This document shows, piece after piece, positions 1-64,000 of a stretch of DNA of 64,000 bases. Source of the stretch: Micromonospora sp. R77 (lineage in GTDB: Bacteria; Actinomycetota; Actinomycetes; Mycobacteriales; Micromonosporaceae). The notes beneath the pieces are model-generated. The model did no database searches, had not been told where the DNA came from, and was given only the letters and a program-made list of their open reading frames with translations. How positions within the stretch are numbered: position 1 is the first letter of the stretch; every line of letters begins with the position of its first letter. The stretch lies in contig NZ_JALDST010000001.1 of assembly GCF_022747945.1 (NCBI RefSeq), forward strand, positions 6,820,001-6,884,000. Reading direction: 5' to 3'. The position numbers were made by a program, and so were the translations under genes.

Positions 1-2
1 GC

Positions 3-206
3 TATCTGCCGCCGTTGACCATGCGCTGGACGCGGATCCACGAGTTCGTCCGCTCCAGCATGGTCATGCAGCGGCCCGGCCGGGCGCCCGACAACCACCA
101 GGTCGAGCTCGGCGTCCTCGCCGACGCCGGTACCGGGGGCCAGCACGCCGCCCCGGTCCTGGACGGACCGCCGGCGTGGAACTACACGGTCGGCTCGGCC
201 GCGTGA
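3..206 (+). CDS. C-terminal fragment of an unrecognised protein (cut by window edge)
   Basis: The reading frame is open from the first bases of the window and stops at TGA 204-206, so about 67 C-terminal residues are visible. The tail contains a segment reading RIHEFVRSSMVMQRPGR and ends NYTVGSAA. A TTG at 15 and an ATG at 21 lie in frame, but neither has a ribosome binding site, so this is most likely the end of a longer gene. I do not recognise the family. It converges on the broken ROK gene with only about 20 bases between the two stop codons. Confidence 0.5.
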   Translation, partial: YLPPLTMRWTRIHEFVRSSMVMQRPGRAPDNHQVELGVLADAGTGGQHAAPVLDGPPAWNYTVGSAA

Positions 207-226
207 GCCGACCGTGACCGCGCCGG

Positions 227-1151
227 TCAGTGGGCCGTCGGGACCGCCTCGCGGGCGAGGATGACCGCTCCGAGCAGCGCGGCGTCATCGGCGAACCGGG
301 ACAGCACCACCTCGGGCGGGTAGGGCAGGACCGCCGCCATCCGCTCCCCCAGCAGGCCGCGGATCAGCGCGTTGCCGGCCACCCCACCGACCAGCACCAC
401 CCGCTGCGGGTCCAGCAGCAGGCAGCAGGTGACCAGGTGCCGGGCCAGTTCGTCCGCCCGGGCGGTCAGCGCGTCGCGGGCCGGCCCGGGCCGTTCGGCC
501 GCGGCGGCCAGGCCGGGGCACCGCCCGGCACCGAGCGAGTCGGCGAGCCGGTCCAGCGCCCGGCCGGAGAAGTCCAGCTCCAGCATCCTGCCCGGCCACG
601 GCCGCCGGCCACGGCGTACCCGATCTCGCCGGCCGCCCCGTGGTGACCGGCGAGCACCGACCCACGGACCGTCACCGCCGCGGCCACGCCGGTGCCCAGG
701 CCACCACCAGGCCGGGGTCGGCGTCGCGGAGCGCGCCGAGCCGCAGCTCGGCCAGGGCGGCGGCGTTCAGGTCGTTGTCGACCGCGACCACCGGCACCGC
801 CATCCGGTCCCGGACGGCGTCGGCGAGGCGCAACCCGTCCCAGCCCGGCACGTTCGGGGCCAGGTCGATGCCGTCGGCGCGGACCACGCCGGGCGAGGCG
901 ATCCCGGCCGCGCCGACCGGCGCGCCGATCTCCCCCACCAGCTTCGCGGCCAGGTCCAGGGCGCGCTCCAGGGCCTGCGGCGCACCCCGTTCGGCGTACG
1001 TCGGCACCCGCTCGCGGGCCAGCAGCCGGCCCTGTCCGTCGGCCACCCCGACCGCCATCTTGGTGCCCCCGAAGTCGATGCCGAGCAGCACACCCGCGTC
1101 GCCGGAGGGCACCGCGGACCGGGCGGCCCGACCGGCCAGTCGCACGCTCAC
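227..1151 (-). pseudogene. ROK-family sugar kinase, broken by two apparent 1-base losses
   Basis: ROK proteins phosphorylate hexoses or amino sugars with ATP in the cytoplasm. GTG at 1151 opens a frame with the phosphate-binding motif GIDFGGTKMAVGVADG and the sugar-binding segment VPVVAVDNDLNAAALAE. The frame is then lost near 700, where LVV runs into WAPAWPRR instead of the expected glycine-rich GTGVAAAVTVRG, which sits in another frame. A second shift near 590 moves the protein from GAAGEIGYAVAGGRG to the frame encoding MLELDFSGRALDRLAD and the C-terminal VVLVGGVAGNALIRGLL. Each site needs one added base to restore the protein. It is the last gene of the minus-strand operon, 40 bases after the ArgH-like lyase. 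It may be a pseudogene or two sequencing errors. Confidence 0.75.
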
Positions 1152-1191
1152 CGGACCACCTCGACGCCGCCGGACGTCACGTTCCACCCGC

Positions 1192-2649
1192 TCATCGGGC
1201 CGCCCCCTGCGCGGCGACCGCGTCCAGGGCCTCGTCGGCGGCGGTCAACCGGGCGCGGACGGCGGCCAGTCGAGCGGCGACGGTGTCGAACGTGCCGCGC
1301 AGCACCGCGACCTGCGCGCGCACCGCGTCGGCACCGGGACCGTCGACCTGGGCCCGGTCGAGCACCAGCTCGGGGCGGACGGCGGCGGCGATCAGGTCGG
1401 CGACGGCCGCGTCGTCGAGCCCATCGGCGATCCCCTCTGCCGCCTCCCGGACGCGCTGCGCGGTCCAGCTGCCCGGCGCGCCACCGCGGACCAGCCGGCC
1501 GACCACCGAGTGGGCGGCCCGGAACGGCACCCCGTGCCGGGTCAGCGCGTCGGCCGCGGCGGTGGTGGTGGCGCCGGAGGCGACGATCTCCTCGGCCGAC
1601 GGCGGCTCCAGCGGCTCGATCTCGGCGAGGAAGCCGCCGAGCAGGGCGAAGAACCGGTCGGTGCGGTCGTTGCTGTCCCAGAGCCGTACCTGCACGTCGG
1701 TGGTGGCGTTGTTGGAGTCCTCCCACCAGGCGGCGCCGACGTTGTTGAGCACCGAGACGGCATCCGCGGCGGTCGCGCCGGCCATCGACACCAGGTGCTC
1801 CAGCACCACCGGGTTGCGCTTCTGCGGCATGATGCTGCTGCCCTGGGTGAAGTCGCCCGGTGTGGTCACCCAGCGCCAGCTCAGCCAGTCCATCAGGGTG
1901 CGGGCCAGCCGGGCGCCGGTCGCCAGGGCCTGGGCGTTGAGGGTGCCCACCCGGACCAGGTGGTCGGCGCCGGCCACCGCCTCGTACGAGTTGGTGACCA
2001 GGCCGTCGAAGCCGAGCAGCTCGGCCACCCGGGCGGGGGCGATGTCCAGGTCGGTGCCGGCGAACGCGCAGGAGCCCAGCGGCGACGTGTTGAGCTGGTC
2101 GATCAGCTCGGCGTAGGCGACGGCCTCGCCGGCGAGCGCCTCGGCGTAGCCGGCGAGGGCGTGCCCGATGGTGGTGGGCTGCGCGGGCCGGCGGTGGGTG
2201 TAGCCGGTGATCACCACGTCGGCGTACCGGTGTGCGGAGTCCAGGGTGGTCGCACCGGCGGCGAGCACCCGGTCGAGGACCCCGAGGAGCTGGTCGCGCA
2301 GCAGCATCCGGAACACCCCGGCGTCGAGGTCGTTGCGGCTGCGGGCCATCTGCACGTCCAGCTCGGAGGTGGGGATGCCGCACGCCTGCGCCAGCCGCTT
2401 CTCCATCAGGTAGTAGGTGTCCTCGACCGTGCCGTCGAACTCGGGCGCACCGCCGGTGTCGGCGCGTAGTTCGGCCAGCCCGCGCAGCAGCCGGGCGCCC
2501 CGCTCGGCGGGGACCAGCCCCTGCTCGGTCAGCATCACCACGTGGGCCTGGCTGGCGCGCACCATGGCCGGGAAGAGGCGCCCGACGTGGTGGTCGTAGG
2601 TCGGCTTCAGGTGGTGCCGCTGGTAGGTGGTCAGCGCGGGTGTGCTCAT
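1192..2649 (-). CDS. argininosuccinate lyase-like enzyme (fumarase/aspartase superfamily)
   Basis: The protein has 485 residues. It carries the superfamily signature GSSIMPQKRNP near residues 266-277, which contributes the flexible catalytic serine loop, and an N-terminal substrate segment SRNDLDAG typical of ArgH-like lyases. Enzymes of this fold eliminate fumarate or a related product from a C-N bond. The gene sits inside a transporter, amidohydrolase and creatininase operon rather than next to other arginine genes, so a catabolic lyase acting on an imported N-substituted amino acid is more likely than arginine synthesis. It begins at ATG 2649, 57 bases downstream of the amidohydrolase stop, with an AGGAAG-type ribosome binding site. 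The substrate is not readable from sequence. Confidence 0.8.
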   Translation of the reverse strand: MSTPALTTYQRHHLKPTYDHHVGRLFPAMVRASQAHVVMLTEQGLVPAERGARLLRGLAELRADTGGAPEFDGTVEDTYYLMEKRLAQACGIPTSELDVQMARSRNDLDAGVFRMLLRDQLLGVLDRVLAAGATTLDSAHRYADVVITGYTHRRPAQPTTIGHALAGYAEALAGEAVAYAELIDQLNTSPLGSCAFAGTDLDIAPARVAELLGFDGLVTNSYEAVAGADHLVRVGTLNAQALATGARLARTLMDWLSWRWVTTPGDFTQGSSIMPQKRNPVVLEHLVSMAGATAADAVSVLNNVGAAWWEDSNNATTDVQVRLWDSNDRTDRFFALLGGFLAEIEPLEPPSAEEIVASGATTTAAADALTRHGVPFRAAHSVVGRLVRGGAPGSWTAQRVREAAEGIADGLDDAAVADLIAAAVRPELVLDRAQVDGPGADAVRAQVAVLRGTFDTVAARLAAVRARLTAADEALDAVAAQGAAR

Positions 2650-2705
2650 GACGGTCTCTACTTCCTTCCGTACCGGGCCTGGCGTGGCGCCCGGAGGTCA
2701 GCCGG

Positions 2706-3659
2706 TCAGTCGTGCAGGCCGAGCAGGCGCTCGGCGTTCCCGGCGAAGATCGCGCGCAGGTGCTCGTCGGGCAGTCCCAGCTCGCGACAGATCCGCAGCT
2801 GGTCGTCCAGGTAGCGGGTGACGTAGCCGCGCGGGAACCACGAGGAGTCGCTGCCGAACACGATCCGGTGCGGACCGATGGTCTCGTAGCAGCGGCGGAA
2901 CAGCTCCTCCAGCGTCAGCTTGTAGGGCATCCAGCGCACCCACTGGTTGGACCCGGAGGTGTCGACGTGGATGTTCGGGCAGCCCCAGGCGGCGAAGAGC
3001 AGGTCCTGCACGTGCTGGACGCCGAAGTGCGGCACCACCACGGCCAGCTCGGGGAAGCGGCGGGCCATCCGGGCCAGCTCGTCCGGGCCGCCGTACCGGC
3101 CGTGGGAGAGGCCGCCAGCGCTGCCGTAGTGACCGATGTGGATCAGCACGGGCACGCCGAGACGCTGCGCGGTGCCCCAGAGCGGGTCGAGGTCCTCGTC
3201 GTCCAGCGGACCGCGCAGCAGCGGGGCGAAGAGCTTCAGCCCGCGCAGACCCCGCTCGACCACCGCGCGTTCCAGCTCGGCGGCGGCGTCCGGGCCGTAC
3301 GGGTCGTGGTGGGCGAAGCCGAGCAGCAGGTCGGGGTGGCGGTCCACCACGTCGGCAACCGCGTCGTTGCCGCCGCCGGTGACGAAGACGGCCCGGCGTA
3401 CGCCGACCGACCGCAGCTCTGCGGCCCACCGGTCCGCCTCGTCCTGCCAGCGCGGGGCGGGCGGCTCCGGGTCGGGGAAGCCCCACGCCTGCCGCCACTG
3501 CCGGGCGTACGGGGCGGAGGCGGCGGCCCGGACGGCCCGCTCGTGCTCGCCGCCGGGGTGCATGCCGGCGGCGTGCTCGCAGCCCCGGACGGTCTCGTCC
3601 GCGCCGATCCGGAAGTGCAGGTGGAAGTCGACGACGTCCAGTCCACGGTCGACGGTCAC
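2706..3659 (-). CDS. amidohydrolase-2 (TIM-barrel metal-dependent hydrolase)
   Basis: The protein has 317 residues and starts at GTG 3659, overlapping the end of the creatininase gene by four bases. The metal-binding HxH motif is the N-terminal DFHLHFRIG. A second histidine lies in IHIGHYG, a third in VVPHFG, and the C-terminal aspartate is in RIVFGSDSSWFPRG. These are the hallmarks of the amidohydrolase-2 group (decarboxylases, lactonases and amidases such as the ACMSD relatives). It is probably cytoplasmic. Its place between a creatininase-family hydrolase and an ArgH-like lyase suggests sequential breakdown of a compound imported by the adjacent ABC transporter. The exact reaction cannot be assigned. 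Confidence 0.85.
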   Translation of the reverse strand: MTVDRGLDVVDFHLHFRIGADETVRGCEHAAGMHPGGEHERAVRAAASAPYARQWRQAWGFPDPEPPAPRWQDEADRWAAELRSVGVRRAVFVTGGGNDAVADVVDRHPDLLLGFAHHDPYGPDAAAELERAVVERGLRGLKLFAPLLRGPLDDEDLDPLWGTAQRLGVPVLIHIGHYGSAGGLSHGRYGGPDELARMARRFPELAVVVPHFGVQHVQDLLFAAWGCPNIHVDTSGSNQWVRWMPYKLTLEELFRRCYETIGPHRIVFGSDSSWFPRGYVTRYLDDQLRICRELGLPDEHLRAIFAGNAERLLGLHD

Positions 3660-4571
3660 GGCGCCTCCTCGGGCTCGGGTCCGCCCGCCGGAGCGTCGGT
3701 GGGCAGCGGGGCGTCGGTGGGCGGGGCGGACAGCGGGGCGGCGACCCAGGCGGCGACGACCTCCCGCAGCCGGGTTCCGGCGAGCTCGCGGACCTGCCGC
3801 CCGATCCGCTCGTCGGCGAGCGAGATGTGCCCCGACCAGCCCTGCCACGGATCGGGCCGGGACTCCACCAGCACGTACGGGTGGGTCACCGGCAGCTTCG
3901 GCCGGGGCGGCAGGTCGTCGACCGCGCCGAGGCGGACCGCGTCGGGAGCGAACCCGAGCACCCCGGAGGTCTCGTACGCGCCGCCGTGTCCGCGCGCCGG
4001 CAGCGGCCCGTACAGCTCGGTGGTCTCGGCCGGGGTGACCAGCTGGAACCAGTTGACCAGCAGCAGGCTCGCGGTGCGCCGCCCGGAGACCCACTCCATC
4101 GCGGCCCGGACCGTCGACATGTTGGCGTCGTGTCCGTTGACGATCAGCAGTCGGGGGAACCCGGCCGCGACGATCCCCTCGATCACGTCGGCGAGGTAGC
4201 CGACCGCGATCTCCGGCCGGACGGCCACCGTGCCGGGCCACGGTCGGGTCTGGCGGGGCAGGCCGCGTACGGCACGGCGGGGAAGAGCACCCCGCGCGGA
4301 CCCGCCGCCGCTCCCCGCGCGCCACCCGGCGTCGCGGCGTCGCCGGCGGTCGCGGCGTCGCCGGACGGGGCGCGGCGGTGACCGCGCTCTCGGCGGCGAA
4401 GCCCTCGGCGAGGATCAGGTCGGTGCCGAGCGGCAGGTGCGGGCCGTGCCACTCGACCGCGCCGACCGGCAGCACCGCGAAGTCCGCCGCCGCGGCGACG
4501 GCCGCCAGCTCGCCGCCGGGGATCCGGGCGGCGGGGACCAGCCCGCCGCCCGTCGGCCAGGCCGCGCTCAC
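3656..4571 (-). pseudogene. creatininase-family amidohydrolase, broken by two apparent 1-base losses
   Basis: Creatininase-family enzymes hydrolyse amide bonds with two metal ions. GTG 4571 (4-base overlap with the permease) opens a frame containing VLPVGAVEWHGPHLPLGTDLILAEGFAAES, which has the family's ExHGxHLPLGTD metal motif. Near 4375 the coherent sequence moves to a second frame (APSGDAATAGDAATPGG, then LFPAVPYAACPARPD). Near 4243 it moves to a third frame (WPGTVAVRPEIAVGYLADV) that continues through the conserved LLIVNGHDAN and runs intact to 3656. One inserted base at each site would restore a roughly 304-residue enzyme. The stretch around 4290-4380 is an unusual Ala/Gly/Asp/Thr repeat that may be an expanded low-complexity loop. 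Confidence 0.75.
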
Positions 4572-6361
4572 GCCGTCCACCGGGCCGCCTCCCGGGACGA
4601 CCGCCGGCCGCCTTCGAGCTGGCCGGAGACCACCATCACCACGAAGATCAGGACCACTTGGAGCATGCCGTACGCGGCGGCGGTGCCGACCTCGAACGAG
4701 TACATCCGGTTGTTGATCTCGACGGAGATCGGGGCGGTCTGCGAGGTGTAGATGAGCACCGAGGCGACGAACTCGCCGACACCGTGCACGAAGGCGAGCA
4801 GCGCGCCGGCCAGCACACCGGGCAGCATCAGCCGCAGGGTGACGGTGCGGAACGCCCGCCACCAGGACGCGCCCAGGTTGCGCGCGGCCTCCTCCAGCGA
4901 CGGGTCGATCTGCGCCAGGGTGGCCGAGCTGGACCGGAACACCAGCGGCAGGAACCGCACGAAGTACGCCAGCGGCAGGATCCAGAAGGTGCCGATCAGC
5001 ACCTGTCCGAAGCTGAACGCGTTGCCGGTGCTGAACGCCGAGATGAGGTTGATCGCCACCACCGTGCCGGGCAGCGCCCAGGCCAGCATCACCGCCACGT
5101 CCAGCAGGCCCCGGCCGCGGAAGTCCAGCCGGCGCACCGCGTACGCGATGAGCACACCGACCACGACGCAGCCGACCGTCGCGATCAGGCTCATCTGCAG
5201 CGAGTTGAGGATCGGCTGGAACGCCGACGGCTCCGAGAAGATCGTGACGAAGTTCTGCGTGGTGTACGCCGACGGAACGACCTCGGTGGTCCAGGAGCCG
5301 TCCTGCGAGAAGGCGACCAGGGCGATGGTCGCCACCGGCGCGAGCAGCACCACGGTGGCCACGATCGAGGCGGCCAGGGCCAGCCACTTGCCCAGCGGAT
5401 TGGTGATCTCGCGGCGGTGCGCGGCGACGCCCTTGGACTGGGAGCGGTAGCTGCGCCGACCCTCGTACCAGCGCATGCCGAGCAGGAACAGCACCGAGAC
5501 CACCCCGAGCACGGAGGCGTACGTGGAGGCCATCGGCAGGTCGCCGTTGGTGCGGTTGATGTAGATCTGCATGGTCATCGTCTGGTCCACCCCGAACAGC
5601 AGCGGGGCGGTGTACGACGCCAGCGAGGTCATGAACACCAGCAGCGAGGCGGAGACCAGCGCCGGGGTGAGCATCGGCAGCAGCACGGTGCGCCACACCC
5701 GTACCCTCCCGGCGCCCAGGTTGTAGGCCGCCTCCTCCACCGACGGGTCCATCCCGGCCAGCGCGGCCGACGCGGACAGGTAGAAGTACGGGTACATGGT
5801 GAAGGTGTGCACCACCAGCACCCCGGCGATGCCGCTGAACGGCAGCACCGGGTTCTCGGCGCCGAACAGCTGCTGCAGGCCGCGCGGCAGGATGCCGGTC
5901 TCGCTGTAGAGCAACTGGAACGAGATCGCCCCGATCAGCGGCGGCAGCGCCGCCGGCACCAGGATGATCGCCTCGATCAGCTTGCGGCCGGGGAACGAGA
6001 AGCGCTTGAGCAGGAAGGCCATCGCCACGCCGACGACGCCGCAGAGCAGCACGCTGGCCGCGGAGATGATCAGCGAGGTGACCAGCGAGGACCGGGCGAC
6101 CCCACCGCTGGTGACGAAGCTGCCGTAGTTCTCCACCCCGTTCACGCCGACGCTCTCGGCGAAGGTGGCGAACATCGGCTGCACCACGTACCCGAAGAGG
6201 ATCAGCGCGAGCGGCAGGACCAGGACGTACGGGAACCAGCGTGAGCCGGTGCCGCCGGCGAACCGGTCGGCGAGCCGGCGGCGGGGGCCGCGCGGCGGCG
6301 TCGGCTCCTGGGTGACCGGGGCGACGGTGGCCGGGCTGGGGGTGGCGGGGATGGTGCTCAC
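4568..6361 (-). CDS. fused double ABC transporter permease (iron(III)/polyamine-type)
   Basis: The protein has 597 residues with about twelve membrane segments. It carries two EAA-type cytoplasmic loops, MDPSVEEAAYNLGAG in the first half and IDPSLEEAARNLGAS in the second. Two permease halves fused in one chain are typical of the FbpB/AfuB and related opine or phosphonate importers. Each loop should dock on one copy of the ATPase encoded upstream. The start is GTG 6361 (VSTIPATPS), overlapping the ATPase stop by four bases. The proline-rich N-terminus of about 40 residues is cytosolic. It forms a complete importer with the 7524-8570 binding protein and the 6358-7431 ATPase. Confidence 0.93.
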   Translation of the reverse strand: MSTIPATPSPATVAPVTQEPTPPRGPRRRLADRFAGGTGSRWFPYVLVLPLALILFGYVVQPMFATFAESVGVNGVENYGSFVTSGGVARSSLVTSLIISAASVLLCGVVGVAMAFLLKRFSFPGRKLIEAIILVPAALPPLIGAISFQLLYSETGILPRGLQQLFGAENPVLPFSGIAGVLVVHTFTMYPYFYLSASAALAGMDPSVEEAAYNLGAGRVRVWRTVLLPMLTPALVSASLLVFMTSLASYTAPLLFGVDQTMTMQIYINRTNGDLPMASTYASVLGVVSVLFLLGMRWYEGRRSYRSQSKGVAAHRREITNPLGKWLALAASIVATVVLLAPVATIALVAFSQDGSWTTEVVPSAYTTQNFVTIFSEPSAFQPILNSLQMSLIATVGCVVVGVLIAYAVRRLDFRGRGLLDVAVMLAWALPGTVVAINLISAFSTGNAFSFGQVLIGTFWILPLAYFVRFLPLVFRSSSATLAQIDPSLEEAARNLGASWWRAFRTVTLRLMLPGVLAGALLAFVHGVGEFVASVLIYTSQTAPISVEINNRMYSFEVGTAAAYGMLQVVLIFVVMVVSGQLEGGRRSSREAARWTA

Positions 6362-7431
6362 GGGCGCACCACCCACATCCGCTCCCGGTTCAGCCGCAGG
6401 CCGACCTGGTCGCCGACGGTGATCCCGGCCGGCACGTCGATCGCGGCGACCTGCACCGGCTCGCCGGCCACGTCGACCACGAGGTTGGTGGCCATGCCGG
6501 TGAACTCCACCTCGGTGACCCGGCCGGAGAGCGCACCCGCCTCGGTCGCCGTGGTCAGTCCGATGTGTTCGGGCCGGACGGAGACCAGCGCGGTGTCGCC
6601 CTGGCGCAGGCCGTGGTCGGCCGGGGCGGGCGCGGTGACCTCGCCGCCGCCGGGCACGCCCACCGTCACGCTCCGCCCGTCGGCCGTGACGACCGGCAGG
6701 CCGAGCACGTTGCTGCGGCCGATGAAGCGGGCCACGAAGCTGGTCGCCGGCCGGTGGTAGATCTCCTGCGGGGCGCCGATCTGCTGCACCCGGCCGGACT
6801 GCATGACCGCGATCCGGTCCGACATGGCCATCGCCTCGGCCTGGTCGTGGGTGACGTAGAGGGAGGTGGTGCCCGCCTCGCGCTGGATCCGGCGGATCTC
6901 CACCCGGGTCTCCTCGCGCAGTTTGGCGTCGAGGTTCGACAGCGGCTCGTCGAGCAGCAGGGTGCGGGGTCGGATCACCAGTGCCCGGGCCAGGGCGACG
7001 CGCTGCTGCTGGCCGCCGGAGAGCTCGTCGATGCGCCGCTCACCGTAGCCGGCGAGGTGCACCTGGCCGAGCGCCTCCTCGATCCGCCGCCGCGACTCGG
7101 CCCGCCCGACCTTGCGGATCTTCAGACCGTACGCGACGTTCTGCGCGACGCTCAGGTGCGGGAAGAGCGCGTAGTTCTGGAACACCATGCCGGTGTCGCG
7201 CTTGTTCGGCGGCCGGCGGGTGACGTCCTCCGCACCGAACCGGATCCGGCCGGAGGTGGGGAAGTAGAACCCGGCCACCATGCGCAGGGTGGTGGTCTTG
7301 CCGCAGCCACTGGGACCGAGCAGCGTGAAGAACTCGCCGGCGGCGATGGTGATGTCGACGTCGTCCACGGCCGCGGTGTCGCCGCCGCGCGCGAAGCGCT
7401 TGCTCACCGACTCCAAGCTGACATCGATCAT
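6358..7431 (-). CDS. ABC transporter ATP-binding protein (spermidine/putrescine/iron(III) type)
   Basis: The protein has 357 residues. Walker A is GPSGCGKTTT near residue 39, the Q-loop is MVFQNYALFPH, the signature is LSGGQQQRVALARAL, Walker B is TLLLDEPLSNLD and the switch histidine is in YVTHDQAEA. A C-terminal TOBE-like domain (about residues 240-357, including VSVRPEHIGL) is typical of the PotA/FbpC group. The start is ATG 7431 with GAGG just upstream. It lies about 90 bases after the binding-protein gene and overlaps the permease start by four bases, so the three genes are one transport operon. Confidence 0.95.
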   Translation of the reverse strand: MIDVSLESVSKRFARGGDTAAVDDVDITIAAGEFFTLLGPSGCGKTTTLRMVAGFYFPTSGRIRFGAEDVTRRPPNKRDTGMVFQNYALFPHLSVAQNVAYGLKIRKVGRAESRRRIEEALGQVHLAGYGERRIDELSGGQQQRVALARALVIRPRTLLLDEPLSNLDAKLREETRVEIRRIQREAGTTSLYVTHDQAEAMAMSDRIAVMQSGRVQQIGAPQEIYHRPATSFVARFIGRSNVLGLPVVTADGRSVTVGVPGGGEVTAPAPADHGLRQGDTALVSVRPEHIGLTTATEAGALSGRVTEVEFTGMATNLVVDVAGEPVQVAAIDVPAGITVGDQVGLRLNRERMWVVRP

Positions 7432-7523
7432 GAGGTCCTCTCCTTCGTGCGGTACCGGACCTGGACGGTCGTGGGGTGGGGACGTCGGGGGCGAGACGGG
7501 CCCGCCCCCGGACGCCCGGGCGG

Positions 7524-8570
7524 TCAGCCCTTGTTCTTGATCTGGCTGTTCCAGTGGTTGATCCACTCGGTCTCGTTCTTGCCGATCACGTCCCAGTTGA
7601 CGTCCAGCGGCTTGAGGTCGAGCTGGGCCAGCCACTCCGGCTTCTCGGCGATGTCCACGGCCGGGATCTGGTAGTAGTCCTTGGCCAGGTCGGCGCGGAG
7701 CTTGTCGTCGAAGAGGAACTCCATGAACTTCTGCGCGCCGGTGGTGCTGCCACCCTTGACCGCGGCGATGCCGTCGACCAGCACCGGGGCGCCGGAGGCG
7801 GGCATCACGTAGCCGAACGGCATCTTCGACTGGTTGGCCTGCAGCAGGATGTCCTGCAGGTTCCAGGCGCTGAGCACGCCCTGCTGGCGGGAGAGCTTCA
7901 GGTAGAGGTCGGCCGGGTTGGCCGCGTACGCGCCGGTGTTGGCGTCGAGCTTCTTGAGCCAGTCGTAGCCGGGCTGCGGGTTGCTGCCGTCCGGGGACTG
8001 CCGCACGATCATCGACGCGTAGATCGACCGCATGGTGCCGGACGCCGCCACGTCCCGGATGACGACCTTGTCCTTCCACTCCGGCTTCAGCAGGTCGTCC
8101 CAGTCCTTCGGGGCCTGCTCCGGGGTGAGCGCCTTGTTGTTGTACATGATGACCTCGGGGAGCAGGATCTCCCCGAACCAGCGGCCCTCGGCGTCCTTGT
8201 AGCGGGCGTCCATCTTGCCGGCGAACGCCGGCTGCCAGGAGGCCAGCAGGTCCTCCGACGCGCCCGCGGAGAGCCCCTGCTGGGTGCCGCCCCACCAGAC
8301 GTCGGCCTGCGGGTTGGCCTTCTCCGCCCGGACCCGCTCCAGGATCTCCTGCGCGCCCAGGTTGAGGATCTCGACCTTGCCCTTGTACTCCGGGTACTTG
8401 GCGGTGAACTGGTCGACGACGTAGGTGGAGACCTTCTTGTCGCGGGCCGTGTAGATGGTCAGCTTCTCGGCGCTCGCGCCGCCGGCCGCGTCGTCACCGC
8501 CGCCGCCGCAGGCGGTGCCGGCGGCGAGCACGGTGGCGAGCGCACCGGCGAGGAGAAGTCGACGTCTCAT
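7524..8570 (-). CDS. ABC transporter substrate-binding lipoprotein (iron/AfuA-like fold)
   Basis: The protein has 348 residues. A lipoprotein signal MRRRLLLAGALATVLAAGTAC ends in a lipobox cysteine, followed by a Gly/Asp linker. The mature part (LTIYTARDKKVSTYVVDQF, ADVWWGGTQQGL, PFGYVMPASGAP) matches family-1 extracellular binding proteins of the iron(III)/2-aminoethylphosphonate/opine type. It would be anchored on the outer face of the membrane and deliver ligand to the double permease. Most bacterial iron-binding relatives use paired tyrosines; I cannot confirm such a pair here, so an organic ligand is equally possible. It is the first transporter gene, 48 bases after the ROK repressor. 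Confidence 0.92.
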   Translation of the reverse strand: MRRRLLLAGALATVLAAGTACGGGGDDAAGGASAEKLTIYTARDKKVSTYVVDQFTAKYPEYKGKVEILNLGAQEILERVRAEKANPQADVWWGGTQQGLSAGASEDLLASWQPAFAGKMDARYKDAEGRWFGEILLPEVIMYNNKALTPEQAPKDWDDLLKPEWKDKVVIRDVAASGTMRSIYASMIVRQSPDGSNPQPGYDWLKKLDANTGAYAANPADLYLKLSRQQGVLSAWNLQDILLQANQSKMPFGYVMPASGAPVLVDGIAAVKGGSTTGAQKFMEFLFDDKLRADLAKDYYQIPAVDIAEKPEWLAQLDLKPLDVNWDVIGKNETEWINHWNSQIKNKG

Positions 8571-8618
8571 GGGGTACCTCCGAGGGGTGTGGGGGGAACT
8601 GCGGTGCGAGGGATGTGG

Positions 8619-9782
8619 TCAGGGGATGGGCGGCAGGACGGGCATGCCGGCGGCGGCCGCGGAGAGGGCGTAGCTGACCGCCCCGTGCAGCACCGCCCGG
8701 TCGCCGAGCACCGCCCGGCGTACCTCGGTGGCGCTCGGCGCGGCGGCGGTGACCAGCGCCTGGAGCCGGCCCACGGCGGCGTCGTCGAGGTGGGCGGCGG
8801 CGCCGCTGAGCAGCACCCGCCCGGGGTCGACGACGCAGACGCAGGAGACGATCAGCCGCGACCAGGCGGCGAGCACGTCGTCCAGGTAGGCGGCGGCCCG
8901 GTCGTCCTCGGCGGCCAGCGCCACCAGGTCGGCCACGGGTGCGGCCGGCCGCCGACCGGGGGCCAGGGCCACCATCCGTTCGGCGATGGCGTTCTCCGAC
9001 CAGCGGGCCTCGAACGGCCCGATGCCGTCGTGGCCGCGGTCGCTCGGGTCCAGCGGCAGGAAACCGACCTCACCGGCGGCCCCGCCGGCGCCCCGGCGGA
9101 CCCGCCCATCCAGCACCAGGCCGGCGCCGATGCCGTCGGCCACGTGCAGCAGCAGCAGGTCCGCGACGTCGCTGCCCGCTCCGGCGGCGTGCTCGCCGGC
9201 CGCCATCAGGTTCACGTCGTTGTCCACCACCACCGGCACCCCCAGCCGCTGCTGCACCGACTCCCCCACCGGCCGGCCCTCGACCAGGCCGACCGAGGGG
9301 GCCAGGCGCACCGCGCCGCCGGTGGAGACGCCGGGCGCGGCGATGGCCACCCCGCGCAGCGCCGGCAGCCCGTCCCCGGCGAGTTCGGGCACCGAGCGGC
9401 AGATGGTGTCGACGATGTCGCCGGTGAGCCGGACCGCGCGGTGGGCGACGACGGCGCCGTCGCTGTCGGCGATCTCGCAGCTGATCCGGGACGGTTCCAG
9501 CGAGACGGCGGCCACCAGTTCGGCCCGGGGATTGAACTCCAGCATCGCCCGCGGCCGGCCGGTACGGGAGGTGCCGGGGCCACGCTCGATGAGGTAGCCC
9601 TCGGCGATCAGCTCGCGCACGAGCGGGGTGAGCGTGGCGGGGCTCAGGCCGGTGAGCTCGGTCAGCTCGGCGCGGGAGAGCACCCGCACCTGGCGGGCGG
9701 TGGAGATCACGGACAACCGCTTGATCTCCTTCGACCGCTCCCGGCTTACGGGGCTCGTTGGTGGCGTCACCACGTCAGTCAC
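8619..9782 (-). CDS. ROK-family transcriptional repressor
   Basis: The protein has 387 residues. A winged helix-turn-helix occupies about residues 20-80 (LSRAELTELTGLSPATLTPLVRELIAEGYL), followed by an ASKHA fold with VPVVVDNDVNLMAAGEHAAG and a VDPGRVLLSGAAA segment. The cysteine cluster that binds zinc in catalytic ROK kinases (CxCGxxGCxE) is missing; the corresponding stretch reads DPSDRGHDGIGPFEA, so kinase activity is unlikely and it should act as a sugar-responsive repressor. It starts at GTG 9782 after AAGGAAAGG. It is first in the minus-strand operon and faces the PIG-L gene across a 400-base intergenic region that holds a probable operator. Confidence 0.9.
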   Translation of the reverse strand: MTDVVTPPTSPVSRERSKEIKRLSVISTARQVRVLSRAELTELTGLSPATLTPLVRELIAEGYLIERGPGTSRTGRPRAMLEFNPRAELVAAVSLEPSRISCEIADSDGAVVAHRAVRLTGDIVDTICRSVPELAGDGLPALRGVAIAAPGVSTGGAVRLAPSVGLVEGRPVGESVQQRLGVPVVVDNDVNLMAAGEHAAGAGSDVADLLLLHVADGIGAGLVLDGRVRRGAGGAAGEVGFLPLDPSDRGHDGIGPFEARWSENAIAERMVALAPGRRPAAPVADLVALAAEDDRAAAYLDDVLAAWSRLIVSCVCVVDPGRVLLSGAAAHLDDAAVGRLQALVTAAAPSATEVRRAVLGDRAVLHGAVSYALSAAAAGMPVLPPIP

Positions 9783-9935
9783 CTTTCCTTCCTACGGCGA
9801 ACGAAGTATCTAGTCAAGTAACAAAACCGTCTCGACGCCCGGCGATCCCCACCGTCAACAGGCGAAATGCGCACTCCCGAGCGCTGGATGGCGGACCTCG
9901 CGCCCCCCGACAGGGTCGCCGTGGCGACAACTTAT

Positions 9936-9956
9936 TTTCTTTCGCAAACAAAGAAA
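9936..9956. promoter_or_regulatory. probable ROK operator (inverted repeat)
   Basis: TTTCTTT (9936-9942) and AAAGAAA (9950-9956) form a perfect 7-bp inverted repeat with a 7-base spacer. It lies immediately upstream of the -35 box of the PIG-L promoter. ROK repressors commonly bind A/T-rich half sites of this kind. The neighbouring repressor is the natural candidate, which would tie the PIG-L gene and the transport operon into one regulon. The link to this repressor is inferred. Confidence 0.65.
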
Positions 9957-9970
9957 GGTCTTCCAAAGCA

Positions 9971-10000
9971 TTGACGGGTCGCGGGGCCGGTCCCTAGCGT
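9971..10000 (+). promoter_or_regulatory. sigma-70-like promoter for the PIG-L deacetylase gene
   Basis: TTGACG at 9971-9976 and TAGCGT at 9995-10000 are separated by 18 bases, with a predicted start of transcription near 10007. That gives a leader of about 175 bases before ATG 10182. The upstream inverted repeat at 9936-9956 would let a repressor block polymerase access. Confidence 0.55.
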
Positions 10001-10181
10001 CACCGGGCGAAGGCCTTCCAGTGTGTACGGACGTCCGTGCCGCTGCGCACCCGGTGACGCCGGTACTCCCCTGGACCCGGCGTCCCCGCTCCTCACCGTC
10101 CGATCGCGACCCCACGTCGACGCCCCCGCGTCCGACGTCGCCGGCCGCCGCCCGGACCTCGCGCCATGCGAAAGGATCTGC

Positions 10182-12869
10182 ATGCGTCTCAAGGCGTTCC
10201 TGCTACCCACCGCTCTCGCCCTCGCCCTGACCGGGACACCGGCCACGGCACTCGCCGCCCCCACCGACGCCCGGTCGACCGACGCCGTCGACCTGGACGT
10301 CCTCTTCGTCAGCGCGCACCCCGACGACGAGGCCGGGAGCCTCGCCACGCTCGGCCAGTGGAAGCAGCGGTACGGCACCAAGGCCGGCGTCGTCACCATC
10401 ACCCGCGGCGAGGGCGGCGGCAACGCCGTCGGCCTGGAGGAGGGACCGCCGCTCGGCATCATCCGGGAGCGCGAGGAGCGCACCGCGATCGGTCGCGCCG
10501 GGGTGGAGAACCTGTACAACCTCGACCACGTCGACTTCTGGTACACCGCGTCCGCGCCCCTGTCCGAGCAGATCTGGGGACACGACGAGACCCTGGCCCA
10601 GATCGTCCGGGTGATCCGGCAGACCAGGCCCGAGATCGTCATGACGATGAACCCGTCGCCCACCCCCGGCAACCACGGCAACCACCAGCAGGCCGCGCGG
10701 TTCGCCGCCGAGGCGTTCCACGCCGCCGCCGACCCGAAGGCCTTCCCCGAGCAGCTCAGCAAGGAGGGCCTCAGCCCGTTCCGGGCGGCGAAGTTCCTGC
10801 GTACCGGCGGCACCGGCAGCTCGTCGGCCGGACCGCAGTGCGCCTCCAGCTTCGTGCCGGCCGTCCCCACCGACCAGGTGTTCGGCGTCTGGGAGGGCAC
10901 CCCCGCCGCCGACGGCCGGACCTGGGCCGAGATCGAGGTCGAGGCCCGCCGGGAGTACGTCACCCAGGGCTGGGCGAACACCGCCGCCGCCCCCACCGAC
11001 CCGGCGAAGATCCGCTGCGACTTCTACACCCTGGTCGACAGCCGCGTCCCGTACGACCCGGCGGACACCTCCCCGGAGGCGATCCTGCGCGGCTCCGCGC
11101 TGCCCCCGGCGGCCGGTGGGCTGCCGCGCGGCACCGAGCTCTACCTGACCGCCGACCGCTTCGACCTCGCCCCCGGGCAGAGCGTCGAGGTCACCGCCCA
11201 CGTGCGGGCACCCCGCGACCGGGCACTCACCGCACCCCGGGTCTCCCTGCGCCTGCCCCAGGGCTGGACCGCGACCGGCTCCGGAGCGCTGCGCGGCGCC
11301 GTACCGGCCGGCAAGGAGCGCACCGTGACCTTCACGGTGACCGTTCCCGCCGGCACCGAGACCAACGTCCAGCACCTGCTCGGCGCGTCCCTGACCACCG
11401 GCCAGGGCGCGGGTCGCACGGACCGCGCGGTCCGGGTGGTCGCCGACGTGCGCGGCACCCTGGAGCCGCTGCCCGAGGTCGGGCTGTTCCGCAGCTGGGC
11501 CGGGGACAGCGGCTACCCGCAGCTGGACACCCTGATCGATCCGGTGCTGACCATCGGCTCCGGCAAGAGCCGGAGCGTCCGGATCGACCTGCGCAACAAC
11601 GGCGCGACCGCGCAGCACGGCACGGTCACCCTCGGCCTGCCCGCCGGCTTCACCGCCGACGCCGCGAGCAAGAGCTACGCGGACCTGGCGCCGGGTGCGA
11701 CCGGCGCGGTGACCTTCACCGTCACCAACAGCGACGCCACGCTGCCGACCGCCAACGAGGGCGGGGACTACGGGCTCACGATCACCACCACCAGCGCCGC
11801 CGGCAGCACCGTGGAGACCGGGGCGCTGGAGATCGTGCCGACCAGTGAGGTGCCGCGCGCCGGGCAGGACCACGCCGTCGACGGGGTCGCCGCCCCCGGC
11901 GAGTACCCCGGCGAGGAACTGGACCTCTCCCGCATCTGGGAGGGACAGGCCACCACCGCTCAGGACGCCTCGGCCACCGGGCGGATCGCCTGGACCGACG
12001 ACGCGCTCGTCGTCTTCGTGCAGGTCACCGATGACGTCCTGGGCAAGAAGGTGGTGCCGCAGGACTGCAAGCGGCAGCGCCGCACCGACAGCGTGGAGAT
12101 CATCGTCGACCCCAAGGGGAACTCGTCGGACACCTCCACCGTGTTCAAGGCGGGCATCTTCCCGGTCACCGACGACCCCGCCAACGGCGACCCCCCGTGC
12201 TGGCAGCGCGACGCCGACAACCGGCAGGGACCGGGCGCCACGACCGCACCGGGGATGACCGTGGTCAGCAAGGTCACCGCGCCGTACACCGGCTACACCA
12301 TCGAGGCGCGGATCCCGTTCGCGGTGCTGCCCGACGCGATCGACCCGGCCCGGATGGGCTTCAACGTGCTGGTGTACGACTCGGACACCCAGGACCTCAG
12401 CTCCCAGTCCCGGCTGGGCTGGTCCACCTTCACCGGAGTCCGGGCCGACCCGTACCGGTACGGCCTGGTGACCCTGCCCGGCCTCACGCCGGCCGCCCGG
12501 CAGCCCAGCGCCCCGGTGTTCCCGGACACCGCCGCGCGCAGCGTGCACAGCCCGCAGACCATCGCGCAGTCGGCGGTGGACGGGGTGGCTCCGGCCGCCG
12601 TGGCCCGGCTCCCCGAGCGGGCGCTGCGGATCACCGGCCAGCGGCAGGTCGCCGGCGGGGTGTCGGTGACCGTACGGGCCGACCGCGCCGGCACGGCGTA
12701 CCTGCACACCTTCGACGGCGACCGGTCGCTGGGTGAACGCACGGTGCAGTTGCGCGCCGGCCAGCAGGTGACCGTCGTGGTGCCGGTGACCGGCGGCACG
12801 CCCACCTCCGTCCTGGCCGCCTTCGAGGCCGGGGACGGCGCACTCGCCCGCCAGGTCCCGCTGACCTGA
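10182..12869 (+). CDS. secreted PIG-L/LmbE-family deacetylase with C-terminal beta domains
   Basis: The protein has 895 residues. It starts at ATG 10182 after AAAGGA, with a Sec signal ending near ALAAP. The PIG-L domain (about residues 35-310) carries the zinc motif SAHPDDEAG and the downstream HGNHQ histidines. It removes acetyl groups from N-acetylglucosamine-type substrates. The middle region (about 325-620) has two beta-sandwich repeats of the NEW3/alpha-galactosidase-associated kind. The region near residues 625-790, containing DSVEIIVDPKG, resembles a CBM9-like carbohydrate-binding module, and a further beta domain follows. An extracellular polymer deacetylase or glycan scavenger is likely, and the sugar products would fit the adjacent ROK-controlled transporter. 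A strong terminator follows. Confidence 0.87.
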   Translation: MRLKAFLLPTALALALTGTPATALAAPTDARSTDAVDLDVLFVSAHPDDEAGSLATLGQWKQRYGTKAGVVTITRGEGGGNAVGLEEGPPLGIIREREERTAIGRAGVENLYNLDHVDFWYTASAPLSEQIWGHDETLAQIVRVIRQTRPEIVMTMNPSPTPGNHGNHQQAARFAAEAFHAAADPKAFPEQLSKEGLSPFRAAKFLRTGGTGSSSAGPQCASSFVPAVPTDQVFGVWEGTPAADGRTWAEIEVEARREYVTQGWANTAAAPTDPAKIRCDFYTLVDSRVPYDPADTSPEAILRGSALPPAAGGLPRGTELYLTADRFDLAPGQSVEVTAHVRAPRDRALTAPRVSLRLPQGWTATGSGALRGAVPAGKERTVTFTVTVPAGTETNVQHLLGASLTTGQGAGRTDRAVRVVADVRGTLEPLPEVGLFRSWAGDSGYPQLDTLIDPVLTIGSGKSRSVRIDLRNNGATAQHGTVTLGLPAGFTADAASKSYADLAPGATGAVTFTVTNSDATLPTANEGGDYGLTITTTSAAGSTVETGALEIVPTSEVPRAGQDHAVDGVAAPGEYPGEELDLSRIWEGQATTAQDASATGRIAWTDDALVVFVQVTDDVLGKKVVPQDCKRQRRTDSVEIIVDPKGNSSDTSTVFKAGIFPVTDDPANGDPPCWQRDADNRQGPGATTAPGMTVVSKVTAPYTGYTIEARIPFAVLPDAIDPARMGFNVLVYDSDTQDLSSQSRLGWSTFTGVRADPYRYGLVTLPGLTPAARQPSAPVFPDTAARSVHSPQTIAQSAVDGVAPAAVARLPERALRITGQRQVAGGVSVTVRADRAGTAYLHTFDGDRSLGERTVQLRAGQQVTVVVPVTGGTPTSVLAAFEAGDGALARQVPLT

Positions 12870-12877
12870 CCGGCACC

Positions 12878-12918
12878 GGACCGGCCCCTGACATCCGAGC
12901 GGTGTCAGGGGCCGGTCC
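12878..12918 (+). terminator. strong hairpin terminator after the PIG-L gene
   Basis: GGACCGGCCCCTGACA (12878-12893) pairs perfectly over 16 bases with 12903-12918, closing a 9-base loop. No T-tract follows, which is common for GC-rich actinomycete terminators. Confidence 0.8.
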
Positions 12919-12975
12919 CGTCGGCCGACCCGGCGGCCACCGGCATCGGCCGGTCGGCACCGCCGCCCACGCGGG

Positions 12976-12981
12976 TAGGGT
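12976..12981 (+). promoter_or_regulatory. -10 box of a leaderless transcript
   Basis: TAGGGT ends six bases before the GTG at 12988. With a normal -10 to start distance, transcription would begin on the start codon itself, so the mRNA is probably leaderless. The same geometry recurs at three other genes in this window. Confidence 0.55.
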
Positions 12982-12987
12982 CGCCCG

Positions 12988-13401
12988 GTGAACGCGTACG
13001 AGATCGCGGCCGCACTGCCCACCGTCGACCGGCTGCGGCAGCGCGGCAGGGCCCTGGCCGTGCTGGACCGCATCGTCGACGGTCCGGAGCCCTGCTACGG
13101 CTACACCTAAAGGTGGGGCGCCGCCGAGGCGGCGCTGATGAGCAACGGCAGCGGCGACGAGTGGGCCGCCGTGTGCACCGCCGACGGCGCGTTCATCCGG
13201 GTCTTCGACCACGAGTCGGCGATGTCGCCGTACCGCGATCCCGACGGCGAGCTGTGGCCGGGCCTGCTCGACGGCCTCCCCGTGGTCCTGCGTCCCTGGG
13301 TGCGGAAACCCGCGTTCTGCGACGAGACCGGCCAGTTCGTCGCCACCGCCGTGCTGTGGCGGCTGACCGGCGACGACCGCTGGTACGCCGGAGTCGGCTG
13401 A
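12988..13401 (+). pseudogene. conserved small actinobacterial protein interrupted by an in-frame TAA
   Basis: GTG 12988 opens a frame reading VNAYEIAAALPTVDRLRQRG and on to EPCYGYT, then meets TAA at 13108-13110. The same frame continues at once with RWGAAEAALMSNGSGDEW, then AFIRVFDHESAMSPYRDPDG and VLWRLTGDDRWYAGVG, to the stop at 13401. Joined, this is a 137-residue protein of a recognisable but unnamed actinobacterial family (NGSGDE and FDHESxMSPY motifs). A single C-to-A change, TCA to TAA, explains the break. A separate start at ATG 13138 would give an 87-residue remnant. No function is known to me. Confidence 0.7.
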
Positions 13402-13531
13402 CCCCGGCCCGGATCGCGGCATCGCCGCGCGGCCCCGACGTGGTAGCTGCCCGTCGCGCCGGAACCGGATGAGTAGCTCTCGGTAGTGAGGCAGGTGCGA
13501 TCCACCGCCGAGGCCAGCGGGCGGCGGCGAA

Positions 13532-13545
13532 CTAATACGTATTAG
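13532..13545. promoter_or_regulatory. LacI-type operator, copy 1
   Basis: CTAATACGTATTAG is a perfect 14-bp palindrome with the central CG typical of LacI/GalR operators. It is the distal copy, 248 bases upstream of the regulator start. Confidence 0.75.
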
Positions 13546-13644
13546 CGGAGATCGTTCCCCACTGTCGCGCGCCGCCACGGCTGCTGTCAAGAGCCGGCCG
13601 CGCATCCCGCTCCGGTCGACCCGCCGCGCCGGGCCCCGATCGAG

Positions 13645-13658
13645 CTAATACGCATTAC
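13645..13658. promoter_or_regulatory. LacI-type operator, copy 2
   Basis: CTAATACGCATTAC differs from the first copy at two positions. Start-to-start spacing is 113 bases from copy 1 and 101 bases to copy 3, compatible with looping between LacI dimers. Confidence 0.7.
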
Positions 13659-13745
13659 TCCAGGGAGTCCGCGTCCGAGAAAGCTTCGTCCGAGGTCTTG
13701 ACAGCAGACCGGTCCAGCGGCCAGGCTCCATCCCGACGCCGAGCG

Positions 13746-13759
13746 CTAATACGCATTAG
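13746..13759. promoter_or_regulatory. LacI-type operator, copy 3
   Basis: CTAATACGCATTAG, flanked by a further G/C pair, lies 20 bases upstream of ATG 13780 and only 7 bases before the GGAAGGA ribosome binding site. Binding here would repress the regulator and its operon. Confidence 0.75.
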
Positions 13760-13779
13760 CCGCCCCGGAAGGACCCGAC

Positions 13780-14826
13780 ATGACCCCTCCCCCCAAACGA
13801 GTTACCCAGCGTGACATCGCGCGGATGGCCGGTGTCAGCCAGGCGACGGTGTCGCTGGTGCTCAACAACCGCACCGACGCCGACGTCCGGATCGCCCCGG
13901 AGACCCGGGACCGGGTGCTGCGGGTCATCGCCGAGACCGGGTACGCCGCCGACCCGGCCGCCCGCCGCCTCGCCTCGCGGTTCAACCGGATCATCGGCGT
14001 CTTCACGTACGAGCCCGCCTTCCCCAGCGGCAGCCGGGACTTCTTCCACCCCTTCCTGCTCGGCATCGAGGAGTACGCCGAGCGGGTCGGCTGCGACCTG
14101 CTGCTGTTCACCAGCGCACCGGTGGTCGACGGGCGGCGGCGCATCTTCCACCAGGACAACCGGCTGCGGCTGGCCGACGGGTGCATCCTGCTCGGCCGGG
14201 AGATCGACGGCGCGGAGCTGGACCGGCTCAACCGCGACGGGTTCCCCTACGTCGCCGTCGGACGCCGCGACGATGCCGGCGGTCCGGTGCCCTACGTCGG
14301 TGCCGACTACGCCGCGGCGGTGGCCCGGCTCGTCGAGCGCGCGTTGCGCAGCGGCCACCGGCGGCTGACGTACGTGAGCATGGGCATGACCGCCGAATCC
14401 TCGCGGGACCGGCGTCGTGGCTTCGACCTCGCGGCGGCCGGCGCGCAGAGCGCCCGCAAGGTCACCGCCGCGGCCGGGGCAGCCGACGCCACCATCGACG
14501 ACCTGCTCGCCGACGGCAGCACGGTCGCCTTCGTGGAGGACTTCGCCACCGCGGTCGCGCTGGAGTCGGTCGCCCGCCGGCGCGGCCTCACCGTGCCCGG
14601 TGACCTGTCGATCGTCACCCTCGGGGACCCCACGTCCCCGGTCCCCACCGACATCGCCTTCACCGGGTTCCACATCCCGCGCGAGGAGATGGGCCGGCAG
14701 GCCGTCGAGGTCTTGACCGGCGTCATCGACGGCAGCGCGGCCGGACTCCAGCAGCGGCTGCTGCCCTGCGAACTCGTCGAGGGCGCCACCCTCGGGACCT
14801 GCGAACCGGCGGTCGACCGGCACTGA
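13780..14826 (+). CDS. LacI-family transcriptional regulator
   Basis: The protein has 348 residues. The N-terminal helix-turn-helix reads TQRDIARMAGVSQATVSLVLNN with the hinge helix VIAETGYAADPAARRLASR, followed by a periplasmic-binding-protein-like sensor domain. The start ATG 13780 has GGAAGGA six bases upstream. It heads an operon with an FAD oxidoreductase, a sugar ABC transporter, a ROK kinase and NanE, and is flanked by three copies of a palindrome that are its likely targets. Derepression by a sugar or amino-sugar ligand is expected from the family. Confidence 0.95.
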   Translation: MTPPPKRVTQRDIARMAGVSQATVSLVLNNRTDADVRIAPETRDRVLRVIAETGYAADPAARRLASRFNRIIGVFTYEPAFPSGSRDFFHPFLLGIEEYAERVGCDLLLFTSAPVVDGRRRIFHQDNRLRLADGCILLGREIDGAELDRLNRDGFPYVAVGRRDDAGGPVPYVGADYAAAVARLVERALRSGHRRLTYVSMGMTAESSRDRRRGFDLAAAGAQSARKVTAAAGAADATIDDLLADGSTVAFVEDFATAVALESVARRRGLTVPGDLSIVTLGDPTSPVPTDIAFTGFHIPREEMGRQAVEVLTGVIDGSAAGLQQRLLPCELVEGATLGTCEPAVDRH

Positions 14827-14856
14827 CCGGCCGGCCGCGCAACTGGAAGGAAGCAA

Positions 14857-16461
14857 GTGGTACTCATGCGTACGGACGTCCTCGTCGTCGGGGGCGGACT
14901 GGGCGGAGTCGCCGCGGCGCTCGCCGCGGCCCGGGCCGGCCGGTCCGTCATCCTCACCGAGGAGTTCGACTGGCTCGGCGGGCAGCTCACCAGCCAGGCG
15001 GTCCCCCCGGACGAGCACTCCTGGATCGAACAGTTCGGCGCCACCGCGAGCTACCGGGAGCTGCGCGCCGGCATCCGCGACTACTACCGCCGCCACTACC
15101 CGCTGACCGAGCGGTCCCGGGCCTGGACCGACCTCAACCCGGGCGCCGGTTGGGTGAGCCGGCTCTGTCACGAGCCCAGGGTGGCCGTCGCCGTCCTCGA
15201 GCAGATGCTCGCGCCGTACCGGGGATCGGGGCGGCTGACGGTGCTGCAGCCGTACCGACCGGTCGCGGCGGAGACCGACGGGGACCGGGTCACCGGGGTC
15301 ACCCTCGCCCACCGGGACCGGGACGACCGGATCGAGGTGGTGGCACCGTACGTCCTAGACGCCACCGAGACCGGTGAGCTGCTGCCGCTGACCGGCACCG
15401 AGTACGTCACCGGGTTCGAGTCGCAGGCCGAGACCGGCGAGCCGAGCGCGCCGGCGCAGGCGCAGCCGATGAACATGCAGGCGGTCTCGGTCTGCTTCGC
15501 CCTGGACCACGTCGACGGCGACCACACCATCGACCGCCCCGCCGGATACGACTTCTGGCGCGACTACAAGCCCGACTTCTGGGGTGACCGGCTGCTGTCC
15601 TGGCGGTCGCCGCACCCGCGCACGCTGGAGACGGTCGAGCGCAGCTTCACGCCGAACCCCGACGACGACCCGCTCGGCGTCAACGCCGACCAACGGCTCG
15701 ACCCGGGTGACGGGAACCTGTGGACGTTCCGGCGGATCGCCGCCCGGCGCAACTTCGTCGACGGGGCGTACGGCAGCGACATCACGCTGGTCAACTGGCC
15801 GATGATCGACTACTTCGAGGGCCCGGTCATCGACGTGCCCAACGCCTCCTGGCACCTGGCCAAGGCCCGTGAGCTGTCGTACTCGGTGCTGTACTGGCTG
15901 CAGACGGAGGCGCCCCGCCCCGACGGCGGCACCGGCTTTCCCGGGCTGCGGCTGCGCGGCGACGTGACCGGCAGCCGGGACGGCCTGGCACAGGCGCCCT
16001 ACATCCGGGAATCCCGCCGCATCCGCGCCGAGTACACCGTGGTGGAGCAGGACCTCTCCCTCGCGGTACGGGGCGAGCACGGCGCGGTGAGCTATCCCGA
16101 CTCCGTCGGCGTGGGGATGTACCGGATCGACCTGCACCCGTCGACCGGCGGCGACAACTACATCGACGTGGGCTCCTGCCCGTTCGAGATCCCGCTCGGT
16201 GCGCTGATCCCGCAGCGGATGGAGAACCTGCTGCCGGCCGGCAAGAACATCGGCACCACGCACGTCACCAACGGCAGCTACCGGCTGCACCCCGTCGAGT
16301 GGAACGTCGGCGAGGTCGCCGGCCTGTTGGCCGACTTCTGCCTGGCGCGGGGCGAGTCCCCGCGCGCGGTCCGCGGCACCCCCCGGCTGCTGGCCGAATT
16401 CACCGAGCGCATCTCGTCCGTCGGCGTGGAACGCCGCTGGCCGCAGATCGCCGGCTACTGA
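14857..16461 (+). CDS. FAD-dependent oxidoreductase (FAD_oxidored type)
   Basis: The protein has 534 residues. The Rossmann FAD site is DVLVVGGGLGGVAAALAAARAG at the N-terminus, followed by ILTEEFDWLGGQLTSQAV. The C-terminal flavin contact is IPLGALIPQRMENLLPAGKNIG. This architecture matches the FAD-dependent oxidoreductases found beside sugar transporters and polysaccharide-degradation genes. The start GTG 14857 is five bases after GGAAGGA; an ATG nine bases later is an alternative. Its position between the LacI regulator and the transporter implies oxidation or redox isomerisation of the imported sugar. The substrate is unknown. Confidence 0.88.
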   Translation: MVLMRTDVLVVGGGLGGVAAALAAARAGRSVILTEEFDWLGGQLTSQAVPPDEHSWIEQFGATASYRELRAGIRDYYRRHYPLTERSRAWTDLNPGAGWVSRLCHEPRVAVAVLEQMLAPYRGSGRLTVLQPYRPVAAETDGDRVTGVTLAHRDRDDRIEVVAPYVLDATETGELLPLTGTEYVTGFESQAETGEPSAPAQAQPMNMQAVSVCFALDHVDGDHTIDRPAGYDFWRDYKPDFWGDRLLSWRSPHPRTLETVERSFTPNPDDDPLGVNADQRLDPGDGNLWTFRRIAARRNFVDGAYGSDITLVNWPMIDYFEGPVIDVPNASWHLAKARELSYSVLYWLQTEAPRPDGGTGFPGLRLRGDVTGSRDGLAQAPYIRESRRIRAEYTVVEQDLSLAVRGEHGAVSYPDSVGVGMYRIDLHPSTGGDNYIDVGSCPFEIPLGALIPQRMENLLPAGKNIGTTHVTNGSYRLHPVEWNVGEVAGLLADFCLARGESPRAVRGTPRLLAEFTERISSVGVERRWPQIAGY

Positions 16462-16483
16462 AACCCCCGGTGAGGAGAAGATA

Positions 16484-17764
16484 GTGAAGTCACGAAAGGG
16501 TCTGGCTGTCGTCGCCGCGGCGCTGTCCGGCGTCCTCGCCCTGTCCGCCTGTGGTGGCGGCGAGGCGAAGGAGCAGGGCCCGGCCAGTCTGCGGATGACC
16601 GTCTGGTCGGCCAACGAGGCACACCTGAAACTGTTCAACGAGATCGCCGACGAATACCGCAAGAGCCACCCGGACGTCGCCGAGATCAAGTTCGATCCGC
16701 TGCCGTTCGAGAACTACACCACCACTCTCACCACGCAGATCGCCGGCGGGAACGCGCCCGACCTCGCGTGGATCTTCGAGAACTCGGCCCCCGACTTCGT
16801 CGCCTCGCGCGCGCTGCTGCCGCTGGACGACACGCTCGGCAAGGCCGACGGCTACCGGTACGACGACCTCTCCCCCGCCACCCTCAAGCTCTGGCAGAAC
16901 GACGGCAAGCTGTACGCGTACCCCTTCTCCACCTCGCCGTTCGGGGTCTTCGTCAACACGGACCTGGTCAGGAAGGCCGGGCAGAAGACCCCGGCGGAGC
17001 TGATCGCAGCCGGGCAGTGGACCTGGGAGAACGCCCTGGCCACCGCCGGGGCGACCGCGGCCAGGTCGGGCAAGGCCGGCCTGGTGATCCGCGACTTCGA
17101 CTACAAGGGTTGGGACAACCTGTCCACCTTCTGGACCGGTTGGGGTGCGCGGGCGTGGAGCGAGGACGGCCGGACCTGCGGCTTCGCCAGCCCCGAGATG
17201 GTCGACGCGATGACCACCCTGCACCAGGGCATCTTCACCGGTAAGGCACTGCCCGGCCCGGGCACGAGCGCCGACTTCTTCGCCGGTGACGCCGCCATGA
17301 CCGTCACCCAGATCTCCCGCGCCTCGCTGCTGAAGGACGACGGCTTCGGCTGGGACCTGGTCCCCCTGCCGGCCGGCCCCAAGGGCCCGTACGCGGTGGT
17401 CGGCCAGGCCGGCATCGGGGTGATGAAGAAGAGCGCGCACGCCGAGCAGGCGGCCGACTTCCTGGCCTTCTTCACCAACCCCACCAACTCGGCGAAGCTC
17501 GCCCAGTTCTTCCCGCCGCCCCGGCGGTCGCAGTTGACCGCCGAGACCCTGGCCAAGACGAACCCGAAGCTCAAGCCGGAGCAGTTGCAGAAGGTCGTCA
17601 TCGACGGCATCACCAACGGTGTGGTCAAGCCCAGCCACGCCGGCCAGGCCGAGCTGAGCCAGCAGGTGCGCGCCGGTCTCGACCCGCTGTGGCAGCCGAA
17701 CGCGGACGTCAAGGCGGTGCTCGACGGCGTCTGCGCCAAGATCCAGCCACTGCTGGCGAAGTAG
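16484..17764 (+). CDS. sugar ABC transporter substrate-binding lipoprotein (family 1)
   Basis: The protein has 426 residues. The signal sequence LAVVAAALSGVLALSAC ends at a lipobox cysteine. The mature protein (MTVWSANEAHLKLFNEIADEYRK, then IAGGNAPDLAWIFENSAPDF) is a CUT1-family sugar binding protein. It starts at GTG 16484 after GAGGAGAAG. It should hand ligand to the two permeases encoded next. No ATPase is encoded in the operon, so a shared MsiK-type ATPase elsewhere is expected, as is usual for actinomycete CUT1 systems. Confidence 0.93.
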   Translation: MKSRKGLAVVAAALSGVLALSACGGGEAKEQGPASLRMTVWSANEAHLKLFNEIADEYRKSHPDVAEIKFDPLPFENYTTTLTTQIAGGNAPDLAWIFENSAPDFVASRALLPLDDTLGKADGYRYDDLSPATLKLWQNDGKLYAYPFSTSPFGVFVNTDLVRKAGQKTPAELIAAGQWTWENALATAGATAARSGKAGLVIRDFDYKGWDNLSTFWTGWGARAWSEDGRTCGFASPEMVDAMTTLHQGIFTGKALPGPGTSADFFAGDAAMTVTQISRASLLKDDGFGWDLVPLPAGPKGPYAVVGQAGIGVMKKSAHAEQAADFLAFFTNPTNSAKLAQFFPPPRRSQLTAETLAKTNPKLKPEQLQKVVIDGITNGVVKPSHAGQAELSQQVRAGLDPLWQPNADVKAVLDGVCAKIQPLLAK

Positions 17765-17775
17765 GGCCGACGATC

Positions 17776-18723
17776 ATGACCCAGACGGACACCAGGGTGG
17801 GCCCGGCCGCTGCCGGGCCCGCCCCGGGCCGGGCCCGGCCGTTCTGGACCAGCCGCCGCCGGGACCAGCTCACCGGTTACCTGTTCATCGCCCCGCAACT
17901 ACTCGGCAGCCTGGTCTTCGTGATCCTGCCGCTGGTCCTGGTGGTCTGGTACAGCCTGCACGAGTGGAACGTGCTCGCCGGGACCTTCGACTTCGTCGGT
18001 GCCGACAACTACGCGGCGCTCGCCGACGATCCGAACCTCGGCGGGGTGCTGCGGGCCACCGGGCTGTTCTCCGTCGGCCTGGTGGTGCTCAACCTCGGCC
18101 TGGCGCTGCTGCTGGCCGTCCTGCTCAATCAGAAGCTGCGCGGCACGATCCTGTTCCGTACCCTCTTCTTCTCGCCCGTGGTGGTCTCCCTGGTGGCCTG
18201 GACCATCGTCTGGGGCTTCCTGCTGCAGAAGAACGGCGGGGTCAACGGCCTGCTCGACACGGTCGGCGTGACCGGGCCGAACTGGCTGCGCGGCGAGGGC
18301 ACGGCGATGCTGTCGGTGGTCGTCGTCCAGGTGTTCAAGAACGTCGGCCTGAACATGGTGCTGTTCCTGGCCGCCCTCCAGGGCGTGCCGGCGGACCTGT
18401 ACGAGGCCGCGGAGGTGGACGGGGCAAGCCGGCTGCGCCAGTTCTGGCGGATCACCGTGCCGTTGATCAGCCCGACGATCCTGCTCACCTCGATCATCAC
18501 GGTGGTCGGTTCGCTGCAGGTCTTCGCGCAGATCGCGGTGCTGACCCAGGGCGGTCCCGGCACCTCGACCACGGTCCTCGTCTACTACCTCTACCAGCAG
18601 GCCTTCCAGTTCCATCACTTCGGCTACGGCGCCACGCTGTCGATCCTGCTCTTCGGCATCGTGCTCGTGCTCACCGTGCTGCAGTGGCAGATGCGCAAGA
18701 GGTGGGTCTTCCATGAATCGTGA
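17776..18723 (+). CDS. sugar ABC transporter permease 1 (MalF-like)
   Basis: The protein has 315 residues and six membrane segments, after a Gly/Pro/Ala-rich cytosolic N-terminus. The EAA loop is VPADLYEAAEVDGASRLRQFW near residue 205. ATG 17776 lies 11 bases after the binding-protein stop. It overlaps the second permease by 11 bases, indicating translational coupling. The segment LTQGGPGTSTTVLVYYLYQQAF is characteristic of CUT1 MalF-type subunits. Confidence 0.94.
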   Translation: MTQTDTRVGPAAAGPAPGRARPFWTSRRRDQLTGYLFIAPQLLGSLVFVILPLVLVVWYSLHEWNVLAGTFDFVGADNYAALADDPNLGGVLRATGLFSVGLVVLNLGLALLLAVLLNQKLRGTILFRTLFFSPVVVSLVAWTIVWGFLLQKNGGVNGLLDTVGVTGPNWLRGEGTAMLSVVVVQVFKNVGLNMVLFLAALQGVPADLYEAAEVDGASRLRQFWRITVPLISPTILLTSIITVVGSLQVFAQIAVLTQGGPGTSTTVLVYYLYQQAFQFHHFGYGATLSILLFGIVLVLTVLQWQMRKRWVFHES

Positions 18724-19555
18724 CCTGTCCCGCCGCACCAAGTTGGTGCTCTACGGGGTGCTGCTGGTCCTGGCGGTCCCGTTCGTCTTCCCGACCTGGT
18801 GGATGGTCACCTCGTCGCTGCGACCGGTGGCGGACATCTTCGCCTTCCCGCCCCGGCTACTGCCGACCGACCCGCGGCTCGACGCCTACCGGCGGGTCTT
18901 CGAGTTGCAGCCCTTCGGACAGCAGTACCTCAACAGTCTCTACATCGCACTGCTGGTCACGGTCGGTACGCTCGCCGTGGCGGCGCTCGCCGGGTACGCG
19001 TTCGCGCGGATCCGGTTCCGGGGCCAGAACGTGCTCTTCCTCGTCGTCCTCGCGGGCCTGCTCATTCCCAGCGAGGTGACGATCGTGCCGCTGTTCCAGA
19101 TGTTCTTCAGGCTGGGACTGATCGACACCCACTGGCCGCTGATCCTGGTGCCGGTCTTCGGGGCGCCGAGCGTGCTGGCGACGTTCATCATGCGGCAGTT
19201 CTTCATCAGCCTCCCCGGCGAGTTGGAGGAGGCGGCCCGGGTCGACGGGTTGGGGCGCTTCGCCACCTTCTGGCGGATCGCGCTGCCGCTGTCCCGGCCC
19301 GCGCTCGGGGCGGTGGCCATCTTCACCTTCCTGCACAGCTGGAACCTCTATCTGGAACCGATCGTGTTCCTCTCCTCGCCGGAGAAGTTCACCCTGCCGC
19401 AGGCGCTCACCCAGTTCGTCGACGCGTACGGCGGTCCCATGTGGGACGTCCAGCTCGCGGCGGCGTCGATGACCGCGCTGCCGGTCCTGGTGGTCTTCGT
19501 CATCGCCCAGAAACAGTTCGTCGAGGGCCTCGCGCACACCGGCCTGAAGGGATGA
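18713..19555 (+). CDS. sugar ABC transporter permease 2 (MalG-like)
   Basis: The protein has 280 residues and six membrane segments, with the EAA loop LPGELEEAARVDGLGRFATFW near residue 165. It ends KQFVEGLAHTGLKG, the conserved C-terminus of MalG-like subunits. The start ATG 18713 lies within the end of permease 1 and the stop overlaps the ROK start by four bases. Confidence 0.95.
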   Translation: MNRDLSRRTKLVLYGVLLVLAVPFVFPTWWMVTSSLRPVADIFAFPPRLLPTDPRLDAYRRVFELQPFGQQYLNSLYIALLVTVGTLAVAALAGYAFARIRFRGQNVLFLVVLAGLLIPSEVTIVPLFQMFFRLGLIDTHWPLILVPVFGAPSVLATFIMRQFFISLPGELEEAARVDGLGRFATFWRIALPLSRPALGAVAIFTFLHSWNLYLEPIVFLSSPEKFTLPQALTQFVDAYGGPMWDVQLAAASMTALPVLVVFVIAQKQFVEGLAHTGLKG

Positions 19556-20467
19556 CGGGACCGGTGGTCGGGGTCGACATCGGCGGCACCAAGACGGCCG
19601 CCGCGCTGGTCGACCCCGACGGGCGGGTGCGGACCCGGCGCGAGGTCCCCACCCCGCCCGGTCCGGGCCCGCGGCGGTGCTGGACGCCGCCGCGGGCCTG
19701 GCCGCGGAGCTGCTCGGCGACGCCGGCCCGGGGCCGGTCGGGGTCGGCACCGCTGGCACGGTCGACCCGGCCACCGGGACCATCCGGTACGCGACCGACA
19801 GCCTGCCCGGATGGGCCGGCACCCCGGTCGCCGACGCGTTGACCGCGCGGCTGGGCCGTCCCGTGCGGGTCACCAACGACGTGCACGCCGCGGCGCTCGG
19901 CGAGAGCTGGGCCGGCGCCGGGCAGGGCCGGGCCCACCTGCTGCTGGTGGCCGTCGGCACCGGGCTGGGCGGGGCGGTCGTCCGCGACGGCCGCGTCGAG
20001 GCCGGCGCCGGGGCGCGGCGGGCCAGCTCGGGCACCTGCCGGCCCCCGGCACCGAGCGACTGCGGTGCGGGTGCGGCCGGTACGGGCACCTGGAGGCGAT
20101 CGCCTCCGGCACCGGGCTGGCCGCCGCGTACGCCGACGTGACCGGCACCCGGGTCACCGGGCGGACCGTGGCGGACCGCGCGGCGGCCGGTGACCCGACC
20201 GCCCGGCAGGTGATCGACCGGGCCGGCGCGGTCCTCGGCGCGGCCCTGGCCGGGCTGGTCGCCGTGCTCGACCCGGAGGCCGTCCTGGTCGCCGGCGGGG
20301 CGGCCGGCGTGCTGCTGGCCGCCGCCTCGGCCGCCTATCACGCAGAGCTGCCCGGCGGCTGGGCCGGGGTGCCGCTGCGGCCCGCCGCGCTCGGCGCAAA
20401 CGCCGTGCTGGTCGGCGCCGCCCGCTTCGCCACGACGACGATCGACGACGGAGGAACCGGAGAATGA
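19552..20467 (+). pseudogene. ROK-family kinase (ManNAc kinase-like), broken by two apparent 1-base losses
   Basis: ATG 19552 begins MTGPVVGVDIGGTKTAAALVDPDG, then leaves the coherent frame near 19664. The second frame carries VLDAAAGLAAELLG, VRVTNDVHAAALGESWAGAG and VAVGTGLGGAVVRDG. Near 20015 the sequence moves to a third frame with GQLGHLPAPGTERLRCGCGRYGHLEAIASG. That stretch contains the CxCGxxGxxE zinc cluster of catalytic ROK kinases, and its frame runs on to the stop at 20467. One missing G/C at each site accounts for both shifts. Followed with a 4-base overlap by NanE, it would phosphorylate N-acetylmannosamine. If truly broken, the pathway stops at this step unless another kinase substitutes. 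Confidence 0.8.
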
Positions 20468-21162
20468 ACGTCCTCGACGAGCTGGCCGGCGGCCTGGTGG
20501 TGTCCTGCCAGCCGCTGCCCGACGAACCCGACGACCCGATGCGTGACACCTACGTCCAGGCCCGGGTCGCGGCCGCGGTGGTCCGTGGCGGCGCGGTGGC
20601 GGTGCGGGTCAACGGCCCGGACGACGTGCGGGCCGTACGCGCCGCCGTCGACGTACCGGTGATCGGGCTCCACAAGTACGGCACCGGGGACGTCTTCATC
20701 ACCCCCACCGCCGGGCACGCGCTGGATGTGGCAGCGGCCGGGGCGCAGGTCGTCGCGGTCGACGCCACCGACCGGCCCCGCCCGGACGGGCGTACGTTCG
20801 CCGACACCGTCCGGGCGATCCGCGAGCAGACCGACGCGCTGGTCCTCGCCGACGTCTCCACCACCGCCGAGGGCGTCGCCGCCGTCGAGGCCGGCGCCGA
20901 CGCCGTCGCCACCACGCTGTCCGGCTACACCCCGGCCAGCCCACCGACCGACGGGCCCGACCTCGGGCTCGTCGCGCGCCTCGCCGCACTCCTGCCCGTG
21001 CCGGTGCTGGCGGAAGGCCGGTACCGGAGCACGGAACAGATCGGCCGGGCCTTCACGGCCGGCGCCCACGCGGTGGTGATGGGCAACGCCGTCACCTCAC
21101 CACTGTGGATCACCCGCCGGCTCGTCCCGGCCACCCCCCGCGCGGCGCGCACCCGGCAGTGA
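20464..21162 (+). CDS. nanE: N-acetylmannosamine-6-phosphate 2-epimerase
   Basis: The protein has 232 residues, a TIM barrel of the NanE family. Motifs include VVSCQPLPDEPDDPM at the N-terminus, VIGLHKYGTGDVFITPT, the catalytic-lysine strand VPVIGLHKY, and AGAHAVVMGNAVTSP near the C-terminus. It converts ManNAc-6-P to GlcNAc-6-P in sialic acid or ManNAc catabolism. Its ATG overlaps the preceding ROK stop. It closes the LacI operon. No sialidase, NanA lyase, NagA or NagB is present in the window, so the source sugar is not settled. Confidence 0.9.
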   Translation: MNVLDELAGGLVVSCQPLPDEPDDPMRDTYVQARVAAAVVRGGAVAVRVNGPDDVRAVRAAVDVPVIGLHKYGTGDVFITPTAGHALDVAAAGAQVVAVDATDRPRPDGRTFADTVRAIREQTDALVLADVSTTAEGVAAVEAGADAVATTLSGYTPASPPTDGPDLGLVARLAALLPVPVLAEGRYRSTEQIGRAFTAGAHAVVMGNAVTSPLWITRRLVPATPRAARTRQ

Positions 21163-21250
21163 AGGCGGCACCGGGACGCCACTCACCCGGTTCACCGTCG
21201 CTGGAAACCGGATGGCCGACGCGGCCCGGTCGGTGCGATGATCGACATCC

Positions 21251-21379
21251 GGGTCGCTAGCTCAACTGGCTAGAGCATTCGACTGAGTAGCGCGTCCGCT
21301 CTCCACCCCGGTGGTCATGGGGGCGCTTCCTTCTCCTAGTTGGATCGAAAGGTTCGGGGTTCGAGTCCCCGGCGACCCA
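21251..21379 (+). ncRNA. tRNA-like RNA with a ~55-nt insertion in the anticodon loop
   Basis: The sequence folds as a near-perfect tRNA body. The acceptor stem is GGGTCGC (21251-21257) with GCGACCC (21372-21378). The D arm is GCTC/GAGC (21260-21263, 21273-21276). The anticodon stem is TTCGA (21278-21282) with TCGAA (21345-21349). The T arm is CGGGG-TTCGAGT-CCCCG (21355-21371), followed by a discriminator A. Instead of a 7-base anticodon loop there are 62 bases (21283-21344). These contain a stem AGCGC (21289-21293) with GCGCT (21323-21327) and an inner CCAC/GTGG hairpin. The length is too short for a group I intron. No anticodon can be assigned and no CCA end is encoded. It ends 56 bases before the TerD-domain gene. 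It could be a tRNA mimic analogous to the tRNA-like module of bacterial Y RNAs, or a decayed tRNA. Confidence 0.7.
21283..21334 (+). repeat. conserved insert motif, copy A (inside the tRNA-like anticodon loop)
   Basis: It begins CTGAGTAG, then has a small hairpin, then CATGGGGGCGCTTCCTTCT at 21316-21334. The same order of elements recurs at 23588-23631. The two 19-mers match at 17 positions and the octamers are identical. Confidence 0.65.
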
Positions 21380-21435
21380 CCGCGCCGCGGCTGCAGGCCG
21401 GCACCGGCCGCAGTCGAGGTGGATCGGAGGACCAC

Positions 21436-23595
21436 GTGCTCGAGAAGCTGATCATCCAGAGGACCCTGCGCGTGCCGGCGGGCACCGGCGCGGCCGGGGA
21501 CGGCACCCGGGTGGCCCGGCAACTGGATGCGGCGCTGCTCGATGTCGGGTTCTCCGCGTCGCGGGCCCTGCTGGAGCACATCGGCACGCTGGCCCCCGCG
21601 CCGGCGATGGACCTCGCCGCCACGGTCGTCTCGGCGGTACGCGAACTGGTCGGCGACCACGTCCGGCACAATGCCTATTTCATCGGATTCCCGGACCAGG
21701 TGCCGGACACCGTCGAGTTCTGGGCCGACCGGCTCCGGGCGGCCGTACTCAGCGGTGGCGGCACGACGACCGACGCGCAGCTGCGGGACGCCGTCGCGTC
21801 GGGTGGGGTGAACCTGCTCGACCTGCCGGGCTACGGGACCTACCAGCACAGCTGGGCCGACCTGCTGGCCGCGCACGACGCCCTGATCACCACGGCCGGT
21901 GACCGGGTGACCCTGCTGCACCTCGGCGACACCCCCGAGGTGGAGGCGGCGCGCCTCTATCTGGCCCTGGCCGGCAGCGCCACCCCGCTCGGTGAGGCGG
22001 ACCTGGCGGTCCTCAGCGAGCTCGCCGTCGCCTGTCTGGACGACACGCAGCCGACCGGCATCCCGGTACGGGAGAACCGCGCGGTGCTCAACGGCATCCG
22101 GCTGGTCCTCGGGCGGCCGCTCGTCGCCGTGGACACGACGACCGACGTCCTGCGCGTCGCCTGCCAGGCCTCCGGTGGGGACGTCTCACTCCTGACACCC
22201 ACGAGGTTCCGGGCCTTCCGGCGCCCGGAGCGGCGGGTGCTGCTGGCCGCGCTGGACGACGTCGTCGGCGGGAACCGCGGCAAGCTCGGCGACGTCGCGC
22301 GTTACGCGGAGCGGTGGAAGCGACTCGGGGAGCGGCTGCACCCGCACGAGTACGGTCAGTGGCCGCACGCCCGGGAGGTGTTCGCGGTCGCGCGCGGCGA
22401 GCGCCGGGTACCCACCCTCGCCGGACGCGCCGAGGCGGCGATCCGCGCCGGTGCCGTCGGCCCGGCCGCGTCGGTGCTGTCGGCCGCGCCGGGCCTGCTC
22501 CTGCGCTCCGCGGACCGGCTTCTGCGCACGGCGTCGGCGCCGGAGCGAGCCGCTGTGGTCGACGCGGTCGCCGCGGCCCTGGGCTCGGCGTCGGGCCGGG
22601 TGCTTCTCTCCCTGCGGGAGCATGTCGACAACCGGCTGGCACCCGCGTCCGCGCGGATGTACGTCGGCCGTTCGCGGCGCGCGTGGGTCGGCCCGGACCG
22701 GCGCCCGCCCCTGCCCGCCGAGCTGGTGGCCGAACTGTCGTCGCTGCTCGACGCCGAGATCGGCGCGCGGCTGCCGGAGCCGCAGCGACCGTTGGTGGTG
22801 GACCCGGCGGTGCTCGACGTCGCGCTGCCGCTGTCCGGCAAGGCGGCCGAAGGTGGATTCGCGGTGCTGCCGAGGGGCTCGCGGGCGTCGGTGTCCGGTG
22901 AGGTGCTGCGCTTCTTCACGTACTGGCGTCAGCGCGACCGTCGCACCGACTACGACCTGTCGGTGCTGCTGCTCGACGACGAGTTCCACAGTGCGGGCCA
23001 GGTGTCCTGGACGAACTACCGCCACGACGGCGTGGTGCACTCGGGCGACATCACCGACGCGAGACACGGTGCGACCGAGTTCATCGACGTGCCCTTGACG
23101 GTACGCGGGCACTACGTCGTACCACAGGTGTACATCTATGCGGGCGAGTCGTTCGACGACGTCGCCGAGTCGATGTTCGGCTACCAGACCCGGACGCCGG
23201 AGCAGCGCGGTGCGCCGTTCGACGCGCGGACCGTGCGGGCGCGTTCGCACCTGCGAGGCCAGGGCCGGGTGGCGCTGCCGATGGTGTTCGCCAAGGGCGA
23301 GCAAGGCTGGCAGGCCGTGTGGCTGCACCTCTACCTGCGGGGCAGGCCGTCGTTCAACCGGGTGGAGGACAACCGGTCCACCACTGCCGACCGGGTGCGG
23401 GCACTGGTGCAGCGGCGCTACCTCACCATGTCCTACCTGGTCGACCGGTGGCGCGCCCGGGCCGACGTGGTGATGTGGGACGGCCGCCTGCCGGACGAGC
23501 CGGTCACGTTCATCGGCATCGACGCGCCCGAGGGTCTGCCGGAAGGATCAGTCACGTATACATTGGACCGGCTCAGCGAGCTGATCCCTGAGTAG
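21436..23595 (+). CDS. TerD-domain protein with a long N-terminal helical region
   Basis: The protein has 719 residues and starts at GTG 21436, five bases after GGAGG. An upstream in-frame ATG at 21340 lies inside the tRNA-like T-arm side and is rejected. The N-terminal ~480 residues are mostly helical, with a distinctive HNAYFIGFPDQVPDTVEFW near residue 77. The C-terminal part (about 490-660) is a TerD-like beta-sandwich: YDLSVLLLDDEF, DGVVHSGDITDARHGATEF, then VVPQVYIYAGESF. TerD domains bind calcium and occur in tellurite and phage-stress clusters and in predicted RNA-damage systems. No membrane segment or catalytic motif is visible. The stop codon TAG lies inside repeat copy B. Function unknown; the linked tRNA-like RNA is a candidate partner. 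Confidence 0.85.
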   Translation: MLEKLIIQRTLRVPAGTGAAGDGTRVARQLDAALLDVGFSASRALLEHIGTLAPAPAMDLAATVVSAVRELVGDHVRHNAYFIGFPDQVPDTVEFWADRLRAAVLSGGGTTTDAQLRDAVASGGVNLLDLPGYGTYQHSWADLLAAHDALITTAGDRVTLLHLGDTPEVEAARLYLALAGSATPLGEADLAVLSELAVACLDDTQPTGIPVRENRAVLNGIRLVLGRPLVAVDTTTDVLRVACQASGGDVSLLTPTRFRAFRRPERRVLLAALDDVVGGNRGKLGDVARYAERWKRLGERLHPHEYGQWPHAREVFAVARGERRVPTLAGRAEAAIRAGAVGPAASVLSAAPGLLLRSADRLLRTASAPERAAVVDAVAAALGSASGRVLLSLREHVDNRLAPASARMYVGRSRRAWVGPDRRPPLPAELVAELSSLLDAEIGARLPEPQRPLVVDPAVLDVALPLSGKAAEGGFAVLPRGSRASVSGEVLRFFTYWRQRDRRTDYDLSVLLLDDEFHSAGQVSWTNYRHDGVVHSGDITDARHGATEFIDVPLTVRGHYVVPQVYIYAGESFDDVAESMFGYQTRTPEQRGAPFDARTVRARSHLRGQGRVALPMVFAKGEQGWQAVWLHLYLRGRPSFNRVEDNRSTTADRVRALVQRRYLTMSYLVDRWRARADVVMWDGRLPDEPVTFIGIDAPEGLPEGSVTYTLDRLSELIPE

Positions 23596-23631
23596 TCGGC
23601 GAGAGCCGAGGCCATGTGGGCGCTTCCTGCT
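23588..23631 (+). repeat. conserved insert motif, copy B (overlapping the TerD stop codon)
   Basis: CTGAGTAG (23588-23595, whose last three bases are the stop codon) is followed by TCGGC-GAGA-GCCGA (23596-23609), a 5-bp stem with a GNRA loop. CATGTGGGCGCTTCCTGCT follows at 23613-23631. GAGTAG (23590-23595) can pair with CTATTC (23630-23635) to close the whole element as a stem. Just downstream, CCG-TTCGATT-CGG (23635-23647) looks like a shortened tRNA T-arm. It is the partner of copy A in the tRNA-like loop. Confidence 0.6.
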
Positions 23632-23649
23632 ATTCCGTTCGATTCGGTA

Positions 23650-23667
23650 CCTCCGCGGACGCGGAGG
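23650..23667 (+). terminator. hairpin downstream of the TerD gene
   Basis: CCTCCGC (23650-23656) pairs with GCGGAGG (23661-23667) around a GGAC loop. It lies between the converging TerD and molybdopterin oxidoreductase genes, so it may end transcription. No T-tract is present. Confidence 0.5.
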
Positions 23668-23756
23668 ATCTGGTGTTCAGCGCCCGCGCTCTCCTCGGCC
23701 CTCGCCGGTGAGCCATCGGGCTCGTGCGGCCACCTCCTGACGACGGGCCCGCCGGT

Positions 23757-25976
23757 TCAGGCGGGTTCCACGCGGACCGGGATGCCGTTGAGCACGGTGT
23801 TGCCGGAGAGCGGGTCGACCGCCGTGGAGTCGGCGAGCACGTTGCTGTTGACGCCGGGATGTGCCCGGGCCACGGACTGCCGGGTGCCCGGCACGTCGTG
23901 GCCCCACCCGTGCGGCAGGCTGACCACGCCGGGCATGGTGTCGGCGGTCGGTTCGACGGCCACCACGAGTGACCCGACCCGCGAGGAGACCCGCGCGGCG
24001 TCCCCGGTGGACAGCCCGAGCTTCGCCGCGTCCTCGGGGTGGATCTGCAGGGTGCAGCGGTCCCGCCCCTTCACCAACGCCGGCACGTTGTGCATCCAGC
24101 TGTTGTTCGAACGCAGGTGCCGGCGGCCGACGAGGACGAAGCCCTCCGGCGGCGCGTCCCGGGCGTCGCGGAGCCGGGCCACGTCGGCGGCGATCGGCGG
24201 CGGGCAGAGCTCGACGGTGCCGCTCGGCGTCCGCAGCACCTCCGGCAGGCGGGACCGCAGCGGCCCGAGGTCGATGCCGTGGGGGTGGTCGAGGAGCCGG
24301 GTCAGGCAGAGGCCGTCCGGTCGCCGCCCGAACAGGTCGCCGTACGGGCCGCGGCGCAGCCGCGCGTCGAGGAGGCGTTCGGCGGGCCGCTCCCCCACGA
24401 CCAGCGCCCGCAGCTCGGCCGCCGGCCGGTCCAGCTCCTCCGCCGCCTCGGCGAGCACCTGGCCGAGCAGCTGCTCGTGCAGGCCCTGCGGGTCGGCGTC
24501 GGTGCCCTGCCCGGCGGCGATCAGGGTGAGCCGGGCGAGGATGTCGCACTCGTCGAGGCTGTCGGGCTCCAGGGGAAGCGCGGGCGGCGAATAGCTGGCC
24601 ACGTTCCGCACCGCCAGGGTGAGGAACGCGAAGTCGTAATGTCCGGCCCGGGCCGGGTCGGGCGGCGGGAGCACCACGTCGGCGTGCCGGGTGGTCTCGT
24701 TCAGGTAGGGGTCGACGCTGACCATGAAGTCGAGCGAGGCGAGCGCCCGGTCCAGCCGTTCGCTGTTCGCGGTGGAGAGCACCGGGTTGCCGGCGACCGT
24801 GACCAGCGCCCGGACCTGACCCGGTCCCGGCGTGGTGATCTCGTCGGCCAGCGTGGCGACCGGCAGCTCACCCTTCACCTCCGGCAGGCCCCGCACCCGG
24901 CTGGTCCAGCGTCCGGTGCGGAACCCCTTGCCCGGACCGGCGGCGCGGGTGCGCTGGTGGGCGGCGAGCGGGAACATCGCCCCGCCCGGCCGGTCCAGAT
25001 TGCCGGTCAGCACGTTGACCACGTCGACCAGCCAGCTCGTCAGGGTGCCGAAGGCGACCGTGCTGGTGCCGAGGCGCCCGTACACGGCGGCGGTGGGGGC
25101 GGCGACCAGCTCGCGGGCGAGACGGCGGATGCGCGGCGCGGGCACCGCGCACCGGTCGGCGACCCGCTCCGGGGCGAACGCCGAGGCCAGCTCCCGCACC
25201 TCGTCGACGCCGGTGACGTGCGCCGCCAGCGGGCCGAGCCGCACCAGGTCCTCGGCGAAGAGGGTGTGCACGACGGCGAAGAGCAGCAGCGCGTCGGTGC
25301 CGGGCCGGATCGGCAGGTGCTCGTCCGCGGCGGCGGCGGTCCGGGTGCGCCGGGGGTCGACCACCAGGAACCGGCCGCCGCGCGCCTGCAACGCCCGGAG
25401 CCGGCCGGGGAAGTCGGGGGCGGTGCAGAGGCTGCCGTTGGACTCCCAGGGGTTCGCGCCGAGCAGCACCAGCAGGTCGGTGCGGTCCAGGTCGGGCACC
25501 GGGATGGCGTTCGGGTCGCCGTAGAGGTAGCCCGAGGAGACGTGCTTGGGCATCTGGTCGACGGTGCTGGCGGAGAAGACGTTGCGGGTGCCGAGCGCCC
25601 GGACCAGCGGGCCCACGTAGAGGCCGCCGGCCATCGTGTGCACGTTCGGGTTGCCCAGGTAGACGGCGACCGCGTCCCGACCGCCGGCACGGGCGGCGCC
25701 CAGTCCCGCCTCGACGGCGGCGAAGGCTTCGGCCCAGCCGACCTCGCGCAGCGTGCCGTCGACCCGCAGCAGCGGCCGGCGCAGCCGGTCCGGATCGTCG
25801 AGCAGCTGCGGGAACGCCGCACCCTTCGGGCAGACGAAGCCGTGGCTGAACACGTGCTCCCGGTCGCCGCGGGCGTGGGTCACCCGGTCGTCGGTGATGG
25901 TCAGGGTCAGGCCGCAGGTGGCCTCGCAGAGCGGACAGGTGCGGTACGCGGTGCGCGTCGCGGACGTCTCCGGCAT
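23757..25976 (-). CDS. molybdopterin oxidoreductase (formate dehydrogenase/nitrate reductase superfamily)
   Basis: The protein has 739 residues. The N-terminal [4Fe-4S] site CPLCEATCGLTLT is completed by FVCPKG about 40 residues in. Mo-bis-MGD contacts follow (LLVLLGANPWESNGSL, LVTVAGNPVLSTANSERLDRAL). The C-terminal dinucleotide-binding domain includes SNNSWMHNVPALVKG and VVSLPHGWGHDVPGTRQ. It starts at ATG 25976; an upstream in-frame start at 26042 lacks a ribosome binding site. There is no Tat signal, so it is cytoplasmic. It resembles the stand-alone actinobacterial oxidoreductases labelled as formate dehydrogenase-like. There is no partner subunit nearby and the substrate is unknown. Confidence 0.9.
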   Translation of the reverse strand: MPETSATRTAYRTCPLCEATCGLTLTITDDRVTHARGDREHVFSHGFVCPKGAAFPQLLDDPDRLRRPLLRVDGTLREVGWAEAFAAVEAGLGAARAGGRDAVAVYLGNPNVHTMAGGLYVGPLVRALGTRNVFSASTVDQMPKHVSSGYLYGDPNAIPVPDLDRTDLLVLLGANPWESNGSLCTAPDFPGRLRALQARGGRFLVVDPRRTRTAAAADEHLPIRPGTDALLLFAVVHTLFAEDLVRLGPLAAHVTGVDEVRELASAFAPERVADRCAVPAPRIRRLARELVAAPTAAVYGRLGTSTVAFGTLTSWLVDVVNVLTGNLDRPGGAMFPLAAHQRTRAAGPGKGFRTGRWTSRVRGLPEVKGELPVATLADEITTPGPGQVRALVTVAGNPVLSTANSERLDRALASLDFMVSVDPYLNETTRHADVVLPPPDPARAGHYDFAFLTLAVRNVASYSPPALPLEPDSLDECDILARLTLIAAGQGTDADPQGLHEQLLGQVLAEAAEELDRPAAELRALVVGERPAERLLDARLRRGPYGDLFGRRPDGLCLTRLLDHPHGIDLGPLRSRLPEVLRTPSGTVELCPPPIAADVARLRDARDAPPEGFVLVGRRHLRSNNSWMHNVPALVKGRDRCTLQIHPEDAAKLGLSTGDAARVSSRVGSLVVAVEPTADTMPGVVSLPHGWGHDVPGTRQSVARAHPGVNSNVLADSTAVDPLSGNTVLNGIPVRVEPA

Positions 25977-26114
25977 CGATGGCCCCTTCCCGTCGGGAAA
26001 CCGACTGGTCGGTATGGTGGCACGTCGACGCCGCACTGTCACCCCCGCACCGGATCGGCACCGCGCGCACGGACGGCGGTCGCACCGCCCGGCCGCCGCG
26101 TCGTCGGCGTACCG

Positions 26115-27128
26115 TCAGAAGGGGTCCGGGCGGCCGGTCGTGACGGCGTGCCCGACGCACGACGAGGCTCCGCCGGCGCGACGGCGCTCCTGCTTGACCC
26201 GGTAGAGGCGCTGGTCCGCGACCCGCAGCAGCGCCTCCAGGGTGACCCCGTCGTGCGGGGCGGTGGCCCAGCCGATGCTCACCCCGGTCAGCTCCCGGAC
26301 CGTTTCGTCGATGCGGAGCGCGATGCTCCGCGCGGTGGGTTCCGGGGCGTCCACCAGCACGACCACGAACTCGTCGCCGCCGATCCGCGCGACGGCGTCG
26401 TCGGCGCGCAGCACCTCCCGCACCGCCGCCACCGTCCGTTGCAGCAACGCGTCGCCGGCCGCGTGGCCGAGGCGGTCGTTGACCAGCTTGAAGTCGTCCA
26501 GGTCCAGGCAGAGCAGGGAGAGCTCGGGCGGGCGGCAACCCCGGAACAACGGTCCGGCGAAGTCCGCGAGGCCGCGCCGGTTCAGGGCCCCGGTCAACGG
26601 GTCCAGCGACGCGAGGGAGCGCAACTGCGTACGCTGCCGCGCCACGATCCGCGCCTGGGCGGCGCAGACGGAGGTGAGCAGGAGAATGCCGCCGACGTAG
26701 AGGAAGACGTGACCGGGTCGCGGCGGCTGCCCGGCGGCGGCGACGGCGAGGTAGGAACCGAGGATGAGCGCCTCGAACGCGATCATCAGCCGCAGCGGCG
26801 GCGTGTAGCTGGCGACGAACACGGCCGTGCTCACGAACCCTAGGCTGGCCGGCGAGGCGGCGCCGCCGTCCCAGTACGCGCCCAACGCCACCACGACGAG
26901 CGTGACCAGCAGGATCGAGAACGAGACGCGGTATCCGACGGCCTTCGTGGTGACCGTCCGCGCCGCCCACAGCCCCAGGATGCCGGCCGCCATCCCGCAG
27001 CCGAAGGCGGTGAGCATGAGGCTCCGGTGCGGTTCGCCGAGCGTGACGAGGCAGTAGACGATGGCGAGCGCGTGGGAGACGACGTGCAGCGCCGCGCTGA
27101 GCGCCATCCGCCGCCGACGCTCACTCAT
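26115..27128 (-). CDS. membrane diguanylate cyclase (GGDEF domain)
   Basis: The protein has 337 residues. About six hydrophobic segments fill residues 10-160, followed by a GGDEF domain starting at SLDPLTGALNRRGL. The active-site motif is intact as RIGGDEFVVVL near residue 243, so synthesis of c-di-GMP is expected. No RxxD inhibitory site is obvious five residues before the motif. The start ATG 27128 is preferred over 27146. A minus-strand promoter, -35 TTGACT (27281-27276) and -10 TTGAAT (27258-27253) with a 17-base spacer, lies upstream. No phosphodiesterase (EAL) domain is present. Confidence 0.9.
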   Translation of the reverse strand: MSERRRRMALSAALHVVSHALAIVYCLVTLGEPHRSLMLTAFGCGMAAGILGLWAARTVTTKAVGYRVSFSILLVTLVVVALGAYWDGGAASPASLGFVSTAVFVASYTPPLRLMIAFEALILGSYLAVAAAGQPPRPGHVFLYVGGILLLTSVCAAQARIVARQRTQLRSLASLDPLTGALNRRGLADFAGPLFRGCRPPELSLLCLDLDDFKLVNDRLGHAAGDALLQRTVAAVREVLRADDAVARIGGDEFVVVLVDAPEPTARSIALRIDETVRELTGVSIGWATAPHDGVTLEALLRVADQRLYRVKQERRRAGGASSCVGHAVTTGRPDPF

Positions 27129-27518
27129 CCCATGACCCACCGCCACGACGGCTCCCTGACGACAGCTTCAGGCGACGGAGAGACGCCGGTGGTCCGACGG
27201 CAGTCGGCTCGGTGCCCGAGACCGTCCTGACCAGGCGTCTTCACATCCCGCCATTCAAGGTGTGGGTTAGCTCACAGTCAAGACCTGCGCCGCCACAACT
27301 GTCCGACCAGGACAGAATTCCACCGAAGGTGCCGGCAAAACTCACGTACGGTGACTGAGTCGTGCGGATGCGGCCCGAAAACGGCTTGCCGCGGGCGGTG
27401 GGCCCGGCGAGAGTGGGGTCATGACGCTCTGACGGACACCAGCCCGATCTCCGAAGGCTCCCGGCGCCGACCCGCGCCGTCGCGCCGTCCGTCCCCGCTG
27501 CCCGATGAGAGAGCGTCC
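27129..27518. promoter_or_regulatory. divergent control region between GGDEF and RtcB-PrfH
   Basis: No convincing gene is seen. It holds the likely GGDEF promoter (TTGACT/TTGAAT, minus strand, 27253-27281). It also holds a perfect inverted repeat CTGTCC-GACCA-GGACAG at 27299-27315 that could be an operator for either side. The open frame that runs upstream of RtcB from 27351 has non-coding-like composition and is not taken as part of the protein. Confidence 0.5.
27299..27315. promoter_or_regulatory. inverted repeat, candidate operator upstream of RtcB-PrfH
   Basis: CTGTCC and GGACAG form a perfect 6-bp inverted repeat with a 5-base spacer, about 200 bases before the RtcB start. No RtcR-like sigma-54 activator is present, so control must differ from the enterobacterial rtc operon. 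The binding factor is unknown. Confidence 0.4.
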
Positions 27519-28703
27519 TTGTCTGCACGTCACTTCCGGCCGGAGTCCCTGCCGCAGTCCGACCCGGCCACCGTCACCGTCTTCGCCTCCCCCACGAGCT
27601 GGATCGAGTCCGACGCCGTCGACCAGTGCCACCGGGTGGCCGCCCTCGACGGCATGATCCACGTCGCCGGCATGCCGGACCTGCACCCCGGCAAGGGGGC
27701 ACCGATCGGAGCCGCCATGGCGTCGACCGTGCTGTACCCGTTCCTGGTGGGCTCCGACATCGGGTGCGGCATCGCCGTGTTCCCGATCAACCTCAGGCCG
27801 GCCGTACCGGAGCGGCTCGCCGCGCGGTTCCCCGATCTCGACCGCGCGCTGGACCCCGAGCGGGACGCCGACGACCCGGCCTGGTCCGTCGTGGACGGCG
27901 AGGTTCCCGCCGGTCACCTCGACGGCCTGGGTACGGTCGGCCGCGGAAACCACTTCGCCGAGCTGGCGCGGATCGGGACGGTTCTCGACCCGGACCACGC
28001 GGACCGTCTCGGGCTCACCGCCGATCACCTCGTGCTCATCGTCCACAGCGGTTCCCGGGGACTGGGGGAACGGATCCTGCGGGAGCACACCGAGCGCCAC
28101 GGCGCCGGCGCCGCCCCCGATCCCACGGCCTACCTGGCCAGGCACGACGCCGCCGTACGCTGGGGATCGCTCAACCGGCGGCTGATGGCCGCCCGGATCG
28201 CCCACGCGCTGGGCGCCGAACCGACCGCGCCGATCGTCGACCAGTGCCACAACCTGGTCGAGGTCCGCGACGGGGTCTACCTGCACCGCAAGGGCGCGGC
28301 ACCGGGTGACGGCCGCGACGTGCTGGTCGCCGGCACACGGGGTACCCCCTCGTACCTGGTCGCCGGCCACGCCGGTCCGGGCGCCAACCACTCGGTCGCG
28401 CACGGCGCGGGGCGGAAGATGTCCCGCGCGGACGCACTGCGCCGGGGCCGGGCCAAGCACACCGTCGAGGAGCTGCGTCGTACGCCGGTGGGGTCGGTGG
28501 TGGTGTGCGGTGACCGGCAACTGCTCTTCGAGGAGGCCCCGACGGCCTACAAGCGCATCGAGCAGGTGATCGCCGACCTCGTCGACCACGGCCTGGCCAC
28601 CCCCGTGGCCACCACGGTCCCCCTGGTCACCTACAAGACGGCCGACCCGGGGCCGGCGCCTCGACGGGACCGCCGGGAGCGACGTGGACGAGGCCGGTCA
28701 TGA
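27519..28703 (+). CDS. RtcB-family RNA ligase (RtcB2 type paired with PrfH)
   Basis: RtcB joins RNA ends bearing 2',3'-cyclic phosphate and 5'-OH using GTP and Mn2+. The metal and guanylation residues are in place: GMPDLHPGKGAPIGAA near residue 50, the cysteine of SDIGCGI near 80, GNHF near 143, HSGSRGLGE near 176, and the guanylated histidine of AHGAGRKMSR near 294. With about 394 residues it is the short RtcB2 form. The best start is TTG 27519 (LSARHFRPESLPQ), because the in-frame sequence upstream looks non-coding; no strong ribosome binding site decides this. It overlaps PrfH by four bases. RtcB-PrfH pairs are known from work on ribosomes cut in the decoding centre. Confidence 0.9.
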   Translation: MSARHFRPESLPQSDPATVTVFASPTSWIESDAVDQCHRVAALDGMIHVAGMPDLHPGKGAPIGAAMASTVLYPFLVGSDIGCGIAVFPINLRPAVPERLAARFPDLDRALDPERDADDPAWSVVDGEVPAGHLDGLGTVGRGNHFAELARIGTVLDPDHADRLGLTADHLVLIVHSGSRGLGERILREHTERHGAGAAPDPTAYLARHDAAVRWGSLNRRLMAARIAHALGAEPTAPIVDQCHNLVEVRDGVYLHRKGAAPGDGRDVLVAGTRGTPSYLVAGHAGPGANHSVAHGAGRKMSRADALRRGRAKHTVEELRRTPVGSVVVCGDRQLLFEEAPTAYKRIEQVIADLVDHGLATPVATTVPLVTYKTADPGPAPRRDRRERRGRGRS

Positions 28704-29329
28704 TCGTCCACCTGCTCGTGTCGGCAGGGCGTGGCCCGCGCGAGTGCGCCTGGGCGCTGGCCCGGATCCTGCCCCGTCTGGAGGCCGACGCCGCCCGGCA
28801 GCAGCTGACCACCCAGCGGGTGGAGACCGTTCCCGGCGACCGGCCCGGCACCCACCGATCGGTCCTGCTCCGGATCTCCGGAGCAGGATCCGGGGCGTTC
28901 GCCGAGTCGTGGAGCGGGACATTGTGCTGGCAGGCCCCGAGCCCCTACCGGACCGGAGCCGGCCGGAAGAACTGGTACGTCACCGCCCGGCCGTGCCAGG
29001 TCGACACCCTGCGGACCACGTTCCGGGAGACGGATGTGGACATCGTCGCCTGCCGCACCGGGGGGCCCGGCGGTCAACACCGGAACAAGGCCAGCACGGC
29101 GGTACGGGCGACCCACCGGCCCTCGGGAACCGTCGTCGTGGTCGACACGGAACGGCAGTTCGGCCTCAATCGCCGGATCGCCCTCGACCTGCTGCGACAG
29201 CGTCTCGACGAGGGCGACGAGGTGGCCGGGCGGGCGGTGACGGCCGCCCGCCGGCGCCTGCACGACGAGCTCGTACGCGGCGACCCGGTCCGGGTGTTCA
29301 CGCCGGCGCCGCGAAGCAGCACACGCTGA
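28700..29329 (+). CDS. prfH: peptide chain release factor H (PrfH)
   Basis: The protein has 209 residues and starts at the ATG that overlaps the RtcB stop (ATGA). The catalytic loop reads CRTGGPGGQHRNKASTAVRATH, with the GGQ tripeptide that hydrolyses peptidyl-tRNA. It lacks the RF1/RF2 codon-recognition domain, as expected for PrfH. In known systems PrfH releases the nascent chain from ribosomes damaged in 16S rRNA, and the partner RtcB reseals the break. Strict coupling of the two genes here supports the same role. No toxin gene is adjacent. Confidence 0.92.
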   Translation: MIVHLLVSAGRGPRECAWALARILPRLEADAARQQLTTQRVETVPGDRPGTHRSVLLRISGAGSGAFAESWSGTLCWQAPSPYRTGAGRKNWYVTARPCQVDTLRTTFRETDVDIVACRTGGPGGQHRNKASTAVRATHRPSGTVVVVDTERQFGLNRRIALDLLRQRLDEGDEVAGRAVTAARRRLHDELVRGDPVRVFTPAPRSSTR

Positions 29330-29482
29330 CCGGACGCGCCGGACCGGTTCGGGGAAGCACACCCGCGCGTCGTCGACGCTCGCTTGTAGGCTCGGCGGTC
29401 CGGGTCCACTGCGGTCAGTCGCATCCAGGCCGTCGTCGTCGGGCGGGCAGGACGTGGGACCTCACGACGAGGGAGCGAAGAG

Positions 29483-30895
29483 ATGCTGTTGCCGGCCCTG
29501 TCCGGGACGTTCGGGGATGACGCGGACGCGATCCGGGTCGGGGACCAGCGCTCCTCCCGGGAGGCGGTGTGGTCCGCCGCCACCGCCCTCGCCGACCGGA
29601 TCGCCGGCAGTGACGCGGTGGCCGTCTGGGCGACCGCGAGCATGGAGACCGTGGTCGCCGTCGTGGCCGGCCTGCTCGCGGGCGTTCCGGTGGTGCCGGT
29701 GGCCCCGGACTCCGGTGCGGGCGAACGCGACCACCTGCTGCGCGACTCCGCCGCCGCGCTGCTGCTCGCGCCCGGCGAGGCGGTGGGCAGCGGAACGCTG
29801 GCGGACGTACCGACGCCGGTCGCCGCGGTCGACCTGGCTGCGCGGGCGGGCCGCGGGCGACCCGAGCCGGCACCGGAGAACACCGCGCTGATCCTCTACA
29901 CCTCCGGCACCACCGGTGCGCCGAAGGGAGCGCCGATCTCCCGCCGGGCGATCGCCGCCGACCTCGACGCGCTCGCGGACGCCTGGTCGTGGACGCCGGA
30001 GGATGTGCTGGTGCACGGCCTTCCGCTGTTCCACGTGCACGGTCTGGTGCTGGGGGTGCTGGGCGCGCTCCGGGTCGGTTCCCGGCTGGTCCACACCGGT
30101 CGGCCCCGGCCGGAGGCGTACGCCGCCGCGGGCGGCAGCCTCTACTTCGGCGTACCGACCGTCTGGTCGAGGGTCTGCGCCGACCCGGCCTCGGCCCGGG
30201 CCCTCGCCCCGGCGCGGCTGCTGGTGTCGGGCAGCGCACCACTGCCGTTGCCCGTCTTCGGTCGGCTCACCGAACTCACCGGCCAGGCGCCCATCGAGCG
30301 GTACGGGATGACGGAGACGCTGATCACGGTCAGTGGCCGGGCCGACGGTGAGCGTCGCCCGGGTTTCGTCGGCACCCCGCTGGCCGGGGTGGAGACCAGG
30401 CTGGTCGGCGAGGACGGCACCGAGCTGGACCGGGACGGCGAGTCCCCCGGCGAGCTCCAGGTGCGGGGGCCGATGGTGTTCGGCGGCTACCTGAACCGGC
30501 CGGCGGCGGACGCGGAGTCGTTCACCCCGGACGGATGGTTCCGTACCGGCGACATCGCCACCGTCGACGCCGACGGGTGGCACCGGATCATGGGCCGCGC
30601 GTCGATCGACATGATCAAGAGTGGCGGGTACCGGATCGGCGCCGGTGAGGTCGAGAACGCGCTGCTCGCCCACCCCGGGGTCCGGGAGGCCGCGGTGATC
30701 GGCGTACCCCACCCCGACCTGGGACAGCAGGTCGTCGCGTACGTGGTCGCGGACGCCGCGACCGAGGCGCAGCTGATCGAGTTCGCGGCCGGTCGGATCG
30801 CCGCGCACAAGCGCCCCCGACGGGTGCACCTGGTCGAGGAGCTGCCCCGCAACGCGATGGGCAAGGTGCAGAAGAAGCTGCTGGCCGGCGGGTGA
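29483..30895 (+). CDS. acyl-CoA synthetase, AMP-binding superfamily (MatB-like)
   Basis: The protein has 470 residues. The P-loop is LYTSGTTGAPKGAP, the A5 motif is IERYGMTETLI, A7 is GWFRTGDIA, A8 is KSGGYRIGAGEVENALLAHPGV, and the C-terminal catalytic lysine is in PRNAMGKVQKKLL. The overall layout resembles malonyl- and short-chain acyl-CoA synthetases. It forms acyl-AMP, then acyl-CoA. It starts at ATG 29483, with TAGGCT at 29387-29392 as a possible -10 and GAGCGAAGAG near the start. It may supply extender or acyl units, but nothing in the neighbourhood fixes the acid. Confidence 0.85.
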   Translation: MLLPALSGTFGDDADAIRVGDQRSSREAVWSAATALADRIAGSDAVAVWATASMETVVAVVAGLLAGVPVVPVAPDSGAGERDHLLRDSAAALLLAPGEAVGSGTLADVPTPVAAVDLAARAGRGRPEPAPENTALILYTSGTTGAPKGAPISRRAIAADLDALADAWSWTPEDVLVHGLPLFHVHGLVLGVLGALRVGSRLVHTGRPRPEAYAAAGGSLYFGVPTVWSRVCADPASARALAPARLLVSGSAPLPLPVFGRLTELTGQAPIERYGMTETLITVSGRADGERRPGFVGTPLAGVETRLVGEDGTELDRDGESPGELQVRGPMVFGGYLNRPAADAESFTPDGWFRTGDIATVDADGWHRIMGRASIDMIKSGGYRIGAGEVENALLAHPGVREAAVIGVPHPDLGQQVVAYVVADAATEAQLIEFAAGRIAAHKRPRRVHLVEELPRNAMGKVQKKLLAGG

Positions 30896-30923
30896 GCAGT
30901 GCCGCCCCGTACGGCGGCGTGGC

Positions 30924-32711
30924 TCAGAAGCTGCTGACCAGCTTCACGAACGCCTCGTCGACCATCGCGGGATCGGTGGCGTCGAACGCCTTCCCCGACG
31001 ACGCCTTGGCGATCCGGTCCAGGGTGGCGAAGTCCGAGTCCCGGTCGAAGGCGATGCAGAACACCTTCACCGGCCGCTGCGGGTCCAGGGTCACCTCGGC
31101 GAGCAACCTGGCCAGGTCGTTGTCCCGGCTGTACTCGTTCCGGCCGTCGGTCAGCACCACGACGGCGTTGATCCGCTGCGGGTCGTACCGGTCGAGCAGC
31201 TCCCGGTGGGCGGCCCGGACCGTCGCGTAGAGCGCGGTGCTCCCCTCGACGTGCAGGCCGGCGATCTTGCTGGTGATCCGCTTCTGGTCGAACTCGCCGA
31301 GCCGGACCTCCTCGCGGTAGGGGCTCTTCGGCCGCTGCGGGGTCTCCGACGAGAACGACCAGAGCCCGACCCGGTCCTCCGCGTTGAGCAGCGCGAGCCC
31401 CTTGCCCGCCGCCGCGGCGGCGACCTGGAAGCGGGTACGGTTGCCGACCGCCGCCTGCATCGAACCCGAGGTGTCGAGGGCGATCAGGATGTTGGCCTTC
31501 TTGCGCAGCGTGCGCCAGCCGTCGAGCATCGCCTCGACGACCTGCGGGTCCGGTGGCTCGAAGTAGCTCAGCCCACCGCTGGGCTCGGCGCCGACGCTGG
31601 CGAGGAGCTCCGGCGAGGCCCGGCGCTCGTGGTCGCGGAAGCCGAGGCGGGCGAAGCTCTTTTGCTGGGCGTCCGCGGTGAGGAAGGCCAGGAAGTCGGC
31701 CGCTGCCGCCCGCTGCCGCTCGTCGGCGGAGGGCAGCACCACATACGGGTGGTCGAGGTTGAACGTCCCCTCCTTGGGGTGGACGGCGACCAGCGGGACG
31801 TGCGGGCGGCGACCCCGCTCCTGGCCGTCCCCGCGCGGGCTCAGTCCGCCGGTGTTGTAGAGGTCGACGAGCTCCTCCTGCAGGACGATGGCGCTCATGT
31901 CGTCCGGCTTGCCGCCACCGCCGGCCAGGTCGGCCTCGGCGAGGTTGCGCAGCAGGTCCACCGAGTCGTCGCTGTAGTGCGACACGTTGGCCTCGATCCG
32001 GCGGACGAACCGGGTGACCGCGGGGTCGGCCAGGTCGGCCCGGGTCAGGTCGCTGGAGCGCTGCACCGCGGCGTAGTAGGTGGCGATGGTCGCCGCCAGG
32101 CCGGAGGTGGACATGTTCGGGTTGTCCTTGCCGAAGGTGAACCGGCCCCACTCCGGCTTGCCGAAGCTCGCCCACCCGTCCCGTCCGGAGAGGCCCAGGA
32201 TCTCTCCCCAGCCCAGCGGTCCACGCCGGCGCAGCAGCTCGGCCCGGGGTTGCGGCATCGCGATCACCAGCGGACTGTTGGCGATCGACGGGTAGCGGTC
32301 CGGGGTCTGTGGCGCCCGGCCGGCGGCCTGGTCGAGCAGGCGGAGCTGACCGGTCCACAGGCTCGACGTCGGCAACCAGACCTGCGGCTGCGGCAACCCG
32401 GTGCGGCTCCAGCCGGTGGCCAGCGCCTCGGTGGCCTTGCCCGAGGTCAACGCGCTGACGTGCACCCGGGCGCAGCTGCCCGCGACGGAGCGGCCGCTGC
32501 GGTCGTACCGCTCGGCCAGCTCGACCAGCAGGGCGGCCTTCTCCGTCGAGGAGTTGACCTCGAGGTCGATGGTGCACCCCGCACGGGTCCGGCCGGCGTC
32601 CGCGTCGCGCTGCCGGACGAACCCGAACGCCCCGGCGATGACCAGCAGCCCGGCGGAGACGGCAGCGGTGTACGGCAACCACTGCCGGGTACGCGGCGAG
32701 CGTCGGGTCAT
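30924..32711 (-). CDS. substrate-binding-like and VWA domain protein, membrane anchored
   Basis: The protein has 595 residues. One N-terminal membrane helix (YTAAVSAGLLVIAGAFGFV) is followed by a family-1 solute-binding-like domain (about 45-370). A von Willebrand factor A domain follows at about 410-595 with the intact MIDAS motif DTSGSM, and VVVLTDGRNEYS. The protein is probably displayed outside the membrane and binds metal-dependent partners through the VWA domain. Proteins with this two-domain layout are widespread in actinobacteria, without an agreed function. It converges with the acyl-CoA synthetase gene. The small membrane-protein frame lies 83 bases upstream. Confidence 0.88.
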   Translation of the reverse strand: MTRRSPRTRQWLPYTAAVSAGLLVIAGAFGFVRQRDADAGRTRAGCTIDLEVNSSTEKAALLVELAERYDRSGRSVAGSCARVHVSALTSGKATEALATGWSRTGLPQPQVWLPTSSLWTGQLRLLDQAAGRAPQTPDRYPSIANSPLVIAMPQPRAELLRRRGPLGWGEILGLSGRDGWASFGKPEWGRFTFGKDNPNMSTSGLAATIATYYAAVQRSSDLTRADLADPAVTRFVRRIEANVSHYSDDSVDLLRNLAEADLAGGGGKPDDMSAIVLQEELVDLYNTGGLSPRGDGQERGRRPHVPLVAVHPKEGTFNLDHPYVVLPSADERQRAAAADFLAFLTADAQQKSFARLGFRDHERRASPELLASVGAEPSGGLSYFEPPDPQVVEAMLDGWRTLRKKANILIALDTSGSMQAAVGNRTRFQVAAAAAGKGLALLNAEDRVGLWSFSSETPQRPKSPYREEVRLGEFDQKRITSKIAGLHVEGSTALYATVRAAHRELLDRYDPQRINAVVVLTDGRNEYSRDNDLARLLAEVTLDPQRPVKVFCIAFDRDSDFATLDRIAKASSGKAFDATDPAMVDEAFVKLVSSF

Positions 32712-32794
32712 CGGGGCGTCCTCCTCGGCGGTCGACTGACGGCAGTCAACCTATCGGTCGGGCGCCACTCGGCGACGCCGGGCGCACCGCGCGC

Positions 32795-33015
32795 TCAGGC
32801 GCGTTCGGACGGCCCGCCGACGGCGGTGGCGACCAGCAGCCGGACCAGGTAGACGACCACGAAGGTGACGGCGCCGGTGGCGGCGGCCGGTCCCGCCGCG
32901 CTGGAGGCCACGTAGCCGGCGGCGGCCCCGACGGAGCCGAGGAAGAGCGCGACCGAGATGCCCCCGGCGTCGAGGGTCTCGTCGCGCAGGCGCCGCGCCC
33001 AGCCGTCCGGCTCAC
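32795..33015 (-). pseudogene. small membrane protein with an apparent 1-base loss after codon 2
   Basis: A minus-strand frame ending at 32795 reads WARRLRDETLDAGGISVALF, then GSVGAAAGYVASSAAG, then TFVVVYLVRLLVATAVGG, giving two hydrophobic helices. It has no ATG, GTG or TTG start in its own frame. GTG 33015, which overlaps the kinase stop as GTGA, is one base out of frame. One extra C in the following CC would join them as a 72-residue protein beginning VSPDGWARR. It could also use a CTG start or a start inside the kinase gene. Function unknown. Confidence 0.45.
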
Positions 33016-34043
33016 CGGTCGGCTCCGCAGGCGGCCCCTGCGTCGCCGGCGCCAGGCGATACCTGGGCCGGCAGCGCAGCGGTCCGGCTCGGTGCGGCGA
33101 GGGTCAGCGCCGGTGCGGCAGGCCGGGGCAGCGGGTGGTTCGGTGTGGGCGCGCCGGCGGTCTCGTCACCGACCGCGAGCACGGTGTCGGGGCGCAGCGG
33201 GCCGGTGACCCGGTCGTCCTGCCGGAGCAGCCGTACCAGCACCTGCTCGGCCTCCGGCCGGTCCGCCGGCTCCTTGGCCAGGCACTGCCGGATCAGGGCG
33301 TCCAGACCCGGGGGAAGCGCGGGCAGGTCGGGCGGTTCGTGGAGCACCCGGTGCATCACCGCGAAGAGCGAGTCGTTGCCGAACGGCGGCCGGCCGCCGG
33401 CGGCGAAGGCGATCGTGGCGGCCCACGCGAACACGTCGCAGGGTGGACCGACGCCGTCGTTGCGGAACCGCTCGGGCGCCATGTACGCGGTGGTCCCCAT
33501 GACCTGGCTGGACGCGGTCTCGGTGATGCCCAGGGCGCGAGCGATGCCGAAGTCGATCACCCGCGGCCCGTCCTGGCCCAGCACCACGTTGTCCGGCTTC
33601 AGGTCGCAGTGCACCACGTCGGAGCGGTGGATCGCGGCGAGCGCGGTGGCGGTGCCGACCGCGAGCCGGTGCAGCGCGTTGCCGACGACCGGGCCGTGCT
33701 CGCGGACGTGCCGGTGCAGGGTGGGCCCCGGGATGAACTCGCTGACCACGTAGGGCCGCTCCCCGTCCACCTCGGCGAAGAGCACCTGGGCGGTGCAGAA
33801 CGGCGCGACCCGGCGGGCCGCGGCGATCTCCTTCATGAACTGCGAGCGCGCCCGGGGATCGCTCAGGTCGATGTTGATCATCTTGACGGCGACCCGGTCG
33901 CCCGTGTCGTCCTCGCCGAGATAGACGACCCCCTGCCCACCCGCACCCAGCCGGCCGAGCAGCCGGTACGGGCCGGCCGTCACCGGATCGTGCGTCCACA
34001 GTGGTGCCAAACCTGGCACAGGCACGCCGGCCTGTCCTGACAT
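33012..34043 (-). CDS. serine/threonine protein kinase (Hanks type) with an HCD catalytic loop
   Basis: The protein has 343 residues. The glycine loop is GRLGAGGQGVVYLGE and the ATP lysine is VAVKMINID near residue 54. The catalytic loop is HCDLKPDNVVLG near 144, where the usual HRD is HCD, and the metal motif is IDFGIARA near 162. The kinase domain ends near 270 and is followed by a Pro/Ala-rich tail without a membrane helix, so it is cytosolic or is tethered by a partner. ATG 34043 is preferred over 34073 because GGAG lies at the right distance. The missing arginine suggests that it does not need activation-loop phosphorylation. Its next gene is the small membrane protein. Confidence 0.9.
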   Translation of the reverse strand: MSGQAGVPVPGLAPLWTHDPVTAGPYRLLGRLGAGGQGVVYLGEDDTGDRVAVKMINIDLSDPRARSQFMKEIAAARRVAPFCTAQVLFAEVDGERPYVVSEFIPGPTLHRHVREHGPVVGNALHRLAVGTATALAAIHRSDVVHCDLKPDNVVLGQDGPRVIDFGIARALGITETASSQVMGTTAYMAPERFRNDGVGPPCDVFAWAATIAFAAGGRPPFGNDSLFAVMHRVLHEPPDLPALPPGLDALIRQCLAKEPADRPEAEQVLVRLLRQDDRVTGPLRPDTVLAVGDETAGAPTPNHPLPRPAAPALTLAAPSRTAALPAQVSPGAGDAGAACGADR

Positions 34044-34100
34044 GCCGACTCCATCAGGTCGTGTCCCGGCCACCCGGCGGGCCGGACACCGGCCATCGTG

Positions 34101-34985
34101 TCATGCTCCCGCCGCCGCATCGAGGACCAGGCGAGCACTCCCCGACGCAGCCGGTCGGCGGATCCGCACCCCGGCGTCCGGCCGGCGGACCGCACCCGGC
34201 GGGACGGCGACCCGCCCCGCCGGGTGGGGCTCCAGCGGCCCGGTGGCCCGGCAGATCTCCACCGGCAGAGCCGGCACGCCGTCGACCGGGGCCGGGTCGT
34301 CCGGCGTGGCGGCGATCCCGCCGGCCGCGATCCGGTCCAGGGTGGCCAGCCCGGCCTCGTCGATCGTGCCGAACACGGTGTAGTTGGGGCGCAGTGCCGA
34401 GTCCGACTGGACCAGGAAGAACTGGCTGCCGTTGGTGTCCGGGCCGGCGTTCGCCATCGCCAGGGTGCCGCGGGCGTAGAGCCGGCGCACCCCGGTCGGG
34501 TCGGTGGGCGCGGGCGGCAGGTCGGTGGGGAGTTCGTCGGCGTACCGGTAGCCCGGACCGCCCTCGCCGGTTCCGGACGGGTCGCCGCACTGCAGCACCT
34601 TCAACGTGGGGTACGCGGTGAGCCGGTGGCACGGCGTCCGGTCGTAGAACCTGTGCCGGGCCAGGTGCAGGAAGCTCTGCACCGTGCACGGGGCCTGTTC
34701 CCGGTCGAGGGTCAGCCCGATCGGGCCCTGGCTCGTCCGCAGCGTGACCCGGACGGTGCCGTGGTCGGGCGTCCGCCGGGAGTCCGGCGGCAGCGGCACC
34801 GGCCGGGCCGCGGGCTCGTCCGGCGTCGGCGTGTACGCGCACGGCCCCGGGTGGGCTCCGGCGCGGCAGCCGGCGCGGCGGTCGCGGCAGCCACCGACGG
34901 CGACCAGCGCGGCGGAGACCACCGCCACGCCCGCGAGGCGGTACGCCAGCGGCGCGACGGCGTGCGGTCGGGTTTCGCTCGACAC
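34101..34985 (-). CDS. cyclophilin-type peptidyl-prolyl isomerase lipoprotein
   Basis: The protein has 294 residues and starts at GTG 34985, five bases after GGGAGGA. An N-terminal hydrophobic segment (LAGVAVVSAALVAVGGC) ends in a lipobox cysteine, so the enzyme is anchored outside the cell. The cyclophilin domain (about 85-255) includes FYDRTPCHRLT, GTLAMANAGPDTNGSQFFL and YTVFGTIDEAGLATLDRI. It catalyses proline isomerisation in exported proteins. There are four cysteines between the lipobox and the domain, which may form disulfides. It lies just upstream of the kinase gene on the same strand. Confidence 0.9.
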   Translation of the reverse strand: MSSETRPHAVAPLAYRLAGVAVVSAALVAVGGCRDRRAGCRAGAHPGPCAYTPTPDEPAARPVPLPPDSRRTPDHGTVRVTLRTSQGPIGLTLDREQAPCTVQSFLHLARHRFYDRTPCHRLTAYPTLKVLQCGDPSGTGEGGPGYRYADELPTDLPPAPTDPTGVRRLYARGTLAMANAGPDTNGSQFFLVQSDSALRPNYTVFGTIDEAGLATLDRIAAGGIAATPDDPAPVDGVPALPVEICRATGPLEPHPAGRVAVPPGAVRRPDAGVRIRRPAASGSARLVLDAAAGA

Positions 34986-35098
34986 GTGGGTCCTCCCTGG
35001 ACTTGTGGTACCAGAAAGACCGGAGTCTATGGACCCGGTGCCGCGATGTCGATGACCGTCACCGGGCGGACCGGCGGGGCGTACCGCCGCCGGAGCCG

Positions 35099-35716
35099 TC
35101 AGGCGGGTCTGCGGGCGGCGAGACGCTCGATCACCCCCCGGGCGAAGCGCTCCTGCCGCTCGACGCGCAACCCCACCGCCTCCACCTGGTGCAGGGGACG
35201 CCGGCGGAAATGCTCCCCCGCCGTCGGCACGCTGACCAGCTCGATGAGGCGCTGGAGCGCGCGTACCGGGCGGGTGGCGCCGACGACGTGGTCGACCAGG
35301 AGCAGCAGGCCGCCGGGGCGCAGCACCCGGGCCATCTCTGCGACGGCCCGTCGCTCGTCCGGGATCGCGCAGAGCGAGAGGGTGCACACGACGGTGTCGA
35401 AGGTGCCGTCGGGGAAGTCCAGCCGGTGTGCAGTGCCCAGCCGCAGGTCGACCTCCCGGCCCAGGTCGGCGGCCCGCCGCCGGGCGATCGCCAGCATGTT
35501 CGGGCTCAGCTCCACGCCGGTGAGCCGGACGTCGCGGGGATAGTGGGGCAGGTTCCGTCCGGTGCCGATGGCGACCTCCAGGGTGTCGCCGTGCGCTTGC
35601 TCGCCCACCCACTGCCGGCTGTCCCGGAGGAACCGCCGCTCGAGGACGCTCATCTGCCGGTCGTAGCCGGCGGCGTGCCGGTCCCACACCCGGCGCTGCT
35701 TCTCGTCGGCGCTCAT
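35099..35716 (-). CDS. SAM-dependent methyltransferase (class I, UbiE-like)
   Basis: The protein has 205 residues. Motif I is LEVAIGTGRNLPHYP, followed by GVELSPNMLAIARRRA, FDTVVCTLSLCAIPD and RVLRPGGLLLLVDHV. That is the full motif set of small-molecule class I methyltransferases of the UbiE/methyltransferase-11 group. It starts at ATG 35716. It is monocistronic; the adjacent cyclophilin gene is 113 bases downstream. The substrate is not evident. Confidence 0.88.
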   Translation of the reverse strand: MSADEKQRRVWDRHAAGYDRQMSVLERRFLRDSRQWVGEQAHGDTLEVAIGTGRNLPHYPRDVRLTGVELSPNMLAIARRRAADLGREVDLRLGTAHRLDFPDGTFDTVVCTLSLCAIPDERRAVAEMARVLRPGGLLLLVDHVVGATRPVRALQRLIELVSVPTAGEHFRRRPLHQVEAVGLRVERQERFARGVIERLAARRPA

Positions 35717-35819
35717 GACAGCGAAGATATGCCAGCCGCACCACCGCTGACCGGCCGATCCGTGGGCGTCGGGCGGCCGGGGCGGCGCGCGGCGGGGTCG
35801 CGAACCGTCCCGGTCGTAC

Positions 35820-35825
35820 TAGAGT
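35820..35825 (+). promoter_or_regulatory. -10 box of a leaderless transcript
   Basis: TAGAGT ends exactly six bases before ATG 35832, placing the predicted transcription start on the A of the start codon. No ribosome binding site is present. Confidence 0.5.
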
Positions 35826-35831
35826 GACCCG

Positions 35832-37229
35832 ATGGCAGCGAAGATCGTGGATGTTCTCCGGGCCGAGCTCGGCGACGCCGCCGTGCTGACCGACCCGGCG
35901 GGCACCCGGCCGTACGCCCGGGACATGATGCCCCTGGCCCCCTCGGGCACACCGGTGGCGGTCGTGTTCCCGCGCACCGTCGCCCAGGTGCAGACCTGTG
36001 TCCGGCGGTGCGCCGAGGCGGGGGTGCCGATCGTGCCCCGGGGGGCGGGCAGCGGGCTGACCGGCGCCGCGAACGCCGTCGACGGGTGCGTCGTGCTGGT
36101 CACCACGAAACTCGACGAGATCGTCGAGGTCGACCCGGACAACCGGCTGGCCGTGGTGCAGGCGGGCGTGGTCAACAAGGACCTGCGGACCGCCGCCGCC
36201 GCGCACGGGCTGTTCTATCCCCCCGACCCGTCGAGCTTCGAGTGGTGCACGATCGGCGGCAACCTGGCCACCAACGCGGGCGGGCTGTGCTGCGTGAAGT
36301 ACGGGGTGACCGCCGACCACGTGCTCGGCGTGCAGGTCGTGCTCGCCGACGGTGAGCTGCTGCGCACCGGCCGCCGCACCGTGAAGGGGGTGGCCGGCTA
36401 CGACCTCACCCGGCTCTTCGTCGGCAGCGAGGGCACCCTCGGCATCATCACCGAGGCGACGGTGACGCTGCGCCCGCTGCCGCAGGCGCCCGGCACGCTG
36501 GTCGCCGCCTTCGACTCCACCCAGGCGGCCGGCGAGGCGGTCATCGGCGTGGTCAAGGCCGGCGTGGTCCCGTCCCTGATGGAGATCATGGACGCCATCT
36601 CGATCCGGGCCGTGGAGGCGTACCTGCGGTGCGCGGTCGGCACCCCCGGCTGCCAGGCGTTGCTGCTCTGCCAGTCCGACTCCGGCGGCGCCCCCGCCGA
36701 GCGGGAACTGGCGGCCATCGCACGGATCTGCGCGGACGCCGGTGCCACGGCCACCCAGACGACCGTCGACCCGGCCGAGGGCAACCTGCTCCTGCAGGCC
36801 CGCCGGGTGTCGCTGACGGCCCTCGAACAGCAGGGGCACTGTCTCACCGAGGACGTGGCCGTGCCGCGTACCCGGATCGCCGACCTGATCAGCGGCTGCG
36901 CCCGGATCGGCGCGGAGGTCGCGCTGCCGGTGGCGGTCGTCGGACACGCCGCCGACGGCAACATGCACCCCACCATCCTGTTCGACCCGTCGGTGCCCGG
37001 CGAGTCCGACCGGGCCCGACACGCGTTCGACCGGATCCTGGAACTCGGCCTGGCGCTCGGCGGCACCATCACCGGAGAGCACGGCGTGGGGCGGATCAAG
37101 CGCGAATGGCTGGCGCGCGAGGTCGGCCCGGTCGGCGTACGGGTGCACCACCGGGTCAAGCAGGCCTTCGACCCGGACGGGCTGTTCAACCCCGGTGCGA
37201 TGCTGCTGCCGAGGCCGTCGGCGGACTAG
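35832..37229 (+). CDS. FAD-linked oxidase (glycolate/lactate oxidase GlcD-like)
   Basis: The protein has 465 residues. The FAD_binding_4 domain (about 40-175) carries VPRGAGSGLTGAANAV and PPDPSSFEWCTIGGNLATNAGG. The C-terminal FAD-oxidase domain has PVAVVGHAADGNMHP and ITGEHGVGRIKREWL, which hold the catalytic and metal-binding histidines of GlcD and D-lactate dehydrogenases. It oxidises a 2-hydroxy acid. It appears to be translated from a leaderless mRNA. Its stop overlaps the convergent HisC-like stop by four bases (37226-37229), so transcription of the two genes must interfere or be coordinated. Confidence 0.9.
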   Translation: MAAKIVDVLRAELGDAAVLTDPAGTRPYARDMMPLAPSGTPVAVVFPRTVAQVQTCVRRCAEAGVPIVPRGAGSGLTGAANAVDGCVVLVTTKLDEIVEVDPDNRLAVVQAGVVNKDLRTAAAAHGLFYPPDPSSFEWCTIGGNLATNAGGLCCVKYGVTADHVLGVQVVLADGELLRTGRRTVKGVAGYDLTRLFVGSEGTLGIITEATVTLRPLPQAPGTLVAAFDSTQAAGEAVIGVVKAGVVPSLMEIMDAISIRAVEAYLRCAVGTPGCQALLLCQSDSGGAPAERELAAIARICADAGATATQTTVDPAEGNLLLQARRVSLTALEQQGHCLTEDVAVPRTRIADLISGCARIGAEVALPVAVVGHAADGNMHPTILFDPSVPGESDRARHAFDRILELGLALGGTITGEHGVGRIKREWLAREVGPVGVRVHHRVKQAFDPDGLFNPGAMLLPRPSAD

Positions 37230-38278
37230 GGTGCGAAGCCCTCGGTGGCCCGCAGGAAGGCGTCGTTCTCCGCCGGCGCGCCGATGGTGACCCGGGCGCC
37301 GTCGCCCGGGAACACCCGCAGGAGCACGTTGCGCGCCGCGCAGTGCTCGCCGAACGCCACCGCCCGGGCCCCCAACGGCAGCCACAGGAAGTTCGCCTGG
37401 GACGGCACGGGTGAGTGGCCCCGGCGCAGCAGGGCCGCCGCAACCCGGTCCCGCTCCCCCACCGTCGCCCGGCACCGGCGGCGCAGCTCGTCCTCGACGT
37501 CCAACGCCGCCAGCGCCGCCGCCTCGGCCAGCCGACTGACCGCGAAGGGTACGCCGACCGCGCGGACCGCCGCCGCCACCTCGGGCGCCGCCACGCAGTA
37601 GCCGATCCGCACCCCGGCCAGCCGGTACGCCTTGGAGAACGTCCGCAGCACCGCCACGTTGTCCCGGGTCGCCGCGAGGTCCAGCCCGTCCGGCACGTCC
37701 GGGTCGGTGACGAATTCCCGGTACGCCTCGTCGAGGACGACCAGGACGTCGCCCGGCACCTCGGCCAGGAACTCCCGCAGCGCGGCCCGGGTGACGGTGG
37801 TGCCGGTCGGGTTGTTCGGGTTGCAGACGAAGACGGCGCGGGTCGCCGGGGTGATCGCCCGGAGCATGGCGGGCAGGTCGTGGCGCTGCCCGCCGTCCAG
37901 CGGGACCGCGACCGGCACGGCCCCGACGATCCGGGCCATCACCGGGTACGCCTCGAACGACCGCCACGGGTGGACCACCTCGGCACCCGGACCGCAGACC
38001 ACCTGGAGCAGCTGCTGGCACAGGCTCACCGAGCCGCACCCGACCGCGACGCGCGCCGGGTCCACGTCCAGCCCCCGGGACAGCCGTCCGACCAGCTCCC
38101 CGGAGGTCCAGTCCGGGTACCGGTGCAGCGTGGCGGCTGCCCTGGTCACCGCGGCGACGACCGGGTCGGGTGGCGCGGCCGGGGACTCGTTGCTGTTGAG
38201 CAGGACCGCGCCGGGCGGCTGCCGCGGGATGACGTACGGCGGCAGCGCGGCCAGCTCGGCGCGGACGGCGACGCTCAC
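37226..38278 (-). CDS. HisC-like PLP aminotransferase (fold type I)
   Basis: The protein has 350 residues and starts at GTG 38278, overlapping the ATP-grasp stop by four bases. Class I/II aminotransferase motifs are VFVCNPNNPTGTTV, VLDEAYREFV and the PLP-lysine segment RTFSKAYRLAGVRIGY; the C-terminal substrate arginine is in VFPGDGARVTIG. It resembles histidinol-phosphate aminotransferase but sits with an ATP-grasp ligase and a dioxygenase, not with his genes. It probably makes or uses an amino acid building block for the adjacent biosynthetic cluster. Confidence 0.88.
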   Translation of the reverse strand: MSVAVRAELAALPPYVIPRQPPGAVLLNSNESPAAPPDPVVAAVTRAAATLHRYPDWTSGELVGRLSRGLDVDPARVAVGCGSVSLCQQLLQVVCGPGAEVVHPWRSFEAYPVMARIVGAVPVAVPLDGGQRHDLPAMLRAITPATRAVFVCNPNNPTGTTVTRAALREFLAEVPGDVLVVLDEAYREFVTDPDVPDGLDLAATRDNVAVLRTFSKAYRLAGVRIGYCVAAPEVAAAVRAVGVPFAVSRLAEAAALAALDVEDELRRRCRATVGERDRVAAALLRRGHSPVPSQANFLWLPLGARAVAFGEHCAARNVLLRVFPGDGARVTIGAPAENDAFLRATEGFAP

Positions 38279-39561
38279 CGCGACCCCACCGGTCGGGCCG
38301 GGTCGGCGAGCCGGTACACCCGGTCGGAGAGCGCGACGACCCGCCGGTGGTCGGCGAGCACCTCGGCCAGGCTGTCGCCGGCGAAGTGGACGCGCAGGGT
38401 GCTGGTGATCAGGTCGACGGTGGGCCGGATCGGGTCCCCCGGACCGAGCCGGGGGGTGACCAGGCGGACCGTCGGCAGCGCCGCGATCGTCGCCACGACG
38501 TCCTCGTCGACGGCCTCCACCCGGCCGGACACGCTGGTCGCGGCATTGTGCACCAGGGCCGCGCGAAGCGGGCGGTAGACGGTGCCGCCGTACCGCCGGA
38601 CGAAGTCGTCGGGCCGGGCGTAGGCGAGCGCGGTGAGGTCGGCCTGGTTGGCGCCGAGGCACAGGTCGTGGAAGCCCGGGTCCATGTTGCCGTTGAGCCG
38701 GGCGCCGATCTCCACCAGGGCGGGCCCCTGCGCGGTCAGCATCACCTCGGCGTGCGCGGCACCGTGCCGGATGTCCAGCGCGGCGAGCACCCGGTCCACG
38801 TACGCGATCAACTCCGGCACCGGCGCCTCGTCCGGGTCCACCAGGATGTCCTTGTCGTAGAGCCGCCGGCCGCCGCGCAGCGGCTTGTCGTAGCGCCAGA
38901 CCCCGCAGACGTGTCGGGCCCCGTCCCGCAGCACCACGTCCACGACGTACTCGGTGCCGTCGAGATAGGACTGCATCAGCACCTCGGTGTTGGGCTCCGC
39001 GAAGAGGTCGGTGGTGCCGAGGATCCGGTCGGCGGCGGCCCGGACCTCCGCGGCGGTCCGGCAGACGGTGACGCCGTCGCTCGACGCCGACCGCAGCGGT
39101 TTCACCACGTACGGGAAGCAGCCGTCGGCGGTGGCCGACGCGGCGAGCGCGGGGCCGTCGGTGGCCTTCCACTGCCGGGCGCAGTGCAGGCCGGCCGCCC
39201 GCACGGTCTCGATCATCCGGAACTTGTCGCGGCGGGCGGCGGAGTGCCGGGTGCCGTTGCCGGGCAGCCGGAGCCGCTCGGCGAGCTCGTCGGCGAGCGG
39301 CACGCCGGTCTCCTGCCCGGCCACCACCCCGGCGACGCCGCGCTCGGCGAGCCGCGCGACGGTGCGCCGGGTCCCGTCGTGCACCAGGGTCCCGACGTAC
39401 GGGCGCAGGTCGGGAACGGGCACGCAGGCCAGCCACGCCGGGGTGCTGCGGACGTGCAGGACGGCCGCGCCGGCCCGGTCGAACGCCGGGGGCAGGAACC
39501 GTCCCGCGGAATATCCGTCCACGACGGCGAAGAGCCCGGTGCCGGGCGACGGAACGCTCAC
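38275..39561 (-). CDS. ATP-grasp carboxylate-amine ligase, paralogue 2
   Basis: The protein has 428 residues and starts at GTG 39561 with a 4-base overlap with the dioxygenase gene. The ATP-grasp core includes FPYVVKPLRSASSDGVTVC, EVLMQSYLDGTEYVVDVVL, and the metal ligands HAEVMLTAQGPALVEIGARLNGNM. These ligases join an acyl phosphate to an amine, usually making a dipeptide or amide. It is clearly homologous to the protein at 41750-43000 along its whole length (shared AGQExGVPLAD, ARRDK, MxEVxRAAGL, VCGVWRYDK). Two related ligases in divergent operons suggest successive or alternative amide-bond formation. Confidence 0.9.
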   Translation of the reverse strand: MSVPSPGTGLFAVVDGYSAGRFLPPAFDRAGAAVLHVRSTPAWLACVPVPDLRPYVGTLVHDGTRRTVARLAERGVAGVVAGQETGVPLADELAERLRLPGNGTRHSAARRDKFRMIETVRAAGLHCARQWKATDGPALAASATADGCFPYVVKPLRSASSDGVTVCRTAAEVRAAADRILGTTDLFAEPNTEVLMQSYLDGTEYVVDVVLRDGARHVCGVWRYDKPLRGGRRLYDKDILVDPDEAPVPELIAYVDRVLAALDIRHGAAHAEVMLTAQGPALVEIGARLNGNMDPGFHDLCLGANQADLTALAYARPDDFVRRYGGTVYRPLRAALVHNAATSVSGRVEAVDEDVVATIAALPTVRLVTPRLGPGDPIRPTVDLITSTLRVHFAGDSLAEVLADHRRVVALSDRVYRLADPARPVGSR

Positions 39562-40457
39562 GAGGCGGGTCCGCCGGAGCGGGCGGCACCGGCGGCAGGG
39601 ACACGCCGGGGTCCGTCGGCGCCGACGGCGATGCTGACCCGGTGCACGGTGCGCGGCACCCCCGGCGCCACCTCGGTGGCGACGTGGTAGGTCGTCGCGG
39701 TCCGCCAGATCAGCAGGTCGGCGGGGGTCCACCGGTGGACGTACACGTGCTCGGGGTCCTGCACGAGCGCGTCGACGAGGTCGAAGAAGGCGGCGTTCTG
39801 GTTGGCGTCCAACCCGACGACGCAGTCCATGTACTCGCGGGAGGCGTACAGGTAGCGGCGACCGGTGTCCGGATCGACCTGCACCACCGGGTGTTCCACC
39901 GCCGGGTACTGCGCCGCGACGAGGGCCTTCATCTCGGCGATGGAGAGCCCGACGTGCTCCGGACCGATGCGCTGCTGCCGGGTGAGGGTGTGCCGGCCGA
40001 TCCGGCCCTCGAGCAGGTCCTTCCACTCGTCGGGCAGCCGGTCGTAGACGTCGAAGGCGCTGGCGAAGTGGGTGTGCCCGCTGGTCGCGGGGACCCGCAC
40101 GCCGTGCAGCATGGTGTACGGGGCGGGCTGCTGGGTGAACGACGAGTCCTGGTGCCAGAAGTTGCCGACCCGGGGGATGCCGACCGGCCGGTTCCGTCGG
40201 GTCTCGTTGGAGGAGACGAGGATCTGCGGGAAGTCCGGGTGCCGGAACTCGGCCAGCACGAAGGGCACCGGCTCGCCGAGCCGCGAGGCCAGCGCGAGCT
40301 GCTGCTCCGGGGTGAGGTCGAGGCCCCGGACGACGACCAGGTCGTGCCGGTGCAGGGCGACGACGAGTTCGTCGAACACGGCGTCGTCCCGGAGGTCCGG
40401 AAATGCCACGTCGGTGAATTCGACACCGATGAACGGCGTCAACTGTCTCATCTGCAT
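39558..40457 (-). CDS. TauD/TfdA-type Fe(II)/2-oxoglutarate dioxygenase
   Basis: The protein has 299 residues. Iron ligands are the HxD of FWHQDSSF near residue 105 and the distal histidine of RTVHRVSIA; the arginine for 2-oxoglutarate is the R that follows it. The N-terminal LVVVRGLDLTPEQQLALAS is typical of the family. ATG 40457 is chosen because GGAG lies six bases upstream, not the longer form starting at 40532. It is first in a three-gene operon with an ATP-grasp ligase and a HisC-like enzyme. Hydroxylation or desaturation of an amino acid precursor is a reasonable role. Confidence 0.92.
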   Translation of the reverse strand: MQMRQLTPFIGVEFTDVAFPDLRDDAVFDELVVALHRHDLVVVRGLDLTPEQQLALASRLGEPVPFVLAEFRHPDFPQILVSSNETRRNRPVGIPRVGNFWHQDSSFTQQPAPYTMLHGVRVPATSGHTHFASAFDVYDRLPDEWKDLLEGRIGRHTLTRQQRIGPEHVGLSIAEMKALVAAQYPAVEHPVVQVDPDTGRRYLYASREYMDCVVGLDANQNAAFFDLVDALVQDPEHVYVHRWTPADLLIWRTATTYHVATEVAPGVPRTVHRVSIAVGADGPRRVPAAGAARSGGPAS

Positions 40458-40707
40458 TGCTGGCTCCGATGGTCGACGGGCGGCTTCACGGGCCCGATGT
40501 GACGCGGCAGCGCGACTGCGGTTCGACGACAACGGACATTGTCTGCGACGAATGCGGAACTGCTGTCCGGCGGTGGCCCGTCATGCCGGCCGGTGGTCCG
40601 ACGAAGGAAGCTTTGCCCACACCCGGTGGACCTGTCAACGGCGCGTCCGATCCACGTCGGAGCGACCTCGGGTGGTACCGCGAACGAGGCCGGGGCCGCC
40701 GGCCCGG
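40458..40707. promoter_or_regulatory. intergenic region upstream of the dioxygenase operon
   Basis: No gene is seen in these 250 bases between the dioxygenase start and the LysR stop. A palindrome GACAA-N6-TTGTC occupies 40528-40543, about 70 bases before the dioxygenase start, and could be an operator. No LysR-like T-N11-A box matching the one at 41611 was found here. Confidence 0.4.
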
Positions 40708-41577
40708 TCAGCGCAGCGGCAGGTTCATGGCCCGGATGTCGGCGACGATGTCGGCGACCACGGGCCGGTCGATCGGCCTGCGCCAGGCCAGCGCCGCGGT
40801 GCAGTACAGGTCCCCCGTCAACGGCACGATCACCACGCCCATGCGCGCGTAGTGCTGCTCGGTGCTGACCGAGAACAACGCGACGCCCGCGCCGGCGGCC
40901 ACCAGTTCCAGGGTCTCCTCCACCGAGCCGGAGTCCACCGTGCCGAGCGGGACCACCCCGATGGCGCGGGGATGCCGGAAGGCGCTCCACGCCGGGTCGG
41001 GCGAGCGCGGGACCACCCAGTGCCGGTCGCCGAGTTCGTCCGGGCGCACCTCGTCCCGCCCGGCGAGCGGGTCGGCCACCGGCAGGGCCACCGCACGCCG
41101 GTCCGTGGTCACCACCACCTGGTCCACGTCGTCGCTGGTCAGCGGGGGCCAGACGATGGCGAGGTCGCTCCGGCCCGAAGCGAGCCCGCAGCTGGGGTCG
41201 TCGAAGTCGAACCGGCGCAGCTGCACCGGGCGGCCCAGGCGCTGCTGCGCCATCCGGACGATCTGCCCGGTCACCGACGAGGCGGCCTCGCCCATGAAGC
41301 CGAGGTGGAGCACGTCGGGTTCCGCGGGCGTCAGCGCCTCCGCCAGGTCGTCGGCGGCGCGTACGAGCCGTTCGGCCAGGCCCAGCACCCGCTGCCCCTG
41401 CTCGGTCAGGGAGACGCCGCCCAGTTCGCGGGCGAAGAGTTTCGTCCCGGCGTGCGTCTCCAGCCGGGCGACGGCTCCGCTCACGGTCGGCTGGCTCACG
41501 TCCAGCAGCCGCGCCGCCTCCCCGAAGGAACCCGCCCGCGCGACCGCCACGAAGGCGCGTACGGACTGCAACGTCAT
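40708..41577 (-). CDS. LysR-family transcriptional regulator
   Basis: The protein has 289 residues. The N-terminal helix-turn-helix reads VAVARAGSFGEAARLLDVSQPTVSGAVARLE, followed by a type 2 periplasmic-binding-like effector domain (LHLGFMGEAASSVTG, then LELVAAGAGVALFSVSTEQ). ATG 41577 (MTLQSVRAF) is preferred over the upstream start at 41613. It is divergent from the ATP-grasp/MFS/PLP operon, with a perfect inverted repeat between them. It probably senses a pathway intermediate and controls that operon. Confidence 0.93.
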   Translation of the reverse strand: MTLQSVRAFVAVARAGSFGEAARLLDVSQPTVSGAVARLETHAGTKLFARELGGVSLTEQGQRVLGLAERLVRAADDLAEALTPAEPDVLHLGFMGEAASSVTGQIVRMAQQRLGRPVQLRRFDFDDPSCGLASGRSDLAIVWPPLTSDDVDQVVVTTDRRAVALPVADPLAGRDEVRPDELGDRHWVVPRSPDPAWSAFRHPRAIGVVPLGTVDSGSVEETLELVAAGAGVALFSVSTEQHYARMGVVIVPLTGDLYCTAALAWRRPIDRPVVADIVADIRAMNLPLR

Positions 41578-41610
41578 GACCACGGTGCGACGATAGCCGA
41601 AGGTTGACCC

Positions 41611-41627
41611 CATAGCGAGTTGCTATG
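41611..41627. promoter_or_regulatory. LysR-type operator between LysR and the ATP-grasp operon
   Basis: CATAGC-GAGTT-GCTATG is a perfect 6-bp inverted repeat with a 5-base spacer and contains the T-N11-A signature of LysR boxes. It lies 34 bases upstream of the LysR start and 120 bases before the ATP-grasp start, the usual arrangement for divergent control. Confidence 0.75.
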
Positions 41628-41749
41628 AGCAGCCGACGTGCGGGCTGTGGAATATTCACGGCGGCGGTCTCACTTCGAACCGTGCACAAGGTAAGCCTGT
41701 CCGGCCGCGTTTCGGAACGCCGCCGGCAGCAAGTTGAGGGGATTCCTCG

Positions 41750-43000
41750 ATGACACGTCCCACGGGTGTGCTGGTGGATGCCTACAGCACCGGCAATTAC
41801 CTTCCTGCGGCATTTCAGCGTCGTGGTGTCGACGTCATTCACCTGCAGAGCACCCCGGAGCTCATGCCCAGCATGCTGCCCCCCGCCCGGGACAGTTACC
41901 GCGACTTCCTCGTCTTCGACAACGAGACGACGGCGGTGAAGGAACTGGAGAAGGTCGCGCCGCTGTTCGTGCTCGCGGGCCAGGAGCCGGGCGTGCCGCT
42001 CGCCGACCGCCTCAGCGAACTGCTCGGCCTGCGCAGCAACGGATCGGCGCTGTCGACCGCCCGCCGCGACAAGCACGAGATGATCGAGGTGGTCCGGGCC
42101 GCCGGGCTGGCCGCCGCCGCCCAGACGCTCACCGACGACGTGGAGACGGCCCTCGCCTGGGCGAACGCCGGCGGTCACTGGCCGTGCGTGGCCAAGCCCC
42201 TCTCCTCCGCCTCCACCGACGGCGTCTTCGTCTGCCGCGACGAGGCCGACCTGCGCCGGGCGTTCCCCGCGATCATCGGGTCGAAGGACATCTTCGACAT
42301 CACCAACCAGCAGGTGCTGGTGCAGAGCTACCTCGAAGGCACCGAATACATCGTCGACACGGTGAGCGCGGACGGCCACGCGTACGTCTGCGGGGTCTGG
42401 CGCTACGACAAGCAGCTGCTGCCCAACGGCAAGCCCATCTACAACCGGGACGTGCTGATGGACGCCGACGACCCGGTGTGCGGGCCGCTGATCGCCTACA
42501 CCAAGCAGGTGCTCGACGCGCTGGGCGTCCGGAACGGGCCGGCGCACTCCGAGGTGATCGTGGGCCCGAACGGGCCGACGGTCGTGGAGGTCGGCGCCCG
42601 GCTCAACGGCAACATGCACCCCGGCTTCCACGACATCTGCCTCGGCACCAACCAGGCGGACCTGATCGCGCTGGCCTACACCGACACCGACCGCTTCCTG
42701 GCCGAGTACGGCGACCGGGTCTACCAGCGGCGTCAGCCTGCCCTGGTGTTCAACACGCCCACCGAGCGCTCCGGCCGGATCGTCGCGATCGACGAGGACG
42801 CGGTACGCCGGATCCGGGAGCTGCCGTCGGTGGTGGAGCTGACCGTCAAGCGCGCGCCGGGGCAGGTCATCGTCCCCACGAAGGACCTGCTGACCAGCCC
42901 GCTGCGCGTCTTCATGACCGCGACCGACGAGGCGTCCCTCGAACGTGACTACCGTGCTGTCGACGACATCCGGGAGTCCGTGTACGTACTCGACGCATGA
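41750..43000 (+). CDS. ATP-grasp carboxylate-amine ligase, paralogue 1
   Basis: The protein has 416 residues. ATP-grasp motifs are WPCVAKPLSSASTDGVFVC, QVLVQSYLEGTEYIVDTV, and HSEVIVGPNGPTVVEVGARLNGNMHPG with the magnesium-binding Glu and Asn. It starts at ATG 41750 and ends in the start of the MFS gene (ATGA overlap). It is a paralogue of 38275-39561. The nearby MFS exporter and class V PLP enzyme suggest that it makes an amide or dipeptide that is then exported or processed. No carrier protein is required by this enzyme class, so it can act apart from the NRPS. Confidence 0.92.
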   Translation: MTRPTGVLVDAYSTGNYLPAAFQRRGVDVIHLQSTPELMPSMLPPARDSYRDFLVFDNETTAVKELEKVAPLFVLAGQEPGVPLADRLSELLGLRSNGSALSTARRDKHEMIEVVRAAGLAAAAQTLTDDVETALAWANAGGHWPCVAKPLSSASTDGVFVCRDEADLRRAFPAIIGSKDIFDITNQQVLVQSYLEGTEYIVDTVSADGHAYVCGVWRYDKQLLPNGKPIYNRDVLMDADDPVCGPLIAYTKQVLDALGVRNGPAHSEVIVGPNGPTVVEVGARLNGNMHPGFHDICLGTNQADLIALAYTDTDRFLAEYGDRVYQRRQPALVFNTPTERSGRIVAIDEDAVRRIRELPSVVELTVKRAPGQVIVPTKDLLTSPLRVFMTATDEASLERDYRAVDDIRESVYVLDA

Positions 43001-44244
43001 GGCCGACGCTCCGGGAGAACCTGGCGACGCTCCGGCCCATCCGCGGTCTGCTGGTCTCCATCGCGGTGGCCCGCAGCTCGGTGATGCTGTTCCCGTTCTA
43101 CGGCGCCTACCTGGCGGTGACCCGCGAAGGGCTGCGCCCGGCGGCCATCGGCCTGGTGATCGGTGCCTTCGGTGTCGGCGCCCTGCTGGCCGACGTGACC
43201 GTCAGCCAGTTGACCCGACGGATGCCGGAGCGCCGGGTCGCCGTGCTCGGCATGCTCGGCGTCGCGCTCTGCGTCCTCGTGGTGGCCGTGGTGCCGGGCC
43301 TGTGGCCGTTGGTCGCGGCGACGGCCGCCTGGGGTTTCTGCTACGAGCTGATCAACCCGGTGTCGTACACGATGGTGGCGAACACCATGCCGGACAGCCA
43401 GCGGCGGTTCGCCTTCGCCGCGGTGCGGCTGGCGGTCAACGTGGGCATGGGCATCGGACCGGTGATCGCGGGCCTGCTGTTCAAGGTGTCGCCGGGCCTG
43501 CTCGTCTGGGGCACCGCGGTCGGCTACCTGGTGGCGGCCGGGGTGCTGGCCCGGTCCCGGCTCACCGACGACCGGCGGGAGGCGACCGCCCCGGCGGCCG
43601 CCGACCCCGCCGGGGACGGGCCGGCCGCCGACCGGAGCGGCAGCGAGCTGCGCTTCTGGTCGTTCTTCGCGTCGATCATGCCGATCCATCTCGCCTATGC
43701 GCTGCCGCCCACCGTGGTCAGCGCGTACGTCATCCAGAAGCTGCACGGCCCGCCGGTGTGGGTGAGCGCGATCTTCGCGACGAATGCGTTGATGGTCATC
43801 ACCTGCGAGATCAGCCTCAACCACCTGATGAACCACTGGCGGCGCCGCACCACCCTGCTGACCGGGTACGCGTGCGCCATCATCGGCTTCGGCCTGATGG
43901 GACTCGGCGCGAACCCGTGGCTGCTGTTGCTGGGCACCGCCTGGTGGACCCTCGGCGAGATGATCGTCTTCCCGGCCATGATGGACCACGTCAGTGCCGT
44001 CTCGCCGCCGGCGCTCAAGGCCCGCAACATCGGCTTCTACGCCGCCGGCGTGAACATCGGGGTGCTGGTCGCGCCGATGATGTTCCTCCCGCTGATCGCG
44101 GTCGTCGACGCCCGGGTCGCCTGGGCCGTGGTGGCCGGCGTCGTCGGACTCGGCATGATAGCGGTAGCCGCACTGAGCACCGTCCGGTACTTGTGGACCA
44201 GTGACGGTGCGGCGCCCGCCGCCGTCGCGGAGGTGAGTCGATGA
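42997..44244 (+). CDS. MFS transporter (12 membrane segments), probable exporter
   Basis: The protein has 415 residues. Twelve hydrophobic segments are separated by a central loop of about 40 residues rich in Asp/Ala/Gly (near 200-225). The conserved MFS segment between TM2 and TM3 reads DVTVSQLTRRMPERRVAVLG. ATG 42997 overlaps the ATP-grasp stop and the gene overlaps the next PLP enzyme by four bases. Within a biosynthetic operon its likely role is product export and self-protection. Confidence 0.9.
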   Translation: MRPTLRENLATLRPIRGLLVSIAVARSSVMLFPFYGAYLAVTREGLRPAAIGLVIGAFGVGALLADVTVSQLTRRMPERRVAVLGMLGVALCVLVVAVVPGLWPLVAATAAWGFCYELINPVSYTMVANTMPDSQRRFAFAAVRLAVNVGMGIGPVIAGLLFKVSPGLLVWGTAVGYLVAAGVLARSRLTDDRREATAPAAADPAGDGPAADRSGSELRFWSFFASIMPIHLAYALPPTVVSAYVIQKLHGPPVWVSAIFATNALMVITCEISLNHLMNHWRRRTTLLTGYACAIIGFGLMGLGANPWLLLLGTAWWTLGEMIVFPAMMDHVSAVSPPALKARNIGFYAAGVNIGVLVAPMMFLPLIAVVDARVAWAVVAGVVGLGMIAVAALSTVRYLWTSDGAAPAAVAEVSR

Positions 44245-45404
44245 GAGCCGTCCCGTCGCCGGCACGCGCGGAAGCCGTGCACTTCAACTACGCCGGAGCC
44301 GGTGTGCCGTCACCCGAGGTCCTCGACCGGATGCGGCACTACCTGGAACTCGAGACGTCGCTCGGCCCGTACGAGGCCGAGGCGGCACACGGCGAGGCCG
44401 TGGTGGCGGCGACCCGCGCCGCTCTCGCCGGCCTGCTCGGCGCCGAACCGTCCGGCGTCGCGCTCTTCGACAACGCGACCCGCGCCTGGACGACCCTGGT
44501 GGGGAACCTCCCGCTGCGCGCCGGCGACGAGGTCTGGGTCTCCGCGTACGACTACGTCGGCAACCTGTTCCACCTCGCCGAGCTGCGCCGACGGCTCGGC
44601 CTGCGGATCGTGGTCATGCCGTGCACGCCCCGCGGCGACGTCGACCTCGACTGGATCGCGGCGCACCTCACCGACGACGTGGCCCTCGTGTCGGTGTCCC
44701 ACCTGCCGTCCTGCTGCGGCGTGGTGGTGGACGTGGCGGCGATCGGCGCGCTGCTGCGGGGTTCGCGCGCGCTGTTCGTGGTGGACGGCTGCCAGGCCGT
44801 CGGCAACGTCGAGGTGGACGTCACCGCCATCGGCGCCGACATCTACACCGGCGCCGGCCGCAAGTTCCTCCGCGGGCCCCGCGGCACCGGCTTCGCCCAC
44901 GTCTCGGACCGCTACCTGGCCCTCGCCGCACCGGCCGTGCTGGACGTGCACGCCATGACCGTCTCACCGGCGCTCGACGCGAAGCCCCTCGTCGAGGACG
45001 CGACGAGCCTCGAACTCGCCGAGCGGAACATCGCGGTCTGGGCGGGGCTGGGGGTGGCCGTGGCGGAGGACCAGGCCCGCGACGCAACTGAGCGACGACA
45101 GACCGCCGAGCTCTTCGCCGACCTGGAACGCCAGGTCTGTGCCCTGCCCGGCCTCCGCCGGCTCGGCGAGGCCAGCCGGCGCTCGGGGACCGTCTCGGTC
45201 TGCAGCGACCGGCGGCCGGTCACCGAGCTCTATGCCCGACTGCGGGAGCGGGGCATCCGGACCTGGGTGGGCCACGGCGCGCACACGCCGCTGTTCGCTC
45301 CCGGACAGGGGGCCGACGAGTTCCTCCGGATCTCCATGGGCCGGGGCACCACCACGGCCGAGGTGGACCTACTGGTCCACGCCCTCACCGACCTGACCGA
45401 ATGA
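44241..45404 (+). CDS. class V aminotransferase/cysteine desulfurase-fold PLP enzyme
   Basis: The protein has 387 residues. Fold-type I class V motifs are VALFDNATRAWTTLVG, VSVSHLPSCCGVVVDV, VVDGCQAVGNVEVDV and the PLP lysine in TGAGRKFLRGPRGTGF. Its closest recognisable relatives by motif are class V C-S lyases or isopenicillin epimerase-like enzymes (EgtE-type). It ends the ATP-grasp operon. A C-S bond cleavage, elimination or epimerisation is possible; which one cannot be read from the sequence. Confidence 0.87.
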   Translation: MRAVPSPARAEAVHFNYAGAGVPSPEVLDRMRHYLELETSLGPYEAEAAHGEAVVAATRAALAGLLGAEPSGVALFDNATRAWTTLVGNLPLRAGDEVWVSAYDYVGNLFHLAELRRRLGLRIVVMPCTPRGDVDLDWIAAHLTDDVALVSVSHLPSCCGVVVDVAAIGALLRGSRALFVVDGCQAVGNVEVDVTAIGADIYTGAGRKFLRGPRGTGFAHVSDRYLALAAPAVLDVHAMTVSPALDAKPLVEDATSLELAERNIAVWAGLGVAVAEDQARDATERRQTAELFADLERQVCALPGLRRLGEASRRSGTVSVCSDRRPVTELYARLRERGIRTWVGHGAHTPLFAPGQGADEFLRISMGRGTTTAEVDLLVHALTDLTE

Positions 45405-45432
45405 CGTGGCACATGAATCCCGGGGGACTTCC

Positions 45433-45711
45433 ATGGTGCTGACCGAATACGCAGGGACCGCCGGAGCCGTCTTCCGCGACGCGGTGACCCGGACCCACCT
45501 GTTGACCGAGCGGGAGCTGGACGTGTTCTGCTCCCTGGGATGTGGGATGGCGAACGCGGAGATCGCCCGCCACCTCTCCATCACCGAACGCACCGTCAAG
45601 CATCACGTCACCGAGATCATGACGAAGTTGGGCGTGGACTCCCGGCTCAAGGTCGGCATCGTCGCCTGCATCGCGATGCTCAGCGCCGAACCGGCGGACG
45701 AGCGGAAGTAG
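45433..45711 (+). CDS. small LuxR/GerE-type DNA-binding protein
   Basis: The protein has 92 residues. It is almost only a helix-turn-helix: LTERELDVFCSLGCGMANAEIARHLSITERTVKHHVTEIM, matching the C-terminal output domain of NarL/LuxR regulators. There is no receiver or ligand domain. ATG 45433 follows CGGGGGA; a GTG at 45406 would add nine residues. Single-domain regulators of this kind often control natural-product clusters. It converges on the ferredoxin/P450/NRPS operon with 13 bases between the stop codons. Confidence 0.88.
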   Translation: MVLTEYAGTAGAVFRDAVTRTHLLTERELDVFCSLGCGMANAEIARHLSITERTVKHHVTEIMTKLGVDSRLKVGIVACIAMLSAEPADERK

Positions 45712-45724
45712 GCCGCCGCGCCCG

Positions 45725-45922
45725 TCAGTCGTCCGTCAGCCCGATGGCCTCCACCGGGCACACGGCGCGCGCCTCCCGGGCCAGCGGCACCAGCTCGGGC
45801 GGGACGTCCTCGTCGATCGCGGTGGCGATGCCGTCCTCCGGGTCCTGGTCGAAGACCTCGGGGGCCGTCAACACACAGAGACCCGCGCCGACACACGCTC
45901 CGCTGTCCACCGTCACTCGCAC
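45725..45922 (-). CDS. [3Fe-4S]-type ferredoxin
   Basis: The protein has 65 residues and starts at GTG 45922 after GGGAGG. The cluster motif is CVGAGLC near residue 10 with a later CPVEAI. Only three ligand cysteines are in the pattern, and Gly/Ala replaces the fourth, typical of the small ferredoxins that feed actinomycete P450s. It lies 29 bases after the P450 gene and is its natural electron donor. The ferredoxin reductase must come from elsewhere. Confidence 0.9.
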   Translation of the reverse strand: MRVTVDSGACVGAGLCVLTAPEVFDQDPEDGIATAIDEDVPPELVPLAREARAVCPVEAIGLTDD

Positions 45923-45951
45923 CTTGCCCGACCTCCCTGGTCCCACGCCGG

Positions 45952-47181
45952 TCACCACGTCACCGGCAGCTCGTGGACGCCGTACACGGCCATGTCCGAC
46001 TTGAACCGGACGTACGCCAGCGGGACCGCCAGCCGCAGCCCGGGGATCCGGCGGGCGACACCGGCATAGACCGACTCGAGTTCGACCCGGGCCAGCGCCT
46101 GCCCGATGCACTGGTGGTTGCCGTACCCGAAGGCGAGATGGTGGCGGGCCGGCGCGGTGACGGCGAGGTCGTCGCCCTGGGGGAAGTGCGCGCGGTCCCG
46201 GTTGGCCACGTCGATGGCGGCGATGACGCCCTCCCCCGCGCGGACCCGGTGGCCGTTCACGTCGACGTCCGCGACGGCGATCCGTCGGATCCCGCGCTGC
46301 ACGACCGTCAGGTAGCGCAGCAGCTCGTCCGTCACGGCCGCCGCGGTCGACGGCCGCGGGTCCCGACGCAGGTGGGCGAACTGCTCAGGATGCCGGATCA
46401 GGGCCAGGACGCCGAGGGACATCATGTTCGCGGCGGTGTCGTGGCCCGCGGTCAGCACCAGCAACGCCATCGCCGCGAGCACCTCGGGGGTCATGGAACC
46501 GGTCCGTACGTGCCGCACGGTCAGCCGGCTGAGGAAGTCGTCCCGCGGCTGCCGGTCCCGCTCGTGGACGAGCGCCAAGAGATAGTCGAAGAGCTCCCGG
46601 CGGGCCGCGGTAGCCTCGGCCAGGGGCAGCCCCACCAGGCCCATCGTGGCGGTCCGGGTGCGGAAGAACTCCGCGTCCCGGTGCGGCACCCCGAGCAACT
46701 CGCAGATCACCCGCAGCGCGGTCGGCAGCGCCACCGTCGCCACGAAGTCCGCCGGGCGACCCGCCGCGAGCAGGTCGTCGAGATACCCGTCGACCGCGCG
46801 GGCGATCTGCGGCCGACGCGACTCACTGCGTCGGACGGTGAACTCCGGCATCAACATCCGCCGGGTGGCGGCGTGCTCGGCACCGTCCATCACCAGCAGG
46901 GTCGGGCCGACGTTGACCTCGGCGGCAGCCACCTGGCTGGACAGCGGGAAGCCGGGCCGGGCCTTGTCGGCGCTGAACCCCGGGTCGGAGAGCACCACCC
47001 GTACGTCGTCGTAGCGGGTGAAGAGCCACGGCCGGCTGCCGTCCCAGATGGTGACCCGCTGCGGCCCACCGTCGCCCAGCCGGCGGGCGGCCGGTGGCGG
47101 ATCGAAGGGGCAGCCGCCCCGGCGCATCGGGTAGGTCTGCTCGTCCCGTGGCGCGCCCACCGCGGCGCTGGACTGGGTCAT
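45952..47181 (-). CDS. cytochrome P450
   Basis: The protein has 409 residues. The I-helix oxygen-activation motif is AGHDTAANM near residue 247, the ExxR is ELLRYL near 275, and the heme-binding loop is [15 protein letters not shown] near 350 with the axial cysteine. The start ATG 47181 overlaps the NRPS stop by four bases. With the ferredoxin, it is expected to hydroxylate the NRPS product or a carrier-bound amino acid. Confidence 0.95.
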
Positions 47182-50100
47182 GGTGTTCCTCCCGGCTGGA
47201 GATGCCCGCTCCGGTGCAGGTACGACCAGCAGCGTTCGATGAGCTGCGGCCCGAAGGACGGCAGCGTGACGCCCCGGCGGTCCAGGTCCCGGACGGTGGC
47301 GGCGGTGTCGAGCCGGACCGCCCCGGGGTCGTCGGTGTCGGCGAGGTGGTGCAGGTACGGCAGCGCCGGCAGTTCGGTGCCGTCGGCCGCCGCCGCGCGT
47401 ACCCGGTCCACCCAGACCCGCAGCGGCACCGGCTGCGACGTGGTGCCGGACATCCGGTCGTGGACGGCCATGAACGCGCCGATGTCGACGACGTCGGGGT
47501 GCTGGAGGTGCTGTACCGGCATCGGTGCGTCGTCCAGCACGCCGCTCACCACCGCGCGCGCGACCACGTCGACCGGCAGCAGTCGGGCCCGGGCCGCCGC
47601 ACCGGTCGGATGGCAGCCCAACCGGGCGGCGGTGAGCAGCAGCCGGCAGAACATGTCGTCGACGTTCGTGGCACCGTGCGCGGTGTCACCGAAGACCCGA
47701 CCCAGCCGGTACACCACGACGTCGGCACCCCGGGTGGCGGCACCGGCGACCAGCCGCTCGGCCACCCACTTGCTCGCGGCGTACCCGCGTCCGGGCGAGT
47801 GCCGTTCGTCGGCGACGGAGGTCCGTTCGTCGACGTGCCGTCCGTCGCCGTCGGCGAAGACGGCGGTCGTCGACAGGTGGTGCAGGCGCTTCGCGCGCCC
47901 GGTGCCGAGCAGCCGGACGAGTTCCGCGGTGCCGCGCACGTTGGCCGGCACCAGCGCCGAGTACGGCGACAGGTGGTGCACCCGGGCCCCGGCGTGCACG
48001 ATCGCGTCGACCTCGGTGAGCGCCGCCCACCCGGCCGAGGTGACGCCCAGGCCGGGTGCCGCCAGGTCCCCGACGTCCACGGTGATCCGGGAGTCCGTGG
48101 CGTCGAGCGGCACCAGGTACCGGTCGGCCACCTCCTGCAACCGTCGCCTGCCGTCGGCGGCGGATGCCGCCCGGACCAGGCACCGCACCTCGCCGCGGGT
48201 GTGCGCGAGTAGGTCCGCGAGGACGAACACCCCGACCAGACCGGTGGCGCCGGTGAGCAGCACCGTGCGGGGTGGGGCGGCCGGACCGCGCCGGAAGGTC
48301 AGCGGTTCCGCCAGCGGCTCCGCCGTGACCGTCCGGCCGCCCGCCGCGCCGGTCCCGGCCGGTGGGTGCGCGACCCGGCGCAGCAGCGCGCCGACGGTCG
48401 GCTCGGCGAGGAAGTCGCGGATGTCGACGGCCACGCCGGTGACCTGCTCGACCCGGGACAGCAGCCGGATCAGGCGCAGCGAGTGTCCACCGGCGGCGAA
48501 GAAGTCGTCGCCGAGCGACCGTACCCCGGTGTGCAGCACCTCGCCCCAGACCGCGAGCACCGCACGCCCGGCGCGGGAGGTCACCGGCACCGGCGACGCC
48601 GGGGCCCCGTCGTCGGACCGGTGGTCGGCGGCGCGGCGGGCCAGTTCCCGGCGGTCGGTCTTGCCGTTGCCGTTCGTGGGGATCATCGGCACCGTCCGGA
48701 ACGCCGCCGGCACCATGTAGCGGGGCAGCCGCCGGGTCAGGAAGGCGCGCAGCCGGTCGGGTGGGGCCGACCCGACGACGAACGCCACCAGCTCGGCGTC
48801 GTCGCCCGCACCGGAGAGCACCACGGCGGCCTCGGTGACGTCGGGATGCGTGGCGAGCGTCGCCTCGATCTCGCCGGGCTCGATCCGGAAGCCGCGCAGC
48901 TTCACCTGGTCGTCGAGGCGACCGAGGAAGTCGAGGCTGCCGTCGGGCAGCCGGCGCACCCGGTCGCCCGTGCGGTACCACCGCCGACCGCCGAGCGCGG
49001 GCAGCGCCCGGAACCGCGCCGCCGTCTCCACGGGGTCGTTCCAGTAGCCGACCGCCAGACCGGCGCCGCCGAGCCACAGCTCGCCGGGCACCCCGACGGC
49101 GGCGGGCTGACCGAACCGGTCGAGTACGACGGCCGACGTGCCGGGCAGCGGCCGGCCGATCGGCACCCGGGCGCGGTCGTCGTCCGCCACCGCCTCGTGG
49201 GTGGTGGCCAGGATCGCCGCCTCCGTCGGGCCGTACCCGTTGATCACGGTGGCGGTGGCACGGAAGTGGCGGGTGTCGGCGACGTCGGCCGGTTCGCCGG
49301 CCACCAGCAGGATCCGGACCGTGGGCAGCTCGGGCCGCGCCAACGCGCGCAGGAACGAGGGTACGCAGACCAGGACGGTGACGCCGTTGCGCGCCACGAA
49401 CCGGGTGAACGCGGCCCGGTCGGTGCGGTGCCCGTCGGCGCAGTAGACCAGGGTGGCGCCGCAGAGCAGCGGCATGAACTGCTCGTACACGGCGACGTCG
49501 AAGCCGGGCGAGGTGGTCTGCAGCCACACGTCGTCGGGCCGGAACGGATGCCGTCGCAGGCTGCCCAGCAGGGTGTTGACCACCGCCGCGTGGGCGACGA
49601 CCACCCCGCGCGGGCAACCGGTGCTGCCCGAGGTGTAGATGACGTACGCGGCCCGGGTGGCGTCGTCCGCGTGCGCGTCGACGGGGTCGACGGCCGGGCC
49701 GGCGAACTCCTGCAGCTGGTGGATGTCGGCGACCGGGAACGGGAGCGCCGCGGCGCCGAACAGTCGCTCGCTCAGGCCCTTGCCGGACACCAGCAGGGAC
49801 ACCTGCGCGTCGCCTGTCATCCCCAGCAGCCGGTCGGCCGGGTGCGCCGGGTCCAGCGGCACGTACGCGGCACCGGCCTTCAGCACGCCGAGCAGCGCGA
49901 CCAGCAGCTCCGGTGACCGGTCCAGGCAGACCGCGACGTGCGCCCCGGGCAGCTGGCCGGCGGCGCGCAGTCCGGCGGCCACCCGGTCGCTGCGCTCGTC
50001 GAGCTCCCGGTAGGTCAGCGTCTCCTCGTCGCCCACCACCGCGATCCGGTCCGGCCACCTGGCGGCCCCGGCCCGCACCAGCGCGTGCAACGGACGGGCC

Positions 50101-53100
50101 GGTACCGCGACCTCGTCCTCCCCGGCCAGCAGTTCGTCCTCGACCGGCGCAGCCTCCTCGACCGGTGGCGCATCCCCGGCCGGTCCGGCGAGCGGGGCCT
50201 GCCGGAGCAGCCCGTCCGGGTGGGCGGTCAGCCACCGCAGCACGGTCGACAGCTGGTCGCCGAGCGCGCGGACGGTGTCGGCGCGGAAGAGGTCGGTGCT
50301 GAACTCGATCTCGACGGCGATCCGGTCACCGACCTCCCGGAAGGCGAAGGACAGGTCGAACTTGGCCGACCGGCGGGGCGGTGCCGGGACCTCGGTGACC
50401 GTGGCGCCGCCCAGCCGCAGGGTGCCGCTGGAGCGCTGCTGGTAGTTGACGACGGTCTGGAACAGCGGCGTGCCGGTGAGCCCGATCTCCCGCGCCACCG
50501 GGTGGACCGGTACGCCGTCGTGGCCGTACAGCTCCAGGCAGACCTCGCGGACGTGGCCCAGCAGGTCGGTGACCGTCGCGCCCGGCGCGGGAGCGATGCG
50601 GGCGAGGGCCAGGTCGACGAAGTAGCCGATCAGGTGTTCGGTGCCGGGGGTGCCGCGGCCGGCGAGGGGCACCCCGATGGCCAGGTCGTCCCGCTCGGCG
50701 TGCCGGGAGAGCACCAGGTGGACGGCGGCGAGCGCCAGCATGAACCGGCTCACCCCGTGCCGGCGGGCGGCACCCGCGACGGCGGCGGTCAGCTCCGCGT
50801 CGAGGTGGCGGCGGACCACGTCGCCGTGCCCGCTCGGCACCGCCGGCCTGGGCAGGTCGACGGGGAGTTCGTACGGCCCGGGATAGCCGGCGAACCGGCG
50901 GCGCAGCGCCCGGACGACGGCCTGGTGGCGCTCCGCCTGCCGACCGCGCGCGGCGCGGACGTGATCGGCGAACTGGAACTCCAACGCCGGCAGCGGGGCG
51001 TCCGGGTCGGCGTAGCGGGCCGCCAGCTCGTCGAAGAAGATCCCGGACGACCAGTCGTCGGCGACCACGTGGTGCAGGTTGACGTCCACCAGCCAGGCAT
51101 CGTCGGCGAGCCGGAGCAGCTCGATCCGGACGAGTGGCTCCCCCGGCCCGACCCGGCGGCGGGCCGCGGCGTCGATCCGGGCCCGTGCCGTACGCCGGGC
51201 CTCCTCGAACGGCAGGTGCTGCAGGTCGGTCGTGATGACCGCCGGCCGGTGGTCGTCGCCGGTGACCTGCCACCACCCGTCGGCGTCGTGCTCCATCACG
51301 GTGCGCAGGGCCCGCTGCCGGTCGGCCAGCGTCGTCACGGCCCGCCGCAGGCCGGGCTCGTCGAGCACGCCGTGGACGGCGAAGGTGCGCCCGATGTTGT
51401 AGCGCCCCGCAGCGGCCACCCGGTCGTCGAACCAGACGCCCTCCTGACTCGGCGACAACCGCGCCCGGTGGCCCCCGCCGACCGCGACGCCGACCGGTCG
51501 CGGGCCGGTCGTCCCCGCCAGCCGCCGTGCCAGCTCCGCCAGGGTGCCGGCCGCGAGGAACTCGGCGAGGGACAGCGACACCCCCAACTCGCGGCGGATC
51601 GCGCCGATGATCTCCAGCGCCGCGAGCGAGTCACCGCCGAGCCCGAGGAAGCTGTCGTCGGCCCGGCGCACCGGCCGGCCCAGGGCCCGCTCCCAGATCG
51701 CGCCCAGCCGGCGCAGCGCCGAGGGCAGCTGCGCGGAGCCGGCGAGCGGGTCGGATCCGGTGGCGGCGAGTCGCCGCCGGTCGGTCTTGCCGTTGGCGGT
51801 ACGGGGCAGCGCCTCGACGACGCTCACCGAAGAGGGGACCATGTGCGCGGGCAGCGCCGCCGCGAGCCCGGCTCGGACGCCGGCCTCGGTGACCCGGGCG
51901 CCCGCCGCCGGCACGACGAACGCGGTGAGTCGACCGGTCCGGCCGAGCACCACGGCCGCGTCCCGGATCTCCGGCCGGTCGCTGAGGGCGTGCTCGACCT
52001 CGCCCAGCTCCACCCGGTAGCCCCGGATCTTGACCTGGTCGTCCGCGCGGCCGAGGTATTCGAGGTTGCCGTCGGCGAGCAGCCGGACCCGGTCGCCGGT
52101 GCGGTAGACCCGCTGCCCGGGACATGTCGGGTGCGGCACGAAGCGGGCCGCGGTCTCGGCCGGACGGCCGAGGTAGCCGCGGGCCAGCCCGGGGCCCTGC
52201 ACGCAGAGCTCCCCCACCTGTCCGGGCGGCACCGGGGCGAGCCGGTCGTCGACCACCAGCGGCGGCCCGCCGTGCAGCGGGGTGCCGATCGGCACCGAGG
52301 GCCACCCGGGGTCGTACCGGGTCATCGGGTGCCAGGTGGCGTAGACCGTCGCCTCGGTGGGGCCGTAGCCGTTGACGACCGTGCAGCCGGGAACCGTGTC
52401 GAGGATCGTCCGGACCGCCGGCACCGCCGCGCGGTCCCCGCCGGACACGAGCAGCCGGAGCCCGCGCAGGGCGTCGGCGTGCCGGTCCACGACCGACGGC
52501 AGCAGCGGCGCGGGCAGCCGGAGGACGGTGACCCGGTGCCGGGCCAGCAGGTCACCGAGCCGGTCCGGGTCCGCGCCGTGGCCGGGGGGCGGCAGGACGA
52601 GCGTGGCCCCGTTGAGCAGGGCTCCCCACATCTCGAACACGGACGGGTCCACGGTCAGCGGCGCGAGTTGGAGCAGGACGTCCCGCCGCCGGAGGCCGAT
52701 CCGCTCGTGCCGCGCCAGCGCGACCACCGAGGCGTGCTCGACCAGCACCGCCTTGGGGCGGCCGGTGCTGCCGGAGGTGTACATGGCGTACGCGAGGGCG
52801 GTGCCGCCCGGGTCGGGGAGCCCGGCGGCACGGTCGACGCCGGGCGATCCGCCGTCGACGGCCCGGACGACGACTCCGGGCGGTACGAGCGACCGGATCC
52901 GCGCCTCGTCCCGTGCGCGCAGCAGGACGAGCCGTGCCCCGCTGTCGGCCAGCATCGTGGCCAGTCGCGCGTCCGGCAGCCCCGGATCGAGCGGCAGGTA
53001 CGCCCCGCCGGCGCGCAGGACGCCGAGCAGGGCGGCGACGACGTCGGGGCCCACGGTCGCACAGACCGCGACCAGTTCCTCGGGGGCGATCCGGCCGGCC

Positions 53101-53255
53101 AGGTCACGGGCGACCCTGTGGGCGGTCGCGGCGAGCTCCCGGTAGGTGAGGCTCCCCTCGCCGTGGCGCAGCGCGACACTCTCCGGCGACGCGCGCAGGA
53201 CCTGGTCGAACGCGGCCGGGATGCTCAGGGTCGTGCCGGTGTCCCCGGTCGGCAT
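47178..53255 (-). CDS. dimodular nonribosomal peptide synthetase (A-T-C-A-T-R)
   Basis: The protein has 2,025 residues and starts at ATG 53255; a longer open frame from 53384 has no ribosome binding site. Domains in order: A1 (about 10-500, [16 protein letters not shown] near 159), carrier T1 ([12 protein letters not shown] near 543), condensation C ([11 protein letters not shown] near 728), A2 (about 1060-1560, [11 protein letters not shown] near 1205), carrier T2 (AAGGHSLRL near 1587), and a C-terminal NAD(P)-dependent thioester reductase ([13 protein letters not shown] near 1667, catalytic YAASKW near 1823). It loads one amino acid on T1, couples it to a second on T2 and releases the dipeptide reductively as an aldehyde or alcohol, which often cyclises. 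No epimerase or thioesterase is present. A-domain specificity codes could not be assigned reliably by eye. Confidence 0.95.
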
Positions 53256-53266
53256 GGCACCCACCC

Positions 53267-53689
53267 CTAGACGGGGACGCCCTGGCGGGGAGCGGCCCGC
53301 AGGGCCTCGACCACGCTGGCGGTGTCGTAGAGGTCCAGGTATCGCACGATGCGACCGTCGTGGACGGTGAAGACGTTCATCCACTGCGCCTCGTAGCGGG
53401 CGCCGTTGGCGAGCACCTCGGTGCGGCTGACGCCGAGCACGACCACCTCGTCACCGGCGGCGATGAAGCGGTGGGGGACGCACTCGTGCACCCGGATCAG
53501 GCCCCGGACGATCTCGAAGAACCGGTCGAAGCCCGCGGTCCCCCGGTAGACGCCGGCCCACGGCAGGGCGGGCGGCCCGTGGTAGATCCACTCGAAGTCG
53601 GGGTCCAGCAGTTCCCTGATGGCGTCCAGGTCGCCCTGGTCGAACAGCGTGAAGAACCGACGGACGACGGTCTCCGGAAGGTCACTCAT
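53267..53689 (-). CDS. SnoaL-like/NTF2-fold protein
   Basis: The protein has 140 residues. The fold is recognisable from [20 protein letters not shown] at the N-terminus and the beta strand pair [22 protein letters not shown]. SnoaL-like proteins act as cyclases, isomerases or dehydratases in natural-product pathways. It starts 11 bases upstream of the NRPS gene and overlaps the PLP gene by eight bases. A role in shaping the released aldehyde or imine is possible, but unproved. Confidence 0.88.
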
Positions 53690-55859
53690 CGCGGGCTCCC
53701 AGCGGTAGGTGTTCGACCGCGCGCCGGGTGCGGCCGCGCCGGCCGGCCAGTCGGTCCCGCAGCAGGAGCAGGCCGACCTGCCAGAGCATCGTGTACGGGC
53801 TGGTGCGGGAGAGCTCGACCGCGCGGTCGGCGAAGTACCGGGCCTCGGCCGGGCTCGCGGTCAACGGCAGGAGGAACAGGTCGTAGACGACGAACACCCG
53901 GGCGTGGAGGATCCACCACATCATCGTGACCGTGGTCAGCGCGTCACCGTCGCTGCGCAGGAACCGGCGCAGCAGGCGGGGTGGCAGCACCTCGAAGCGT
54001 CCCATCAGGCCGGTGACGAAGCGGCGGCCGACGCTGCCCGACCGGTGGCGCATGGCGGCCACCCCGGCGGCCACGGTGGCCGCCGACGCCGCGGTCCGTG
54101 CCGGCAGGTCGAGCCGGTCGACCTGCGCGACGGCGTGCAGCGCGAGGTGCGCCGCGAAGCGGTGGAGGTGGCGGGTCCGCAGGTCGTCCACCAGCTCCGG
54201 TGCCGTCCGCCGGGCCTGCTGGTGGACCGCCTCGCTGACCAGGGTGGCGCCGGTCGGGAAGCAGCCGTAGCTCAACGCCTTGGACAGTGCCACGAGGTCC
54301 ACCTGCGGCAACCGGCCCTGGAAGGCGAAGCGCGGGCCGCTGCGGTGGAACGAGGTCAGCACCTCGTCCACCCCGACGAGGAAGCCACGGGCGGCCCGTT
54401 CCCGGGCGACGACGGCGAGCAGTTCGTCGGGGATCGGCCCGTACGCGTCGGAGCTGCCGTGCACGATCTCGATCCAGACCAGACCCACCTCGCCGGTCGC
54501 CAGTTCCGCCCGCAGTTCGGTGACGGCGTCCGGGCCGAAGGGGTCGAGGTAGCGCACGTCGGGGTAGAGCGGCCCGAACGGCGCCCGGGTGCCCTCCGCC
54601 GCCGTGGCCAGCAGCGACACCAGGGTCTTGCCACCGTAGTTGTGCCGGAAGACGACGATCCGGGGGTTGCGGGGCCGGGCCAGCACGGCGAGGGTGACGG
54701 CGTTCTCCACGGCCGAGGCGCCGCTGACGGCGGGGAAGCACCGGGCCAGCCCGGTCTCGGCGGCCAGCACCTCCTCCAGCCGTGCCGGGTAGTCGACCTC
54801 GTCGTCGTGTCGCTCCAGCACGTCGGTGACCAGGTCGTCCGGGTTGTGGCCGTGCACGCCCAGGCCCGCGCCGCAGAGCCCGTCCAGCACCTCGACGCGG
54901 CGACCGGAGCCGAGCTGCACGGTCAGCCGCGAACCGGCGGCGCGGACGACGTGCAGCGCGCCGTGGGTGCGACGGTGCAGCTCGACCGTTGCCGGGTTGA
55001 GGTGTGCGGCGTAGGCGTCCAGCGTCCGCTCCCGATCCCGGGCGATGTCGTCGGCCGCCCGGCGGACCGGGGACCCGTCCGGCCATCTGCGGTGCAGGAC
55101 GGCGCGGACCTTGCGCATCGCCAGTGAGTTGCCGCCGTAGGTGTTGGAGTGCACGAACGCGGTACGACCCGACCACGGCGCGAACAGGTCGGGTCGGCCG
55201 ACGAACGCCCCGAACGGCACCTCGTGGTCCGTCACCGACCCACCGACGAGCACCAGGTCCGGCCGGACCGCCTCGGCCAGCGGCGAGCGTGGACGGGTGA
55301 AGTCGAAGGTGCCGAGGTCGAGGGCGATCGGGATGCCCCGCCGCCGGCACTCGTCGGCGAGGCGGCCGGCGTGGACCGGGTCGAGGGTGTCGTCGCGGAG
55401 GATGACCCCGCAGTGCTCACCCTCGGCGAGGAGGCGCGCCAGTTCCGGCGCCGTGGCGACGACCGGGACGCCGGGCACGAGGGCCCGGTCCGGTCCGGCA
55501 CCGAGCGGGTCGAGCCGACGGCCGAGCGCCGGGTCCGGGTCCAGGACGGCGACCCGCCCGCCGTGTCGGTCCACCTGGTCGAGCGCCCGGTGCCGGAACA
55601 GCTTGACGGCACCGTGCAGCGCTTCGAGGAGCGAGTTGGCGAAGAACGCCCGGTGCCGCCGGGTCGGGTCGCCGTGGGTGAGCTCACCGACGGCCGCGCT
55701 GAGCAGGTGACCCACCTGGGCCGCCTCGGTGCTGACGAACCACGACGGCATGACGAAGATCGGGTATTTCTCGCGGACCAGGTCCGTGAGGATCTGCCGG
55801 GTCTCCGGGCCGATCTCCGCGGCCCGAGCGGTGGTGCCCTGGTGCAGCGGGGCAGACAC
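53682..55859 (-). CDS. tandem PLP-fold protein: degenerate half fused to a class III aminotransferase
   Basis: The protein has 725 residues and starts at GTG 55859 after GGGAGGGGG. The N-terminal half (about 1-340) has class III shape (GVILRDDTLDPVHAGRLADECRRRGIPIALDL, then HSNTYGGNSLAMRKV) but lacks the PLP lysine and the usual DE pair. The C-terminal half (about 375-620) has a full set: VSGASAVENAVTLAVL, WIEIVHGSSDAYGPIP, GVDEVLTSFHRSG and the lysine in LVALSKALSYGCFPTGA. The last 110 residues are helical and unfamiliar. A fused pseudo-dimer of this kind is unusual. It probably moves an amino group in NRPS precursor or product formation. Confidence 0.85.
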   Translation of the reverse strand: MSAPLHQGTTARAAEIGPETRQILTDLVREKYPIFVMPSWFVSTEAAQVGHLLSAAVGELTHGDPTRRHRAFFANSLLEALHGAVKLFRHRALDQVDRHGGRVAVLDPDPALGRRLDPLGAGPDRALVPGVPVVATAPELARLLAEGEHCGVILRDDTLDPVHAGRLADECRRRGIPIALDLGTFDFTRPRSPLAEAVRPDLVLVGGSVTDHEVPFGAFVGRPDLFAPWSGRTAFVHSNTYGGNSLAMRKVRAVLHRRWPDGSPVRRAADDIARDRERTLDAYAAHLNPATVELHRRTHGALHVVRAAGSRLTVQLGSGRRVEVLDGLCGAGLGVHGHNPDDLVTDVLERHDDEVDYPARLEEVLAAETGLARCFPAVSGASAVENAVTLAVLARPRNPRIVVFRHNYGGKTLVSLLATAAEGTRAPFGPLYPDVRYLDPFGPDAVTELRAELATGEVGLVWIEIVHGSSDAYGPIPDELLAVVARERAARGFLVGVDEVLTSFHRSGPRFAFQGRLPQVDLVALSKALSYGCFPTGATLVSEAVHQQARRTAPELVDDLRTRHLHRFAAHLALHAVAQVDRLDLPARTAASAATVAAGVAAMRHRSGSVGRRFVTGLMGRFEVLPPRLLRRFLRSDGDALTTVTMMWWILHARVFVVYDLFLLPLTASPAEARYFADRAVELSRTSPYTMLWQVGLLLLRDRLAGRRGRTRRAVEHLPLGARDE

Positions 55860-55894
55860 GCGCCCCCTCCCCTCGTCGATGCCGCCGTCGCTGG

Positions 55895-56902
55895 TCAGCG
55901 GTAGTCGCGGGCGAACTCGATCCGCCCCGGGTCGGCCAGGTCGGCCAGGGCGGTGAGCACGTTCGGCGGGTACTCCGCGAGGCGGTGCAGGAAGTGCAGC
56001 CACCAGTTCTCGCCGTACACGGCGGCGACCCGGACGGGGATGCCCTGGTCACGCAGGCCGCGCAGCAGGTCGGGGCGGACGCCGTGCAGCATCTCGACCT
56101 CCTCGACCCGCTTGAGCAGCCCGCTGCGGCCGGCGAGGTCGTGGATGACGGGGTCCTGCGACGCGCAGGTGACCCGGCCCTGCAGGTCGAGCAGTCGTTC
56201 GAGCAGCGTGACGTACCGCTCGTCCAGCTCCGGTCCGCGGGGCAGCGCGACCTCCGGGGACTCCCGGTACACGCCCTTGACCAGGCGGATCTTCGCCCCG
56301 ACACCGGCCAGCGACTCGATGTCCTCGGCGGTCCGGTGCAGGTGCGCCTGCAGGGTCAGGCCGACGTTGTCGTAGTTCGCGGCGAGACGCCGGAACACGT
56401 CGAGGATCCCGTCCACGAAGCCGGAGTTCTCCATGCTGATGATGATGTCGATGCCCTTGCCGGCGGCCGCCTCCAGCAGGACGGCGGTGTTGTCGTACGC
56501 CAGCTGACGCGACTGGAGCGACCCCATGCTGGACAGGTCGAAGCCGAGTTGCAGCGGCCGGCGCAGCACCCGGTCGGACTCGGTGATGAGCGCCTGGTAC
56601 TCGGCGACGATGGCCGCGATCTCCGCGACGTCGCGAACCTCCTCGCCGACCACCTCCACGCCGATGCCGTAGCCGGCGTCGGCCAGGATCGGCAGCCGTT
56701 CCAGCAGACCGGCGCGGTCCCGCGCGACGATGTACCGGCTGGCGGCCGGCCAGAGCGTGTCGCGCAGCAGGGCGCTCTCCGCGAACGCGGTGCGGTACGG
56801 CAGGCCGGCTGCCAGCCCCTTCAGGGCGGCGGTGGCCGAACGTCGCTCGCGGTCGTCGACCTGCGGTTCGCGTCCCTCGGTGTACGTCTGCCTGTCGGTC
56901 AT
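55895..56902 (-). CDS. proline dehydrogenase-like FAD enzyme
   Basis: The protein has 335 residues and starts at ATG 56902, overlapping the desaturase stop by four bases. TIM-barrel ProDH motifs are LQAHLHRTAEDIE, IRLVKGVYRESPEVAL, TCASQDPVIHDLA and the C-terminal YGENWWLHFLHRLAEYPPN, which correspond to the conserved flavin- and proline-contacting segments. There is no P5C dehydrogenase beside it, and it is embedded in an NRPS operon. It therefore probably oxidises a free or modified proline to a pyrroline building block, rather than serving proline catabolism. The substrate is inferred only. Confidence 0.85.
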   Translation of the reverse strand: MTDRQTYTEGREPQVDDRERRSATAALKGLAAGLPYRTAFAESALLRDTLWPAASRYIVARDRAGLLERLPILADAGYGIGVEVVGEEVRDVAEIAAIVAEYQALITESDRVLRRPLQLGFDLSSMGSLQSRQLAYDNTAVLLEAAAGKGIDIIISMENSGFVDGILDVFRRLAANYDNVGLTLQAHLHRTAEDIESLAGVGAKIRLVKGVYRESPEVALPRGPELDERYVTLLERLLDLQGRVTCASQDPVIHDLAGRSGLLKRVEEVEMLHGVRPDLLRGLRDQGIPVRVAAVYGENWWLHFLHRLAEYPPNVLTALADLADPGRIEFARDYR

Positions 56903-58041
56903 CGACCCGCCCCCACCAGTTCGTGCTGCTCGTCGGCCAGGTGTTTCATCGCCAGCACCTCGGCGAAGGTGGTCGAGGCGCTCGCCGGGTCGCCGCCCTC
57001 GCGCCGCCACTTGCGGTACTTCGAGGCGTAGCTGATCAGGGTCTCCTTGCCCCGGTCACCGGGCTTGCGGGTGAGGATCCCGGCCCACATGCTGTCCCAG
57101 CCCGCGTAGGCCTCGTCCCGGAGCAGGACCCGGTGCGCCTTCTTCATGTTCCAGAACGGCACGCCGGTGTTGAGGTGGTGCACCAGGTGGTAGTGGTCGT
57201 GGTGCCGCCCGAACAGGAAGTTCTCGATGGCCCAGCCCTTGCGGTTGCGGGTCATCAGGACCTGCTTGTCCTCGCTCTCGGGCAGCGGGTAGTGCTCGGC
57301 GAGCTCGGTCAGCCAGCCGATGGCGATGGCGGTCGTGAACAGCGGCACGAACCAGAAGGCCAGCAGGTACGGTGCCCAGCCGAACGCCAGCGCCACCCCG
57401 ACGATGACCACCCACTGGGCGAGGATGGCGAAGCGCTCCGTCCGCAGCGAGACCGGCATGGAGACCTTCGCCTGCGGCGCCTTGCAGAAGACCCGGTCGT
57501 CGATGATGTATTTGATGTACCGCACCGTGCGGAAGCCGAGGGCGCTGAGCAGGATGTTCTTGCCGAAGAACACCAGATCGGATTCCTTGTGGTCGTAGAG
57601 ACCGCAGTCCACGTGGAAGGAATAGTCGGGATCCTTCTCCGGGTCCCCCAGGTAACGGTGATGGTAGCCGACGTGGGTGTTCCGGTAGGGGTTGAACAGG
57701 TGCAGGATGAGATAGCCCGAGAAGACGGTGCCGAGCAACAGGTTCAGTTTCTGGTTACGCGCCAGGATCTTGTGCGAGGAGTCGTGCAGCAGATTGGCGA
57801 AGGCCCGCTGGGTGGAGCCGATCAGGATTGCCGAGATCGGATAGAACCACCACGAGACACCGAGGCAGAGATAGACGGAGAAGGCGATCACCGCGTAGTC
57901 CAGCAGGACGCCGAGCGGCCCGTGGAAGTTGTCCAGCTTGCACAGTTGCCGCAGCTCCCTGCGGACGTCCGGAGCAATGTTCGAGAAATCGAAGCTCACG
58001 TGACCGGACAGGCCGGACGGACGGGAGGAATCGACCTGCAT
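56899..58041 (-). CDS. membrane fatty-acid-desaturase-type di-iron oxygenase
   Basis: The protein has 380 residues. It has about four to six membrane segments and the three histidine boxes that bind two irons: HDSSH near residue 88, HVGYHH near 123 and HLVHH near 290. ATG 58041 (MQVDSSRPSGL) follows GAGGG; a longer frame from 58188 is less likely. It is the first gene of the NRPS operon. Members of this superfamily desaturate or hydroxylate lipids and also non-lipid substrates, so a lipid tail or an amino acid side chain could be the target. Confidence 0.9.
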   Translation of the reverse strand: MQVDSSRPSGLSGHVSFDFSNIAPDVRRELRQLCKLDNFHGPLGVLLDYAVIAFSVYLCLGVSWWFYPISAILIGSTQRAFANLLHDSSHKILARNQKLNLLLGTVFSGYLILHLFNPYRNTHVGYHHRYLGDPEKDPDYSFHVDCGLYDHKESDLVFFGKNILLSALGFRTVRYIKYIIDDRVFCKAPQAKVSMPVSLRTERFAILAQWVVIVGVALAFGWAPYLLAFWFVPLFTTAIAIGWLTELAEHYPLPESEDKQVLMTRNRKGWAIENFLFGRHHDHYHLVHHLNTGVPFWNMKKAHRVLLRDEAYAGWDSMWAGILTRKPGDRGKETLISYASKYRKWRREGGDPASASTTFAEVLAMKHLADEQHELVGAGR

Positions 58042-58120
58042 TACCAACCCTCGATTCGTTTGTGCACGACAAAGGAAGCCGTTCGGGACCTTCACGTCAT
58101 CCGAACCGGCCGCGCTCAGG

Positions 58121-58131
58121 TGGGAATTCCA
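58121..58131. promoter_or_regulatory. palindrome, candidate operator 1 of the NRPS operon
   Basis: TGGGAATTCCA contains a perfect GGAATTCC palindrome, 80 bases upstream of the desaturase start. It matches the second site at 9 of 11 positions. Confidence 0.45.
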
Positions 58132-58176
58132 TCGGCGACAAGTCCACGGGCGCCGGTCATGCACGACGGCATCCCG

Positions 58177-58187
58177 TGGAATTTCCA
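58177..58187. promoter_or_regulatory. palindrome, candidate operator 2 of the NRPS operon
   Basis: TGGAATTTCCA has 5-bp arms around one central base. It lies 56 bases from the first site, a little over five helical turns, so one protein could bind both on nearly the same face. The regulator may be the small LuxR-type protein or another factor. Confidence 0.45.
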
Positions 58188-58310
58188 TTGCGCTTCACCA
58201 GCATGACCGGCGGATTAGGGGCCCGGTACTGTACTAAAGTGCAACTACCAAGAGAAATGAGTCGAGCACAGGCGGTCACCAGCGGTTGAGCTGGACCTTC
58301 CGCCGCTAAA

Positions 58311-58326
58311 TGTGACCCACATCACT
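58311..58326. promoter_or_regulatory. Crp/FNR-type binding site
   Basis: TGTGA-CCCACA-TCACT matches the Crp-family consensus TGTGA-N6-TCACA at nine of ten defined positions. It lies between the NRPS operon and the Mca-like gene and could put either under cAMP-Crp control. Confidence 0.55.
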
Positions 58327-58530
58327 ACGCTAGGCCCGTATCCATTGGGCGGCTGGGGCGGACCGGTGGCCCGGAAGGAGCGGACTTGACCGGATTCGGC
58401 ACCAGCGCCGCGTACTGCGACGACGGACTGGTCCCCGGCGGGGCGGTCGCCCCGCCGATCGTGCGGTGGTGCAGGCAGCACGTACGGCGGCACGGCCGTC
58501 CGGGAGAACCACGCTGTCGTCCGGACCTCG

Positions 58531-58536
58531 TAGGGT
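58531..58536 (+). promoter_or_regulatory. -10 box of a leaderless transcript
   Basis: TAGGGT ends six bases before ATG 58543, predicting transcription from the start codon. The same hexamer and spacing precede GTG 12988. Confidence 0.55.
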
Positions 58537-58542
58537 GTCGGC

Positions 58543-59376
58543 ATGGCTGAGCGACCCCTGACCCTGATGGCGGTACACGCCCACCCCGACGACGAGGCGA
58601 CGAGCACCGGCGGGGTGCTGGCCCGTTATGCGGCGGAGGGATTCACCACCGTGCTGGTGACCTGCACCGACGGGCGCTGCGGCGACGGCCCCGGCGGGGT
58701 CAAGCCCGGCGACCCGGGGCACGATCCGGCCGCCGTGGTGGCGATGCGCCAGGACGAGCTGGAGGCCAGCTGCGCGGCGCTGAAGGTCACCCACCTGGAG
58801 ACCCTGGGCTACGCCGACTCCGGGATGATGGGCTGGGCGACCAACGAGCTGCCCGGCGCGTTCTGGACCACGCCGGTCGACGAGGCGGCGGACCGGCTGG
58901 CGGAGCTGATGCACCGGTACCGTCCGGACGTCGTCGTCACCTACGACGAGAACGGCTTCTACGGCCACCCCGACCACATCCAGGCCCACCGGATCACCAT
59001 GGCCGCCGTGGCGCGCACCGAGATCCCGGCGAAGGTCTACTGGACCACCGTGCCACGGACGGCGTTCGCGGAGTTCGGCCGGGTCATGCAGGAACTGGGC
59101 GTCGAGTGGGCCGACCCGGACGACCCGTCGACGCAGGAGGGGCCGCCGCTCGGCCTGCCCGACGAGGAGATCACCACCTGGGTGGACACCAGCGCCTACG
59201 GCGGGCAGAAGTTCGACGCGCTCGCCACCCACGCCAGTCAGACCGAGAACATCTTCTTCCTCCAACTGGGGCGGGAGCGGTTCACCGAGCTGATGGGGAT
59301 GGAGACCTTCGTCCGGGTCCGCGACACCAGCGGCGCGCCGCTTCCGGAGGACGACCTCTTCGCCGGGCTGCGCTGA
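58543..59376 (+). CDS. mycothiol S-conjugate amidase-like PIG-L hydrolase
   Basis: The protein has 277 residues. The zinc motif is VHAHPDDEATSTGG and the distal histidine motif is YGHPDHIQAHR, preceded by DVVVTYDENGFYG. This fits the mycothiol conjugate amidase (Mca) and MshB group, which cleave the amide between glucosaminyl-inositol and N-acetylcysteine. There is no signal peptide, so it is cytosolic. It is translated from an apparently leaderless mRNA. Next to a biosynthetic cluster it may process mycothiol adducts for export or detoxification, but the general mycothiol role is equally likely. Confidence 0.85.
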   Translation: MAERPLTLMAVHAHPDDEATSTGGVLARYAAEGFTTVLVTCTDGRCGDGPGGVKPGDPGHDPAAVVAMRQDELEASCAALKVTHLETLGYADSGMMGWATNELPGAFWTTPVDEAADRLAELMHRYRPDVVVTYDENGFYGHPDHIQAHRITMAAVARTEIPAKVYWTTVPRTAFAEFGRVMQELGVEWADPDDPSTQEGPPLGLPDEEITTWVDTSAYGGQKFDALATHASQTENIFFLQLGRERFTELMGMETFVRVRDTSGAPLPEDDLFAGLR

Positions 59377-59492
59377 GTCCGACGGCACGCGGAGGCGGGA
59401 TGCGTCGAGGGCCGTCCGGTGCGTACAGTTCCTGGTCGGAATCGGGGTAGCCGGGCAGCTCCGGCGCGGGAAACGGGACGAGACAGCGACGC

Positions 59493-60953
59493 ATGACGGC
59501 GGACAACACCACTGACACCGGACAGCACGGCATCGCCCCCGACCGGCTGGAGACCTGTCTGCGCGTCTTCGAGGCACTGGAGGAACTGCCGCCCGACCAC
59601 CCGGACGTGGTGCGGGTGCAGCGGGCCACCGCCCGGCTCTACAAGGTGATCAAGCAGCGCCGCCGGGAGGAACGGCGGGAGGCCATCGCGGCGGCCGACC
59701 GCGCGGTGACCGAGGCCACCGCCACCGGCGCCCCCGGTCGGATCGACGACGAGACCCAGGGCATCCCGCTCGCCTCCCCCACCCCGGGTGCCACCGCCGG
59801 CTTCCTGCACAACCCGCGCGGCTGCTATGTCTGCAAGCAGCGCTACCACGAGGTGGACGCCTTCTACCACCAGCTCTGCCCGTCCTGCGCCGCGCTCAAC
59901 CGGGAGCGCCGCGACGCCCGTACCGACCTGACCGGGCGGCGGGCGCTGCTCACCGGTGGCCGGGCGAAGATCGGCATGTACATCGCGCTGCGGCTGCTGC
60001 GCGACGGCGCGCACACCACGGTGACCACGCGGTTCCCGCACGACGCGGTGCGGCGGTTCGCGGCGATGCCGGACAGCGGGGACTGGCTGCACCGCCTGCG
60101 GATCGTCGGGATCGACCTGCGCGACCCGGCCCAGGTGGTCGCCCTCGCCGACTCGGTCAGCGCCCAGGGGCCCCTCGACATCCTGATCAACAACGCGGCA
60201 CAGACCGTCCGTCGCAGCCCCGGGGCGTACGCGCAGCTCGTCGCCGCGGAGGCGGCGGCCCTGCCGGACGGTCCGCTGCCGGAGCTGGTGATGTTCGCCA
60301 AGCCGGCCGACGCGGGCCAGCCCGCGGGCAGCCTGACCGCCTCGCCGCTGGCGGCCGCGATCCCGCCGCACGCGCTCACCGCGCTGGCGCTGACCAGCGG
60401 CTCCGCCTCCCCGGAGCGGATCGCCGCGGCCACCGCCATCGACGCCGGCGGTCTGGTGCCCGACCTCGACCCGGTCAACAGCTGGGTGCAGCGGGTGCAC
60501 GAGGTGGAGCCGCTGGAGCTGCTCGAGGTGCAGCTGTGCAACGTGACCGCGCCGTTCGTGCTGGTCAGCCGACTGCGGCCGGCGATGGCCGCGGCAACCG
60601 CCCGCCGGAAGTACGTGGTGAACGTCTCGGCCATGGAGGGCCAGTTCGGCCGCGGCTACAAGGGTCCCGGGCACCCGCACACCAACATGGCCAAGGCCGC
60701 CCTGAACATGCTGACCCGCACCAGCGCCCAGGAGATGCTGACCGACGGCATCCTGATGACCAGCGTCGACACCGGTTGGATCACCGACGAGCGCCCGCAC
60801 CCGACGAAGATGCGACTGGCCGACGCCGGCTTCCACGCCCCGCTGGACCTGGTCGACGGCGCGGCCCGGGTGTACGACCCGATCGTCCGCGGCGAGCAGG
60901 GTGAGGACCTGTACGGCTGCTTCCTGAAGGACTACGCCCCCTGCGCCTGGTGA
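59493..60953 (+). CDS. SDR-family oxidoreductase with a zinc-ribbon-like N-terminal insert
   Basis: The protein has 486 residues. The first ~145 residues carry an acidic helical start and a CxxC...CxxC motif (CYVCKQRY, then CPSC, near residues 111-132) that could bind zinc. The Rossmann fold starts near 151 with LTGGRAKIGMYIALRL and contains LDILINNAAQTV. In the catalytic region the serine is present (NVSAMEGQFG), but the position of the usual YxxxK tyrosine appears to read TNMAK, with a tyrosine 11 residues earlier in GRGYKGPG. Activity may therefore be altered. The partner and substrate are unknown. Confidence 0.85.
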   Translation: MTADNTTDTGQHGIAPDRLETCLRVFEALEELPPDHPDVVRVQRATARLYKVIKQRRREERREAIAAADRAVTEATATGAPGRIDDETQGIPLASPTPGATAGFLHNPRGCYVCKQRYHEVDAFYHQLCPSCAALNRERRDARTDLTGRRALLTGGRAKIGMYIALRLLRDGAHTTVTTRFPHDAVRRFAAMPDSGDWLHRLRIVGIDLRDPAQVVALADSVSAQGPLDILINNAAQTVRRSPGAYAQLVAAEAAALPDGPLPELVMFAKPADAGQPAGSLTASPLAAAIPPHALTALALTSGSASPERIAAATAIDAGGLVPDLDPVNSWVQRVHEVEPLELLEVQLCNVTAPFVLVSRLRPAMAAATARRKYVVNVSAMEGQFGRGYKGPGHPHTNMAKAALNMLTRTSAQEMLTDGILMTSVDTGWITDERPHPTKMRLADAGFHAPLDLVDGAARVYDPIVRGEQGEDLYGCFLKDYAPCAW

Positions 60954-60998
60954 CGCAGATCACCAGGCAGGCCGCGCCGGTGATCCGGCAGGGCAGCT

Positions 60999-61065
60999 GC
61001 CCCGACGACGAGCGGTATGCCCCAGAGGAATGACTCTGCCTCTGCGGCACACCGCTCGTCGGGGC
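60999..61065. terminator. large bidirectional hairpin between converging genes
   Basis: GCCCCGA (60999-61005) pairs with TCGGGGC (61059-61065). CGAGCGGT plus TGCC (61009-61020) pairs with the matching arm ending at 61058, with one mismatch and a 3-base bulge. CAGAGG (61023-61028) pairs with CCTCTG (61039-61044) inside. It sits between the SDR stop (60953) and the stop of the small minus-strand gene (61086), so it should end transcription from both sides. Confidence 0.8.
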
Positions 61066-61085
61066 GTCCAGCGCCCGCCGTGGTG

Positions 61086-61319
61086 TCAGCTCGGCAGTTC
61101 ACGCCAGGACGGGTGGTTGCCCCGCCAGGCGCTGGCGAGAATGGCCGCCGAGGCCCGGCTGGGGCACTCCTGCACCCGGGAGCGGCCGGACTCGCCGCCG
61201 ATCTGCGCCTCGACCGACCAACACCGACCGTCGGTGCGGATGTACACGTCCCGACGCCCACGCCGGGTCGAGTCGCCGTTCCACCAGTGCTGCTCAACCA
61301 TCAAGTGCTGCTCAACCAT
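61086..61319 (-). CDS. small conserved-looking hypothetical protein
   Basis: The protein has 77 residues. The sequence MVEQHWWNGDSTRRGRRDVY, then TDGRCWSVEAQIGGESGRSR and SAWRGNHPSWREL, looks like a real folded protein with tryptophans and an ordered core. I recognise the style from actinomycete hypothetical proteins but no named domain. The first 18 bases of the gene are perfectly duplicated, giving MVEQHL-MVEQHW and two possible start codons (61319 and 61301). No good ribosome binding site precedes either one. It is transcribed toward the large hairpin. Confidence 0.6.
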   Translation of the reverse strand: MVEQHLMVEQHWWNGDSTRRGRRDVYIRTDGRCWSVEAQIGGESGRSRVQECPSRASAAILASAWRGNHPSWRELPS

Positions 61320-61321
61320 CA
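61286..61321. repeat. perfect 18-bp tandem duplication across the start codon
   Basis: The unit AGTGCTGCTCAACCATCA occurs twice with no mismatch (61286-61303, 61304-61321). On the minus strand each copy contains an ATG in the same frame, so the start region of the small gene has been duplicated in frame. Confidence 0.85.
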
Positions 61322-61502
61322 CTTGCCGACGGTATATCAATCCGCTGCCGAGGGGTACGGGCCGGTAGGTGGGACCGGCCCACCGGGTCGGGTCAATCCA
61401 CTCGCCTCCTCCCCCGGGAGGAGACCGCGCTCCGACCCTCGGCCGCAACCGGGGCCCGCGGTCGGACGCCGACCGGACGGCGGTTCACCAGCATCTACAG
61501 GC

Positions 61503-62432
61503 ATGACAACCGCCTCGCACCGGACCGTACGCCGGCACCGCCCGCTGATGGTCCTCGTCCCGGCGACGGCGCTGCTCGCCGTCGTCGCCGCAGTCGGCGT
61601 CCTCGTCGATCCGCGGGTCCTCACCGGCGTGCCGATCTGGCTCAAACCGTTCAAGTTCTCCGTGTCCTTCGCGCTCTACGGCGCCACCCTGGCCTGGATG
61701 CTCTCGCTGCTGCCGGGGCGCAGCCGGATCGCGGAGTGGGCGGCCACGGTCGTCGTCGCGACGTCGCTGATCGAGATGGTGGTGATCGTCGGTCAGGTGC
61801 TGCGCGGCACGACGAGTCACTACAACGAGACGACCCCGTTGAACGCCGCGCTGTGGCAGGTGATGGGCGCGTCGATCATGGTGCTCTTCGTCGCGCACGG
61901 CATCATCGGGATCGTGCTGCTGCGCCGACCGCCCGCCGACCGGGTCGCCGCGTACGCGGTCGGGCTGGGGCTCGGCCTGTCCCTGCTGGGCATGCTGGCG
62001 GCGGTGCCCATGGTGCTGCCCGGTCAGGCGCCGGGGGTGGCGGGGATCGCCGGGGCGCACAGTGTCGGCGTACCGGACGGTGGGCCCGGGCTGCCGCTGG
62101 TCGGCTGGAGCACCACCGGCGGGGACCTGCGGATCGGGCACTTCGTGGGGCTGCACGCCCTGCAGGCGCTGCCGATCGCGGCGATCCTGCTGCGCCGGTT
62201 CCTGCCGGCACGGTGGGACGAGTCCACCCGGGTGCGGCTGCTGGTCGTCGCGGGCGGGGCATACGGCGTACTCACCCTGCTGTTGACCTGGCAGGCACTG
62301 CGCGGACAGCCGCTGCTGCGTCCGGACGCGGTCACGCTGACCGCCGCGGCCGTCCTGGTGGCCGCGACCGCGACCGCCACCGGCCTGGTCCTGGCGCGCC
62401 GCCGCCGTCCCGACGTGGCGCTGGTCGCATGA
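61503..62432 (+). CDS. multi-pass membrane protein, unknown function
   Basis: The protein has 309 residues and about eight hydrophobic segments, for example LMVLVPATALLAVVAAVGVL and VVVATSLIEMVVIVGQVL. A charged, histidine-containing loop GHFVGLHALQALPIAAIL lies near residue 215. There is no catalytic motif that I recognise. ATG 61503 is favoured because the upstream in-frame sequence has no hydrophobic character. It overlaps the ABA4-like gene by four bases, and this pair is probably functionally linked. Confidence 0.8.
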   Translation: MTTASHRTVRRHRPLMVLVPATALLAVVAAVGVLVDPRVLTGVPIWLKPFKFSVSFALYGATLAWMLSLLPGRSRIAEWAATVVVATSLIEMVVIVGQVLRGTTSHYNETTPLNAALWQVMGASIMVLFVAHGIIGIVLLRRPPADRVAAYAVGLGLGLSLLGMLAAVPMVLPGQAPGVAGIAGAHSVGVPDGGPGLPLVGWSTTGGDLRIGHFVGLHALQALPIAAILLRRFLPARWDESTRVRLLVVAGGAYGVLTLLLTWQALRGQPLLRPDAVTLTAAAVLVAATATATGLVLARRRRPDVALVA

Positions 62433-62884
62433 CCGGCACGCTGTTCACGCTGACGTTCGCGGTGGCCGCGCCGTTCTGGGCGCTGATGATCCTGCTGCCG
62501 CACTGGTCCGGGACCGCCCGGATCATCTCCTCACCGCTGATCGTGCTCCCGGTCCTGGTGATCTACGCGGTGCTCGTCCTGCCGGCGATCGCCGACGTGC
62601 TGCCGGCCGTGGCGTCGCCCAGCCTGGGCGGCATCCGGGACCTGCTCGGCACGGCCGACGGCGCGGCGGCGGCGTGGGCGCACATGATCGCGTTCGACCT
62701 GTTCGTCGGCCGGTGGGCGTGGCTGGACAGCCGGGACCGGGGGGTGCCGGCGCTGGTGATGGCTCCGGTGCTGGTGCTGACCATCCTCCTCGGCCCGCTC
62801 GGCCTGGCCGGCTACCTCGCCGTCCGGACCGGGTGGCCGGGGTCGGCGGCCGCTGCTGGACCCGAGCCGCAGCGCCTAGGCTGA
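62429..62884 (+). CDS. ABA4-like membrane protein (DUF4281)
   Basis: The protein has 151 residues and four hydrophobic helices. The conserved pattern AHMIAFDLFVGRWAWLDSRDRG between helices matches the ABA4/DUF4281 family, named after a plant carotenoid-pathway protein; its bacterial role is unknown. It overlaps the preceding membrane-protein gene (ATGA). Its stop lies within the -10 box of the next gene. Confidence 0.8.
   Translation: MTGTLFTLTFAVAAPFWALMILLPHWSGTARIISSPLIVLPVLVIYAVLVLPAIADVLPAVASPSLGGIRDLLGTADGAAAAWAHMIAFDLFVGRWAWLDSRDRGVPALVMAPVLVLTILLGPLGLAGYLAVRTGWPGSAAAAGPEPQRLG
62877..62882 (+). promoter_or_regulatory. -10 box of a leaderless transcript for the sensor kinase
   Basis: TAGGCT overlaps the ABA4-like stop codon and ends seven bases before GTG 62890. 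This suggests a separate leaderless start for the kinase despite the operon-like spacing. Confidence 0.45.
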
Positions 62885-62889
62885 GCGCC

Positions 62890-64000
62890 GTGGGCTGGCT
62901 GGGGCGACTGTTCGACGCGCGCGACACGTTCGCCCGGCTGCTGCTGCTCGACCTCAGCGGCCTCGGCTACCTGGTCTTCGGCACCCAGGCCGGACGGTCG
63001 CCGACGGCCACGCAGTGGCTCCTCGCGGCGGTCGCGTTCACCGTCGCGCTGGCGCTGCACCGCCGGCCGCTGCTGAACCTGGTGGCGCAGACCGCGCTCC
63101 TGGCACTGGCGATCGGGGTCCTCGACGACACGACGATCAACCAGGTGGGCGCCAGCTGGGCGCTGCTCGAGGTCACCATGTGGGCGGACCGGCGGCGGAC
63201 CGTCTGGCTGGCCGCCGGGCTGCTGGCCGCGGTCGACCTGACCGACTCGATCGGCGACCCGTTCCGCCGGTTCCTCTCCGGCGTCTTCGGGCTGGTCGTG
63301 GCGGTCGGTGTGCCGCTGCTGCTCGGACTGGTCATCCGGACCACCCGGGAGCTCGGCCGGCAGGCCGCACAGCGGGCGGTGGAGGAGCAGCGGCGGCGCG
63401 AGTCGGAGCACCGCGCCGCGCGCGCCGACGAACGCAGCGCCATCGCCCGTGAACTGCACGACGTGGTCGCCCACCACGTGGCGTCGATGGTGCTGCGGGT
63501 CGGCGTGGCCCGGCACGTGCTCACGGACCTGGACCCGAGGGTGGAGGAGGTGTTCGACGACGTGCACGGCACGGGGAGCGCCGCCCTGGCCGACCTGCGC
63601 CGGCTGGTCGCGGTGCTGCGCGATCCCGAGGGGGTACGCGGTGACGCGGCGCTGACCGCGATCGAGCCGTCGGCGCTGCCGGCGGCGCTGGACACGGCGG
63701 TCGACCGGGCCCGCCAGGCCGGTGTCACGGTGGAGGCCGACATCGACCCGGCGGTCGGCTCGCTCGACGCGGTCCGGGGTCTGGCGGTGCTGCGCCTGAC
63801 CCAGGAGGCGCTGACCAACGTGGCCCGGCATGCCGGCCCGTCCGCGCGGGCCCGCCTCGCGGTGTCCGTGGTGGACGGGGCCGTCCACTGGGAGGTCGCC
63901 GACGACGGGCGGGGACGGCTGCCGGCGGCGGTGCCGTCGGGTGGCGGCCACGGCATCATCGGCATGCGCGAACGCGTCGAGGTCCTCGGCGGCCGGTTGG
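62890..64000 (+). CDS. two-component sensor histidine kinase, NarL-partner type (cut by window edge)
   Basis: About 370 residues are visible from GTG 62890. Roughly five membrane segments span residues 15-155, followed by the HisKA_3 dimerisation motif RELHDVVAHHVASMVLRVG with the phospho-acceptor histidine near 194. The ATPase domain shows LTQEALTNVARHAGPSA (N box), VADDGRGRLP (G1) and HGIIGMRERVEVLGG at the window edge. Only the very C-terminus is missing. It should phosphorylate a NarL/FixJ-type response regulator encoded beyond the window. Confidence 0.93.
   Translation, partial: MGWLGRLFDARDTFARLLLLDLSGLGYLVFGTQAGRSPTATQWLLAAVAFTVALALHRRPLLNLVAQTALLALAIGVLDDTTINQVGASWALLEVTMWADRRRTVWLAAGLLAAVDLTDSIGDPFRRFLSGVFGLVVAVGVPLLLGLVIRTTRELGRQAAQRAVEEQRRRESEHRAARADERSAIARELHDVVAHHVASMVLRVGVARHVLTDLDPRVEEVFDDVHGTGSAALADLRRLVAVLRDPEGVRGDAALTAIEPSALPAALDTAVDRARQAGVTVEADIDPAVGSLDAVRGLAVLRLTQEALTNVARHAGPSARARLAVSVVDGAVHWEVADDGRGRLPAAVPSGGGHGIIGMRERVEVLGGRL

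What the first reader, a model, noticed from the sequence alone, without database searches (positions are those of the whole stretch)
21251..21379. tRNA-like RNA with its anticodon loop replaced by a 62-base structured segment
The acceptor, D, anticodon and T stems all pair perfectly, but the 7-base anticodon loop has become 62 bases with internal stems (21289-21293/21323-21327 and a CCAC/GTGG hairpin). It is too short for a group I intron and has no readable anticodon. It ends 56 bases before a TerD-domain gene, with a second TerD-flanking copy of the insert. Bacterial Y RNAs use a tRNA-like module bound by the Ro protein, so a tRNA-mimic guide or scaffold for the TerD protein is a testable idea. 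Kept bases in every tRNA stem argue against random decay.
Basis: partly seen in the sequence, partly recalled or inferred. Interest (0 to 1): 0.9.

Follow-up and report, generated by a model that had tools for sequence, protein, structure and literature searches.

The report
tRNA-shaped scaffold RNA for TerD protein
An actinobacterium carries a tRNA-shaped RNA whose decoding loop is replaced by a module that is otherwise found in small hairpin RNAs beside genes for one protein family, so the RNA probably serves that protein the way bacterial Y RNAs serve the Ro60 protein, rather than taking part in translation.

Summary
In detail: a complete tRNA body (Rfam tRNA, 54 bits) with a 62-base anticodon loop at 21251-21379. 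Of 151 genus genomes, 28 carry an ortholog of the downstream gene, and all 28 carry this RNA; the insert helices covary.

The insert is a known-by-context module. Relatives of the gene (MXAN_6230/SCO0854-like, C-terminal TerD-like domain) in actinomycetes, Variovorax, Vibrio, Niallia, Deinococcus (by eye) and phages have hairpin RNAs beside them with the same core. A covariance model of 17 such hairpins with strands swapped finds only the insert in the 7.1-Mb genome: the insert is a circular permutation of that core. Three phages carry the reverse: core outside, circularly permuted tRNA inside.

Best reading: a 2.5-kb cassette encoding a Y-RNA-like RNP, in which the core binds the TerD-family protein and the tRNA part recruits another factor. 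Binding and function are inferred. TROVE similarity is not significant and the fold could not be predicted. The nearby RtcB-PrfH pair is a chance neighbour. Novelty: new variant of the Ro60/Y RNA kind.

The parts
21204..21250 (+). Conserved upstream element of the cassette (GAAACnnGATnGCC, then GTGCGATGATCGACATC just before the RNA), probably the promoter
   Evidence: DNA similarity begins between 21196 and 21251 in 25 of 31 loci; upstream regions of 41 RNAs printed, judged by eye. Sigma class not known.
21251..21379 (+). tRNA-scaffold RNA: complete tRNA body (closest to tRNA-Lys of the own genome) with a permuted core in the anticodon loop
   Evidence: Rfam tRNA 54 bits; model R1 153 bits; pair counts; nearest tRNAs.
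21287..21335 (+). Core module in permuted strand order: AGCGCG-UCCG, CUCU, CCAC-loop-GUGG, UCA, UGGGG-GCGCU, then single strand UCCUUCU
   Evidence: Model R3 of rotated stand-alone RNAs: 42.4 bits, E 6.2e-9 in window, next best 10 bits; only match at E up to 1 in own genome.
21426..21430 (+). Shine-Dalgarno GGAGG of the protein gene
   Evidence: Read from sequence.
21436..23595 (+). Gene for the 719-aa MXAN_6230/SCO0854-like protein with TerD-like C-terminal domain (about residues 490-630), no RING finger found
   Evidence: NF041916 335 bits, below its cut-off of 600; hhalign to TerD; no Pfam.
23595..23710 (+). Second, Y-RNA-like RNA: basal stem, core, and a tRNA-elbow mimic in the loop
   Evidence: Model R2 122.7 bits; alignment of 38 distinct sequences and pair counts.
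23610..23631 (+).
23635..23647 (+). T-arm mimic CCG-UUCGAUU-CGG
   Evidence: Alignment of 38 sequences.
23651..23666 (+). Second hairpin of the loop
   Evidence: columns 60-73.
23670..23674 (+). D-loop-like CUGGU
   Evidence: Read from alignment; interaction with the T loop is inferred.
23679..23694 (+). 3' strand of the core in the second RNA (AGC...CUCU-CC)

Best explanation
Positions 21204-23710 are a self-contained cassette encoding a ribonucleoprotein: one protein (unknown N-terminal two thirds, C-terminal TerD-like domain) and two cognate noncoding RNAs. Each RNA has (a) a core that the protein is expected to bind: a basal helix, an asymmetric internal loop (YCA / CUCU), a second helix ending in GCU/AGC, and a conserved single strand UUCCUUCU (UUCCUGCU in the window's second RNA); and (b) a tRNA-like part. 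In the RNA reported here the tRNA-like part is a whole tRNA body and the core sits, circularly permuted, in place of the anticodon loop, so it cannot decode as it stands. It most likely works like a bacterial Y RNA: the core tethers the TerD-family protein while the tRNA-like part docks a tRNA-recognising partner (an exonuclease, a repair ligase or an attacking anticodon nuclease) or gates the protein. Shown here: presence, conservation, covariation, shared core, permutation, linkage to the gene. Inferred: transcription as a stable RNA, protein binding, partner, role in RNA damage or decay.
For: The RNA accompanies the ortholog in 28 of 28 ortholog-bearing genomes among 151 of the genus sample, and occurs in 5 (6 with a weak one) of the other 123. 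The second RNA is found in 27 of those 28; the exception has a truncated gene. Core helix of the insert: 3 of 9 pairs changed on both sides, 98.1% of cells paired. Beside 19 of 19 paralog or outgroup loci there is a hairpin RNA with the core (18 with exact CTTCCTTCT, 1 with CTTCCTCCT); 13 of their 16 pairs are changed on both sides, reached by 0 of 500 shuffles. A model of 17 of these RNAs with strands swapped finds the insert as sole hit in the genome (E 6.9e-7) and in 19 of 19 relative loci given. Core-like RNAs were recognised next to the gene in 12 of 14 homologs fetched from plasmid and phage records, mostly by pattern and eye. Phages RcXuper, RpAliso (two copies) and Weasels2 hold the converse permutation, T-stem 5/5 and acceptor 7/7 paired. 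DNA similarity begins at 21196-21251 in 25 and ends at 23697-23733 in 23 of 31 loci, without shared neighbour genes.
Against: No expression or binding data. The N-terminal fold is unknown: structure prediction never ran (25 attempts, all 'busy'). TROVE similarity is not significant. Five to six genomes keep the RNA without the ortholog, two of them intact-looking, so the RNA is not strictly tied to the protein. No credible core RNA was found within 700 bp of the homologs of phage SCTP-2 and Hymenobacter. The downstream RNA motif is missing in 3 of 57 full-length loci (L053, L055, L056), and 3 of 500 shuffles reach its count of pairs changed on both sides. The family is sporadic: 6 of 296 genomes of the phylum sample match NF041916 at E 1e-20.
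Confidence: 0.8

Rival explanations
1. An ordinary tRNA gene with a short intron that is removed and re-joined, for example by the nearby RtcB ligase, to give a working tRNA.
For: ARAGORN reads the window RNA as tRNA-Gln(ttg) with a 55-nt intron; an RtcB-PrfH pair lies at 27351-29329.
Against: In relatives ARAGORN's guessed anticodon varies between Gln, Arg, Thr, His, Pro, Asn and Leu, so no mature anticodon is evident. The insert is homologous to stand-alone RNAs that contain no tRNA. RtcB and PrfH are in 0 of 31 other loci within the fetched flanks, up to 10 kb. The loop parts next to the anticodon stem vary in length and sequence.
Confidence: 0.04
2. A cis-acting leader that regulates the TerD-family gene (for example as an attenuator or a binding site for autoregulation).
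For: It lies within about 310 bases upstream of the start codon in 46 of 59 loci (56 bases in the window).
Against: In five ortholog genomes the RNA is 3 to 24 kb away or on another contig. The second RNA follows the gene. Some homologs have two or three copies in tandem, upstream or downstream. Autoregulation in addition to a trans role is not excluded.
Confidence: 0.08
3. A decoy or sensor for anticodon nucleases or other tRNA-targeting toxins, with the TerD-family protein as the output, rather than a Y-RNA-like scaffold.
For: A whole tRNA body with an altered anticodon arm; homologs lie beside rtcR in Variovorax, near RtcB in phage Weasels2 and near an RNA ligase gene in Vibrio; several are in phage stretches with tRNA genes.
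Against: The normal anticodon loop is gone, and other family RNAs have no tRNA part. This differs from the main reading as regards partner, not structure.
Confidence: 0.15
4. A decayed tRNA or integration site scar left by a mobile island.
For: The cassette sits among different neighbours in each genome, and some orphan copies look damaged.
Against: Stems kept with covariation (tRNA ends partly selected by the collecting pattern); the insert matches an independent RNA model.
Confidence: 0.01

Closest known systems
Bacterial Y RNA YrlA with Rsr (Ro60 ortholog)
   Same: Protein-binding basal stem plus a tRNA-like module that is circularly permuted relative to tRNA (PMC11472068 and PMC8394870, passages); found in RNA repair operons of some bacteria (PMC7790460, passages). 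The phage RNAs here have this layout, and the downstream RNA of the window resembles it.
   Different: Partner is a TerD/SCO0854-like protein without significant TROVE similarity; Rfam finds no Y RNA match; the RNA of the finding has the opposite permutation, with a normal tRNA and a permuted core.
tmRNA
   Same: A tRNA-like domain joined to another module (recalled).
   Different: All four tRNA arms are present; ARAGORN reports no tmRNA in the window; a tag frame was not searched for.
Novel tRNA-like RNA with SPFH/Band-7 proteins (Burroughs and Aravind 2016; abstract recalled, paper not held)
   Same: A tRNA-like noncoding RNA next to a scaffold protein in RNA repair neighbourhoods.
MXAN_6230/SCO0854 family RING protein (NF041916)
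   Same: Window protein matches it with 335 bits, best stretch residues 324-658.
   Different: Below the family's cut-off of 600; no RING finger found in the window protein, present in the three RING-type paralogs tested. No paper naming SCO0854 or MXAN_6230 in the library.
Permuted tRNA genes of algae and archaea (recalled)
   Same: T-arm half placed before the D-arm half, as in the phage RNAs.
   Different: Here the anticodon side is joined to the core; no tRNA product is implied.

Membership tests
Bacterial Y RNA (YrlA) | tRNA-like module with T-arm, D-arm and acceptor, circularly permuted | tested here: inconclusive
   Met by four phage RNAs of the same family; in part by the downstream RNA 23595-23710 (T-arm and D-loop-like); the finding's own RNA holds an unpermuted tRNA.
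Bacterial Y RNA (YrlA) | Match to a known Y RNA model | tested here: not met
   Only tRNA reported for the window at gathering level; no Y RNA for 21150-23800 at E up to 10; none in 7 and 14 homolog loci.
Bacterial Y RNA (YrlA) | Partner protein with TROVE domain (Ro60/Rsr) | tested here: not met
   No Pfam hit at E up to 5; hhalign to nine TROVE ORFs of relatives E 0.17 to 0.42 and 0.3; own genome has no PF05731 match. Remote fold similarity untested.
Bacterial Y RNA (YrlA) | Physical binding of the RNA stem by the partner | not testable with these tools
   Only linkage and core conservation are shown.
tRNA | Cloverleaf with paired acceptor, D, anticodon and T stems | tested here: met
tRNA | Seven-base anticodon loop with a readable anticodon | tested here: not met
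   62-base loop; ARAGORN without introns finds none.
Group I or other self-splicing intron in a tRNA | Conserved catalytic core | tested here: not met
   Insert of about 55 nt; cmscan finds no intron family.
TerD domain (PF02342) | Profile match | tested here: met
   Not by hmmscan, but by hhalign to an alignment of four TerD-like ORFs of the own genome, three of them PF02342 matches: probability 95.5%, E 1.5e-8.
NF041916 MXAN_6230/SCO0854 RING family | Score over the curated cut-off and RING finger | tested here: not met
   335 of 600 bits, no RING: a relative, not a member.

The most novel reading that the evidence does not exclude
A second, Ro60-independent class of Y-RNA-like ribonucleoproteins exists across at least three bacterial phyla (Actinomycetota, Pseudomonadota, Bacillota; Deinococcota by eye) and in phages, built on TerD/SCO0854-like proteins. 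Some of its RNAs are rings of two modules, core and tRNA, that nature opens at either place: at the acceptor end (normal tRNA ends, Micromonosporaceae and relatives) or at the core end (phages). Such exchange of ends suggests that the joined, possibly nicked or ligated, ring is the working form, with tRNA-end processing enzymes and RNA ligases as part of the system.
Probability: 0.35. Interest if true: 0.95.

Novelty: new variant of a known kind. Interest (0 to 1): 0.87.

Why it matters
It would give the TerD/SCO0854-like proteins, annotated in the records seen only as hypothetical, TerD-family or RING proteins, a specific noncoding RNA partner, and it would show that tRNA mimicry tied to a protein scaffold arose or was re-used outside the detectable Ro60 family. 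The converse permutations are a natural experiment on which parts must stay joined. The cassette is small, is found in Micromonospora and Salinispora among others, and makes clear predictions for binding and processing.

Tried and rejected
RtcB-PrfH at 27351-29329 as a functional partner: rejected, in 0 of 31 other loci. The protein as a divergent TROVE: one alignment (the only one, the second of three) puts TROVE's KYRQREGWTHRDLLRLSHPE over RYAERWKRLGERLHPHE, but E is 0.17-0.3, so it stays a lead. Solved-structure search with the protein alignment: only nanobody-type hits at E 0.6 and 1.6. ORF 23614-24594 as a second TerD gene: rejected by codon-position GC. First regular expressions for the downstream RNA found one or none and were corrected. 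Model R3 was built on 17 of 19 stand-alone RNAs; two (L163, L164) were dropped as the same after trimming as L162. 13 of 59 upstream regions lacked the RNA by pattern: one paralog (L034), three Lentzea, and nine loci from five genomes, in all five of which the RNA was then found elsewhere. Counts over loci hold some genomes twice. For L072 the frame that the script followed ends early, so its motif is listed 493 after that stop. In one search gene starts were not determined; 'upstream' there rests on the distance from the stop. The RING finger was tested in three of the 14 upstream-type relatives. In one search the script found helices of 7 or more pairs for L175, L176 and L180; it also reported a 9-pair match in Hymenobacter (L179) inside an annotated gene and one just after the RpAliso gene, which I did not count. 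The copies in L178, L181, L172 and the Deinococcus L170 were judged by eye from printed sequence, the tRNA-bearing ones also. The composition, promoter-scan, repeat and tree tools were not used.

Full report
What is there. The RNA at 21251-21379 scores 54 bits against Rfam tRNA (gathering 29). All four tRNA stems pair, and the anticodon loop runs 21283-21344. ARAGORN sees it only if an intron is allowed. The closest tRNAs in the own genome by a DNA search are tRNA-Lys.

The gene. The next gene, GTG 21436 to stop 23595, has no Pfam match but matches NF041916 (MXAN_6230/SCO0854 RING family) with 335 bits, below the cut-off of 600. Comparison of an 18-member family profile with four TerD-like ORFs of the own genome (three of them PF02342 matches) gives 95.5% probability and E 1.5e-8 for the C-terminal part. 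Three RING-type paralogs tested carry a Prok-RING_4 finger near the N-terminus; the window protein shows none.

A conserved cassette. Among 151 genomes of the genus sample, 37 match the protein at E 1e-20; 28 of these have an ortholog of at least 81% identity (one truncated, G034) and 9 only distant paralogs. All 28 have the tRNA-scaffold RNA at over 100 bits; the best ordinary tRNA in the same listing has 75.7 bits. Of the other 123 genomes, 5 have the RNA at over 100 bits and one at 84.7. In 31 named loci (Micromonospora, Salinispora, Catellatospora, Dactylosporangium, Actinoplanes, Asanoa, Jidongwangia, Allokutzneria, Lentzea and a MAG), DNA similarity to window 20001-25000 starts between 21196 and 21251 in 25 and ends between 23697 and 23733 in 23. 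None of the window's neighbours tested (transporter protein, ROK, NanE, 761-aa gene, GGDEF, RtcB, PrfH) is within the fetched flanks of up to 10 kb, some shorter; an AMP-binding protein matched weakly at 33-35% in two. The island therefore moves as a unit, and the RtcB-PrfH pair 3.8 kb past the gene is a coincidence.

The second RNA. In 54 of 57 full-length loci printed (some genomes counted twice) a core motif lies within 100 nt of the end of the protein match; 38 distinct sequences were aligned. A model finds it in 28 of 151 genomes, 27 of them with the ortholog and one weak at 59 bits. Its loop holds CCG-UUCGAUU-CGG, a T-arm, then a hairpin, then a CUGGU like a D loop. Pair counts: 98.4% of cells paired, 5 of 25 pairs changed on both sides, reached by 3 of 500 shuffles.

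The insert is a permuted core. Beside 19 of 19 paralog or outgroup loci there is a hairpin RNA with CTTCCTTCT (18) or CTTCCTCCT (1): upstream in 14 RING-type relatives (RING tested in three), downstream in five others. Their alignment shows 13 of 16 pairs with changes on both sides, reached by 0 of 500 shuffles; the structure comes from the same alignment, and the slid versions reach at most 8. In them the strand order is 5' basal stem, CUCC or CCA, helix ending GCU, UUCCUUCU, loop, AGC helix, then a pyrimidine-rich loop, basal stem. In the tRNA RNA the order is AGC helix, CUCU, basal stem, loop, basal stem, UCA, helix ending GCU, UUCCUUCU. To test that this is the same thing rotated, I swapped the strands of 17 stand-alone RNAs (none a tRNA RNA), built a model, and searched: in the window the insert scores 42.4 bits, E 6.2e-9, the next match 10 bits; in the whole 7.1-Mb genome it is the sole match at E up to 1, E 6.9e-7; in 19 relative loci given, 19 hits at 31.8-45.4 bits, next 17.8. 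In the tRNA RNAs the core helix (columns 41-50 with 74-84) pairs in 98.1% of cells with 3 of 9 pairs changed on both sides.

Breadth. tblastn finds relatives in 26 and 31 plasmid records and in 6 and 11 phage records with two queries. Of 14 fetched loci, I recognise core-like RNAs next to the gene in 12: Streptomyces (two loci), Variovorax (two copies), Niallia (two), Deinococcus (three, by eye), a 485-kb uncultured phage (three), Weasels2, Vibrio (two), XacN1 (two), a faecal phage contig (two), RcXuper, RpAliso; none credible within 700 bp for SCTP-2 and Hymenobacter. Only part of these was tested by a pairing script; see Tried and rejected. In Variovorax the gene is beside rtcR, the RNA repair activator. 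Within the own phylum the family is sporadic: 6 of 296 genomes.

The converse permutation. In RcXuper, RpAliso (two) and Weasels2 the core is outside and the loop holds T-arm, acceptor 3' strand, a short link, acceptor 5' strand and D-arm. T-stems pair 5 of 5, and acceptors 7 of 7 at the best of up to seven offsets, in all four. Rotating three of them gives an ARAGORN tRNA with an 'intron' of 41-56 nt, the same layout as the window RNA (ARAGORN treats the input as circular, so it also reports the unrotated form across the join, and its anticodons Val, Pyl and SeC mean nothing). One RpAliso copy encodes ACCA after the acceptor.

How it may work. YrlA, the bacterial Y RNA, has a basal stem that binds the Ro60 ortholog Rsr and a tRNA-like domain that binds PNPase (PMC8394870, passages); its tRNA domain is circularly permuted (PMC11472068, passages); rsr and Y RNA genes lie in RtcR-controlled repair operons of some bacteria (PMC7790460, passages). 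The RNAs here have the same two-part logic with another protein. I infer that the core binds the TerD-family protein and that the tRNA part recruits or excludes a partner.

What is not met. No TROVE domain is detectable, and no Y RNA model matches. So 'works like a Y RNA' is well supported, 'is a Y RNA' is not. The fold was never predicted.

Prior art. Searches for TerD with tRNA-like and RNA repair, RtcB-PrfH, tRNA intron with RtcB, YrlA in actinobacteria, SCO0854 or MXAN_6230 (no paper), permuted Y RNAs, TerD with RING and RtcR and the phage names showed no description of these RNAs in their listings. A jumbo phage survey mentions TROVE with a tRNA-like partner and, separately, TerD genes (PMC7824862, passages). 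A release factor survey describes RtcB-PrfH operons and their accessory genes (PMC6514570, section 2.4 and passages). A Listeria phage paper suggests phage Rsr and Y RNAs (PMC12282133, passages). A Rhodococcus phage paper mentions tRNAs and RtcB in the Weasels2 cluster but has no occurrence of TerD or noncoding (PMC13313380, passages). Burroughs and Aravind 2016 is not held; from recall its abstract names a tRNA-like RNA with Band-7 proteins. Subscription literature was not searchable.

Orphans. Without the ortholog, G099 and G005 keep an intact-looking RNA, G058 has a shortened anticodon arm, G082 an acceptor mismatch, G089 has lost the 5' half and G084 ends at a contig end (by eye).

Noticed in passing
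window 27351-29329 (+): RtcB2-PrfH pair (TIGR03073, PRK09588 and TIGR03072 over cut-off), a known RNA repair and ribosome rescue operon, 3.8 kb past the gene by chance.
   Followed up: yes
window 23757-26042 (-): 761-aa minus-strand ORF favoured by codon-position GC, convergent with the cassette; the plus-strand ORF 23614-24594 opposite it is probably not a gene. Its own family was not searched.
   Followed up: no
L168:1002-6700: In Variovorax the family gene and two tandem core RNAs stand beside rtcR, where Salmonella-type operons have rsr and Y RNAs.
   Followed up: partly
L181:380-2215 and L178:2300-3880: Ruegeria and Rhodobacter phages carry arrays of core RNAs, some holding complete circularly permuted tRNAs, not annotated in the records.
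   Followed up: partly
L145-L150: tRNA-scaffold RNAs in genomes without the protein ortholog, some intact-looking, some decaying.
   Followed up: partly
window 21204-21250: Conserved upstream element GAAACnnGATnGCC and GTGCGATGATCGACATC before the RNA in many relatives; promoter of unknown sigma class.
   Followed up: no
L033 (G034): Truncated ortholog (residues 1-314) that keeps the upstream RNA but has no detected downstream RNA.
   Followed up: no
L036:4590-4740: A further TTCCTT motif with AGCGCGTCC downstream in M. okii, perhaps a divergent core RNA away from the gene.
   Followed up: no
first 37 genus genomes: TROVE-bearing and ortholog-bearing genomes did not overlap, but numbers are too small to mean anything.
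   Followed up: no
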